Positions 1 through 39,941 of a stretch of 39,941 nucleotides of DNA are shown in pieces. The position numbers were made by a program, and so were the translations under genes. Under the pieces are notes generated by a model that was given only the letters and a program-made list of their open reading frames with translations, made no database searches and had not been told where the DNA came from. Source of the DNA: a virus; the IMG/VR virus record IMGVR_UViG_3300038696_000046, positions 1-39,941 of that record; one strand, written 5' to 3'. How positions within the stretch are numbered: the first letter of the stretch is position 1; every line of letters starts with the position of its first letter.

Positions 1-291
1 CCTGATGCGTTTATACGCATTCTTTCAGTGCCGCCAGTGTCGAATATTTGGTTAATTACGTTTGCACTAGACCCATAAAAAATACTGCCACCTGCGTAAG
101 TATCTATAGGACCAACAAAGAAATCGTTAGTAGGGTTAAGCCCTAGTACTCTAGGTGTCCCGCCACCGTTATCTGTTGCGCGTATGTACTGCGCATTGCC
201 AGACATGAGAGCATCACCGCTAAAGCGTATCGACCCTGCAACGTCTAGCTTGTCACTAGGACTAGTAGTACCAATACCAACGTTGCCTGAT
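1..291 (-). repeat. 95-residue tail-fibre module, copy B (pair with 39651-39941)
   Basis: This segment aligns without gaps to 39651-39941, with 12 mismatches in 291 bases (95.9% identity). If the window is circular the copies are tandem with a period of 285 nt (95 codons). Nine of the 12 differences fall in seven altered codons between 134 and 215, and only three (72, 141, 267) are silent. It lies in the open tail-fibre frame, so it is not a genome-end repeat. Confidence 0.9.
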
Positions 292-2450
292 GCGCGTATA
301 CGTAACCTTTCTGTAATTGTGCCTGATAACGTAGTCGCAAAAGCTAAACCCCCGTTACTTGTAGAGTTTTCATTAATCCCCGCGATATACCCCACGTTAT
401 CAACTTGATTTTGAAAATATAGATAGGTACTAGGGCTGAACGTAGTATTTCGTCCTTTTAGAGTAATCCCAGAAGTCGTTGTCGAATTAGAGTCTATAGT
501 AACTTCAGTACCGCTAATAGCGCCGTTATTGCCTGTGTTACTAGTGCCAATACCAACGTTTCCTGATGCGTCTATGCGCATTCTTTCTGAACCGTTAGCA
601 AGAAAGCGTAATGAGTCGTCAAAATTTGGGTATATAATACCACCTGCAAACGAGTCATTCACGTCACCAAATGCAATGCCAGAAATGGAATTTGTGGCTG
701 AGCTTATAGTAATTCCTGCGTTTGAAGAACTCTCAACATGTAAGTCATCGTAATTTGCATTTGGTGTTGCTCCCGATGAACCATTAGCAACATTTAATCT
801 AGCGTCTGGGCTGGACGTACCAATACCTACGTTACCCGATGCGTTTATACGAATTCTTTCACTTGCGCCAGTAGCAAACGCCACTGTGTCTGACGCAGGG
901 AAAAACAAGCCTGTGTTCGAGTCACCAGATGTACGTAGTGCAGGCAAAGCCGCAGTGCCAGTGGGTATTCTAACTTGCCCTGTAAAATTAGGGTCTGCTA
1001 CATCCGCTTTTAAGTTTAACGAAGCAACTGTTGCCGCTTGTCGCCATGCAGACCATGTTGGGTTGCTTGGTGTGTTGCCGCTACTTCCGCGAGAAAATGA
1101 ACTACCGTCTATACCGATAAAGCGTTGCGTAAACTGAGACTGCGATACACTGTACACCTGATGTATTACCACACCTGTTACCGAAGAAGGTTTATTAGTT
1201 GTTGTACCGATGGCGCGATAAAAGCCTGTTTCAACACCTTCTGCGTTATTCAAACTTGTCTGAGGATAATTAACGCCATCAAAAAAACCTAAGCCAAAAG
1301 CGCCCACCGTTAATAATCGCCCTGCTGTGGCATCCAGAGCGCTCGTCTGTACGTCTGCACCAAACGCTGTGCCTCTTGTTTCAAGTAAATTAGTGTTGGT
1401 ATCAACCTCACCATTTAATGCGCTTAAATCCCCTGTAAGACCGCTTATGTCACTCGTGTTTGTATCGGTATTAGCATCCACTTCATCAATAGCGGTTTGC
1501 ACATCATTGGCAGTAAGACCGCTTATTGAGTTGTTGTAGCTAATAGAACTGGCTTGCGTAACCTGCGCGATTAAATCAAAGTTGCCAGTATCCCCGTTAT
1601 AGATGATTTGCTCACCTACGTTAACAAGTGTAGGTGTAGGCGCTCCCCCCGCTTGAGATACGGTAATAGTACCCGCTACCGCAATAACGTATAAATCGCC
1701 GTTCTGTGGTGTTGGGGGTAGCGAAGCGTTTCCGCCAGATACATCTAACTGCCCACGGTAGACCACTGAGCTAGGCAAGTTGTTAATTAGCGACACTATT
1801 TCATCTAGCGCGCCCTGCCCCGTAGTAGAAACAAGCCCACTGCTAACATTGTCATATACAACGAACTGCGCATCAGCAATAGACACCCAGTTATTCGCGC
1901 CGTCGGTAGACGGTTGGTTGCCTAAGTTATCTGCAACTACGCTTTTATATAGCGCTCCGTCGTCGATTACTAAATCATTTGCGGCAAACGGTTGAGCGGC
2001 GTTCCAAAATTTTATTTGTGATATTTCAGTCCAAAAGGCGTTATCCCCTGCGTTCAGCGTGGGGTCGTTACCTTCGTTCTGGTTAACAAGTGATATATAC
2101 GCCTTACTATTTGCGCCAAACACAATATCGTTTTGCGCATATACAATATTAGAGTCCCAGATGTTAAACGAACCTAACGAATTAGAATTACCAACAGGGT
2201 CGATGTCAAACAACTGGTTACCGTCAGCATCATGTAGTACCGCACGCGCCGACTGGCTATAGAATATGTTTGGCACTTCACCACGACTACCCAATATAAC
2301 AGGGTTCGCAATGTTAATAGTAAGATTAACATCGGCGAAAATAGCCAACGGGATGTTAGTACCACTTTCAAAAAACGAAAGTTCACCACCTGCCGCAAGG
2401 TCGCCGTTTTCTAATATGTACTGCGGTACTGGGTTTATGTAACGGGTCAT
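1..2450 (-). CDS. Tail fibre / receptor-binding protein, N-terminal two thirds (continues at 39941)
   Basis: This virion appendage protein should bind the host surface. It starts at ATG 2450 behind an AGGAAG ribosome site, overlaps the preceding stop, and stays open to base 1. Residues 1-90 resemble a P22-type head-binding domain (NPQYxxxNGxxAxGGxLxFFESGT pattern, then DADGNxLF). Residues 98-143 and 147-191 are two repeats with the look of small carbohydrate-binding (CBM5/12-like) modules (xNDIVFGANSKAY, then ANDLVIDDGALYKS, each ending in W). Residues about 385-470 resemble a pyocin-knob domain (ETGFYRAIG to WSAWRQ). From about residue 515 come repeats ending ASGNVGIGT. The frame continues at 39941-38831, for a total of about 1185 aa. 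Domain names are from memory of the families; the join across the window ends is inferred. Confidence 0.88.
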   Translation of the reverse strand, partial: MTRYINPVPQYILENGDLAAGGELSFFESGTNIPLAIFADVNLTINIANPVILGSRGEVPNIFYSQSARAVLHDADGNQLFDIDPVGNSNSLGSFNIWDSNIVYAQNDIVFGANSKAYISLVNQNEGNDPTLNAGDNAFWTEISQIKFWNAAQPFAANDLVIDDGALYKSVVADNLGNQPSTDGANNWVSIADAQFVVYDNVSSGLVSTTGQGALDEIVSLINNLPSSVVYRGQLDVSGGNASLPPTPQNGDLYVIAVAGTITVSQAGGAPTPTLVNVGEQIIYNGDTGNFDLIAQVTQASSISYNNSISGLTANDVQTAIDEVDANTDTNTSDISGLTGDLSALNGEVDTNTNLLETRGTAFGADVQTSALDATAGRLLTVGAFGLGFFDGVNYPQTSLNNAEGVETGFYRAIGTTTNKPSSVTGVVIHQVYSVSQSQFTQRFIGIDGSSFSRGSSGNTPSNPTWSAWRQAATVASLNLKADVADPNFTGQVRIPTGTAALPALRTSGDSNTGLFFPASDTVAFATGASERIRINASGNVGIGTSSPDARLNVANGSSGATPNANYDDLHVESSSNAGITISSATNSISGIAFGDVNDSFAGGIIYPNFDDSLRFLANGSERMRIDASGNVGIGTSNTGNNGAISGTEVTIDSNSTTTSGITLKGRNTTFSPSTYLYFQNQVDNVGYIAGINENSTSNGGLAFATTLSGTITERLRIRASGNVGIGTTSPSDKLDVAGSIRFSGDALMSGNAQYIRATDNGGGTPRVLGLNPTNDFFVGPIDTYAGGSIFYGSSANVINQIFDTGGTERMRINAS
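260..870 (-). repeat. Dispersed ERMRIxASGNVGIGT boxes in the tail fibre
   Basis: A block of about 45 nt encoding ER(M/I/L)RIxASGxVGIGT recurs at about 271-311, 547-592 and 817-862. It also occurs at 39391-39440 and 39631-39680 and across the window join, giving six copies. Such boxes separate variable segments in many phage fibres and give homology for recombination between modules. The conservation is visible at both DNA and protein level. Confidence 0.85.
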
Positions 2451-4327
2451 TGTTGTTCTTCCTCTTGTTCCGCCTCGTTCATACTAGGCGTAGCTGTTGC
2501 GGTTAAGGCGCTATTCACAAATCGAATGCCCCTAGCTTCCTGTATGGCTTCTTTTTGCAGTTTAGCACCTGTACGCTCTATTTCATCTAAATTCACGCGG
2601 GGGTCTGCTAAGTATTTAGCAAGTACATCGGAGCGGCGTTTGCCCTGCGGCACGTTTTTTAGGTACGTTCTAATGATTTCATCACCGTTCCCGCCCGTCA
2701 GTAGTTTTTCACGCACTAAAGCGGCGGCTCGTATATTCGACTTGTCGCCTTTAAACAACTGCTCTGCAATTGCCCGTGTAGGGGATATAATAGCAATTTT
2801 ACGCAAGCTCGCACTGAACGCCCTGCCGAATTTAGCGGTGTTAACTGCGGCATCTGTGGGGGTGGTGCGTAAAAAACCAAACAAACGCAATACTTTGCTT
2901 TCTTCTGGTAAACCTTTTAAGTTAATGATGTTACGCATATCATCAGCAACGCCTTTATAAAAACCCTTTTTTATGTCAGCGTCGAGAATGTTGGTAAACG
3001 ATGAGGCTATGTTTTTTAGCCTATCTTTTTCGGGCGCGTTAGCCGCTTTTTGGAATACCTCGTCAATGTCTCTAGCCTGAATAATGTTGCCGCTCAATTT
3101 ACGTGCTAACCTAAGTTTTTCTTTGGCTTGCTCGGTGATTTTCGCGGGTGACCCATCGGGAGCTATTAGCCTATTCCTTGCTGTTTCAGTACCTATGAAA
3201 TTATCTAACGCTCTAGCCGCTTCGGTAGCCGCCGTAACTTTATCCCCGTTAGTGTAATCTAGGTTATCGAAAAGCATACGCTTTTCAGCCTCAATAGTAC
3301 CAACGCTCTCATTGTTAAGCCTACCCCCACCACCTTCTAACCGTATAAACGGGTTACGTCTTCTAGTGCCTTGCATAGTTTCTGCAATTTGTGCATCGGT
3401 TAAATTAGTATTTTTACGTAACTGTTCTTCGACATACCCCGCCGCTTCTTGCATAGTTCCGCTTCTAAACTTAAAGCCATCGTTGTTTAATTCTTCGTAT
3501 AAACCGTTTCTAATTTTCCTAGCTTTTTTCATAACCTCACCACCTACCGCTAGCGAAGCATCGTTAACCATTTTATCTTTAGGTTTTTTATTAACGCGCA
3601 TACCTTTAGGGCGGTAAAAACCCCCCGCCGTATCAAGTAATAACTCAGGCGCGGCAAATAACCCCTCGGCTAGCACACGACTACCAAGATAGTCAGCCGT
3701 TGCATCTTCGACTTGGGTTATCTTACCTACCGCAGTTTCCACTAACTTATCTGCGCCTGTGTTTTGTAGCGCCGCTTGCATACCATCTTTAAGCTGTTTT
3801 TGTATCGCTTTGCCCGACTCCGTTCGTGGCTCATAATCAAACACGTTTCTAAACTTTTGTTGCGCTTCAAGCACCTTTTCGTCGCTGATTCCCGCCACTT
3901 CCTGTATATATCTTGGGAGCGGTAGCGCCGAACCTACTTTAGATGCGTTCGTTAGAAAATCACCAGCCGTATTTACGCCTAAGTCCAATACGTTTTCTAA
4001 AGTACCAATAAAGCCGTCTATACTGGTTTCTTCATTGACAAAATTACCTATTGCCGCGTTCTTTAGAACCTCGGCGCTAAGTTTGGCTTTATCACCTAAT
4101 GACGCCAAATCTTGCGCCACGGGCGTAGGTTGGTTAGGGTCAACTTGCGGTGCAGGATCGGGAGCAGGTTGCGGTGCAGGCTCGGGAGCAGGTTGCGGTG
4201 CAGGCTCGGGAGCAGGTTGCGTATCTAACGACTTAATTCTCTGGGCAAACATCTCAGCCGCACGTTTATCACCCTTATTGTGCGCCGCTACCAACGCCTT
4301 TTTTAACTTTTCACGCTCATTCATCAT
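2447..4327 (-). CDS. Ejection (internal virion) protein, P22 gp16 position
   Basis: This 626-aa protein is the last of the ejection-protein series before the tail fibre, as gp16 is in P22 (609 aa). P22 ejection proteins leave the capsid with the DNA and help it cross the envelope. The start is the first of two adjacent ATGs at 4327, overlapping the previous stop by 4 nt; its own stop overlaps the fibre ATG. Residues about 35-70 are a Pro/Ala linker built from repeated PAPEPAPQ units. The rest is mainly helical and charged, with glycine-alanine patches (for example VLAEGLFAAPELLLDTAGGF) that could touch membrane. The C terminus is acidic (EAEQEEEQQ). I see no catalytic motif. Assignment rests on gene order and size rather than recognised similarity. 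Confidence 0.6.
   Translation of the reverse strand: MMNEREKLKKALVAAHNKGDKRAAEMFAQRIKSLDTQPAPEPAPQPAPEPAPQPAPDPAPQVDPNQPTPVAQDLASLGDKAKLSAEVLKNAAIGNFVNEETSIDGFIGTLENVLDLGVNTAGDFLTNASKVGSALPLPRYIQEVAGISDEKVLEAQQKFRNVFDYEPRTESGKAIQKQLKDGMQAALQNTGADKLVETAVGKITQVEDATADYLGSRVLAEGLFAAPELLLDTAGGFYRPKGMRVNKKPKDKMVNDASLAVGGEVMKKARKIRNGLYEELNNDGFKFRSGTMQEAAGYVEEQLRKNTNLTDAQIAETMQGTRRRNPFIRLEGGGGRLNNESVGTIEAEKRMLFDNLDYTNGDKVTAATEAARALDNFIGTETARNRLIAPDGSPAKITEQAKEKLRLARKLSGNIIQARDIDEVFQKAANAPEKDRLKNIASSFTNILDADIKKGFYKGVADDMRNIINLKGLPEESKVLRLFGFLRTTPTDAAVNTAKFGRAFSASLRKIAIISPTRAIAEQLFKGDKSNIRAAALVREKLLTGGNGDEIIRTYLKNVPQGKRRSDVLAKYLADPRVNLDEIERTGAKLQKEAIQEARGIRFVNSALTATATPSMNEAEQEEEQQ
4146..4220 (-). repeat. 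24-nt tandem repeat coding a PAPEPAPQ linker
   Basis: About three copies of a 24-nt unit (core ggttgcggtgcaggctcggg on the plus strand) encode alternating Pro-Ala dipeptides in the N-terminal linker of the 626-aa ejection protein. Copy number could vary by slippage. Confidence 0.85.
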
Positions 4328-5640
4328 GACACCCCATACTGACTTAATATTTCGTCCTCGCTTCTATCATCGTCATTGTTTGGGTTGCTATTTTGACGCG
4401 CTTCTTCTGATTTTTTAGCTGTCTCAATTTCGGCATTAACTTTTTTATTTCTACGAAGCATAAATTTTCTAAATGTGTCGCCTTTTTTAAGCTCAACACC
4501 GTCTACAATAGTGTTCACTTTAGACACTGACATACCCCGCCCTTGCTCAATAAACTGGGCTTCTAAAGATTGTCTCATTGCCGCCGCTTGCGCTGTTCTT
4601 GAGTACGCATCAAACCAATCAGCAAGTAACTCAGGATTGTCGTATGCTTTGGGGAAACCTGCCGCTATCAATCTTATGTCTGCATCAGATGCAATACCTG
4701 CGGGTAAGCTGTTAACAATTTCGGTGTTTTGAAATTTAGTAATGTTTTTACGTAAAAATTCTTTAGGTGTTTGCTCACCTAAAAAGCCCCTAAACGCACC
4801 TTCTGCGACAGCAAAAAACCCATCTTCACTTAGTGAATTACCTAGTAGCCCACTATCGGGTAGTTGCTCTCGTACTTGAGTAGCTAATCTTGCTGATGTA
4901 CCCGCCGCTTGTGTACTTGCCCTAGAACCGTCAACGCCCTGTTTTATGAGTACGTTAGCTTCTTTACTTAAAGGCGGTAAATCTCTGAACTGGTCTATAG
5001 TTTCGAAGTTATTACCCGTATATTCACGCCTAATTGTGCCATCACTTTTATTAAATACGTTAAAATACTGTTCGCCGTTTTTATCAAAGAACGTGTTGTT
5101 AGAGTCGAAGTCTAGCTCGTCGGGGTCTGGTGGAGTAATATACCCCCCAATCTCGCCTAACTCCATGCCCAGCTCTAAGGATTTACCCCACTTTTCTTTA
5201 TCGCCACTGTTAAGGGCTTCCATTAGCATACCTGTTTCGCGGTTATCCATACCGTTCATACGCAACATAGCATCCCGTTGTGCTATGGTTGTAGCGGCTT
5301 CATTAAACATGCCGTTATCGTTAAGTACCTTAGCTTCATAGATAGTATCGAACAAACTCTGTTGCTGTTCGGCGTTCATCTTAGTGTCAAGTTCTCTCAA
5401 GTCATTTAGCTTACGAGCGTCTATAGCCGCAATGTTACGGTCTAAGTTAGCCGTGTTAGCTTTAGGATTAGAAGCTAGCATGTCATTACGTTGTTGCATC
5501 AGCCTGTCTATACGTTCTTTCTCTTTCTGCTGTTGCTCAATCTGACCTTGACGCGCCTGATTCAGTTCACGCGCTGACTTTGCTTCAAGCGCCCCGCCCA
5601 CGTCTACATTAAGACCGTTTATGTCATAGTTAAATTGCAT
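4324..5640 (-). CDS. Ejection (internal virion) protein, P22 gp20 position
   Basis: This 438-aa protein sits where gp20 (471 aa) lies in P22. The ATG at 5640 overlaps the end of the 736-aa gene and is preceded by AGGTG, so translation is probably coupled. The N-terminal 120 residues are rich in Gln, Glu, Lys and Arg with heptad-like spacing (RQGQIEQQQKEKERIDRLMQ) and should form a coiled coil. The middle is mixed, and the C terminus is charged and ends in an Asn/Asp-rich stretch. No enzyme motif is visible. A role in DNA delivery is inferred from position, size and composition only. Confidence 0.55.
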   Translation of the reverse strand: MQFNYDINGLNVDVGGALEAKSARELNQARQGQIEQQQKEKERIDRLMQQRNDMLASNPKANTANLDRNIAAIDARKLNDLRELDTKMNAEQQQSLFDTIYEAKVLNDNGMFNEAATTIAQRDAMLRMNGMDNRETGMLMEALNSGDKEKWGKSLELGMELGEIGGYITPPDPDELDFDSNNTFFDKNGEQYFNVFNKSDGTIRREYTGNNFETIDQFRDLPPLSKEANVLIKQGVDGSRASTQAAGTSARLATQVREQLPDSGLLGNSLSEDGFFAVAEGAFRGFLGEQTPKEFLRKNITKFQNTEIVNSLPAGIASDADIRLIAAGFPKAYDNPELLADWFDAYSRTAQAAAMRQSLEAQFIEQGRGMSVSKVNTIVDGVELKKGDTFRKFMLRRNKKVNAEIETAKKSEEARQNSNPNNDDDRSEDEILSQYGVS

Positions 5641-7840
5641 TTAACACCTCACGATAATTGACCATATCATAGCCGTTCGAGTGAGTGACAACTGCGCTAG
5701 GTAACACTTTTCTGACTTCATCAGCCATGAAACCTAAACCACCGCCTGCACCGCTTACCCAATCCCACGTATATATGCCTAAGCTACCTTTTTTACCAAC
5801 TTTTTTCACGTTAGTTTTTAGCCTGCGGTCAGAAAAAAGAGAAAGCCCCGCACTAATACCCGTACTTAACGTGTTGTTTATAGCGTTTGCCTGACCTGTG
5901 ATACCCGCCGCGTTAGCCGCACCGATTTGGTTCTGCATGTTAGCAAGCGCACTACCTTGACCTGTAGCCAAGTTAGCCAGTAGCGTAGCAAGTTGCATTT
6001 GTTGCCCTGCCTCTTGACCGCCCAACCCTTGTAAGAGATTAGCCACGTTATTGCTAAATCCGCCGATTTGACCCGCAAACTGCTGACCCAATTGGTTCTG
6101 TAAGTTAGCCATGTTCGCGCCTTGCTGACCAAGTTGACCTGCAATTTGCTCACCTGCTCTAGTTCTGCCAGAAGCTACCTGCTGACCAATGCTGGATGCT
6201 AAATTAGCACCTTGCTGACCTGCGTTGTTAAAGACGTTCGCGCCCTGACCGCCAAGTTGCGCCGCTAAGCCTGCTTGCTGTTGCAATGCACTGCTTGCAC
6301 CCTGTGCGGCGTTCATACCGAGTTGTGCTTGTTGCTGACCAATCTGGTTGTTAAAGTCTGCGCCTGCAATACCTAACTGTTGATTTAGGTTCGCGCCTGC
6401 CGTGCCTAAATTACTTTGCAACCCTGCACCCGCCTGTTGTAGACCTGCGGCGGTTTCTCCTAACCTACCTGCGAGTTGTGCGCCCTGACCGCCTAGTGAT
6501 TGCACTAAGTTAGCGCCCGCCTGACCCATTTGACCTTGTAGCCCTGCTTGTTGTGCGCCGATTTGTGCGCCAGCCTGTCCTAAGTTGGACTGAATACCCG
6601 CTTGTTGTGCGCCAAGTTGCGCCCCTGCCTGTCCTAAGTTGGACTGAATACCCGCTTGTTGTGCGCCAAGTTGCGCCCCTGCACGACCTAAATCAGCTTG
6701 TTGTTGTGCGGTTGAACCAATGACGTTAGAGCCTAGCTGACCGCGCTGACCTTCCATATTGGCAATTTGCCCTGCGGCTTGCTGACCCTGCTGTGCTAAA
6801 CCTGATAGACGGTTAAACGCAGTGTCAAAACGTTGTGATGCTAAACCCTGACCGAATCTAGTTAGGTCGCGCATGACCTCACCACCACCAAGACCGCCTG
6901 TTGCGGCGGCGTTAGCGAGTAGCTCTTGACGCCCTTGGTCACGTATAAAGTCAAACTCAGGACTGTTCATAGTACTATTAATGGCTTGCTGTTGGGCTTC
7001 ACCACCCAAAGCACCGCTTAGAGCGGCACGTTGTTGTGCCGCCCCTTGCGCGCCTGTGACAGACTGGGACAGCGCATTTACCCCAGTGTCAAAGCCTTGA
7101 TTTAACTGATTAAGCTGTTGTTGTTGAGCGCCGCCTAATAATCCAGTTGCATCGTTTATACGTTGCTGTGCGTTGCCAAACGACTGATTAACATTACCGC
7201 CTGTCTGATTTAGCTGTTGCTGTGCGTTGCCAAACGACTGATTAACATTACCGCCTGTCTGATTTAGCTGTTGCTGTGCGTTGCCAAACGACTGATTAGC
7301 CCCGCCTAAACCCTGCTGTAGTTGATTAAGCCCCTGCTGTTGCGCCCCTGCTAACTGACCGATACCCATAGCTGTACCCGCCCTCGCTTGGGCTGTACCT
7401 TGGTTTATACGGTTCATAAGCTGTTGGTTAGCCGCGCTTAAATTACCCTGAGCGCCCATGCGTGCGCTGTTCAATATCTGCATAGCGCGATTGTTGCCTG
7501 CGCCGAGTGCTTGCTGACCCATTGCATTCGCTTGATTGAAGCCTTGCTGTGCTTGAGAAGTAGCAAATTGTTGCTGTTGGTTCGCCATGCCTAACTGACC
7601 AAGCGCTCCTTGCGTACCCTGTTGCAATGCTTGTAGCCCGCCGCCTAACGCACCCTGTAATGCCGCTTCGCTACCCGCAAGCCCGTACTGTTGTGTAGGC
7701 TGTTGTTGTGTAGGCTGTTGTTGCGTTTGCGGCATTACATCCTGCCTTTGATTAACAGGATTAGGTCGTTTTTGTGCGCCTGTCTGCATTAACATTTTGT
7801 TTGGGTTGTTCATACCCATATTTCCTACGGGGATAGCCAT
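5630..7840 (-). CDS. Gln/Ala/Gly-rich 18-residue-repeat virion protein with C-terminal peptidase S74-like domain
   Basis: This 736-aa protein has low-complexity Gln/Ala/Gly/Asn sequence from about residue 40 to 660. It contains runs with an 18-residue period, such as NQSFGNAQQQLNQTGGNV and LGQAGAQLGAQQAGIQSN. Eighteen residues equal five helical turns, so a long helical stalk or bundle is likely. The last 67 residues start SDRRLKTNV and contain GFMADEV and the VNYREVLNAI end. This matches a short intramolecular-chaperone (peptidase S74) domain, with Ser and Lys five apart as in the self-cleaving Ser-Lys dyad. S74 domains normally end trimeric tail fibres and spikes. Here the domain ends a protein in the ejection-protein cluster (gp7 region). 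It could be an internal protein or a misplaced fibre-like stalk. The S74 call is good; the role is uncertain. Confidence 0.75.
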   Translation of the reverse strand: MAIPVGNMGMNNPNKMLMQTGAQKRPNPVNQRQDVMPQTQQQPTQQQPTQQYGLAGSEAALQGALGGGLQALQQGTQGALGQLGMANQQQQFATSQAQQGFNQANAMGQQALGAGNNRAMQILNSARMGAQGNLSAANQQLMNRINQGTAQARAGTAMGIGQLAGAQQQGLNQLQQGLGGANQSFGNAQQQLNQTGGNVNQSFGNAQQQLNQTGGNVNQSFGNAQQRINDATGLLGGAQQQQLNQLNQGFDTGVNALSQSVTGAQGAAQQRAALSGALGGEAQQQAINSTMNSPEFDFIRDQGRQELLANAAATGGLGGGEVMRDLTRFGQGLASQRFDTAFNRLSGLAQQGQQAAGQIANMEGQRGQLGSNVIGSTAQQQADLGRAGAQLGAQQAGIQSNLGQAGAQLGAQQAGIQSNLGQAGAQIGAQQAGLQGQMGQAGANLVQSLGGQGAQLAGRLGETAAGLQQAGAGLQSNLGTAGANLNQQLGIAGADFNNQIGQQQAQLGMNAAQGASSALQQQAGLAAQLGGQGANVFNNAGQQGANLASSIGQQVASGRTRAGEQIAGQLGQQGANMANLQNQLGQQFAGQIGGFSNNVANLLQGLGGQEAGQQMQLATLLANLATGQGSALANMQNQIGAANAAGITGQANAINNTLSTGISAGLSLFSDRRLKTNVKKVGKKGSLGIYTWDWVSGAGGGLGFMADEVRKVLPSAVVTHSNGYDMVNYREVLNAI
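6581..6688 (-). repeat. 54-nt tandem repeat (18 residues), array 1
   Basis: Nearly exact 54-nt units begin at 6581 and 6635, with a degenerate continuation on both sides, encoding LGQAGAQLGAQQAGIQSN. The period is the same as in the second array near 7163-7300, showing that the whole protein was built by 18-codon duplications. Confidence 0.9.
7163..7300 (-). repeat. 54-nt tandem repeat (18 residues), array 2
   Basis: Units starting at 7163, 7217 and 7271 are almost identical and encode NQSFGNAQQQLNQTGGNV-type repeats. Near-identity at DNA level suggests recent duplication, or an expansion kept uniform by recombination. Confidence 0.92.
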
Positions 7841-7842
7841 AA

Positions 7843-8379
7843 TTATTGCCTCCGTATGTTAGGGTTGAAAATGTTAGATCGCATACCCCCTAAAGAACCG
7901 CCGTTAAATCCCTGCAACATATTTGATATATTATTTGGGTCAAAGTTTGCTTGAGAACCCCCCATGCCTTGCGTGGGTGATTGCGGTTGTTCTGAACTGT
8001 ATATATCTGGCATACCACTCAAAAAAGAAGAAGCGTCAAAGTTTATACCCTGCGGCTGTAATGCGCCGTAGTCTACTGAGTTGCCTAAGATGGCGTTAGC
8101 TTGTTGGGGTGCTAACCCTGCTAACATACTTTGCGCGTTCATATTCCCTTGACCAAGAACGTCTAGCATAGGTGTAAACGCTCCGCCCATAACATCAAGT
8201 GACTGCTGACTACGCTGTTGCAAAGACTGCTCTGCTTGGTCGAATCTAGGCAATATTTCGGCTTTCGCTTCTTGCGTGCCTCTCCTAAACTCTTCCATAG
8301 CCCTGTTGGTAGCATCCGTTTGCGCTCTTGCCGCATCTTTTGCCGAGCCGCCAAATACCGCGTCAAATACACTACTCAT
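7843..8379 (-). CDS. Putative internal virion/ejection protein, 178 aa
   Basis: This small protein directly precedes the 736-aa repeat protein and overlaps the GNAT-like gene by 8 nt. Its ATG at 8379 follows GGGGTATAAACA. It opens MSSVFDAVFGGSAKDAARAQ, a glycine/alanine segment followed by an amphipathic helical region rich in Gln and Arg (residues 20-70). The rest is Asn/Gln/Gly/Ser-rich (FDPNNISNMLQGFNGGS). The opening resembles N termini of podovirus DNA-transfer proteins, which may insert in membrane. No catalytic motif is visible. The ejection-protein call is by position (P22 gp7 region) and composition. Confidence 0.5.
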   Translation of the reverse strand: MSSVFDAVFGGSAKDAARAQTDATNRAMEEFRRGTQEAKAEILPRFDQAEQSLQQRSQQSLDVMGGAFTPMLDVLGQGNMNAQSMLAGLAPQQANAILGNSVDYGALQPQGINFDASSFLSGMPDIYSSEQPQSPTQGMGGSQANFDPNNISNMLQGFNGGSLGGMRSNIFNPNIRRQ

Positions 8380-8845
8380 TGTTTATACCCCTTTCAAAAA
8401 GTACCATGTCTTGATACTTACCATCTAATTTAAACCCGTTGCTGTAGCGCCCAACTTCTTTAAAGCCCATTTTTAAGGCGAAGATGCGTGCATAGCGTTT
8501 TTCTGCGGGGATGTTAGTTATCAAAGTTTGGTACATATCGCTTGGTGCGACTTCTTTAACCCAAGCTATCGCTGTGGCAACTAACTTCTCGCTCAAATTT
8601 CTATTTGGCTTAGGTATGAAGGGGTGTATTTCGAGTAAACTTTGATTAAAAGGTTTAAACTGTACCGCGCCCAACGCAAAACCATTTCTGCCAATTACTA
8701 ACCAACAATCCTTATGCGGGTCTATCGAAGCCGTTATAACATCATCACTTGTGTTATCTTCGGCTATGTCGTTTATACAGGCTAACACAAAAGACTTTAA
8801 CTCGCTTGCGCTAAAACTTCTCGCCGCTACTAGACTAACTCCCAT
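8372..8845 (-). CDS. GNAT-fold acetyltransferase-like protein
   Basis: This 157-aa protein has the strand-helix order of a GNAT domain. An early segment (residues 45-60) reads CWLVIGRNGFALGAVQFKP. It is followed by LLEIHPFIPKPNR, where strand 4 and the CoA-binding loop would be, then a helix SEKLVATAIAWVKE. The C-terminal part (RYARIFALKMGFKEVGRY) is the usual GNAT end. The CoA pyrophosphate loop lacks a clean RxxGxG/A, so activity is doubtful. GNAT-like genes occur beside internal virion protein genes in several podoviruses. Here it holds the slot of P22 gp14. Its start overlaps the 85-aa gene and its end overlaps the next gene, so it is translated as part of the virion operon. Confidence 0.6.
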   Translation of the reverse strand: MGVSLVAARSFSASELKSFVLACINDIAEDNTSDDVITASIDPHKDCWLVIGRNGFALGAVQFKPFNQSLLEIHPFIPKPNRNLSEKLVATAIAWVKEVAPSDMYQTLITNIPAEKRYARIFALKMGFKEVGRYSNGFKLDGKYQDMVLFERGINNE

Positions 8846-9087
8846 CCTCTTGTATCATCCCCGCTTACGCTATCCGCTAACTTTACGTACATTATAGACC
8901 CTGTTGTGCCAAGTAAATCTAAATATATCCCGCCACTGACCGAAGATACCATATTCTCGGGCGACCCTGAGCCTGTGATTGCAATTCTGCTCTCCATTTG
9001 CTCCATAGCCGTTCTACCCTCTGTGTTAAGAACGCCGCCCCCGTCTAAAAAAGGTCGTGTTTTAGGTAGTCCGTCAATCTTAGGCAT
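8830..9087 (-). CDS. Small virion-cluster protein, 85 aa, unknown
   Basis: The ATG at 9087 lies just inside the end of the gp10-like gene and is preceded by AGGA. The product opens MPKIDGLPKTRPFLDGGGVL and ends in a beta-rich stretch (GSIMYVKLADSVSGDDTRGWELV). Its place, directly after gp10, is that of the tail needle gene gp26 in P22, but it is far too short and has no coiled coil, so it is not an ordinary needle. It could be a small tail-tip plug or adaptor. I do not recognise the family. Confidence 0.55.
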   Translation of the reverse strand: MPKIDGLPKTRPFLDGGGVLNTEGRTAMEQMESRIAITGSGSPENMVSSVSGGIYLDLLGTTGSIMYVKLADSVSGDDTRGWELV

Positions 9088-10558
9088 TTCCTGACCCTTG
9101 TTTATACTTTAATTCTAGCCCAAATATGCGACGTTTTACTGAATCGCTTATTTCTACCTTAAATATGCAGAACCGACTCACCCGCCCGTTCTTATGCCAA
9201 ATCTGTCTGACTTTACGGTTTCCCGCCGCGCCTAAATAACGTGTGCGCGGGTTTTCAAAAGTTGCGCCGTCCCTGCTTATGGATAAGCGTATTTCTGGGT
9301 GTGTCGTAGCACGGTTTCCGACGCCTGACTCACACAACACTTCAATAGACGGCAAGCTGAAACTGTTGCCTAAATCGTAAAGCGGTGAAGTGGTGAAAAA
9401 ACTAATTAACGGTAGTTCGTACTCCGTATATACGTTTTCGTCTATCTGACCAATACGACCGTCTTCGGTGTCGCCTAAAAACAGTTCGTTGTAGGCGCTA
9501 ACTACGGATTGAATACGGCAACGTCTTGTCACACGTCTATCGCTACTAATTACTTGGCTTTCTCGCTCATGCCATCTTTGTGTTGCTACGTCGTAGATAA
9601 ACGTCCAAGCGTTGCTTGAGAACGCAATAAACTCATGACCCCGAACGCTATATGCCCAACTAAACACGCCTGCTAAATCTTCGGCGCTAAGTTCCGCAAA
9701 TTTGTTATCAATAGCTGTAGTGCTTATCTTAACGGGTTCACTACCCATAAACGCCAAGGCTACTGGCTGTTCATTTTCGCCGTTACCTACCCAATAAACT
9801 GTGTCGCCTAACTGCCTGACAGAAAAAGGACATGCACATCCTCTAGTCAATACAAAACCGTTTATACGCTGAAAGGGTACTCCCGCGCCACCAATGTTGC
9901 GGAAAGTTTCAGTGGTTTGTGTACCTAAAAGGTAAAGTTGATTCTTATATACGAAAGGGGCAACGATACCGTCGGGGTCGGCTTCTGCGGTGAAAAATTG
10001 CAGTGCGTTCCAATTTAAACCGTCGTTAATGCCACTAACAATGGCTTTTTTGTCGTCAGTCGTCACAATGAAGTAACTGTCTAAGAAAACTACTTGCTTA
10101 GGTTTACCATTAGCAGTAAAACCCGCGTCATTAATAGCTTTGAACTGGTCGTTAGCAGTAGGCTCGTATATGTACCCCTGCCCATCGCTGTTTATGATAA
10201 TTAGCTGTCTACCGTTATCCGCTAGTGAGCAAAGACCTTCACCTTCTACCTCCCCTAGCGTTGTAGTGGTGTATTCAACACGCCCACCAAACAAAATGTT
10301 TCTGTCTAACCTAAATAGACCGTTGCCGTTAACGAAGTAAGGTTGACCGTTAAACACCCAAGCGCCACGATTCTTATCTGCGGCTTTTCGACTAGTAATA
10401 CCTACTTGAACAGACCCTTGCACTTCAAACAAACTTTCGCTTTTTAGCGCGGCGGCTTGCGGTAGATTAGGGTAAAAATTCACACACCTCTGATTTGAAA
10501 ACGGTAGTGAATCCGAGGCGTAAAAGCCACCCCCAATAGGTATAGACACGTTAGGCAT
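9080..10558 (-). CDS. Packaged-DNA stabilisation / tail hub protein, P22 gp10-like
   Basis: This 492-aa protein resembles gp10 of P22 (472 aa), which binds under gp4 to close the portal channel and carry the tail spikes. It opens MPNVSIPIGGGFYASDSLPF, then NQRCVNFYPNLPQ, the opening pattern of this family (a start on quantities to be checked, then residues that set up a beta-propeller-like body). Repeated strands with G(E/D)G and DG turns follow, including LADNGRQLIIINSDGQGYIYEP. It ends KRRIFGLELKYKQGSGNA. The order gp4-like, insert, gp10-like supports the call. The start at 10558 is 1 nt beyond the stop of the preceding gene. Confidence 0.78.
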   Translation of the reverse strand: MPNVSIPIGGGFYASDSLPFSNQRCVNFYPNLPQAAALKSESLFEVQGSVQVGITSRKAADKNRGAWVFNGQPYFVNGNGLFRLDRNILFGGRVEYTTTTLGEVEGEGLCSLADNGRQLIIINSDGQGYIYEPTANDQFKAINDAGFTANGKPKQVVFLDSYFIVTTDDKKAIVSGINDGLNWNALQFFTAEADPDGIVAPFVYKNQLYLLGTQTTETFRNIGGAGVPFQRINGFVLTRGCACPFSVRQLGDTVYWVGNGENEQPVALAFMGSEPVKISTTAIDNKFAELSAEDLAGVFSWAYSVRGHEFIAFSSNAWTFIYDVATQRWHERESQVISSDRRVTRRCRIQSVVSAYNELFLGDTEDGRIGQIDENVYTEYELPLISFFTTSPLYDLGNSFSLPSIEVLCESGVGNRATTHPEIRLSISRDGATFENPRTRYLGAAGNRKVRQIWHKNGRVSRFCIFKVEISDSVKRRIFGLELKYKQGSGNA

Positions 10559-10559
10559 A

Positions 10560-12152
10560 TTAGGAAGTCCTAAGTATTAGCTGATTAACTTGGATGTTAT
10601 CGGTAGTACTATTGTTACCTACAAATATCTCTATAAAATCATCGGTAGATAAATCTACACCCCATGTTAAAGCTACCGCTCCCGCTTCGCCGTTATCAAC
10701 TTCACGTTGTACTGTGCTTGCCGCAAGAACCGTGTTGTTAACCGCAATAGCCGCCGTTAGTATACGACCATTACCGCCATTTTGCTGAAAACTTAATGTG
10801 GCGTCTATACGAACAAACCTATCGCGCTTACCTTTGTAAGTAATACGTCCGTTTGCATTAGTTTCGTAAAGTTGTACGCCTGCGGGAGAAAAGTTACCAT
10901 TAACCGCAACTGGCGTGCTTGTCGCTGTGATTGTTGTTGTCGCCTGCGCATTTAAACTGACAATCGCGTGAGGTTGGGTATCTGCAAGGATATTTACTGC
11001 GTCAAAATCCCAACCCGCGTCGCTATTCGAAATAGTGTCTAAAGCAACCATACCTCCTTTTACCGTTACAAACGATACATATCCTATAGTCTCTAGCGCC
11101 ATGTTGTCGCCGCCAGCCAGCCCTTTTAAAAGTGTTTGACCTATAACGGTTGATAAAAATTGAAGGTTAATAATACTAAATGCTGAAAATTCAGCCGTGG
11201 ATAAATCCAAAAACACGTTTGTATCTGATGTAGTGTTTAGGCACGTCCAGTTTTCAATTACTAACCGTCTATTAGTGATGCTTGGTGAAAACTCAAAACC
11301 ATCACCCGTATGTAACTCTACAAGTATGTCGTATATATCTACTAAAGGTTTTGCTAACACACCAAAATCTTTTACCTCGGTAAAACGAACCCAACGAAGG
11401 GTTAGCCCCCCTGTTGAATTGCCCGTGGTGTCAATAAATTGACCGTTAGGACAAGAGATACTAATTTCTTTTATGACTTGCGCACCTTGACCGCAGGTAA
11501 ACATTGTCCCTGTGCCTGTGTAAGTCAAAGTGTTTATACGGTTATCAACTGAGCGAACAACCGTGTTCTGACTTAGTATAAAACGATTTGTAGTGCTGAT
11601 AGAGTTACTAATCAAGTAATCCGTATCGTTCGCCAGCGTAATTACACCACTAACAGGGTTAGGGAAGTCGCTTAGTTCATTTACTATAGTTGTGCTGTTA
11701 CTTACCGCGACTTGCGTGTTGTCGATAGTTATAGAGTTACTTTCTTGCGTGACTTCTATGCCGTTACCCGCTTTGATGCGCCTAAACTGTATCGTATCCG
11801 ATGTGTTGCTAGGGATAATCGCCGCGCCTGCGTCACTGTTGCCTGAGTTAGAAACCTGCATAGCGATAGTAACCGCGTTAAGTGGCGAAACCTGCACCGT
11901 AATGCCTGCCCCTCCTTGAACACCTCGTAATTCGTAATCGGGTGCTGAACCCTGCAAGATTGGTGTTGCATTATTACCGCCGACACTATTTAGCGTACCA
12001 GTGACGCCTAAGCTGTTAATAATATCGGCTAATGTGGTGCGATATAGTGTGTTATTTTGAACAATAGGAAGTTGGTCGCTGTTAGCAACATCCTCTTTAC
12101 CTAGCGCGTTAGCTAGCTGTTCAGGTATTGTCTTACATCCCATTGGAATCAC
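10560..12152 (-). CDS. Beta-rich appendage/decoration protein inserted between gp4 and gp10
   Basis: This 530-aa protein begins with GTG at 12152, or with an ATG at 12143, overlapping the gp4-like gene. Residues 1-60 hold a GKEDVANSDQLPIVQNNTLYRTTL motif typical of phage appendage anchors. Residues about 70-150 have GAGITV and GNGIEVTQ strand repeats. Residues 160-400 look like a right-handed beta-helix with short turns (NDTDYLIS, NRFILSQNTVV, IDTTGNSTGGLTLRWVRF). The last 120 residues, from YETNANGRITYKGKRDRFV to LILRTS, look like a TNF/C1q-type jelly roll as found at the ends of fibres. P22 has no gene here. It may be a second receptor-binding or head/tail decoration protein. The fold is inferred from sequence pattern only. 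Confidence 0.55.
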   Translation of the reverse strand: MIPMGCKTIPEQLANALGKEDVANSDQLPIVQNNTLYRTTLADIINSLGVTGTLNSVGGNNATPILQGSAPDYELRGVQGGAGITVQVSPLNAVTIAMQVSNSGNSDAGAAIIPSNTSDTIQFRRIKAGNGIEVTQESNSITIDNTQVAVSNSTTIVNELSDFPNPVSGVITLANDTDYLISNSISTTNRFILSQNTVVRSVDNRINTLTYTGTGTMFTCGQGAQVIKEISISCPNGQFIDTTGNSTGGLTLRWVRFTEVKDFGVLAKPLVDIYDILVELHTGDGFEFSPSITNRRLVIENWTCLNTTSDTNVFLDLSTAEFSAFSIINLQFLSTVIGQTLLKGLAGGDNMALETIGYVSFVTVKGGMVALDTISNSDAGWDFDAVNILADTQPHAIVSLNAQATTTITATSTPVAVNGNFSPAGVQLYETNANGRITYKGKRDRFVRIDATLSFQQNGGNGRILTAAIAVNNTVLAASTVQREVDNGEAGAVALTWGVDLSTDDFIEIFVGNNSTTDNIQVNQLILRTS

Positions 12153-12615
12153 CGCCGCCAGAGTTACCGCAAGGATTTACATCCTCACAACATGATGGAT
12201 AGAAAGGGTCGTTAGGATATGACCCTACTGAGTATTCGTTGCCAGAACCAATAGGTAACGTAGAAGGGAACGCGACTTTACCGACATTTACGCCAAGGGT
12301 TTCCATAACGCGCAAACCTTCTCTAGCGTTATTAGCCAGTGATGCGCTAATCGGTATGTCGTAGCCTGTTGCAAGTCTTACCGCTAGGTTATACACCATA
12401 CCTTCTACTGCACCTGCGGGTACAGTAACAGGGTCGTTAGGAGCATCAACAAAGGTATAGCCAAGTTTCACACCGTCGGCATCTAAAGCCGCCATCATTC
12501 GGTTAAGAAACCGTATGCCCGTATTTAACTCTACGGCGGGTAAAGTTTGCTCGTCTGCCTGTACTGTTAGTTCAGACAGCGCATCGCGCACTATAGTACC
12601 TGCTGTTTCTACCAT
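12133..12615 (-). CDS. Tail accessory factor / head-closure protein, P22 gp4-like
   Basis: This 160-aa protein matches P22 gp4 (166 aa), the adaptor that binds the portal ring after packaging. It has the family features: an N-terminal helix (VETAGTIVRDALSELTV), the LNTGIRFLNRMMAALDADG segment, then YNLAVRLATGYD, followed by a flexible Gly/Asn/Ser tail. P22 gp4 also has muramidase activity; I cannot see whether that holds here. The tail contains a Cys-rich piece (SCCEDVNPCG) that is unusual. Start ATG 12615 follows a short gap after the Lys-rich 63-aa gene, with a GGAGTAAATC ribosome site. Confidence 0.78.
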   Translation of the reverse strand: MVETAGTIVRDALSELTVQADEQTLPAVELNTGIRFLNRMMAALDADGVKLGYTFVDAPNDPVTVPAGAVEGMVYNLAVRLATGYDIPISASLANNAREGLRVMETLGVNVGKVAFPSTLPIGSGNEYSVGSYPNDPFYPSCCEDVNPCGNSGGGDSNGM

Positions 12616-12618
12616 GAT

Positions 12619-12810
12619 TTACTCCAAAGTGTATTTTGTACCGCTTTTGGTCTTGCCTTTTTTGGGTTTTTTGGATGTTTTAGCTGAATTTTTAAAATCT
12701 TTGTTGCTAGGAGCGCCTTTTGAGCCTTTTTTACGCATACGTTCGTCAGAACCGTTCTTTATGCGCTTACGTTTAGCATGTATGTTTGCGTATAAACCTT
12801 TCTCAGCCAT
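12619..12810 (-). CDS. Small Lys-rich virion-cluster protein, 63 aa
   Basis: This is a highly basic protein (roughly 40% Lys+Arg) with no hydrophobic core, opening MAEKGLYANIHAKRKRIKNG and ending KKGKTKSGTKYTLE. The GGAGTAAATC ribosome site ahead of its ATG at 12810 is the same as the one ahead of the gp4-like gene, so the two leaders are duplicates. It could bind packaged DNA or the acidic scaffold. The opening resembles small phage proteins encoded beside head genes, but I do not know a function. Confidence 0.6.
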   Translation of the reverse strand: MAEKGLYANIHAKRKRIKNGSDERMRKKGSKGAPSNKDFKNSAKTSKKPKKGKTKSGTKYTLE

Positions 12811-12813
12811 GAT

Positions 12814-13047
12814 TTACTCCAACATACCCGTAGTGTTGTTAGGCAAAGGTACGCTTTTCATGCGAGCGTTAACTTTTTGGCGAGCTTTTTGCGCAATTTT
12901 CTTTTTTGCTTTCTCAGCCATGTCTTTTTTGCGCTTTTTCTCAGCCGCTTCCATTTCTTTTTTAGCCTTGCGAGCTTTGCGCTTGTCTCTCATGTCAGAA
13001 ATAGCCTCTACATCTAGGTTAACACCTGTAACATTGTAATTAGGCAT
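12814..13047 (-). CDS. Small Lys/Ala-rich coiled-coil protein, 77 aa
   Basis: After MPNYNVTGVNLDVEAISDMR the protein is one continuous basic helix of Lys, Arg, Ala and Glu (residues 20-65), ending SVPLPNNTTGMLE. The N terminus resembles the opening of the 438-aa ejection protein (NxNGLNVDVG), which hints at a shared docking peptide. It follows the coat gene in the late operon. A ribosome site AAGGGG lies about 11 nt upstream of the ATG at 13047. A nucleic-acid-binding or assembly role is a guess from charge. Confidence 0.6.
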   Translation of the reverse strand: MPNYNVTGVNLDVEAISDMRDKRKARKAKKEMEAAEKKRKKDMAEKAKKKIAQKARQKVNARMKSVPLPNNTTGMLE

Positions 13048-13079
13048 AATATACCCCTTGTTAATTGCGTTTATACGCT

Positions 13080-13286
13080 TTAAGAGCGTGAACGTCTACG
13101 ACTTTTGACAGGTTTAGGTTCTACGGTTTTAGCTTTTTCTACCGCCTCTACTTTAGCAACTGCGGCTTTTTTAGTGCCTGCGTCGTCTAAACGCCACCCG
13201 TCTTTAATCATAGCTTCTGCCGCACCTTCGATGTCATTGACCTCGATAGACCGACCACCATCTTTATAGAAAGTAATTTTATTCAT
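13080..13286 (-). CDS. Small protein with basic C-terminal tail, 68 aa
   Basis: The open frame extends to 13328, but its first 14 codons would be made from the terminator hairpin, so the ATG at 13286 (MNKITFYKDGGRSIEVND) behind an AGG is chosen. The N-terminal half is a compact alpha/beta piece with EGAAEAMIKDGWRLDDAG, like small phage proteins encoded after the major capsid gene. The C-terminal half alternates Lys/Ala/Val and ends in SRRRSRS. It may bind the capsid interior or DNA. It is the first gene after the coat terminator. Confidence 0.6.
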   Translation of the reverse strand: MNKITFYKDGGRSIEVNDIEGAAEAMIKDGWRLDDAGTKKAAVAKVEAVEKAKTVEPKPVKSRRRSRS

Positions 13287-13304
13287 AGTATACCTGATAA
13301 ATAG

Positions 13305-13326
13305 AAAAAAGCCGCCCGAGGGCGGC
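13305..13326 (-). terminator. Rho-independent terminator after the coat gene
   Basis: On the minus strand a GCCGCCC/GGGCGGC stem with a 2-nt turn is followed by six T (13310-13305). It begins 14 nt after the coat stop. Placed inside the late operon, it would lower expression of the tail genes relative to coat. Confidence 0.85.
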
Positions 13327-13339
13327 AAGGGGTGACAAA

Positions 13340-14614
13340 TTACTCTATGCCGTAGCCTAAACCCGCAAAGAACGGATTATAAGTTACAAACGCAGGAAGT
13401 AAGTCAAAACGTATTTTCTGCGTGTTAGCATCACCATCTGCGTACTTAGATACGCGAATAGAAATGTTATCTTCTGTAGTAGCAACAGTATCGGTGCTGT
13501 AAAGCTTAGGTAGCTTAACAGTCGCCATGCCGTATGCTTGTCTATGGAAGAATAGGTTAGGCTGTGCTGTGAAGCCTGCCGCACCTAATACAGTGATTAC
13601 GTCGCCAGAAACCACAGGAGTAGTAGTTGTGTTGTACTGCCCGTTAGCCTCGTTAATCGCCGCACCTGCAATGACGATTGTACCTGCACCCGAACCGTTT
13701 AAGGTTACGTCTTCGGTAACCGTACCACGGAATTTAACTTGCGCACCAGATTGGTCAACGAAAGCTAAACGAGTAGATTGGTTAAGGTAGAAACGACCTG
13801 CAACTTCGACTACTGAGCCTGCACGAATAACCGCGTCAGCACTCAAACCTGAAACTTGAATGCTTTGCACCATTGTGTCTTTGTGCGCAACGTAAGTTAC
13901 CACAGGGTTAGCCGCAACAGTACCCGCACGGCTTGATAATGTAGCATCATCAGATAAAGTGCTTAGCGTGTTGCACGACACTGCGTTCATGCCGCCGAAA
14001 CTAGAGCTAATCTGCGCACGTTCCCATGCAGTACGAACAAGTGAGTCAGAGGCGTTTAAACCGTTCTGAGCATCAGCAAGTTGTGTAGTGGTGAACGGGT
14101 TCATTAGGTAGTACAAATCGTTATCCATCGGTACGCCGATAGAGTTCATCAATGCACCAGCATATGCTACGTCAGACCATGCATCAACCGCAGTTCCAGG
14201 AGTTCCAACAGATAAGTTAGCGTTGTTGCGCATATACGACGCAAGAGAAGTCTCAAGCGTAGTAACTGCACGGGTAGCCATCGGCGCTAAAATCTTCTCA
14301 ATTTGGTCAGACTCTAATGCTTCTTCGATGTTTTCCCACTCGGTAGATACAGTGATGTAGTCCTGCACAGTCGCAGTCGCTTTACCAGAGATGATGTCTG
14401 ACTTATCACGACCAGAAATGTCACCACTAGGTGTACGGTCTGCATTGTAGTCATGTGGGCGTTTAACCGACACTTGACCACCTGTTGACGGCGTAAAACG
14501 CCCTTGAATTAACTGTGTATCAACTGCTTTAGTTACACAACGTGAAGATTCAAATTTTTCTAAGAAGACTTTTGCAAGGTCTTCTACTGTATTACTACTA
14601 AAGTTATTAGCCAT
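13340..14614 (-). CDS. Major coat protein, P22 gp5-like
   Basis: This 424-aa protein is close in length to P22 coat (430 aa). The opening MANNFSSNTVEDLAKVFLEK, the early VDTQLIQGRFTPSTGGQVSVKRP segment, and the later EWENIEEALESDQIEKILAP helix fit the P22 coat family with an HK97 core. It forms the capsid shell. It lies directly after the scaffold gene and has a clear upstream site (GAGTAAATC) 10 nt before the ATG at 14614. A strong terminator follows, as expected for the most abundant product. Residues about 220-340 contain GSGAGTIVIAGAAIN and similar beta turns, which may be the inserted domain. Confidence 0.9.
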   Translation of the reverse strand: MANNFSSNTVEDLAKVFLEKFESSRCVTKAVDTQLIQGRFTPSTGGQVSVKRPHDYNADRTPSGDISGRDKSDIISGKATATVQDYITVSTEWENIEEALESDQIEKILAPMATRAVTTLETSLASYMRNNANLSVGTPGTAVDAWSDVAYAGALMNSIGVPMDNDLYYLMNPFTTTQLADAQNGLNASDSLVRTAWERAQISSSFGGMNAVSCNTLSTLSDDATLSSRAGTVAANPVVTYVAHKDTMVQSIQVSGLSADAVIRAGSVVEVAGRFYLNQSTRLAFVDQSGAQVKFRGTVTEDVTLNGSGAGTIVIAGAAINEANGQYNTTTTPVVSGDVITVLGAAGFTAQPNLFFHRQAYGMATVKLPKLYSTDTVATTEDNISIRVSKYADGDANTQKIRFDLLPAFVTYNPFFAGLGYGIE

Positions 14615-14624
14615 GATGATTTAC

Positions 14625-15491
14625 TCACTCAAATTTAGCGCCACCTGTCAGGGGAAATCTATCCTTACTGTTGGGTGAACCACCTTTTAATCGTGTGTTA
14701 GGTGGGGGCGCATTAGATTTACGTTTACGCGGGTTAAGCTTAGGCTTAACCTTGCGTTCTATGTATAACGCGGCAGTGATAGGGTCTGAGTGAGCAATTT
14801 CTAATAAATCCTCAACGTTAGTGGCTAAATATTTAGTGATTGCCGCGCCGTTTTCATCCTTTAGGATGTGCATAACTATGGAATCATCTAGCCCAACTTG
14901 AGAAACTACTTGCCCTGCTTTCGCTAACTCGTCTTTAGATATGCCCAACTTTTCCGCTCGGGTAGCGTATGTCTGCGCTACCGTTTGCAACTCCTGCGCT
15001 TTTTGCACTTGAGTTTGTTGTTCCATATATTGACGTGTATTTTCTTGCGTTTGTACTTGTTGTTGCCAATTTACGCGGTCTGTTATCGCTTTGTCACGAG
15101 CCTGTATAGCCTGTCTAAACGCTTCCTCTGACACCATATCAGGGTCGGGTAGCTCAGGTATTACAGGTTCTTGCTTCTGCAACATTTGACTTTGTATTTT
15201 GTTCAACTCGTCTAAACGATCTTGCGCAAGCTTTTCAGCCTCTTTTCGCTTTCGCGTTAGCTCACCAAATCGTTCCTCGACTTTGGATCGCGCCGCACCT
15301 TTTTCTTCGTGACTGCCCTCACTAGCGGATTCTGACCCCGCAGGTTGTTCATCTTCAACCTCTGCAACTTCATCTTCAAAATCATCCTGTTCTTCTTGGA
15401 TGTCGTTGCTTTCCAGTTCAACATCGTTATCGTTTTTTCCGATGTCATTATCATCACGGTCAAACGATACACCGAGTTTGTTTTCTGCCAT
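14625..15491 (-). CDS. Scaffolding protein
   Basis: This 288-aa protein (P22 gp8 is 303 aa) lies between portal and coat, the usual scaffold site. It starts with a very acidic region (residues 10-65, Asp/Glu-rich, EEQDDFEDEVAEVEDEQP), continues with a long charged, Gln-rich helical part, and ends in a basic helix-turn region (KVKPKLNPRKRKSNAPPP). A basic C-terminal end is what binds coat in P22. Scaffolding directs procapsid assembly and leaves before DNA enters. It ends just upstream of coat, so their levels are linked. Confidence 0.78.
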   Translation of the reverse strand: MAENKLGVSFDRDDNDIGKNDNDVELESNDIQEEQDDFEDEVAEVEDEQPAGSESASEGSHEEKGAARSKVEERFGELTRKRKEAEKLAQDRLDELNKIQSQMLQKQEPVIPELPDPDMVSEEAFRQAIQARDKAITDRVNWQQQVQTQENTRQYMEQQTQVQKAQELQTVAQTYATRAEKLGISKDELAKAGQVVSQVGLDDSIVMHILKDENGAAITKYLATNVEDLLEIAHSDPITAALYIERKVKPKLNPRKRKSNAPPPNTRLKGGSPNSKDRFPLTGGAKFE

Positions 15492-15548
15492 TTCTAGCCC
15501 CTTAATAGGTCACCTTGATATAGCTCAAGTCGCTGTTGTTAAATTAAA

Positions 15549-15629
15549 TTACTTTTTACTGCCTTTTTTACTACCTTTTTTGCCGCCGCCTTTTTTGCCG
15601 CCGCCTTTTTTATTTCCACATCCCGCCAT
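15549..15629 (-). CDS. 26-residue Lys/Gly repeat peptide
   Basis: The start codon overlaps the portal stop as TAATG (15631-15627), so translation is probably coupled. The product opens MAGCGNKKGGGKKGGGKK and continues KGSKKGSKK. It contains only one Cys and one Asn outside Lys, Gly, Ser and Ala. Such a peptide would be unstructured and strongly basic, able to bind DNA or the acidic scaffold. It is too short for ordinary gene calling. The coding evidence is the coupled start, the placement and the repeat in steps of three bases. Confidence 0.6.
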   Translation of the reverse strand: MAGCGNKKGGGKKGGGKKGSKKGSKK

Positions 15630-17791
15630 TAGTCCGACTCCTCTGCTAGTTTTCCTGCTACGTTACCGTAGGCGTCCGTTGCGTCCTTGTTGACAATAAC
15701 ATCAGCGCCTATGGCAGTTTTAATATCTACTAGCGCCCGTGCAAAAGTAGACATTTGTTTGGTCTGCGCGCCCATCATATCAGTCATACGTTTGAAATCG
15801 TCGCGCTGTGCCTCTAGCTGTACTCTTGCACCTTCTAACTCAATACGCTCTTGCGTTTGGTTAATCTTAGCACTATCTACGGCTAGTTTAGACTGCAACT
15901 TCTGTTGCTCGCCTTGCGCATCAAACTGTAGCTTCTGCATCTCTAACTGATGTTGAACCTGCATATTCTGCTGAACCATCATCGCCGTTTGCGCTTTCAT
16001 CTGCTCAATTTCTAATGCAATCTGCGCAGGGTCGGGCTGTTGTGGTTGAGCCTGTTGTTGTTGTATATACGCTTTTTCTTCTTCTGTCAACTGTTCCTCG
16101 GGTATCACACCGTTCTTCAATGCCATAGCGCGTGTGCGTTCTGCTATCTTATCGAAGCCCACTGCATTCACGTTTGACAACCACAAGTCACCTGCAATTT
16201 GCAGTAACGACGGGTCACGTTCTGCCGCTTTGAGGAACATATCTGCCGCTTCTTGTTGACGATTTTTATACGACTTACCGATGTCGCACACCACGTCGTA
16301 CTTACCGATAGTCAAATCGTTTAACGTCACCTCTTCACCCGATTGTTGGTCAAGCACGACGTTGTTCATAAGCAACACTTCAACCTGATTATCTTCACGA
16401 AGGATTCTGACTTGGCGGGTTGCGTCATATACTTTAGGGATAGCTTTGTTGAGTATCACACCCGTGCGGCATATAGCTGTCTCCATCGCGGAGAAGTATA
16501 TACTCGTTCCGTTGTTGCCTCGGTCAATTTGCGTTTCTAACGCAATGCCCGACTGCAAGTTTGTGTTGTCGCCCATGTTAGCGGCGAACAACCCTGCACT
16601 ACGGCTAATAGATTGGTCTGAACTTTCCACTAGCGTCTGTAGCGCCATGTTAGGGGAGTTAGCCCCGCCCTCGTAAGGTGGCGGCAAATTACCCTGCGCG
16701 TTATAAAACTGCACGGGGTTCATGTTGGTGTTCATTGTTCTAATAGATTCTTCATGCCCCTTGGCTTGCGCGGGGGTCATAAATATTTTCTTACGTGGTG
16801 CAAGAGCTACTTCTTCAACATTACGACTAACGGCGTAGTTGTGTACACGTTGCATATCCATCATCTTCTCGACGACGCCGCGATATATAATCTTACCCTC
16901 GACTACCTCAAAGTTACCGTATGCGGGTACGATGGGTACGCAATCAAACACGGTGCGCTCTGGCTCTGATAGCCAACCGCCTGCGTCAAGCATTCTAAAG
17001 TAACAAACTTTTTGATTAACCTCGCGTGAGTCCTCGATGTTTATACCCTGTTCGGCTAACTCGTCTAAGATGCTTTCTACTTCCTCAGTAGCTTTTAACA
17101 CCTTGCCGTCAGACATTTGCAGTAGCGTGACGGTTTCTTCTTTAAGATAAAAGTAATGCCCGATAGTGATAGCGTCGGGCTTGTAGTAGTAAGCTGAACT
17201 CCATTGGTCTGTCCCAAGGCTTTTACCACTACCTTTCGGGAACATTTCTGCGTAGTCGTCTTTGGTGACGTAGTGCAACACCATGCCCCATTTCGCATCG
17301 CTACCATTTTCTGTTAAGTCGCCCGTGTCTAACCACACTCTATCTTGCGCGTCATGTATCGGCTCGATAAAAAGGTCTTGGTCGAATGAGTCGTCGTCAT
17401 AGTAGTCATGCGTAATCTGCCATGCGGCAAAGCCGCCCTTGACTACCTTGCGCCCTGCTTGCTCGAATATGGCGTCGGCGTTACTCATGTTGCGAATATT
17501 GCGAATGATACCGTTGCGTATATCTGCAAGTTGCTTGGTGGCGTCGCCGCCTGCGGGTCTAATCTTGATAGAAAACTCGGCGTTCTTTAACTCGCCAACA
17601 ATCTGATTTACGATGGGGTTAGTGCGGTCGTCTGTGTATCTTGGCTTACCGCGCATCTTATTAATGACGTCGGGTTCCCATTGACCATCGCGTTTGTCTA
17701 CGAAGTTGTGTGCTTCTCGCACTGCACTGCGCATGTCGCGTTGCGTGCCTTGAGCATCACGTAGTTTGGTTACTACATCAGAATGTTTCAT
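15629..17791 (-). CDS. Portal protein, P22 gp1-like
   Basis: This 720-aa protein is close to P22 portal (725 aa), which forms the dodecameric ring through which DNA enters and leaves. The N-terminal pattern (DGQWEPDVINKMRGKPRYTDDR, NPIVNQIVGELK) and the middle segments (YYYKPDAITIGHYFYLKEE, RDNNTSIYFSAME-like) fit that family. Residues about 580-690 are long Gln-rich helices (EIEQMKAQTAMMVQQNMQVQ), matching the P22 barrel that reaches into the head. It begins 3 nt after the terL stop and ends in the TAATG overlap with the small peptide. Confidence 0.88.
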   Translation of the reverse strand: MKHSDVVTKLRDAQGTQRDMRSAVREAHNFVDKRDGQWEPDVINKMRGKPRYTDDRTNPIVNQIVGELKNAEFSIKIRPAGGDATKQLADIRNGIIRNIRNMSNADAIFEQAGRKVVKGGFAAWQITHDYYDDDSFDQDLFIEPIHDAQDRVWLDTGDLTENGSDAKWGMVLHYVTKDDYAEMFPKGSGKSLGTDQWSSAYYYKPDAITIGHYFYLKEETVTLLQMSDGKVLKATEEVESILDELAEQGINIEDSREVNQKVCYFRMLDAGGWLSEPERTVFDCVPIVPAYGNFEVVEGKIIYRGVVEKMMDMQRVHNYAVSRNVEEVALAPRKKIFMTPAQAKGHEESIRTMNTNMNPVQFYNAQGNLPPPYEGGANSPNMALQTLVESSDQSISRSAGLFAANMGDNTNLQSGIALETQIDRGNNGTSIYFSAMETAICRTGVILNKAIPKVYDATRQVRILREDNQVEVLLMNNVVLDQQSGEEVTLNDLTIGKYDVVCDIGKSYKNRQQEAADMFLKAAERDPSLLQIAGDLWLSNVNAVGFDKIAERTRAMALKNGVIPEEQLTEEEKAYIQQQQAQPQQPDPAQIALEIEQMKAQTAMMVQQNMQVQHQLEMQKLQFDAQGEQQKLQSKLAVDSAKINQTQERIELEGARVQLEAQRDDFKRMTDMMGAQTKQMSTFARALVDIKTAIGADVIVNKDATDAYGNVAGKLAEESD

Positions 17792-17794
17792 TTA

Positions 17795-19288
17795 CTAATC
17801 CCATAAACTATCAAAGTTCATTATCGTGTCAGACTGTTTATACATGCTATTCTCTGGCACTTCCATAGCCATTGCAAGACAATCCGCCATATTGGGCGAG
17901 ACAATCTTGTGCTTACGCCACATTTCATCCTTGCTCATTAACTGTATTTTACCACTGTTGTTGTGCTTTCTCGGTATGCGACACACCTCAGAACGCAACT
18001 TATCTAGCAGGGGTATATCTGACGCAATACTGATGATGTCGTCGGGGTCTATATACTCACCCAACTCTATCGCTTTATACGTCTGCCACATTCGCTCGGC
18101 TAACTTAGTGTAGTATTGCGCCCGCTTATTAGCAAACATTTGCCTGTTGGTCTTATCACCCTCGGCGAACTTACCCTCATACGAGAAGTCAGGGTCGTCG
18201 GGTGATTCACTGCCGCGATACATCCGTGTCTCTGTCTTCATACCGTCTAAACCCCGTGCTACATCATCACGTACAAGCGCACCTATACCGTCACCATCCC
18301 ACACAAACAAATCTACTTTTTCCTGTCGTGCTAAGCGTAGACCGTCTTGCAAATCGACGTTGCCGTTCTCGCCATTAAACTCGCCTATATCAAAAAAGTG
18401 GTTCCCTTCTCTGATGGCGTAGCCCGTAGCATCCTTACCTGTGTCGGAAGGGTCGAACGCCATAATGGTCGCACCAACAGACGAGATGTTTAACTTGTCG
18501 GCGGCGTCTATACATGCATCGAAGTGTTCTGGCGGGATGATAGAATTTTCTACTTCTTCTAAATAATGCCCTCGCCATTTGTGGTTATACTCAGCGCGGG
18601 ATAAGTTTATGTAGTCGTCTTGCCTTTCCTGTTCTAAACCACTAGCAAGCCACCAATTCTCAGGCAAGTCGTCATAGTTAGCTTGAATTACCATAATCGT
18701 ATCATCTTCATAAAACCCGCACCGCTCTAGCGATGGTTCAGCACGGGCAAGATACTTCTTAGCCACGGCGTCCTCACGCGAGCGTCGGTTCATGGTAATC
18801 CAAATCTCAGGCACGTCCAATTCTTCTAGCGTGACTTCATCGTCAAGAAACTTTTTAGCCTGTAGCGCAGTCAGACGCAATGATGCCGTTAATACTCTTA
18901 GCGATTCTTCACTCAGGGTTTCCCCCTCCTCAATCCAAATACCGTCGAGTCCTTGAAGCACCCCTTTGATAGATGTGACGTTTCGCTCTAACCCTTTATA
19001 GAACGAGTAGCCGCCCGAACCATGTCGGAACTCTTTGTTAACTTCGTTAAACTCAGCATTCCACCCACACCGCTCGGCTTCATCTCTTAAGGTTCTGTGT
19101 ACCGATTCATTAATAGAGTTTTGGAACTCACGCGCACAGCACCATATTTTACCCATGCGCATTCGGCTTAGTATGTAGTCGGCGGCGAATGTGGTCTTGG
19201 TAGACGCACGACCCCCGACCAGTATCTTTACTCGCTTGCGTTTAGCGATTGCCGCGCCAAACTTATCTAAGCATTCTATTTCGCTCAT
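17795..19288 (-). CDS. Terminase large subunit
   Basis: This 497-aa packaging motor (P22 gp2 is 499 aa) has an ATPase and a nuclease half. The Walker A is GGRASTKT at residues 25-32, and the Walker B-like strand is GIWIEEGE near residue 120. The RNase-H-like nuclease half has Asp residues in MAFDPSDTGKD, LFVWDGDGIG and NMADCLAMAM. It pairs with the small terminase encoded 448 nt upstream. The ATG at 19288 follows AGGTGG. With a headful-type partner set (P22-like portal and terS) it should cut at a pac site and package by headful. Confidence 0.92.
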   Translation of the reverse strand: MSEIECLDKFGAAIAKRKRVKILVGGRASTKTTFAADYILSRMRMGKIWCCAREFQNSINESVHRTLRDEAERCGWNAEFNEVNKEFRHGSGGYSFYKGLERNVTSIKGVLQGLDGIWIEEGETLSEESLRVLTASLRLTALQAKKFLDDEVTLEELDVPEIWITMNRRSREDAVAKKYLARAEPSLERCGFYEDDTIMVIQANYDDLPENWWLASGLEQERQDDYINLSRAEYNHKWRGHYLEEVENSIIPPEHFDACIDAADKLNISSVGATIMAFDPSDTGKDATGYAIREGNHFFDIGEFNGENGNVDLQDGLRLARQEKVDLFVWDGDGIGALVRDDVARGLDGMKTETRMYRGSESPDDPDFSYEGKFAEGDKTNRQMFANKRAQYYTKLAERMWQTYKAIELGEYIDPDDIISIASDIPLLDKLRSEVCRIPRKHNNSGKIQLMSKDEMWRKHKIVSPNMADCLAMAMEVPENSMYKQSDTIMNFDSLWD

Positions 19289-19736
19289 GTTGTATATACC
19301 ACCTATATCTCAGGATTGAAAAAAATTTTTTGGCTCGTTAGGTACTTAACTTTTTCGCTGGTGCTGTCAGCCGTTTTCCTGTACGCACATACCCTAGCAC
19401 GAAAAACTTATGGGGGGCGGGTACTATTTTAATGACGCCTATATTTAATAGCCAAAACCTTGGGCTTACGCGGTGGGGGTATATAAATATATTAATACCA
19501 GAAAACATAAATCGTGAGTATACCCCCGCGTCCGTATAAATGACCTGTATATATGCATGGAGTCCCTAGAAACCTGAGCATAATCAATCACTTAGCCTCT
19601 AGTATATACCTAACAAACCTACCCCCCGTATATATAGCGCGTATATACGTTACAGGTGCATACCGATGATAGCACTCATACGCCCTGTATAGCGCCGTGC
19701 TGAGCTATCTATATATAGGATGTATATACGTGCTAT
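19289..19736. other. 448-nt gene-free spacer between terminase genes, rich in GTATATAC and G/C tracts
   Basis: No convincing gene is seen. The stretch holds four exact GTATATAC copies (19292, 19602, 19641, 19722) and many partial ones. It also has runs of five or six G or C (19411-19416, 19475-19479, 19523-19527, 19622-19627) beside TATA-like bases, and the inverted repeat 19475-19483/19519-19527. Such a spacer inside a terminase operon is unusual and could hold the packaging start (pac) or another cis site. That is inference. Confidence 0.6.
19475..19527. repeat. Inverted repeat GGGGGTATA ... TATACCCCC
   Basis: Nine-base perfect arms (19475-19483 and 19519-19527) flank a 35-nt AT-rich centre. 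The structure stands out in the terS-terL spacer and is a candidate recognition site. Confidence 0.75.
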
Positions 19737-20342
19737 CTATTCATCGCTAGGCGCTTGACGTGCTTTCTTGATGCGTTCACGCCTTGCGCTTTGTTGTTCG
19801 ATGCTAGCGTAGTTTAAACGTCTTCTACTACCATTGCCGCCCGTGCGTATATGCGCCGTTGTCTTCTCACGCGGTAACTCTTTTTGGGGCTTATCTGGTC
19901 TAGTGTTATCAGTGCTTTTAACCACGCCTTTAAATGTTGCAGGGGCTACGCTTTCTACCGTCTCATTTATATTGTATTGCTCCACCCTATCACTGTATCC
20001 GTGCTGATGTAGCATTAGCTTTGTGATAGTAGAATTATACTGTCCAGTAAGCCCTTTCTCGATAAGAATAGCGCCCTGTTTATCCTTTAATTCATGCATC
20101 GCGTCACTAAAGTCATCATGATTTTTTGCCCAGTCATATAGCACCTTTTTTGCTGTCCTTAACAACACTGCTAGCCCCTCAACCGTTGGCACTGTAAACC
20201 CTTGCTCAATAAATCCGCCGTTTATGTAGTCCATAGCTTTTAGATATTTTTGTTTACTATACGTGGTTGGTCGTCCGAATGTAGGTTTTACCATTCCGTG
20301 CTTATCATAAGTCATATTTATAGCCTGCCTAATTACATTCAT
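19737..20342 (-). CDS. Terminase small subunit, P22 gp3-like
   Basis: This protein chooses the viral DNA and brings it to the large subunit. Recognition comes from RPTTYSKQKYLKAMDYI, then TVEGLAVLLRTAKKVLYDWAK, which is a helix-turn-helix, and KDKQGAILIEKGLTGQYNST, KLMLHQHGYSDRVEQ, typical of the phage small terminase family. It is 201 aa with ATG 20342. An ATG at 20315 (MTYDKHGM) has a better ribosome site (GGCAGG) and gives 192 aa; I favour it slightly. The C-terminal 50 residues are basic and poorly ordered. It heads the late operon. Confidence 0.82.
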   Translation of the reverse strand: MNVIRQAINMTYDKHGMVKPTFGRPTTYSKQKYLKAMDYINGGFIEQGFTVPTVEGLAVLLRTAKKVLYDWAKNHDDFSDAMHELKDKQGAILIEKGLTGQYNSTITKLMLHQHGYSDRVEQYNINETVESVAPATFKGVVKSTDNTRPDKPQKELPREKTTAHIRTGGNGSRRRLNYASIEQQSARRERIKKARQAPSDE

Positions 20343-20358
20343 ATTGTGAATAGTGCAG

Positions 20359-20386
20359 ACTATAGACCATCTTTGGTCATTGTAAA
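20359..20386 (-). promoter_or_regulatory. Putative late promoter, leftward
   Basis: On the minus strand TTTACA (20386-20381) and TATAGT (20364-20359) are 16 nt apart, ahead of terS. The spacer contains the palindrome GACCATCTTTGGTC (20366-20379), which could be an operator. Transcription starting near 20352 would leave a very short leader for ATG 20342 and a normal one for ATG 20315. Confidence 0.5.
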
Positions 20387-20409
20387 ACTACTATCATTCA
20401 AACTTATAG

Positions 20410-20559
20410 AAAACACTGTACATTATTTAACCATTAGTTGATTTGAAGACTTCTCCATAAAGTAAGGGCAATGTATAGGTGAGCTATAAAAATAGCTTAG
20501 AATGCGATTCAGGGCGTTTTAGCACATTTTTACTTATACAGTGTTTTATACAGTGCTTT
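20410..20559. repeat. TACAGTG operator-like repeats
   Basis: AAAACACTGTA (20410-20420) is the exact inverse of TACAGTGTTTT (20537-20547). A third copy, TACAGTGCTTT, lies at 20549-20559. They flank the region upstream of the leftward promoter and may bind a regulator. Confidence 0.6.
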
Positions 20560-20579
20560 ACATACCAAAATGCGCCGTC

Positions 20580-20893
20580 GTCACAACATTTTTGTGACGT
20601 TTTGTGACACCGTCACAAAGTGTGACAACCACTGTCACACCACAAACGCCAGCAATATCATGCACTTACGCACAAAATGTGACAGTGTGACAGTGTGACA
20701 GTGAAAACGGAAAAACTTATATATAAATAAAAAAGGGGCTAGTACTACTTATCACTATTATTATTATTCTTTTATATATATATACTAATTACTGTCACAA
20801 ACGTCACAAACTACTCTAAACCCCTTGTTTTAATTGACTTTTTTCGTGTGACGTTTTCTGTGACAGTGCATTTTTTACTGTCACACTGTCACA
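20580..20893. repeat. Array of 15 TGTGAC/GTCACA repeats; candidate origin or operator
   Basis: Eight TGTGAC copies begin at 20593, 20603, 20621, 20678, 20686, 20694, 20847 and 20859. Seven GTCACA copies begin at 20580, 20612, 20634, 20794, 20803, 20880 and 20888. They include three tandem TGTGACAG units (20678-20701) and a 9-bp perfect inverted repeat (20859-20867/20876-20884). The copies form clusters on both sides of an AT-rich core. This is the design of an iteron origin, or of a many-site repressor region. About one copy would be expected by chance in this length. Confidence 0.85.
20707..20790. other. AT-rich core inside the TGTGAC array
   Basis: About 84 nt are mostly A and T, with runs such as TTATATATAAATAAAAAA and TATTATTATTATTC, lying between the two repeat clusters. 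It is a candidate DNA-unwinding element if the array is an origin. Confidence 0.6.
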
Positions 20894-20981
20894 AATGCGC
20901 CCATTCATCACTACGCCAACAGCTAAAAGCTAATACATATCAGGCACTTACACATAATTTTAAACTTTTTTAAATATCGTC

Positions 20982-21010
20982 TTGTATATACAATATAGAA
21001 CATCTATAAT
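20982..21010 (+). promoter_or_regulatory. Main rightward early promoter
   Basis: TTGTAT (20982-20987) and a perfect TATAAT (21005-21010) are 17 nt apart. Start of transcription would be near 21017, giving a leader of about 165 nt before the first gene. Confidence 0.7.
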
Positions 21011-21038
21011 GTTTTCAGTGGCGAGAAAACCCAAAAAT

Positions 21039-21057
21039 GACCAACTGGTCAACCAGT
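21039..21057 (+). promoter_or_regulatory. Overlapping palindromes upstream of boxA
   Basis: GACCAACTGGTC (21039-21050) and ACTGGTCAACCAGT (21044-21057) overlap in the leader. They could be an operator, or in RNA a boxB-like hairpin just ahead of boxA, the order used in rRNA leaders. The GACCA/TGGTC arms recur in the leftward promoter spacer. Confidence 0.6.
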
Positions 21058-21060
21058 CAC

Positions 21061-21075
21061 CGCTCTTTAACAATT
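21061..21075 (+). promoter_or_regulatory. boxA antitermination element
   Basis: CGCTCTTTAACAATT matches the boxA core (GCTCTTTAACA) of gammaproteobacterial rRNA leaders, where NusB and S10 bind the RNA. It lies about 45 nt into the early transcript. It predicts Nus-dependent, termination-resistant transcription of the early genes. Confidence 0.8.
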
Positions 21076-21112
21076 CGGATATAGTTTGCACCTTCGGCAG
21101 TGTTTCGAGGGT

Positions 21113-21153
21113 GTACGCTAAAGCGCATTAATAGCTAGTGTGCTTTATCGTAC
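21113..21153 (+). promoter_or_regulatory. Leader stem-loop before the first early gene
   Basis: Arms 21113-21127 and 21139-21153 pair in 13 of 15 positions around an 11-nt loop, ending 14 nt before the AGGA ribosome site. There is no T-run after it, so it is more likely an RNA stability or processing element than a terminator. Confidence 0.65.
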
Positions 21154-21182
21154 CAACAACCAACTATAGGACTACAAATACT

Positions 21183-21818
21183 ATGAGTAACTTTAATCGA
21201 GAAGATTGGCTACAACTAGCCGCAGAATTAATACAAAACGATATTATCAATCCTGCTGTTGAGCAATACCATGTAAGACTTGATAAGCCCATCGAAGACT
21301 TAAAAATAGCCGTATCCATCGGGCATCCCAAAGGCAAGCAGGCAATCGGCGAATGTTGGTCTACTGAAGCAAGCGAAGATAACACTACTAATCAAATCTT
21401 TATCACGCCGTTCAACAATGACAGCTTACGGGTACTGGACGTGCTAACACATGAGCTTATACATGCTTACTTAGATAACAGAGACGGTCACAAGGGCAGG
21501 TTTGCAACGCTAGCGCGTGCAGTTGACTTGCAGGGCAAACTCACCGCGACAACGGCGGGCGACAAACTCACCGCTAGTCTCAAAAGCATCGTTGAGATGC
21601 TAGGCGAGATACCGCACACAAAACTAGACCAAAACAAAGCACCAACCAAGAAACAAAAGGGGCGCATGGTTAAGATAGAATGTGAGCATAATTGCGGCAT
21701 GAAATTCAACACGTCACGCCTACAAATTCGTAACATGAACCCTGAATCATCGTGCATCGGATGCGGTAAACCTAGCGCCTATGCAGTTTCAATATTAACA
21801 GCTTTAGAGAATGAATAA
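21183..21818 (+). CDS. SprT-like zinc metalloprotease
   Basis: This 211-aa protein is expected to be a zinc peptidase of the SprT/Spartan type. It has HELIHAYLDNRDGHKGRF near residues 85-102, with the HExxH helix and a downstream His, and a C-terminal zinc ribbon with CEHNCG and CIGCGK. Cellular Spartan proteins cut proteins bound or crosslinked to DNA; phage members are little studied. The start is ATG 21183 behind AGGA, rather than the upstream in-frame GTG at 21138, which falls in the leader hairpin. It is the first early gene, followed after a palindrome by the AAA+ gene. Confidence 0.85.
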   Translation: MSNFNREDWLQLAAELIQNDIINPAVEQYHVRLDKPIEDLKIAVSIGHPKGKQAIGECWSTEASEDNTTNQIFITPFNNDSLRVLDVLTHELIHAYLDNRDGHKGRFATLARAVDLQGKLTATTAGDKLTASLKSIVEMLGEIPHTKLDQNKAPTKKQKGRMVKIECEHNCGMKFNTSRLQIRNMNPESSCIGCGKPSAYAVSILTALENE

Positions 21819-21858
21819 GGGTGTATATACACCCTAACCAACTAACCAACTAACCAAC
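21819..21858 (+). repeat. Intercistronic palindrome and TAACCAAC tandem leader
   Basis: GGGTGTATATACACCC (21819-21834) starts right after the SprT stop. Three exact tandem TAACCAAC units follow (21835-21858), then AGGA and the next ATG. This stop-palindrome-AC-leader layout recurs between the following genes. Confidence 0.85.
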
Positions 21859-21877
21859 CTATACAGGACGATAAAAC

Positions 21878-22990
21878 ATGAATTTAACAGCTATCAAAAT
21901 CACCCTTTTAAAAACGCATAACATACGTACAACGGGCATGAGCGACACTGAAATAAAAGATCTAGCAGTAAAGCACGGGCTACTTAATATCGACCGCTCA
22001 CCGCGAGAAGACGAACAACCACAAGACGAACAACCACAACCTCAACCTCAACTAAAGGAAAAAGCACCAATGAACGATAACAAAGCACTAGCCGAGCAAA
22101 TCGCCAATCTTATCAGTAACGCCGCGCCGAAAGCCCCTGAGATGGACGAGAATCGCATTATTGAGCTAATCAAGGCAAACACCCAAGAGCGCCCGCGCGA
22201 AGTCGTAGTGACCCCATATAACGCCCCTGATAAAGCGGTAAACGTAGGCGTTACTCATGAGATTTTCGATGAAGCATTACACTGGCTCTCGATGGGCAGT
22301 GATTTGTTTTTTTCAGGTGCTACGGGTACGGGTAAATCAACAACTGCAAAACAGATAGCGCAAGCGCTAAGCATGAATTTTTTCTCAATGGGTTCAATCA
22401 TGACTAAGTTTGAAACCCTTGGCAGTATGTTACCTGATGTGGGTTTTATCGAATCAGTTGTCTACAAGTGGTTAAACGCTAAAGATGGCGGCGTGCTTTG
22501 TATTGACGAGATAGACGCCAGTAACCCTAACGGCTTAACGTCCATAATGCCGATTTTTGACTTTGACGGTGAGGTCACATTCTTAAACGGTGAGACACTC
22601 AAACGCACAGATAAGCATCATATCATTATCACTGGTAATACGGACGGTGCAGGGGCTAACGCTGAGTACAACTCACGCCTTAAATTAGATGATGCATTTC
22701 GTTCGCGCTTTGTATTTATGCGCCATGATTACAACAAAGCGGTGGAAGATAGCATAGGGGGTAAAGATCTTGCGGACTACGCTAGAAAATTCAGAAACAC
22801 TTTGACAGAAAAACGCATCAAAGGTGCGATTGTTACGCCGCGCACTATCAAGGACGCACACAAGGCAATCAACAATGACAACGTACCGAAGTCACTACGT
22901 AAGAAGATGGTCGAACGAGTGTTTAAGCAAGCTATGAAAGATAATGATTACAAAGCTTTGATTAACAGTATCGGCGAGTATCAATTCTAA
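21878..22990 (+). CDS. AAA+ ATPase, CobS/MoxR-like
   Basis: This 370-aa protein has an N-terminal helical part with a Gln/Pro-rich linker (residues 45-65, repeated EQPQ), then an AAA_5-type ATPase. The Walker A is GATGTGKST (about 146-154), the Walker B is GVLCIDEID (about 205-213), a sensor strand is HIIITGNTDG, and an arginine-finger region is DDAFRSRFVF (about 271). The order and loops resemble CobS and MoxR proteins, which remodel partner proteins with VWA-domain subunits. The next gene is a plausible partner. It is not evidence for cobalamin synthesis. The leader is AC-rich with AGGA before ATG 21878. Confidence 0.85.
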   Translation: MNLTAIKITLLKTHNIRTTGMSDTEIKDLAVKHGLLNIDRSPREDEQPQDEQPQPQPQLKEKAPMNDNKALAEQIANLISNAAPKAPEMDENRIIELIKANTQERPREVVVTPYNAPDKAVNVGVTHEIFDEALHWLSMGSDLFFSGATGTGKSTTAKQIAQALSMNFFSMGSIMTKFETLGSMLPDVGFIESVVYKWLNAKDGGVLCIDEIDASNPNGLTSIMPIFDFDGEVTFLNGETLKRTDKHHIIITGNTDGAGANAEYNSRLKLDDAFRSRFVFMRHDYNKAVEDSIGGKDLADYARKFRNTLTEKRIKGAIVTPRTIKDAHKAINNDNVPKSLRKKMVERVFKQAMKDNDYKALINSIGEYQF

Positions 22991-22992
22991 AG

Positions 22993-23008
22993 GGGCGTAT
23001 AGACGCCC
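22993..23008 (+). repeat. Intercistronic hairpin GGGCGT-ATAG-ACGCCC
   Basis: A 6-bp stem with a 4-nt loop lies 2 nt after the AAA+ stop. No T-run follows; an AC-rich leader (CAACTAACTAACC) and AGGA come next. It is one of the repeated intercistronic elements. Confidence 0.75.
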
Positions 23009-23052
23009 TAACAACCTTAAACAACTAACTAACCCCATAGGACTAACTAAAC

Positions 23053-23919
23053 ATGAAACTACAAACAGCGAACGATACAAGCGCGATTTACTACGGTTTG
23101 CACGGCAAGCAAGCGCATTTTAAAACGATAGATGCATTCATTGAGTATAACGACAAGCAATACTGCCACAATTACGACACAAACAGCGATTGGACGATGC
23201 ATACACCCGCAAAAAAGCTCAAAGAAATGATTAAAAACCGCGATACCGACAGCAAAATATTTGACCAGTTACAAGGCAGTGAAAACCTAGACAACGTTGA
23301 CGGGTTAGACACGTTTAACTTAGAACCACGCGAACAACTCACACACGGAACCGACGGATTTTTATTCAATAGCGGGGCGTATTATGCGGGCGAACAAGAT
23401 TACATGCTAACAATAGAATCCAGACCCACCGAGTCACGCACAATATGGCTAGCATTAGATATTATTTCTCGCGGCAGTGTTGACGCTATGGCTATGACAC
23501 GGCGCGCTAGCGCGGTGATAAGAGCGGCGCGTACATTGCAAACGTGTGGGTATTCAGTCGGTTTAATTGCATACATTAACGGCATTCACTCGAACGGTAA
23601 TGCATTTGTATCGGTAGTAGTCAAAAACCCTGATGAAGACTTAAACGAAAACGTGCTAGCGAACACCCTAGCTCACCCTAGTTTTTTTCGCACGATAGGT
23701 CATAACGCCGTTGCTAAGTTGATGAAAGATAGTAACGGCTCGATGAATAGCGCCCCACGTGAAAAGGCGGTAATAGGGTTAAAGAACGCATTTGCACCCC
23801 ATGACCAGTTAACCGTGTTAGACGGCTCGTTTGATTTCACAGAATCAAAAACGGATGAAAGCATAAACGAATGGATAAATAATCAAATCGAAATAGCAAT
23901 AAAACAAGGGCGCTTATAA
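23053..23919 (+). CDS. AAA+ partner protein with possible VWA-like core
   Basis: This 288-aa protein is encoded just after the AAA+ gene, sharing its leader style. Residues 1-100 are charged. Residues about 125-190 read TIWLALDIISRGSVDA, then a helix (TRRASAVIRAARTLQ) and a strand (YSVGLIAYING), then FVSVVVKN. This strand-helix-strand order with an Asp after the first strand is like a VWA/Rossmann fold, but the DxSxS metal site is not intact. MoxR-type ATPases are commonly paired with VWA proteins, so it may be the adaptor. Similar phage proteins exist under domains of unknown function. Its last codons form half of a palindrome. The VWA idea is tentative. Confidence 0.5.
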   Translation: MKLQTANDTSAIYYGLHGKQAHFKTIDAFIEYNDKQYCHNYDTNSDWTMHTPAKKLKEMIKNRDTDSKIFDQLQGSENLDNVDGLDTFNLEPREQLTHGTDGFLFNSGAYYAGEQDYMLTIESRPTESRTIWLALDIISRGSVDAMAMTRRASAVIRAARTLQTCGYSVGLIAYINGIHSNGNAFVSVVVKNPDEDLNENVLANTLAHPSFFRTIGHNAVAKLMKDSNGSMNSAPREKAVIGLKNAFAPHDQLTVLDGSFDFTESKTDESINEWINNQIEIAIKQGRL

Positions 23920-23927
23920 GCGCCCTT
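23906..23927 (+). repeat. 22-bp perfect palindrome across a stop codon
   Basis: AAGGGCGCTTA and its inverse meet at the centre. The TAA stop of the partner-protein gene lies in the middle, so the palindrome encodes the last residues. It is followed by an AC-rich leader and AGGA. It is the strongest of the intercistronic hairpins. Confidence 0.9.
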
Positions 23928-23955
23928 ACAACCAACCTAATAGGATTGAACCAAT

Positions 23956-24111
23956 ATGACTATCACAGTATTAAAAGATAATGAACGCATCGCTACGTAC
24001 CATTACAAGCGCACAAAAGCGGCGCGTGAACATATGCGCGGTATACTAAGCTTTTATCGTGCGCTTTATGCAGGCACAAAACAAAAAATCACAGTAAAAA
24101 GGGGTAACTAA
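23956..24111 (+). CDS. Small basic protein, 51 aa
   Basis: ATG 23956 follows AATAGGATTGAACCA. The product opens MTITVLKDNERIATYHYKR and ends KITVKRGN. It looks like one compact alpha/beta unit, with a strand pair, a long basic helix and a closing strand. I do not recognise it. The stop is 2 nt before the next ATG, and the same leader motif is used, so I treat it as a real early gene. Confidence 0.65.
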   Translation: MTITVLKDNERIATYHYKRTKAAREHMRGILSFYRALYAGTKQKITVKRGN

Positions 24112-24113
24112 AA

Positions 24114-24377
24114 ATGTCAATATTCAAAAGTTTAGACCTTGCTTTTGATGCGATACTGGGCGCTCCATCGCCCAGTATTCAAAAGAGAAAAGCATTCATT
24201 GAGCGCAAGCACGCTGAACAGCTACACATGAATGATTTACTATCAGGCGTAGAATGGTTTGTAAAATACGAACATGAGTACAACGAGTTTAGTATTTGCA
24301 TAGGTGAATTTTGCATCATGCGCGACCAAGACAAAGACAAAATACTAGAACGTATATACGAGCTAATAAGTTACTAA
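24114..24377 (+). CDS. Hypothetical early protein, 87 aa
   Basis: The ATG follows AAAAAGGGGTAACTAAAA. The product opens MSIFKSLDLAFDAILGAPSP, has a helix of ERKHAEQLHMNDLL, and a C-terminal alpha/beta half (FSICIGEFCIMRDQDKDKI). No family is recognised. It sits in the tight early run and is probably translated with the 51-aa gene. An overlapping frame from 24311 in another phase is not supported. Confidence 0.65.
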   Translation: MSIFKSLDLAFDAILGAPSPSIQKRKAFIERKHAEQLHMNDLLSGVEWFVKYEHEYNEFSICIGEFCIMRDQDKDKILERIYELISY

Positions 24378-24414
24378 TTTTAATTAAACAACTAACTATA
24401 GGACGACAAAAACC

Positions 24415-24741
24415 ATGGCTAAAGTATGCAGAAAAAAACCCAATTGGAGACACCCAATATGGAAAAACGGCGAACGCACCCTTGACGGGTACTGCGCATT
24501 GCCCCTACCGCGTAAGCCCAAGACGTGCGCAGTACCTTTATCAATGCACGACCAAGGATACGCACGGGCTAAGCAGTTATATGAGCTATCAAAAGCTAAC
24601 ACGCACACCCAACGAAGTAATGATGCATTGACATTGTTACAAGAAACCCAAGGTTTAAAGCTTTGTAACCTTGCGGATTATCATTGCGGCGTGATTGACT
24701 TTGTATATGACGCAACACATAACCAAATGAAAAAGGATTAG
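24415..24741 (+). CDS. Hypothetical early protein, 108 aa
   Basis: The ATG at 24415 follows AACTATAGGACGACAAAAACC, the repeated leader type (AC-rich, then AGGA). The product has Cys residues at CALPLPRKPKTCAVPL and later KLCNLADYHCG, spaced as in a small zinc site, but that is not certain. The frame fits the leader better than the alternative at 24311-24631. It is the last gene before the early terminator. Confidence 0.6.
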   Translation: MAKVCRKKPNWRHPIWKNGERTLDGYCALPLPRKPKTCAVPLSMHDQGYARAKQLYELSKANTHTQRSNDALTLLQETQGLKLCNLADYHCGVIDFVYDATHNQMKKD

Positions 24742-24767
24742 CTACCCGACCAGTAACAGAATGAAAT

Positions 24768-24805
24768 AAAAGGCATATGGCGTATATACGCTACGTGCCT
24801 TTTTT
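24768..24805 (+). terminator. Early-operon terminator
   Basis: AAAAGGCA (24768-24775) pairs with TGCCTTTT (24796-24803) and is followed by T to 24805. An inner palindrome GCGTATATACGC (24780-24791) lengthens the stem. It ends the rightward early block, 27 nt after the last stop. Confidence 0.75.
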
Positions 24806-24849
24806 ATTGCCTGTTTTTTAGCGCTACGCGCCCCGTTAGCTCCCATGCA

Positions 24850-24911
24850 CGCTATAGCGTGAGCATTTCTTACAAAAAATCGAGCGCTATAGCGTGAGCA
24901 TTTCTTACAAA
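24850..24911. repeat. 27-bp direct repeat at the end of the helicase gene
   Basis: Two exact 27-nt copies (24850-24876 and 24885-24911) are 35 nt apart; both contain CGCTATAGCG. The second covers the stop codon of the helicase gene (24905), so a tail duplication is likely. The first minus-strand copy is preceded by a run of T and may help termination. Confidence 0.85.
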
Positions 24912-26257
24912 CTGTTTACGTGCGCTTTAAACAATGCGTCATATTCATCTTTGTCTTCTACCCGCGCACATTTAACTTCATCAACAGTGCCTTGAGTTAC
25001 AAACGTATGCACGTTGACTTCACCGCTAACACCCCGCCGCCATAGCCTACCAATCAATTGCTTTAGTTGGTCATTAGACCATATAGGATTGAAGCAGATA
25101 ATATCCCGACAACCACCTACTTGTAGATTTAAACCATGCCCCGCACTTTTAGGATGTAACAGCAATAGCGTGAATTTACCTGACAAAAAATCTTGGAGTC
25201 CTGTTTTACTGTCAAGGGTAGTATAACTTGCATTTATACTATCTAGCATTTTGCATAACCTATGTTTATCATGCTTAAACTGGTAAAACATTAGCATTTG
25301 CTTACCACTTTTTATTATTGGGGTTATGTACGCACGGGTAAAAGTAACCTTAAAGTCACTGAAATCAACGGCGTTGTCTGTGTCATAATACAAAAATCCG
25401 TTAGCAAGTTGTTCTAATTTACCCGACAACACTGCTTCATTTTCTGCGATTATCTCACCTTTTTCGGTTGGTAAAATAAAATCTTTACTAAGTTGTATAT
25501 ACGACTCCATGCATTCATCTGGCATTTTTACTGGGGTAAAATATTCGTTAAGCGGCGGCAATGCGTGGGTGTAATCAGGCATAGCGTGAACCAACGTTTT
25601 AATTTTATCCATAATCACACGTTCAGAACCCGCGATAAGCTCCCAGTTATATTCGTTGTAGTCGGTAGGGTAGAAATACTTGCGTAAGAAGTTTTTCTTA
25701 TTTTTACCAAAGCGTAATCCATCATCTAGCAACATCACTTGGCTAAACAGGCGTTCGAAACCCTCATGCACGGGCGTACCCGTTAACCCTACACGGTGCT
25801 TAAAACCCTTTGCGTAGGTGCGTAACTTCTTCACACCCTTACTGCCAGAATCACCAAACTTGCTTATTTCGTCTATGCAAAACGCATCAAAGCCATGCTT
25901 ATGCTTGTACGTGTCAAGAAACCACACAAGGTTTTCTATGTTAATCACAACGATTTGCGCATTGCTTTCTATCACTGCCTTACGTTGAGCAGGTGTACCA
26001 ATTGCAACGCCAACATCTAAGTGTTGCAGGTGAACCCAATTCTCATGTTCGCACGACCATACGTGTTGCGCAGGCTTTAGCGGTGCAATAATTAACACAC
26101 GATTTATTATGTTTTTTCTCAGCAATTCATCAATGGCGGTTAAGTAGCAAACCGTTTTCCCCGACCCCATTGTGGCGTACACAAGCGTTTCATCGAAGTC
26201 GTATAAACGGTCTATCAACGCTTGTTGGTCTTTGTCTAGCCGTGAGTATTTAAGCAT
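24905..26257 (-). CDS. SNF2/DEAD-type helicase
   Basis: This 450-aa superfamily 2 protein has motif I YATMGSGKT near residue 28, motif II FCIDEISKFG, motif III VGLTGTPVHEG, motif V KSAGHGLNLQ, and motif VI QLIGRLWRRG. Q-motif-like residues precede it. The family moves along or remodels DNA, and in phage clusters with VRR-NUC it may help replication-fork or recombination steps. It overlaps the VRR-NUC gene start, so both are one leftward unit. It lies on the opposite strand to the rest of the replication genes. The start ATG is at 26257. Confidence 0.88.
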   Translation of the reverse strand: MLKYSRLDKDQQALIDRLYDFDETLVYATMGSGKTVCYLTAIDELLRKNIINRVLIIAPLKPAQHVWSCEHENWVHLQHLDVGVAIGTPAQRKAVIESNAQIVVINIENLVWFLDTYKHKHGFDAFCIDEISKFGDSGSKGVKKLRTYAKGFKHRVGLTGTPVHEGFERLFSQVMLLDDGLRFGKNKKNFLRKYFYPTDYNEYNWELIAGSERVIMDKIKTLVHAMPDYTHALPPLNEYFTPVKMPDECMESYIQLSKDFILPTEKGEIIAENEAVLSGKLEQLANGFLYYDTDNAVDFSDFKVTFTRAYITPIIKSGKQMLMFYQFKHDKHRLCKMLDSINASYTTLDSKTGLQDFLSGKFTLLLLHPKSAGHGLNLQVGGCRDIICFNPIWSNDQLKQLIGRLWRRGVSGEVNVHTFVTQGTVDEVKCARVEDKDEYDALFKAHVNSL

Positions 26258-26579
26258 TTTTTTGTTCCTCTTTTATGCACCATTCGATAAATTCGTTTGC
26301 GGTGGCTATCGAGCGCACAATAAATACAGGGAAACCCTTACCCTCTATTTTCTCTATTTGATGCACTTGTAGCTTAGTAAGTTTTGTTCCCGAGCGGGGG
26401 CTTTTAAATTCAACAAACACGGCTAACCCGTCACTTATTAACACTATATCGTCAGGCACACCACGCTTAGTAGGGCTAACAAACTTATATGTCAGGATGC
26501 CGTGACGCCTAAGCGCGGCGAGGGTTTTCTTTTCTAACTCACTTTCAAGTGCAACGCTACCCTTTATATGGTTTTTCAT
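26250..26579 (-). CDS. VRR-NUC domain nuclease
   Basis: This 109-aa protein is nearly all one VRR-NUC (PD-(D/E)XK-type) domain. KRGVPDDIVL supplies the acidic residue, AVFVEFKS supplies the E-x-K pair, and a later Gln lies in LTKLQVHQIEK. Cellular VRR-NUC proteins such as FAN1 cut branched DNA; small viral members can cut Holliday junctions. It is the first gene of the leftward pair, with the helicase overlapping by 8 nt. In many phages the same pair stands next to polymerase and primase genes, as here. Confidence 0.85.
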   Translation of the reverse strand: MKNHIKGSVALESELEKKTLAALRRHGILTYKFVSPTKRGVPDDIVLISDGLAVFVEFKSPRSGTKLTKLQVHQIEKIEGKGFPVFIVRSIATANEFIEWCIKEEQKNA

Positions 26580-26604
26580 AATTTTAATCTTTTTTAAAAA
26601 CGTG

Positions 26605-26633
26605 TTGATATATTAATATAGTTTGCCTATACT
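26605..26633 (+). promoter_or_regulatory. Rightward middle promoter
   Basis: TTGATA (26605-26610) and TATACT (26628-26633) are 17 nt apart, upstream of the 172-aa gene at 26675. Both boxes match the sigma70 consensus in five of six places. Confidence 0.65.
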
Positions 26634-26638
26634 GTAAA
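26610..26638 (-). promoter_or_regulatory. Leftward promoter overlapping the rightward one
   Basis: On the minus strand TTTACA (26638-26633) and TAATAT (26615-26610) are 17 nt apart and would drive VRR-NUC and helicase. They occupy nearly the same 30 bp as the rightward promoter, so the two could not both be bound at once. Confidence 0.45.
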
Positions 26639-26674
26639 GGCAATCAAGCAAACCAACCCAATCAAGGAAATAAA

Positions 26675-27193
26675 ATGAAAAAATTAACATTAGAACAAGG
26701 CACACGAGTCAACCGCAATATGGCAAAAAATGTGCAAAACATTCTCAACACCGCATTCCAAGAAATATCTGAACTACACGGTGCGGCAAAAGCGGCAGAA
26801 GATGCCAAAACAGCTTTTGACTTGCACATGCAATATAGAGGTCAAGTTATTGTAATAAACGAAGACGGCGGCGAGGGTTCGGTTGAGTCAGCAGTTGTAG
26901 TATCTGATGATGAAACGGGCTTGGACGCCATCGACGTAGGTGCAAACATGCTCACGAGGTTAATGGAGAGAATACAACCCGACCCAACTGAGGCTGATGA
27001 AGGAGATATTAAAGCGGTCAAGCGTGCGCTAAACAGAAGTGACAAAAGTATTCACGAATCTGCTATGCGTTTAGAGGTGTTATCGAAATTGCTGTATATG
27101 ACACTACCCGAGGGTAAAAGAAACACGGTGTCACAACTTCAAAAAGCCGTTGAAGAAATGCTTGATAGTATACAAAAAGCAAGCAAACATTAA
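26675..27193 (+). CDS. Hypothetical protein, 172 aa
   Basis: This is the first gene of the rightward replication block, behind a good promoter and AAGGA. Residues 1-60 form a helical segment (NRNMAKNVQNILNTAFQEI). The middle is acidic and Gly-rich (INEDGGEGSVES). The C-terminal half is helical with a LLYMTLPEGKRN turn. I do not recognise a family. The acid-rich, helical make-up and early place suggest a regulatory or accessory role, without direct support. Confidence 0.65.
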   Translation: MKKLTLEQGTRVNRNMAKNVQNILNTAFQEISELHGAAKAAEDAKTAFDLHMQYRGQVIVINEDGGEGSVESAVVVSDDETGLDAIDVGANMLTRLMERIQPDPTEADEGDIKAVKRALNRSDKSIHESAMRLEVLSKLLYMTLPEGKRNTVSQLQKAVEEMLDSIQKASKH

Positions 27194-27206
27194 TAAGGGG
27201 CGCACC

Positions 27207-27374
27207 ATGAAAGACGAATTAACCATGGTGCAATCGACATTGAGGTCGCGGCAGTTTATTAAATCAAACGCCGCCGCCAACAAAATGCGAATGCACGAAT
27301 TTTTAGAAGTCTTAATAGACACGTATAAACAAAGCGAAAAGTACTTAGAGGTGAAAAATGAAAATGGGCGATAA
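27207..27374 (+). CDS. Small helical protein, 55 aa
   Basis: The frame opens upstream at 27150, inside the previous gene, but ATG 27207 (MKDELTMVQSTLRSRQFIKS) has AAGGGG 7 nt before it and is chosen. The rest is helical (NAAANKMRMHEFLEVLIDTYKQ) with a strand-helix-helix look like a ribbon-helix-helix regulator. The last codons overlap the next ATG. Function is unknown; a DNA-binding role is possible. Confidence 0.6.
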   Translation: MKDELTMVQSTLRSRQFIKSNAAANKMRMHEFLEVLIDTYKQSEKYLEVKNENGR

Positions 27375-27606
27375 CACTAAAAGGATAGCGGGTAAGGCGT
27401 TTCAAGACCTAACCGCTACGCTTGATGTGGGCAGTGAAGTAAGTAACGAAGAAATACTGGTGCGTTTAGGGGCGGTAATTGGTTTGACTGCCCTATCAAT
27501 AGAACGGTTTAGGCATGTAGACCGCAACGCTACACTTAAAATGATACAACGGGTAGCACATCAGACCATTAAACAAATAGAAGAAAACCCCAAAAGAGAG
27601 GGCTAG
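27358..27606 (+). CDS. Hypothetical protein, 82 aa
   Basis: It starts at ATG 27358, overlapping the previous gene, with GAGGTG upstream. The product is alpha-helical with a LGAVIGLTALSIERFR segment of moderate hydrophobicity and a charged end (QIEENPKREG). It is soluble rather than membrane-bound by composition. The stop is followed after one base by the DUF2800 start, so it is coupled to that nuclease. No family is recognised. Confidence 0.6.
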   Translation: MKMGDNTKRIAGKAFQDLTATLDVGSEVSNEEILVRLGAVIGLTALSIERFRHVDRNATLKMIQRVAHQTIKQIEENPKREG

Positions 27607-27607
27607 C

Positions 27608-28738
27608 ATGAAGCATTTTAAATATGGGGGTTCAACGGCGGGGCGCACATTACAATGCCCCGCATGGCAACTCTTAACAGAAAGACTACCTGCTAAGCCA
27701 TTGGGCGACTCGCCTGACGCTGACAGGGGTACGCTATTGCACGATTGCATGGAAGATATGTTGCTAAACCCAGATAAAAGTGCCGAAGACTATTTAGGCA
27801 AAACTTACAAAGACCAGTTTGTTACTCAGGAAGACGTAGACGAAGCGATAGCACCTGCTATTAATGCGTATATACAGTTTGCCGAAGACAGAGAAATCGA
27901 AATAGAACTACCCGAAGAACAAGTAAAGTTGTTTGAAGATGTGGGGGGTACATCCGATATTATCTGCGCCAACACTAACACGGTTTTTATTATTGATTGG
28001 AAGTTTGGCTATCATCCCGTGTCTGCGGTTAACAATCCACAAGGTTTGTTTTATGCCATGTGCGCAAGACGCACCCCCCACTTAAAAAGTTTGTTTGATG
28101 GTAAAGAATCCGTTTGTACGGTAATCATTCAACCAACAACTGAGAAAGTGATTTCGTATCACTATACATCTCTTGATGAGCTAGACTACTTTGAACATGT
28201 GTATCTTGACGCAGTTGGGAACGAGGACGTAAACAAACAAATAACAGGTGAATATTGTAAGTTCTGCCCTGCAATGCCTATCTGCCCTGCTAAGACAGGT
28301 CAAGCGGTAAACGCTTTGCGACTTGACCCTGAGATACTTGAAACACTTCCTGATGCGCTTGATATGGCTGACGAAGTTATTGAGTGGGCGCAGAGCGTTA
28401 AAAAACTGGCGCACGAACAAGCGGAGCTTGGCACGTCTATACGCGGTTATAAACTGGTAGACAAACGCGCAATACGTAAGTGGAAAGACGAGAAAGAAGT
28501 CGAGCAAATGCTCAAGCGTGCGCGTAGTGTGAAGATAGGCGAAGTAGTTCAAAAGAAAATCATGTCACCTACACAACTTGAGAAATTTTGCAAGAAGAAA
28601 GGGCTTGACTTTTATAGATATGACGCCTATATTGAAAAGGTGAGTAGCGGAACAACGCTAACCACAGAAGACGACCCAAGACCCAAAGCGTTCAACGCCG
28701 CCAATTTTATTGACGTTGTTAACCGTTTAGGTAACTAG
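27608..28738 (+). CDS. DUF2800-type PD-(D/E)XK nuclease with Fe-S cysteines
   Basis: This 376-aa protein has Cas4/RecB-like features. GGTSDIICANT and VFIIDWKFG give the D and D-x-K of the nuclease core near residues 115-135. Cys17 (RTLQCPAW) and the cluster EYCKFCPAMPICPA (C-x2-C-x5-C) fit an AddB/Cas4-type iron-sulphur site. DUF2800 genes stand beside a small DNA-binding protein, family A polymerase, VRR-NUC and SNF2 helicase genes in many phages, exactly the set here. It probably acts as an exonuclease in phage recombination. Confidence 0.82.
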   Translation: MKHFKYGGSTAGRTLQCPAWQLLTERLPAKPLGDSPDADRGTLLHDCMEDMLLNPDKSAEDYLGKTYKDQFVTQEDVDEAIAPAINAYIQFAEDREIEIELPEEQVKLFEDVGGTSDIICANTNTVFIIDWKFGYHPVSAVNNPQGLFYAMCARRTPHLKSLFDGKESVCTVIIQPTTEKVISYHYTSLDELDYFEHVYLDAVGNEDVNKQITGEYCKFCPAMPICPAKTGQAVNALRLDPEILETLPDALDMADEVIEWAQSVKKLAHEQAELGTSIRGYKLVDKRAIRKWKDEKEVEQMLKRARSVKIGEVVQKKIMSPTQLEKFCKKKGLDFYRYDAYIEKVSSGTTLTTEDDPRPKAFNAANFIDVVNRLGN

Positions 28739-28783
28739 GTTAAATACTAGCAAACTAGAAAACTAAATATTAGGAAATTAAAA

Positions 28784-29461
28784 ATGAAAAACTTACCCGC
28801 AAATATATCTAACGCACTTCTAGCCATGGGTGCAGTAGCCGCTAAAATTGACAACGCCATAGGTGACTTTTCGTACCTAAAGTTGGCAAAAGACGGCACT
28901 TGGGTTCACGGTTCAGAAGATACCGAAATTGATTACAATTCAATGTTCGCAGTGTCGTTAGAGTCATTTTTCGCAGGTTATCAAGCGTGGGATGAAGGCG
29001 AGTTATTAGGCGAAGAAACCGACTTGATTACAGAACCCGCTATTGTAAAAGCGCAACTACCTGACGTGGGAGCGCCGTGGAAACCTTTATTGGGTGTTCA
29101 GTTGATGTGCGTAGACGGTGAAGATAAGGGCTTGAAACTTCTTTATAAGACTACTTCGGTAGGCGGCATTAAAGAAGTCACAAACTTTATGAAAGCGATA
29201 GACGCGCATGTACAGTCGGGAAAGCACAACAATAAATTTGTGCCTGTGGTGGTTCTTGCAACGGACTCGTATAAACATAAGAAGTACGGCAAGATTTACA
29301 CCCCTATTCTTGAGATTGTGGAATGGCTTGAAGACCTACCCGCAGACTTAAAGCAAGGTGGTGAACCAAAAGCCGAAGCCGCCGAAGAAGTGGCAAAGCA
29401 AGAAGTTGTGGAAGAAGTGGTGGAGGAAGAACAACCCCGCCGCCGCAGACGTCGCGCTTAG
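28784..29461 (+). CDS. Candidate ssDNA-binding protein (DUF2815 position)
   Basis: This 225-aa protein follows the DUF2800 nuclease, where many phages encode a DUF2815-type single-strand binding protein. It has an alternating strand pattern in the first 180 residues (VQLMCVDGEDKGLKLLY, VPVVVLATDSYKHKKYGKI), which suits an OB-like fold. A long acidic tail (EAAEEVAKQEVVEEVVEEEQ) then ends unusually in PRRRRRRA. An acidic tail is typical of SSB proteins; a basic tip is not. The start follows ATTAGGAAATTAAAA. A clear terminator comes after. I did not recognise the sequence itself, so this is by context. Confidence 0.55.
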   Translation: MKNLPANISNALLAMGAVAAKIDNAIGDFSYLKLAKDGTWVHGSEDTEIDYNSMFAVSLESFFAGYQAWDEGELLGEETDLITEPAIVKAQLPDVGAPWKPLLGVQLMCVDGEDKGLKLLYKTTSVGGIKEVTNFMKAIDAHVQSGKHNNKFVPVVVLATDSYKHKKYGKIYTPILEIVEWLEDLPADLKQGGEPKAEAAEEVAKQEVVEEVVEEEQPRRRRRRA

Positions 29462-29472
29462 TACAAACTTTC

Positions 29473-29496
29473 AAGGCTACCTCGGTAGCCTTTTTT
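29473..29496 (+). terminator. Rho-independent terminator after the SSB-like gene
   Basis: AAGGCTAC (29473-29480) and GTAGCCTT (29485-29492) form an 8-bp stem around CTCG, followed by T to 29496. It is a clean terminator, so polymerase must be modified (boxA) or restart to reach the polymerase genes. Confidence 0.9.
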
Positions 29497-29538
29497 AATC
29501 TGAAAACATTCAACACGTTTAAACGGGGTATAGAAATT

Positions 29539-30009
29539 ATGAAAGTACACGAATCTTCATGGCACTACCAAGTAATACAAAACGGTGTCTTATGGCATAG
29601 CGGGTGGAGCAACCACAGTAACAGCCTATGCTTGTATTTCTGGCAAGTGATGTGGTGTTTGTTTATGCCAATAGGGACGGCACTACTTGCGTTTTCTATA
29701 CCTTACTCGTTAATCCTTTTGGCTATACAACAAGAACCCACAGGGTGGTTTGTACTGTATGCAGGGATAGGTCTTTCAGCAACAGTTATAGGTTGTGCGG
29801 CTATTCTACTAATAGCGGCAAGCTACATTTCAGAAAAGCGCAAAGATGCTAAAACAAAGAAAATCCTAGCAAAACACGGCTCTTACTCGGCATACCATGA
29901 TTACGAGTGGCAGAAAAAAGAAGCTAAGCAAAAACAACCTTCACTTTTTCTTTCGTGGCTCAAAGCTAAAAAAGACAAAGTATGTCCTATTATTGAGGTG
30001 GTGAAATGA
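29539..30009 (+). CDS. Two-helix membrane protein, 156 aa
   Basis: A soluble start (MKVHESSWHYQVIQNGVLWH) is followed by two hydrophobic segments, FWQVMWCLFMPIGTALLAF and SLILLAIQQ, then VLYAGIGLSATVIGCAAILLI. A basic tail (KRKDAKTKKILAK) follows. It should lie in the inner membrane with a long cytoplasmic C terminus. No family is recognised. It heads the small-protein run between the two replication sections and is translated with the next gene (4-nt overlap). Confidence 0.65.
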   Translation: MKVHESSWHYQVIQNGVLWHSGWSNHSNSLCLYFWQVMWCLFMPIGTALLAFSIPYSLILLAIQQEPTGWFVLYAGIGLSATVIGCAAILLIAASYISEKRKDAKTKKILAKHGSYSAYHDYEWQKKEAKQKQPSLFLSWLKAKKDKVCPIIEVVK

Positions 30010-30488
30010 ACAACCAAATTGAAGAACTTAAAAACAAACTACAACAGCATAGAAATTCACTAGCTGAGGTCGAGATGGCTATTGCTGATTTAGAGCAAAA
30101 GCAAGCCGAGTCGCTTACAGGGCTTATTAAAGACCCTGAGTATAAAGGTGACTGTTTTGCGGTGTTAGTAAATGGGAATATATGGACAACTACATTTAAA
30201 AAAGGTTACAAATTAAAAGAATTAAAACAAGGGAGAACGTTCTACGACATCGAAAGCGCCGAGCGTTTTTCTAAACATGAACAACTGCAATACGAGCTGT
30301 CCTGCGCTACTGAGAGTGGTACAGGTTTGTATTTTTTATTTTGGAGTACAGAAATCGAAGAATTAGGTATAGGTCACTACTCCAGTTTTTACGTTAGATT
30401 TGGTTTTAAAAGTCGCAACGATGCAGAAGAATTTTCATCAAATTACACTCCAGACCAGATTAAATTAATGCTAGGGGTGGGGCTATGA
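30006..30488 (+). CDS. Hypothetical protein with N-terminal coiled coil, 160 aa
   Basis: ATG 30006 overlaps the previous stop, with a GAGGTGG ribosome site. Residues 1-40 are a coiled coil (LKNKLQQHRNSLAEVEMAIADLEQ). The rest is a mixed alpha/beta domain with many aromatic residues (GLYFLFWSTEIEELGIGHYSSFYVRFGF). The family is not recognised. The stop overlaps the ATG of the 30-aa membrane peptide. Confidence 0.62.
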   Translation: MNNQIEELKNKLQQHRNSLAEVEMAIADLEQKQAESLTGLIKDPEYKGDCFAVLVNGNIWTTTFKKGYKLKELKQGRTFYDIESAERFSKHEQLQYELSCATESGTGLYFLFWSTEIEELGIGHYSSFYVRFGFKSRNDAEEFSSNYTPDQIKLMLGVGL

Positions 30489-30577
30489 CCAACACCGAAC
30501 TTTTAATAATTTTAAGCATCATCGTGGCGTTTGTTGTGATGGTGATGATGTTACTGAGAGAGGATGAGGGCGAATGA
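30485..30577 (+). CDS. 30-residue membrane peptide
   Basis: ATG 30485 overlaps the previous stop (CTATGA), and its own TGA overlaps the next ATG. It opens MTNTELLIILSIIVAFVVMV and ends MLLREDEGE: one transmembrane helix with an acidic tail. GGGGTGGGG lies just upstream as ribosome site. The coupling on both sides supports real expression. It may be a regulator of a membrane process or lysis; nothing more can be said. Confidence 0.55.
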   Translation: MTNTELLIILSIIVAFVVMVMMLLREDEGE

Positions 30578-30906
30578 AAAAGTTCGATTTAATTGGTAGA
30601 CGTTTAAACGGCTACGCGCAATCTAAAGTAGAAGAACGCGAATCAGGGGCTTTTTACAAAGTACAAGAAGTTGACGCATACATAGCAAGACGAGACTTAG
30701 AACTTGAAGCTAAAGATAAGCGTATCGCAGAGCTTGAATCTAACCAAGCCAAGCGAGACTTAGAACAACAAGCTAAAGGCATTTGTGATTTTTATAATGA
30801 CTATTTTCATAATAAATTTACTTCTACGATTTTGGCTGTGGTTAAAAATGACTTAGAAGCTCGCTTTAAAGAGCTACGCAAACTAGCTAAGGAGCTAGAC
30901 AGATGA
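30574..30906 (+). CDS. Coiled-coil protein, 110 aa, paralogue segment with next gene
   Basis: The ATG overlaps the previous stop. The middle has RIAELESNQAKRDLEQQAKG, nearly repeated in the next gene (30727-30778 compared with 31146-31197, 47 of 52 bases the same). The protein is helical throughout. It opens MKKFDLIGRRLNGYAQSKVE. Coiled-coil proteins with AELE/RDLE motifs are common in phage early regions, with no known activity. The stop overlaps the next ATG by 4 nt. Confidence 0.62.
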   Translation: MKKFDLIGRRLNGYAQSKVEERESGAFYKVQEVDAYIARRDLELEAKDKRIAELESNQAKRDLEQQAKGICDFYNDYFHNKFTSTILAVVKNDLEARFKELRKLAKELDR

Positions 30907-31325
30907 AACAAACAACAGAAGAGCTTAAGCAGATTATTACGTCTGCTCCAGAAGGTGCGACTTACTACCTAATTAACCAGTATAATTTTACAGAAGCCTA
31001 TTTCAAATTAACAAAAGACTTAGATGTACTGGTTAAAGGAATTGATGGGTGGGAAGAAGTTGACTTTAGTATTGAACTGAATGGAAATTTTGAAGCTAGA
31101 TATTTAGACGACATACGCGAAATAGTGGAGCTTAGAGAGGGTATGGCAGAGCTTGAAGCTAACCAAGCAAAGCGAGATTTAGAACAGCAGGCTAAAGCAT
31201 TAGATAACTTTAATATTCCCGAATTGTCTTACACAGCTTTTCATAATATTGGTGATGCGCTTATCGAACAAGCTAAACAGTTACGCAAGCAAGCACAGGA
31301 GCAAGACAATGCTACTAACTACTAA
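30903..31325 (+). CDS. Coiled-coil protein, 140 aa, paralogue segment with previous gene
   Basis: This protein has an N-terminal alpha/beta half (ATYYLINQYNFTEAYFKL, then DDIREIVELREG) and a C-terminal helix containing AELEANQAKRDLEQQAKA, shared with the preceding gene. The shared block suggests a segmental duplication between adjacent genes. It ends in a Gln-rich helix. No function is recognised. The end overlaps the next gene start. Confidence 0.62.
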   Translation: MKQTTEELKQIITSAPEGATYYLINQYNFTEAYFKLTKDLDVLVKGIDGWEEVDFSIELNGNFEARYLDDIREIVELREGMAELEANQAKRDLEQQAKALDNFNIPELSYTAFHNIGDALIEQAKQLRKQAQEQDNATNY

Positions 31326-31479
31326 CCAGTTAGCAGATAAAGAAGGTGTGAAGGTGTCAACAGTGCATCAGTCTTACTGGCTCAAGAAAGAGTTTAGAGG
31401 GTATAAACCAGTTGCGTTTCAGAACAAACAGGGTGTAGGCAACAGGGCATATATGTGGAGTAAGACCGATGATAATTGA
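31309..31479 (+). CDS. Small putative helix-turn-helix DNA-binding protein, 56 aa
   Basis: The frame extends to 31249, but ATG 31309 behind AGGAG is chosen. MLLTTNQLADKEGVKVSTVH reads as a helix-turn-helix of the MerR/excisionase type (start of a LADKEGVKVSTVxxSYW pattern). The remainder is a small wing (RGYKPVAFQNKQGVGNRAYMW). It may regulate phage genes or recruit DNA proteins. There is no integrase in the window, so an excisionase role is unlikely. Confidence 0.6.
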   Translation: MLLTTNQLADKEGVKVSTVHQSYWLKKEFRGYKPVAFQNKQGVGNRAYMWSKTDDN

Positions 31480-31490
31480 ATGGGGGTAGT

Positions 31491-31646
31491 ATGATTATAA
31501 CGTTGTTAATAATTATCGCACTTTGTTTACTGCTAGGCGGTGACACAGTGCTTGAGCTTATCGGCATGGGTTTTAAGTTTGCCATGCTTGTAGGCGTCTG
31601 TGCAATGGCATTAATGTTTATTTTTTTCGCGGCGGCATCCATATGA
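31491..31646 (+). CDS. 51-residue membrane protein
   Basis: ATG 31491 follows TGGGGGTAGT. Two hydrophobic helices are seen: MIITLLIIALCLLLGG and KFAMLVGVCAMALMFIFFAA. A short loop with DTVLELIG lies between. The stop overlaps the next ATG (ATATGA). The family is unknown, and the size suits a small membrane regulator or holin-like peptide. The lysis cassette proper is elsewhere. Confidence 0.55.
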   Translation: MIITLLIIIALCLLLGGDTVLELIGMGFKFAMLVGVCAMALMFIFFAAASI

Positions 31647-31738
31647 ATAAGAACGATTGGGGTGAGTTAGGCGACTTAATAGACATTCTGTTCGTAATAT
31701 TTATTTTTATAGTGTGTATGAGAGCTATTTTTTGTTGA
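31643..31738 (+). CDS. 31-residue membrane peptide
   Basis: This peptide overlaps the end of the 51-aa gene. It opens MNKNDWGELGDLIDILFVIF and continues through a single transmembrane helix to RAIFC. The stop is 10 nt before the polymerase GTG. It is the third membrane microprotein in this 2-kb stretch. Coding is supported by the overlaps only. Confidence 0.45.
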   Translation: MNKNDWGELGDLIDILFVIFIFIVCMRAIFC

Positions 31739-31748
31739 GGTATCAACC

Positions 31749-33788
31749 GTGATTATTATCGACTACGAAACACGAAGCAAAGTAGACCTAACCGTTGTGG
31801 GTGCGCACAACTATGCGCGGCATCCTAGTACAGAGATACTTTTCCTTGCACTATATGACGAGAAAACAGATGAAAACATCGTGTTCGACCCTTACGTGAT
31901 GGATATGCCCGAAGTATGGGTCAAAAAGCTACGCAAGGCTGACTACGTGGGCGCGGTCAACGCTACGTTTGACAGGTTAATACACGAGTATTGTGGGCTT
32001 AATTTAGCTTTCCCGATAGTACCGTTCGACAAATGGTATTGCATATCTGCGCAAATGCGTATAAACGCATTGCCTGCCAACTTAGAAGACGGCGCAAAAG
32101 CCGCGAAAGTAGCCGACCTAAAGAACCCGCGAGGCAAGCAGTTAATTAAGTTATTGTGTATGCCGCAAGAAGACGGCAAGTTCAACGAAGACCCCGCGCT
32201 TATGTCAGAAATGCAAGATTACTGCTTGGACGATGCTATAGCTGCGGTTGCAATATACCGAGCTACCCGCCCAATGATGGCGATAGAGCATCAAGATTGG
32301 CTGATATGCGAACGTATGAACGAGAAAGGCGTCAAGATAGACCGCACGCTTGCCATGCTAGCAACGTCATACGCACATGCAGAACAGGCAGAAATTAGCG
32401 CCGAGATAGTGAAAGTGACAGGTGGTGCAGTAGAAAGACCGACACAGTACCAACGCATTAAAAAATACATACTGGACGCCATAGGCGTAAGCAAAAACCG
32501 AAACGATGTAGCCCTACGCAGAATGATGGAAAAGCACGTTAAGGGTGGGAAGAAAATATCACTCGACAAAGATGCGAGAGAGGCAATCATCACGGCTATA
32601 GACGAGGGTAATCTAAATCTGTATGAAGACATCGAAGAACTGATAAGGCTACTCGACGCCGCCAGTGCATCAAGCGTAGCGAAGTTTGCAAAGATGGTAG
32701 AACTTGCATCTCCCGCAGACGACCGAGTGCGTGGAGCGTTTATACATGCTGGGGCTAGCCAAACGCATCGGTACTCAAGCAAAGGCTTGCAGATGCACAA
32801 CATGAAACGTAAGTGCTACACCGCCGAAGAAGCCGAACAAATGAAGTCGGCGATGGTAAACGAGGTGCAGTTAAACAACGTGATGCAGTCGCTATCTAAG
32901 TTATTGCGCCCCGCTATCATTCCTGACAAGCACAAGAAGTTTGTTGTGGGTGATTGGTCGGCGATTGAAGCACGCGCACTGCCATGGCTATCTGGCGAGA
33001 AAAGCGCGGAGAAGAAATTAGACTTGTTTAGGCAGGGCATTGACACCTATATCGAGGCGGCAAAGGGTATATTCAATCGCAACGACATAGACGAAGACTC
33101 AGACGAAAGACAGGCGGGTAAAGTTGCCGAACTTTCGCTAGGTTTTGGCGGGTCTAACGGCGCGTTTAACTCAATGGCGGCGAACTACGGCGTAGTCTTG
33201 CCCGACCACATGGTAACGCGCATTGTTAAAACTTGGCGGCGTGATAACCCTTGGGCGGTCAAGTTTTGGAGTAACTTAGAAAAAGCCGCTAAAAACGCGA
33301 TACGCAAGCGGGGTACACAATCTTTTAGTGCGGGGAGAGTTACATATCATTTTGCACCGCAGTTACTTGGTGGTACTCTGATATGTGAGCTACCCGATGG
33401 CACTTGCATACAATATCCCTTCGCCCGAATAGAGCATACTGACAAAGGTGACGGTATTGTTGCCCTCAAAGCAGGTATAAAACCAAAAGCAGATGGTAGT
33501 ACAAAAGGTCATTGGGGTTCGGTAAGGTTATGGGGTGGATTGTTATCGGAAAACGTCACACAGGCTTTCTGCGCGGCTCTGCTACGTGACAAATTACGCA
33601 CTTGCTACATTTGGAAATTGCCAGTAGTGTTACACGTTCACGATGAAATAGCGTTAGAGAGTGAATACGAGTATTGCGAAGAAGACCGCGATAGCTTGAA
33701 AGAAATTATGGAAGAAGTGCCGTTATACGCCACAGGGTTGCCGCTCAAAGCTAATCCTGTCATTTTAGACAGGTACGGAAATCACTAA
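31749..33788 (+). CDS. DNA polymerase, family A, with 3'-5' exonuclease domain
   Basis: This 679-aa replicative polymerase starts at GTG 31749 with GAGG upstream. The exonuclease part has IIIDYET near residue 5, VGAVNATFDR near 67-75, and YCLDDA near 153. The polymerase part has motif A GDWSAIEAR (about 400), motif B RQAGKVAELSLGFGG (about 454) and motif C HVHDEI (about 630). It matches the phage type of Pol I without the 5'-nuclease. It makes phage DNA with the primase-helicase encoded next. A hairpin lies between the two genes. Confidence 0.93.
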   Translation: MIIIDYETRSKVDLTVVGAHNYARHPSTEILFLALYDEKTDENIVFDPYVMDMPEVWVKKLRKADYVGAVNATFDRLIHEYCGLNLAFPIVPFDKWYCISAQMRINALPANLEDGAKAAKVADLKNPRGKQLIKLLCMPQEDGKFNEDPALMSEMQDYCLDDAIAAVAIYRATRPMMAIEHQDWLICERMNEKGVKIDRTLAMLATSYAHAEQAEISAEIVKVTGGAVERPTQYQRIKKYILDAIGVSKNRNDVALRRMMEKHVKGGKKISLDKDAREAIITAIDEGNLNLYEDIEELIRLLDAASASSVAKFAKMVELASPADDRVRGAFIHAGASQTHRYSSKGLQMHNMKRKCYTAEEAEQMKSAMVNEVQLNNVMQSLSKLLRPAIIPDKHKKFVVGDWSAIEARALPWLSGEKSAEKKLDLFRQGIDTYIEAAKGIFNRNDIDEDSDERQAGKVAELSLGFGGSNGAFNSMAANYGVVLPDHMVTRIVKTWRRDNPWAVKFWSNLEKAAKNAIRKRGTQSFSAGRVTYHFAPQLLGGTLICELPDGTCIQYPFARIEHTDKGDGIVALKAGIKPKADGSTKGHWGSVRLWGGLLSENVTQAFCAALLRDKLRTCYIWKLPVVLHVHDEIALESEYEYCEEDRDSLKEIMEEVPLYATGLPLKANPVILDRYGNH

Positions 33789-33792
33789 TAAA

Positions 33793-33822
33793 AAAGCCCC
33801 GACAACGAATTGACGGGGCTTT
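33793..33822 (+). terminator. Hairpin between polymerase and primase genes
   Basis: AAAGCCCCG (33793-33801) and CGGGGCTTT (33814-33822) pair perfectly around a 12-nt loop. Only three T follow on the top strand and five or more A precede, so it may act as a weak attenuator, or be stronger in the other direction. Confidence 0.6.
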
Positions 33823-33848
33823 AGGACACCAACCAAGGATTTAAAACC

Positions 33849-36311
33849 ATGAAACCAAACCGAAACGAACAGCCTCACAACCAAGATAGTAAAGCGGTAG
33901 CAGAGAAAAAGCAACAAAAACAACCTAAAAATAATGTAACGTCAACAGGCGTTAAAAAACTAGCGTATGACAAAGACGGGTTAAACACTTTTATAGCTAC
34001 TGTTTTCCATGCAACTTTTGAGGAAGGTGAACACGTAATCGCTTTCGCATCAAAAAGTAAAATACCCAGTTTCCCAAAAGAAGCTACGAAACTTATTAGC
34101 GATGTGTCAAATGCAGGTATCGCCAAGGTGTGCTATTACGGCACATCTACCGTAGGTGAAAACCCCGAGGACGGCAAGCTATACAATCGCAAACAACTCT
34201 TCAAAAGTTTGCGGGTAGTGGTGCTGGACGACATAGGCACTAAAATACAAAAAGAATCGTTACCAAAGGAACTAGCCCCCAACTATATTATTGAGTCGAG
34301 CGCGGGGAACTACCAGTACGGTTTTATCCTTGATACACCGATATATGATTTAGAACTCGCCGAAGCACTAATCCACCTAGTATATACGTCGGGCTTCTCT
34401 GACAAAGGCGGCAAGATGGCTACCAAAGCCGTGCGTTTGCCTTGCGGCATAAACGGCAAAGAAGGTGCGGGGCAGAATTTTGAAGTAAAACTACATGAAC
34501 TTAATGATGATTACTGGTCGCCAAGTGATTTGTTAGATGTGCTAGACGTAGGCGTAAGTTGGGAAGACGTTAAAAAAGATGTCAACGTTGCCAAGCAAGG
34601 CGACTCAGCGCGGTTCGCAGGCACATCGCTATGGTCGCCGATAAAACCAACATCGGCTAGTTTAGATGGTGTTGTAGACCCCGTATTAGAGTACCTATAC
34701 GAAAACGACCTAGTGTTACAAGACAACGGCGAGTGGGTGACAATACAATGTCCATGGCATAAAGAACATTCAAAGGGCGGTGACAATTTAGCAGGTTATT
34801 CACCTGTTGGTCGCGGCGGTAAATACTCTAACTCTAGGGGTTTTCACTGTTTCCATGGTCATTGCGAAGACCGAAAAGGTCAAGCATTTTTGCAGTGGGT
34901 AGCAATAGAAGCAGGTATATACGCACCCGTTATTGACAACGTAGCCGACCTTGTTGCTGACTATGCGTATGTCGCCGCAGAAGACAGCGCCTACCGAATA
35001 CGCGGCATCAGCAAGCCAACGGGCATGAAGCTTAACTCATTTAAAAATGTACACACCAAGAAAGTCGCGGTATACGACAACAAAGGTAAAGAAAAGATGA
35101 TAGCCGAAAGTGCGCTATGGCTGACGTCACCAAATAGACTTATCGTGCAGGGGCTACTTGCCGACCCGTCATGCCCTGAACGTATTGTTGAGCATGACGG
35201 CTTGAAGTATCTAAACACCTACGCACCGCCGCCATGGGGGAAAGGAGACTACGCAACGGGGGATGTGGAAACTTTTAAAGAGTTTATAGAATATCTCGTA
35301 CCTGACGAAGACCAACGCCACTACTTCACGCAATGGCTAGCGGCAAAAGCGCAAGACCCCACATTCAAAGGGGCGGCGGTACTCATGGTTGCGCAAACGC
35401 AAGGTACGGGGCGAACGACCCTAACCGATATGGTGCGTGAGTTATTCACGCCTAACAACGTGAGCAAAGTGACGTTTCCGCAGTTGTGCGCGGCTACCGA
35501 TGCAAATGCGTTTAATGATTGGTTAGAGAGCGGTATCGTAACGTGCGATGAAATCATGTCTAACCAACACAACAAGCACAAAGTATATGAGTCACTAAAA
35601 GACTTGTTTGACCCAAGACCGAAGCATATGGTGCTTAACCAGAAATACGGCAACCAAAGAAGTACAACCGTATATACTAGTTACTTGCTAATGACCAATC
35701 ATATAAGCGCCATTGGTGAGCTTGGCGGTGACCGTAGGATTTATGTCATTCGTAACCCGCTAATACCCGCAGAAGATGAATACTTTGTAAGCATTAATAA
35801 ATGGTTGGCACAGGGTACATGGGCGCGAAACGTGTGGAGGTGGTTGAATACTATTGAGGTTGACCTTCCTATGCTACTTGCGCCTGCGCCACGTACAGAA
35901 GTAAAAGACGTAATGATTGAGTCTACCCGCAGTGTTGCCGACAGATTGGCAGATTCGATTATCAAGTATAGCGATGGCGTAGTGCTTAACTCAGTAGAAG
36001 AACTGGCACGTAGTGTCCTAGAATATAAACTGGTGACTAACGCCGAAGCATTGGCGTATCACGTAGCGAACAAGTTAAAAGAGCAAAGCCAAGCCAGTAA
36101 CGTGCGAATGCGCGCAGATGGTAAACAAATACGGGTGAGGTTGCATAACGAGGCATTAAAAGAGTTGGGTATAAAATCGGTGGCATCTGAAAAGTCAAAA
36201 GATGTTATAGATTTGGAGTGCAAACAACGCTCAAAAATATTTATCGACAAATTAACCGAAGACGAAAGCAAAGTTATCGCCGACCTATCAGATATGATTG
36301 ATTCATATTAA
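33849..36311 (+). CDS. Primase-helicase, D5/DUF5906-like (SF3)
   Basis: This 820-aa protein makes primers and unwinds DNA ahead of the polymerase. Residues about 80-230 look like a RepB/primpol-type domain (VVLDDIG, NYIIESSAGNYQYGFIL). A zinc site follows, CPWHKEH (about 301) and HCFHGHC (about 333), as in phage primases. The SF3-like helicase has Walker A QGTGRTTL (about 518), Walker B VTCDEIMSN (about 565), and an arginine region GELGGDRRIYVI (about 625). Arg replaces the usual Lys in Walker A. The start is ATG 33849 behind AAGGA. Confidence 0.85.
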   Translation: MKPNRNEQPHNQDSKAVAEKKQQKQPKNNVTSTGVKKLAYDKDGLNTFIATVFHATFEEGEHVIAFASKSKIPSFPKEATKLISDVSNAGIAKVCYYGTSTVGENPEDGKLYNRKQLFKSLRVVVLDDIGTKIQKESLPKELAPNYIIESSAGNYQYGFILDTPIYDLELAEALIHLVYTSGFSDKGGKMATKAVRLPCGINGKEGAGQNFEVKLHELNDDYWSPSDLLDVLDVGVSWEDVKKDVNVAKQGDSARFAGTSLWSPIKPTSASLDGVVDPVLEYLYENDLVLQDNGEWVTIQCPWHKEHSKGGDNLAGYSPVGRGGKYSNSRGFHCFHGHCEDRKGQAFLQWVAIEAGIYAPVIDNVADLVADYAYVAAEDSAYRIRGISKPTGMKLNSFKNVHTKKVAVYDNKGKEKMIAESALWLTSPNRLIVQGLLADPSCPERIVEHDGLKYLNTYAPPPWGKGDYATGDVETFKEFIEYLVPDEDQRHYFTQWLAAKAQDPTFKGAAVLMVAQTQGTGRTTLTDMVRELFTPNNVSKVTFPQLCAATDANAFNDWLESGIVTCDEIMSNQHNKHKVYESLKDLFDPRPKHMVLNQKYGNQRSTTVYTSYLLMTNHISAIGELGGDRRIYVIRNPLIPAEDEYFVSINKWLAQGTWARNVWRWLNTIEVDLPMLLAPAPRTEVKDVMIESTRSVADRLADSIIKYSDGVVLNSVEELARSVLEYKLVTNAEALAYHVANKLKEQSQASNVRMRADGKQIRVRLHNEALKELGIKSVASEKSKDVIDLECKQRSKIFIDKLTEDESKVIADLSDMIDSY

Positions 36312-36352
36312 GTATAGGCGTAACATACACCAAAACACTAGGAGTTATATAC

Positions 36353-36556
36353 ATGAAAATCTCAAAAGCACTAAAAAAGGCACAATCAAATTACATTAAA
36401 CGAAATAAACGAAAAGGGCTAACCCGTGTAAATGTATGGGTTCCCGAAGAAACCGCAGGCGAGTTATTGGCTATTGCCGAAGAAATGCGCGAGGAAATGA
36501 AAGATAGACTAGAAAAAGTGGAAGCAGAACTTGAAGCCCGAGAACAAGAAGCTTAA
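36353..36556 (+). CDS. Small putative ribbon-helix-helix protein, 67 aa
   Basis: After a basic N terminus (MKISKALKKAQSNYIKRNKR), TRVNVWVPEETAGELLAIAE reads as the strand and first helix of a ribbon-helix-helix repressor, followed by a charged helix of Glu, Arg and Lys. AGGAG precedes the ATG. As the last rightward gene it may control phage transcription, perhaps at the palindromic sites. The assignment is tentative. Confidence 0.55.
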   Translation: MKISKALKKAQSNYIKRNKRKGLTRVNVWVPEETAGELLAIAEEMREEMKDRLEKVEAELEAREQEA

Positions 36557-36560
36557 ATTT

Positions 36561-36638
36561 TTGATTGAATACGCGCCAGTGTTGGTAGCATTAGGCTATG
36601 GCACATTAACAATACTGGCGTTTACAGTTATTTTCTAA
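36561..36638 (+). CDS. Possible 25-residue membrane peptide (TTG start)
   Basis: A short frame opens at TTG 36561 and encodes a hydrophobic helix (MIEYAPVLVALGYG to LAFTVIF). The ribosome site is weak, and the segment also forms a hairpin, so it may be non-coding. It overlaps the end of the holin-like gene by 4 nt on the other strand. Confidence 0.25.
   Translation: MIEYAPVLVALGYGTLTILAFTVIF
36574..36620. terminator. Convergent hairpin between early and late operons
   Basis: CGCCAGTGTTG (36574-36584) and CAATACTGGCG (36610-36620) pair in 10 of 11 positions. The structure sits between the rightward genes ending at 36556 and the leftward lysis gene ending at 36635, followed by T-rich sequence. 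It is a likely bidirectional stop. Confidence 0.5.
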
Positions 36639-37036
36639 GACTGTTTATACGCCCTATACCCCAACCCTGCTACTATAGTTACACCAAGTAACTCTTGGTA
36701 GTTGGGAACTAAGTCTTTAACCGCATTGTTGGCTTCAACAGCCGCTATCATGTACTGAGGGTCACCAAGCAGAGTACCTATAAACGACGCAAAAAACGTA
36801 GTTACTAAAGGCAAGGTCATAATCACGGTAATGTACTCGTCCTTCCACGTAGCACCTTCGTTGCGTTTGGCAATCATGTCTATTTCTTGCTCATTAAACA
36901 CGACTTGCTTTTCGCCTGACTCTTTCGCTTGCGCTATTTTCCCGTCTATAGCCCTAGCCTGCATCTTGCGGGTTTCTCGTTTATTAAAGAAACCTCCAAC
37001 GACTTCTGCTATCCCCACTACAGGATTCCAGTTCAT
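36635..37036 (-). CDS. Candidate holin
   Basis: This 133-aa protein has two or three hydrophobic parts: NPVVGIAEVVGGFF at the start, TVIMTLPLVTTFFASFIGTLL in the middle, and LLGVTIVAGLGYRAY at the end. A charged helix (RKMQARAIDGKIAQAKESGEK) joins them. This resembles 3TM holins found in phages and gene-transfer agents. It overlaps the DUF5675 gene by 4 nt, so holin and endolysin would be made together. It is the last gene of the late operon. Confidence 0.6.
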   Translation of the reverse strand: MNWNPVVGIAEVVGGFFNKRETRKMQARAIDGKIAQAKESGEKQVVFNEQEIDMIAKRNEGATWKDEYITVIMTLPLVTTFFASFIGTLLGDPQYMIAAVEANNAVKDLVPNYQELLGVTIVAGLGYRAYKQS

Positions 37037-37437
37037 AATTTACGACTGCTATCGGTTACGATTACCTTGCCTTTCTCGGCGGCAATCTTCATAAGGTGTT
37101 TAAACGTTGCGTCACTGTTGCCAACGTCGGGTATACCATCCTTGTCAATGTCTTTAATCATATCCCCGACCAACACACACCCTTGTATCTGATGCGTGAA
37201 GTTCCCTGCATGTATGTATATCCACGTTCGACCCTCTACATCTTTTATGTGGATAACCCAACCAAGTGTAGGAGATAGGCGTTTTTCATACTCATACGAA
37301 CCTGACGGTATACAAGACACGTTTGATGCGTTTCTAAGCCAAGGCAACTCTAAGGTGAAGCAACGAAAGTCGCCGCACTGTAAAATACCGATGGTGCAAT
37401 CCCGCGCAACCGCGCTGTTGATTATTATCGTACTCAT
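37033..37437 (-). CDS. DUF5675 protein, candidate endolysin
   Basis: This 134-aa protein has the DUF5675 pattern: GDFRCFTLELPW, then NVSCIPSGSYEYEKR, and RTWIYIHAGNFTHQIQGCVLVG. The His and the Gly-Cys near the end are spaced like an L,D-transpeptidase-type active site, so a peptidoglycan role is plausible. No other lysozyme, amidase or peptidase gene is seen in the lysis cassette, and this protein lies next to the holin. The first residues (IINSAVARDCTIGILQCG) show no signal peptide. Family known; function inferred. Confidence 0.7.
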   Translation of the reverse strand: MSTIIINSAVARDCTIGILQCGDFRCFTLELPWLRNASNVSCIPSGSYEYEKRLSPTLGWVIHIKDVEGRTWIYIHAGNFTHQIQGCVLVGDMIKDIDKDGIPDVGNSDATFKHLMKIAAEKGKVIVTDSSRKL

Positions 37438-37757
37438 AGCGGTTTATCCCCCTCAAGCACCCGCAAGCGGTCTTTTATTCGAGCAATATCATTCCTCAAA
37501 ACTTCAACGTCTTTCTGTTGCAGTTGCATATTACCCATCACTTCAGCTATTAAAAGTTGATTATTAGTGACTTGCACAAGTGCATTTTTATTGGCTTCTA
37601 TATCTCGCTTCATATACTCGCCATCTATGGTCAAAGTATTAATGGCAACCGACACCCCTAGATACGCCGCCGCCGCCGCTAACGCCGATGGAAGTATGTA
37701 GTTGTGAAGTATTGACATATAACCTATGTGCCTCCTATCTGGATTAATTTCAGTCAT
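37434..37757 (-). CDS. Single-pass membrane protein with coiled coil, spanin-like position
   Basis: This 107-aa protein has a hydrophobic helix at residues about 20-42 (YILPSALAAAAAYLGVSVAI), then a Gln/Asn/Leu heptad pattern (QLLIAEVMGNMQLQQKDVEVL) to the end. The topology suits an inner-membrane spanin or holin partner. I see no separate Rz1 lipoprotein. It overlaps the genes on both sides, all within the lysis run. The family is not named with confidence. Confidence 0.5.
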   Translation of the reverse strand: MTEINPDRRHIGYMSILHNYILPSALAAAAAYLGVSVAINTLTIDGEYMKRDIEANKNALVQVTNNQLLIAEVMGNMQLQQKDVEVLRNDIARIKDRLRVLEGDKPL

Positions 37758-38388
37758 TTAATTTAAACCTCGGTCTTATGCTTGGGATTGAGCGGTCTTT
37801 AAACGGTGCGACATCAAAAGTATAACCCTCTTTACGTAAGCGCTTGTAAACAGGTGTAGTCCTATCAAAGTAGTCAAAGGGAATTTCATATCCGTAATCC
37901 CAATAACCACCTAGCAAGGGTATTTCTCTGCGTTTAAAGTAACGCTTCTTGCTGTCTATCTTACTGTACCACACCACTGTTTGCTCTTTACCATTCGCGT
38001 AATGAGAAAGAACTCTTATATCATCAAAGTGAACGCTTGTGCCGAACCAATCAGTTAAGCGTAAATTCCAACACACGTTGCGCCACGCACACCATTTATA
38101 CCCATGCCACCAGCGTTTTATGAAGGATAAGTCGCTCCATATCACGCCAAGGTAATCGGGATACCAACCTTGCACAGTCACCCCATCCACATTACGCCAA
38201 AACACCCTTGGGAAGTCGGGGTCACACCCCGTACCATTCCACCCATCCTCACGACAGCCAAACAAAGGGTCTAAACCCCATGGCAGTCTATTAAGCTGTT
38301 TAAACGTTGCCCAAGCGGTAGGTATCGGCAACACAATAATCGCCAAAGGTAAGAAAATTAATAATCGTGCTAGTGCTTTAACCCACAT
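37750..38388 (-). CDS. Membrane-anchored aromatic-rich protein, 212 aa
   Basis: MWVKALARLLIFLPLAIIVL is a single membrane anchor. The remainder is rich in Trp, Tyr and Arg, with CREDGWNGTGCDP and WWHGYKWCAWRNVCWNLRL. Proteins of this style occur near lysis genes in many gammaproteobacterial phages under a domain of unknown function (I recall DUF7338, not verified). It may be a late membrane or entry-exclusion protein. It lies between the fibre partner gene and the lysis genes. Confidence 0.55.
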   Translation of the reverse strand: MWVKALARLLIFLPLAIIVLPIPTAWATFKQLNRLPWGLDPLFGCREDGWNGTGCDPDFPRVFWRNVDGVTVQGWYPDYLGVIWSDLSFIKRWWHGYKWCAWRNVCWNLRLTDWFGTSVHFDDIRVLSHYANGKEQTVVWYSKIDSKKRYFKRREIPLLGGYWDYGYEIPFDYFDRTTPVYKRLRKEGYTFDVAPFKDRSIPSIRPRFKLND

Positions 38389-38390
38389 AA

Positions 38391-38831
38391 TTATACTCCT
38401 GTCCCTATAGCAGTAAACGATACGTTTATACTGTCGCTATTTGAAATGCTGTTAATTTGTCTTATCTCTACGTTTATCTGCGCTTGTATGGTGGTCTGAT
38501 TACCGTTAGATAGAGACCATTGTCGGTCTGACGACATTGACAACCAAGTGTTTAGTGTTCCCGAAACTGTCGTACCGCTAACCTGTGTTGCTCGGACTTC
38601 AAATAGTGATGCATCAAGCGGTTCTGATCCATCCTCCCAATCACCAGTGTCCGAAATCCCAGCGCCCTCAAGGACTAAGTATAGACCTACGCTTCGAACC
38701 CTAAAAGTGACCTGAGCAATCGGCGCAGTATTCGAACCAGATGCGGTGCTAGGCACGAAGTCAACATTTGGTTGCGGTTCAACTGACCCTGCCTTGTTGC
38801 CTATCATGGTCATAACCATTGCCATTGCCAT
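38391..38831 (-). CDS. Fibre-associated beta-rich protein, 146 aa
   Basis: ATG 38831 overlaps the tail-fibre stop (TAATG), so it is coupled to the fibre. It opens MAMAMVMTMIGNKAGSVEP, an odd Met/Ala start from a repeated ATGGC. After this it is all beta strands and turns (VTFRVRSVGLYLVLEGAG, TVSGTLNTWLSMSSD, INVSFTAIG). It may be a fibre chaperone or tip subunit. Its family is not recognised. Confidence 0.55.
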   Translation of the reverse strand: MAMAMVMTMIGNKAGSVEPQPNVDFVPSTASGSNTAPIAQVTFRVRSVGLYLVLEGAGISDTGDWEDGSEPLDASLFEVRATQVSGTTVSGTLNTWLSMSSDRQWSLSNGNQTTIQAQINVEIRQINSISNSDSINVSFTAIGTGV

Positions 38832-39941
38832 TAGCTTATTCCTGTGCCTGTTATATGAAGCTCACCATTGCTAACACGAACAACCGTAGCGCAACCACCT
38901 TGTGCTAACGTCCTAGTTCCTTGAGGTGGCGCACCCTCTCCATTGAACCAATACATCACATCGCCCGATGTTGGTACGATGGTTGTGTTTTGTGTTCCTC
39001 TGTTTGCGTAAGTTAAAACGCTCCCAATAGGAAAGTTTGTTTCACTGTTAATGGTCACGCTGTTTGTAGTGGTATTGTCCTTATAGTAGTACCCATTGGA
39101 AACGCCAAACGTAGTGTCATTAGCATTTTGAACTGCCACATCGACTTGGTTGTAGCCGACTTCTTTAGTGCCAATTTTAACCGTACCATCAACATCAAAT
39201 ATAACCCCACCGTTATCAGAAACTATACGTAACTCACTATCAGATGCCGAACCCATGCCGACATAGCCTTGTCTTGCGCTTGCTTGGTCGGTAAACTGTA
39301 TATACCCTGCTGATGATGCACCAGAACTGTTGTTGTCTTGTAGCGTCAATATAGGTAACGCATCTGCAACGTGTAAGATGGTACTTGGGGAAGTAGTACC
39401 AATACCAACGTCACCTGATGCGTCCATGCGCATTCTTTCTACTGTACCCGACCTAAACACGTATCCACCCGCTTGAGTGCCAGAAGAGTCAAAAATTACT
39501 TGGTTTAGCGAGTTATTTGAAAGAATATCTAAATAATGGTCATCTCCAGTTGTAAACTTATTAAATCTTGCTACCCTACTTTCGCCTATAGCGCCAGTTA
39601 ACCTAACATCTAATTTTCCTCCCGGTGAACTCGTACCAATACCAACGTCACCTGATGCGTTTATACGCATTCTTTCAGTGCCGCCAGTGTCGAATATTTG
39701 GTTAATTACGTTTGCACTAGATCCATAAAAAATACTGCCACCTGCGTAAGTATCTATAGGACCAACAAAGAAATCGTTAGTAGCGTTAAGACCTAGTACT
39801 CTAGGTGTCTCGCTACCGCTATCTCTTGCGCGTATGTACTCCGCATTGCCAGACATGAGAGCGCTACCGCTAAAGCGTATCGACCCTGCAACGTCTAGCT
39901 TGTCACTAGGACTAGTCGTACCAATACCAACGTTGCCTGAT
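38831..39941 (-). CDS. Tail fibre / receptor-binding protein, C-terminal third (continuation of 2450-1)
   Basis: From 39941 the frame runs in phase with the gene that starts at 2450. It contains ASGNVGIGT-type boxes, segments such as YIQFTDQASARQGYVGMG, and a beta-rich end (GSVLTYANRGTQNT to GELHITGTGIS). A start at 39856 (MSGNAEYIRARD) is only an internal Met of a repeated module and has no ribosome site, so I do not accept it as a separate gene. The C-terminal 100 residues probably form the receptor-binding tip; there is no S74 domain here. Confidence 0.88.
   Translation of the reverse strand, partial: SGNVGIGTTSPSDKLDVAGSIRFSGSALMSGNAEYIRARDSGSETPRVLGLNATNDFFVGPIDTYAGGSIFYGSSANVINQIFDTGGTERMRINASGDVGIGTSSPGGKLDVRLTGAIGESRVARFNKFTTGDDHYLDILSNNSLNQVIFDSSGTQAGGYVFRSGTVERMRMDASGDVGIGTTSPSTILHVADALPILTLQDNNSSGASSAGYIQFTDQASARQGYVGMGSASDSELRIVSDNGGVIFDVDGTVKIGTKEVGYNQVDVAVQNANDTTFGVSNGYYYKDNTTTNSVTINSETNFPIGSVLTYANRGTQNTTIVPTSGDVMYWFNGEGAPPQGTRTLAQGGCATVVRVSNGELHITGTGIS
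39651..39941 (-). repeat. 95-residue tail-fibre module, copy A (pair with 1-291)
   Basis: The copy is 95.9% identical to 1-291. The last six bases CCTGAT equal the first six of the window, so joining with that overlap gives the normal NASGNVGIGT box. A plain end-to-end join adds two residues; both joins keep the frame. Confidence 0.9.

Follow-up and report, generated by a model that had tools for sequence, protein, structure and literature searches.

The question raised by this locus is what three adjacent phage genes do and which of them act together. The stretch of DNA analyzed here (the window) is a virus record of 39,941 bases that was studied at its full length. ORF calls in the window place the three genes exactly where the original prediction had them: a SprT-like metalloprotease of 211 residues at 21183–21818, an AAA+ ATPase of the MoxR/CobS/NorQ type of 370 residues at 21878–22990, and a DUF7192 protein of 288 residues at 23053–23919. 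All three lie on the plus strand, separated by intergenic gaps of 60–63 bp. The cluster, headed by the SprT-like gene, points rightward, and the genes for the terminase small subunit and the structural proteins lie behind it. Its position just after a divergent intergenic region (20343–21182, no strand assigned), which separates the terminase small-subunit gene on the minus strand from this early cassette on the plus strand, fits the earlier description of these as the first genes transcribed. Within the divergent region, TGTGACAGT repeats cluster in a TGTGACAGT/ACTGTCACA array at 20570–20893, and nine of the ten matches to TGTGACNGT in the whole window fall in 20609–20893, against a chance mean of 1.06 per window. 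The array could possibly represent origin iterons or operators.

The SprT-like ORF runs from an ATG at 21183 to the stop codon ending at 21818, with an alternative GTG start at 21138 that is likewise open. The protein matches phrog_6361 with E = 1.4e-29; its Pfam SprT-like score of 21.8 bits is under the cut-off of 25.6. Direct reading of the sequence reveals a zincin motif, HELIH...GHKGRF, in which the third ligand is present, and a four-cysteine ribbon, C-x3-C...C-x2-C. Annotated phage SprT-like proteases are about 41% identical over 90% of the window protein and share its family, its HExxH, and its GH..F motif. The identification of this gene product as an HExxH protease with a zinc ribbon thus holds. 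The 163 phage records that carry a SprT-like gene are mostly Arthrobacter and Microbacterium phages; in Reedo and similar phages, the relative is isolated among replication genes, and, unlike the window, Reedo has no detected AAA+–DUF7192 pair. The window protease may cleave DNA-bound or host proteins.

The second gene encodes an ATPase that scores 37.3 bits against Pfam AAA_5, above the cut-off, and matches phrog_249 with E = 1.3e-31. Alignment shows a Walker A motif (GATGTGKS), a Walker B motif (IDE), and retained sensor and arginine finger positions. A G-x-[YF]...GG segment precedes Walker B in the alignment and is suggestive, at most, of a helix-2 insert. Among solved structures, the best matches of a profile built from five related phage ATPases are midasin, CobS, and CbbQ/NorQ; the window sequence on its own gives weak matches to Clp-type AAA+ proteins only. 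By sequence, the window ATPase is assigned to the MoxR/CobS group (clade 7), in agreement with the motor type originally proposed.

A different role for this ATPase has been suggested from a related phage. LeBron gp128 is the AAA+ member of an AAA+–DUF7192 pair, with gp127 as its partner. Overexpression of gp128 in Mycobacterium smegmatis causes more than 3 logs of killing, placing it among the most toxic LeBron genes, and gp127 is absent from the toxic gene list (PMC13148394). The LeBron authors report an HHpred match of gp128 to MCM6 and propose DNA unwinding (PMC13148394). If so, the ATPase would be an MCM-like DNA helicase of the replisome, with DUF7192 as its loader or cofactor, and the weak Pfam MCM match of the window ATPase (E = 0.012) and the exonuclease and helicase genes downstream of the pair could be read the same way. 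However, similarity to MCM is expected from the AAA+ clade that these proteins share, and the ATPase profile favors midasin, CobS, and CbbQ/NorQ. In addition, relatives encode DnaB-like helicases, and the window has a primase/helicase-like protein (its largest ORF, of 820 residues, is primase-like). We therefore consider a replisome helicase very unlikely.

The third protein belongs to DUF7192 (PF23822), scoring 61 bits where the cut-off is 27. The family is absent from papers in the literature searched, and the window copy is a divergent member, at most about 24% identical to the relatives with which it was aligned. The original prediction had given this protein a Rossmann-like core and a possible von Willebrand factor A (VWA) fold, and structure prediction points the same way. 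The AlphaFold2 model of the window protein (pLDDT 76) has an α/β core, and its best PDB match in Foldseek is the VWA domain of NorD (E = 2.8e-4, probability 1.00). The model of a relative from locus L041 (pLDDT 90.6) also has the NorD VWA domain, from NorQ–NorD complexes, as its best PDB match (E = 3.5e-5, probability 1.00). These NorD matches have TM scores of about 0.3 and a large rmsd over the full alignments, with a shorter C-terminal half in DUF7192. In a library of viral structures, the top matches beyond DUF7192 proteins themselves are phage VWA/CobT-like proteins.

Profile comparisons give a fainter signal. With hhalign, DUF7192 matches three viral VWA proteins weakly (probability 5%, P = 0.008) in the expected register of VWA strand 1, helix 1, and strand 2; against HCTV-2 CobT alone, there is no match. 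A search for Pfam VWA in 39 DUF7192 members at E values up to 10 found none, the DUF7192 profile run against PDB sequences returned chance matches only, and DUF2201_N is absent from the nine phage records in which it was sought. The metal ion–dependent adhesion site (MIDAS) sequence DxSxS is degenerate in DUF7192, with N, D, or Q at the first position, S or N at the last, and no consensus. Taken at the level of the structural models, DUF7192 is a probable VWA-like partner of a MoxR/CobS-type AAA+ protein.

A further feature of the models bears on how such a partner could engage its motor. VWA proteins linked to MoxR ATPases, NorD included, carry a strand-stabilized finger that inserts into the pore of the AAA+ ring (PMC9976466, PMC13036017), and the finger-in-pore mechanism of NorQ–NorD has been published (PMC13036017). 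In the L041 model, two strands around a short helix stand directly N-terminal of VWA strand 1, forming a finger-like hairpin. Its tip, VDMGRF..GEPECM, is the best-conserved 18-residue stretch of DUF7192 (3.1 bits, compared with a mean of 1.6) and occupies the same place as the pore-entering finger of NorD. The fingertip of the window protein is degenerate, with GEQDYM instead of GEPECM, and retains mainly the glycines and the methionine. We infer that the DUF7192 fingertip would dock onto the AAA+ ring.

The resemblance to NorQ–NorD of Paracoccus thus extends from a MoxR-type AAA+ protein beside a VWA protein to a similarly placed finger-like hairpin, but DUF7192 proteins differ in their size of about 280 residues, in having no MIDAS, and in the lack of a large separate N-terminal adaptor domain. 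Tailed viruses also encode cobST pairs (PMC8651126), which in haloviruses, cyanophages, and the Gordonia phages GMA3 and GMA7 have an AAA_5 gene with one for a VWA protein nearby; in GMA3 and GMA7, the VWA gene directly follows the ATPase gene (L113:34261–37970 and L112:27950–31430). The viral CobT partners examined, in contrast, are 600–780 residues long and combine an N-terminal HExxH domain with an intact MIDAS (DxSGS); DUF7192 has neither feature.

These cobST pairs have been proposed as metabolic gene pairs (PMC8651126), which raises a second alternative: a viral cobaltochelatase in which the window pair is CobS–CobT and boosts host cobalamin synthesis. CobS does rank with the top structural matches of the AAA+ protein, and phrog_249 carries the database label "porphyrin biosynthesis." That label, however, stems from the CobS similarity of the AAA+ protein, and no functional test of such pairs was found in the literature. 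The partner argues against this role, as CobT_C similarity was sought in DUF7192 members and not found, and the window protein has only 288 residues and no MIDAS. A cobaltochelatase is, in our estimation, extremely improbable.

The AAA+ and DUF7192 genes are closely linked. Scanning viral contigs with the DUF7192 protein or the AAA+ protein of the window as single queries gave no match; an alignment of Vilmaviridae proteins used in the same way yielded 65 further loci, which were then analyzed by local HMM searches. In a non-redundant set of 52 DUF7192 genes, 47 have the AAA+ gene immediately upstream, at a median gap of 32 bp; each of the other five is an additional copy near a complete pair. 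AAA+–DUF7192 is a conserved pair that is widespread in phages, and linkage between motor and partner is near-universal. Named phages with the pair include Staphylococcus phage K, LeBron (Vilmaviridae), AM24, Tunturi_4, and the podovirus ct52p938; of these, LeBron and phage K lend themselves well to laboratory work. The families, their order, and a similar spacing are common to the window and to the DUF7192/phrog_1909 and phrog_249 genes of Vilmaviridae, Kayvirus, and others; the window differs in its divergent DUF7192 copy and in the SprT-like gene in front. In Rhizobium phage P106B, two small genes separate the AAA+ and DUF7192 genes. Gordonia phage Syleon, which has DUF7192 without a detected AAA+ protein, is an exception to the pairing; in the count of 52, a close relative stands in for it. 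Six loci in bacterial genome assemblies carry both families and are probably prophages. Matches to the AAA+ family come mostly from Staphylococcus, Mycobacterium, and Listeria phages, and a number of pair-bearing contigs are 37–40 kb long, as is the window.

Several pair-bearing contigs show further features. In the Vilmaviridae loci L003, L013, L016, and L017, a second DUF7192 copy lies some 4 kb past the pair; in L081 and L087, it follows the first copy closely. L013 (8835–9554) and L016 (8633–9352) also encode a phrog_4776 protein, two or three genes beyond their second copy. Its HExxH (HEKEH/HEREH) is probably due to chance, and its YRG...SWT pattern gives an impression, and only that, of ADP-ribosyltransferases. 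In a 76-kb phage contig, the pair is followed some 3 kb further on by an ArdA antirestriction gene (L070:5717–6295).

The protease does not show this linkage. No convincing match to SprT (phrog_6361/PF10263) was found in 11 phage records with DUF7192, and in about 70 related loci other than the window, a local profile search detected no SprT gene in the vicinity of the pair. Conversely, SprT-bearing phages mostly lack the pair; in Reedo, the one named phage of this group examined, neither DUF7192 nor phrog_249 was found. Phages with SprT and phages with the pair are different sets, and since SprT has no match near other pairs and Reedo has no pair, the trio is seen only in the window. HExxH-containing ORFs beside other pairs were considered as protease partners and rejected: they correspond to ArdA in L070, to phrog_4776, or to weak or no matches. 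A reading of SprT as a diverged version of the peptidase domain of viral CobT was likewise dismissed, as profile comparison gave no match.

This distribution weighs on the central proposal of the original prediction, a machine in which the SprT-like protease cuts proteins once the AAA+ protein and the VWA-like adaptor have unfolded or extracted them. The co-directional genes, their gaps of 60–63 bp, and the hairpin that follows each of them favor such an assembly. So does the occurrence in phages of MoxR and VWA together with an HExxH domain, in the form of a peptidase–VWA fusion: jumbo phages encode a MoxR ATPase alongside a metallopeptidase–VWA fusion protein (PMC7824862), and the GMA3, GMA7, and HCTV-2 proteins, which share an invariant HExxH N-terminal to an intact MIDAS, are metallopeptidase–VWA fusions. 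The jumbo phages of group 2.2 (PMC7824862) therefore resemble the window in combining motor, VWA, and metallopeptidase within one viral system, and the earlier remark that no system of this form had been described does not stand as worded. In the window, the peptidase is not fused to the VWA domain but is a separate SprT-family gene that has no conserved linkage to the pair. The adjacency confined to this one genome, the isolated SprT-like relatives of Reedo and others, and the failure of the fused peptidase domain to match the SprT profile all argue against a three-part machine, which we judge unlikely. Similarly doubtful is a scenario in which this phage has re-created a motor–VWA–metallopeptidase machine from three genes, with DUF7192 handing host or DNA-bound proteins remodeled by the AAA+ protein to the SprT-family protease early in infection. 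The protease is probably an independent accessory gene, co-directional with the pair.

The hairpins themselves are GC-rich, have no T tract, and occur at all three stop codons of the cluster (21818–21835, 22992–23009, and 23906–23927). The second, an intercistronic hairpin on the plus strand just past the AAA+ stop codon, has a 7-bp stem and a 4-nt loop. Hairpins at this stop codon are enriched among relatives (19 of 45, whereas random windows average 5.4) and often carry the stop codon in the loop; examples lie in loci L032–L085. Such hairpins may determine how much ATPase is made relative to adaptor.

Gene position also speaks to the substrate. For jumbo phages of group 2.2, the MoxR–VWA pair has been proposed to be a virion-assembly chaperone, with a precedent in tail assembly of an archaeal virus (PMC7824862). 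In the window and many relatives, however, the pair belongs to the early/replication arm, pointing away from the structural genes and not among late genes, and many contigs have PD-(D/E)XK exonuclease and DnaB-like helicase genes a few kilobases past it. An assembly chaperone is thus highly unlikely, and the place of the pair at the head of early/replication genes suggests a target among host or replication proteins rather than in the virion.

Overall, we favor as the probable explanation a minimal MoxR–VWA remodeling pair that lacks a MIDAS and is expressed with early genes, accompanied by a separate, co-directional SprT-like accessory protease. The AAA+ and DUF7192 proteins would form a two-component remodeling machine of the MoxR–VWA kind. 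As its family suggests, the AAA+ protein would assemble into a ring, the pore of which would be plugged by the finger-like hairpin of DUF7192 as the NorD finger plugs NorQ, a proposal drawn from the model, the conservation, and the homologue structure. The target could be bound by the VWA-like body, with its degenerate metal site, or by the N-terminal part of DUF7192, and ATP-driven movement of the adaptor would strain or open it. The SprT-like protease would be a separate accessory gene inserted ahead of the pair in the phage lineage of the window. If this explanation is correct, DUF7192 gains a testable role in a pair found in phages of Staphylococcus, Mycobacterium, Acinetobacter, and Rhizobium and in many uncultured phages, the "porphyrin biosynthesis" label would be corrected, and the potent toxicity of LeBron gp128 would be explained.
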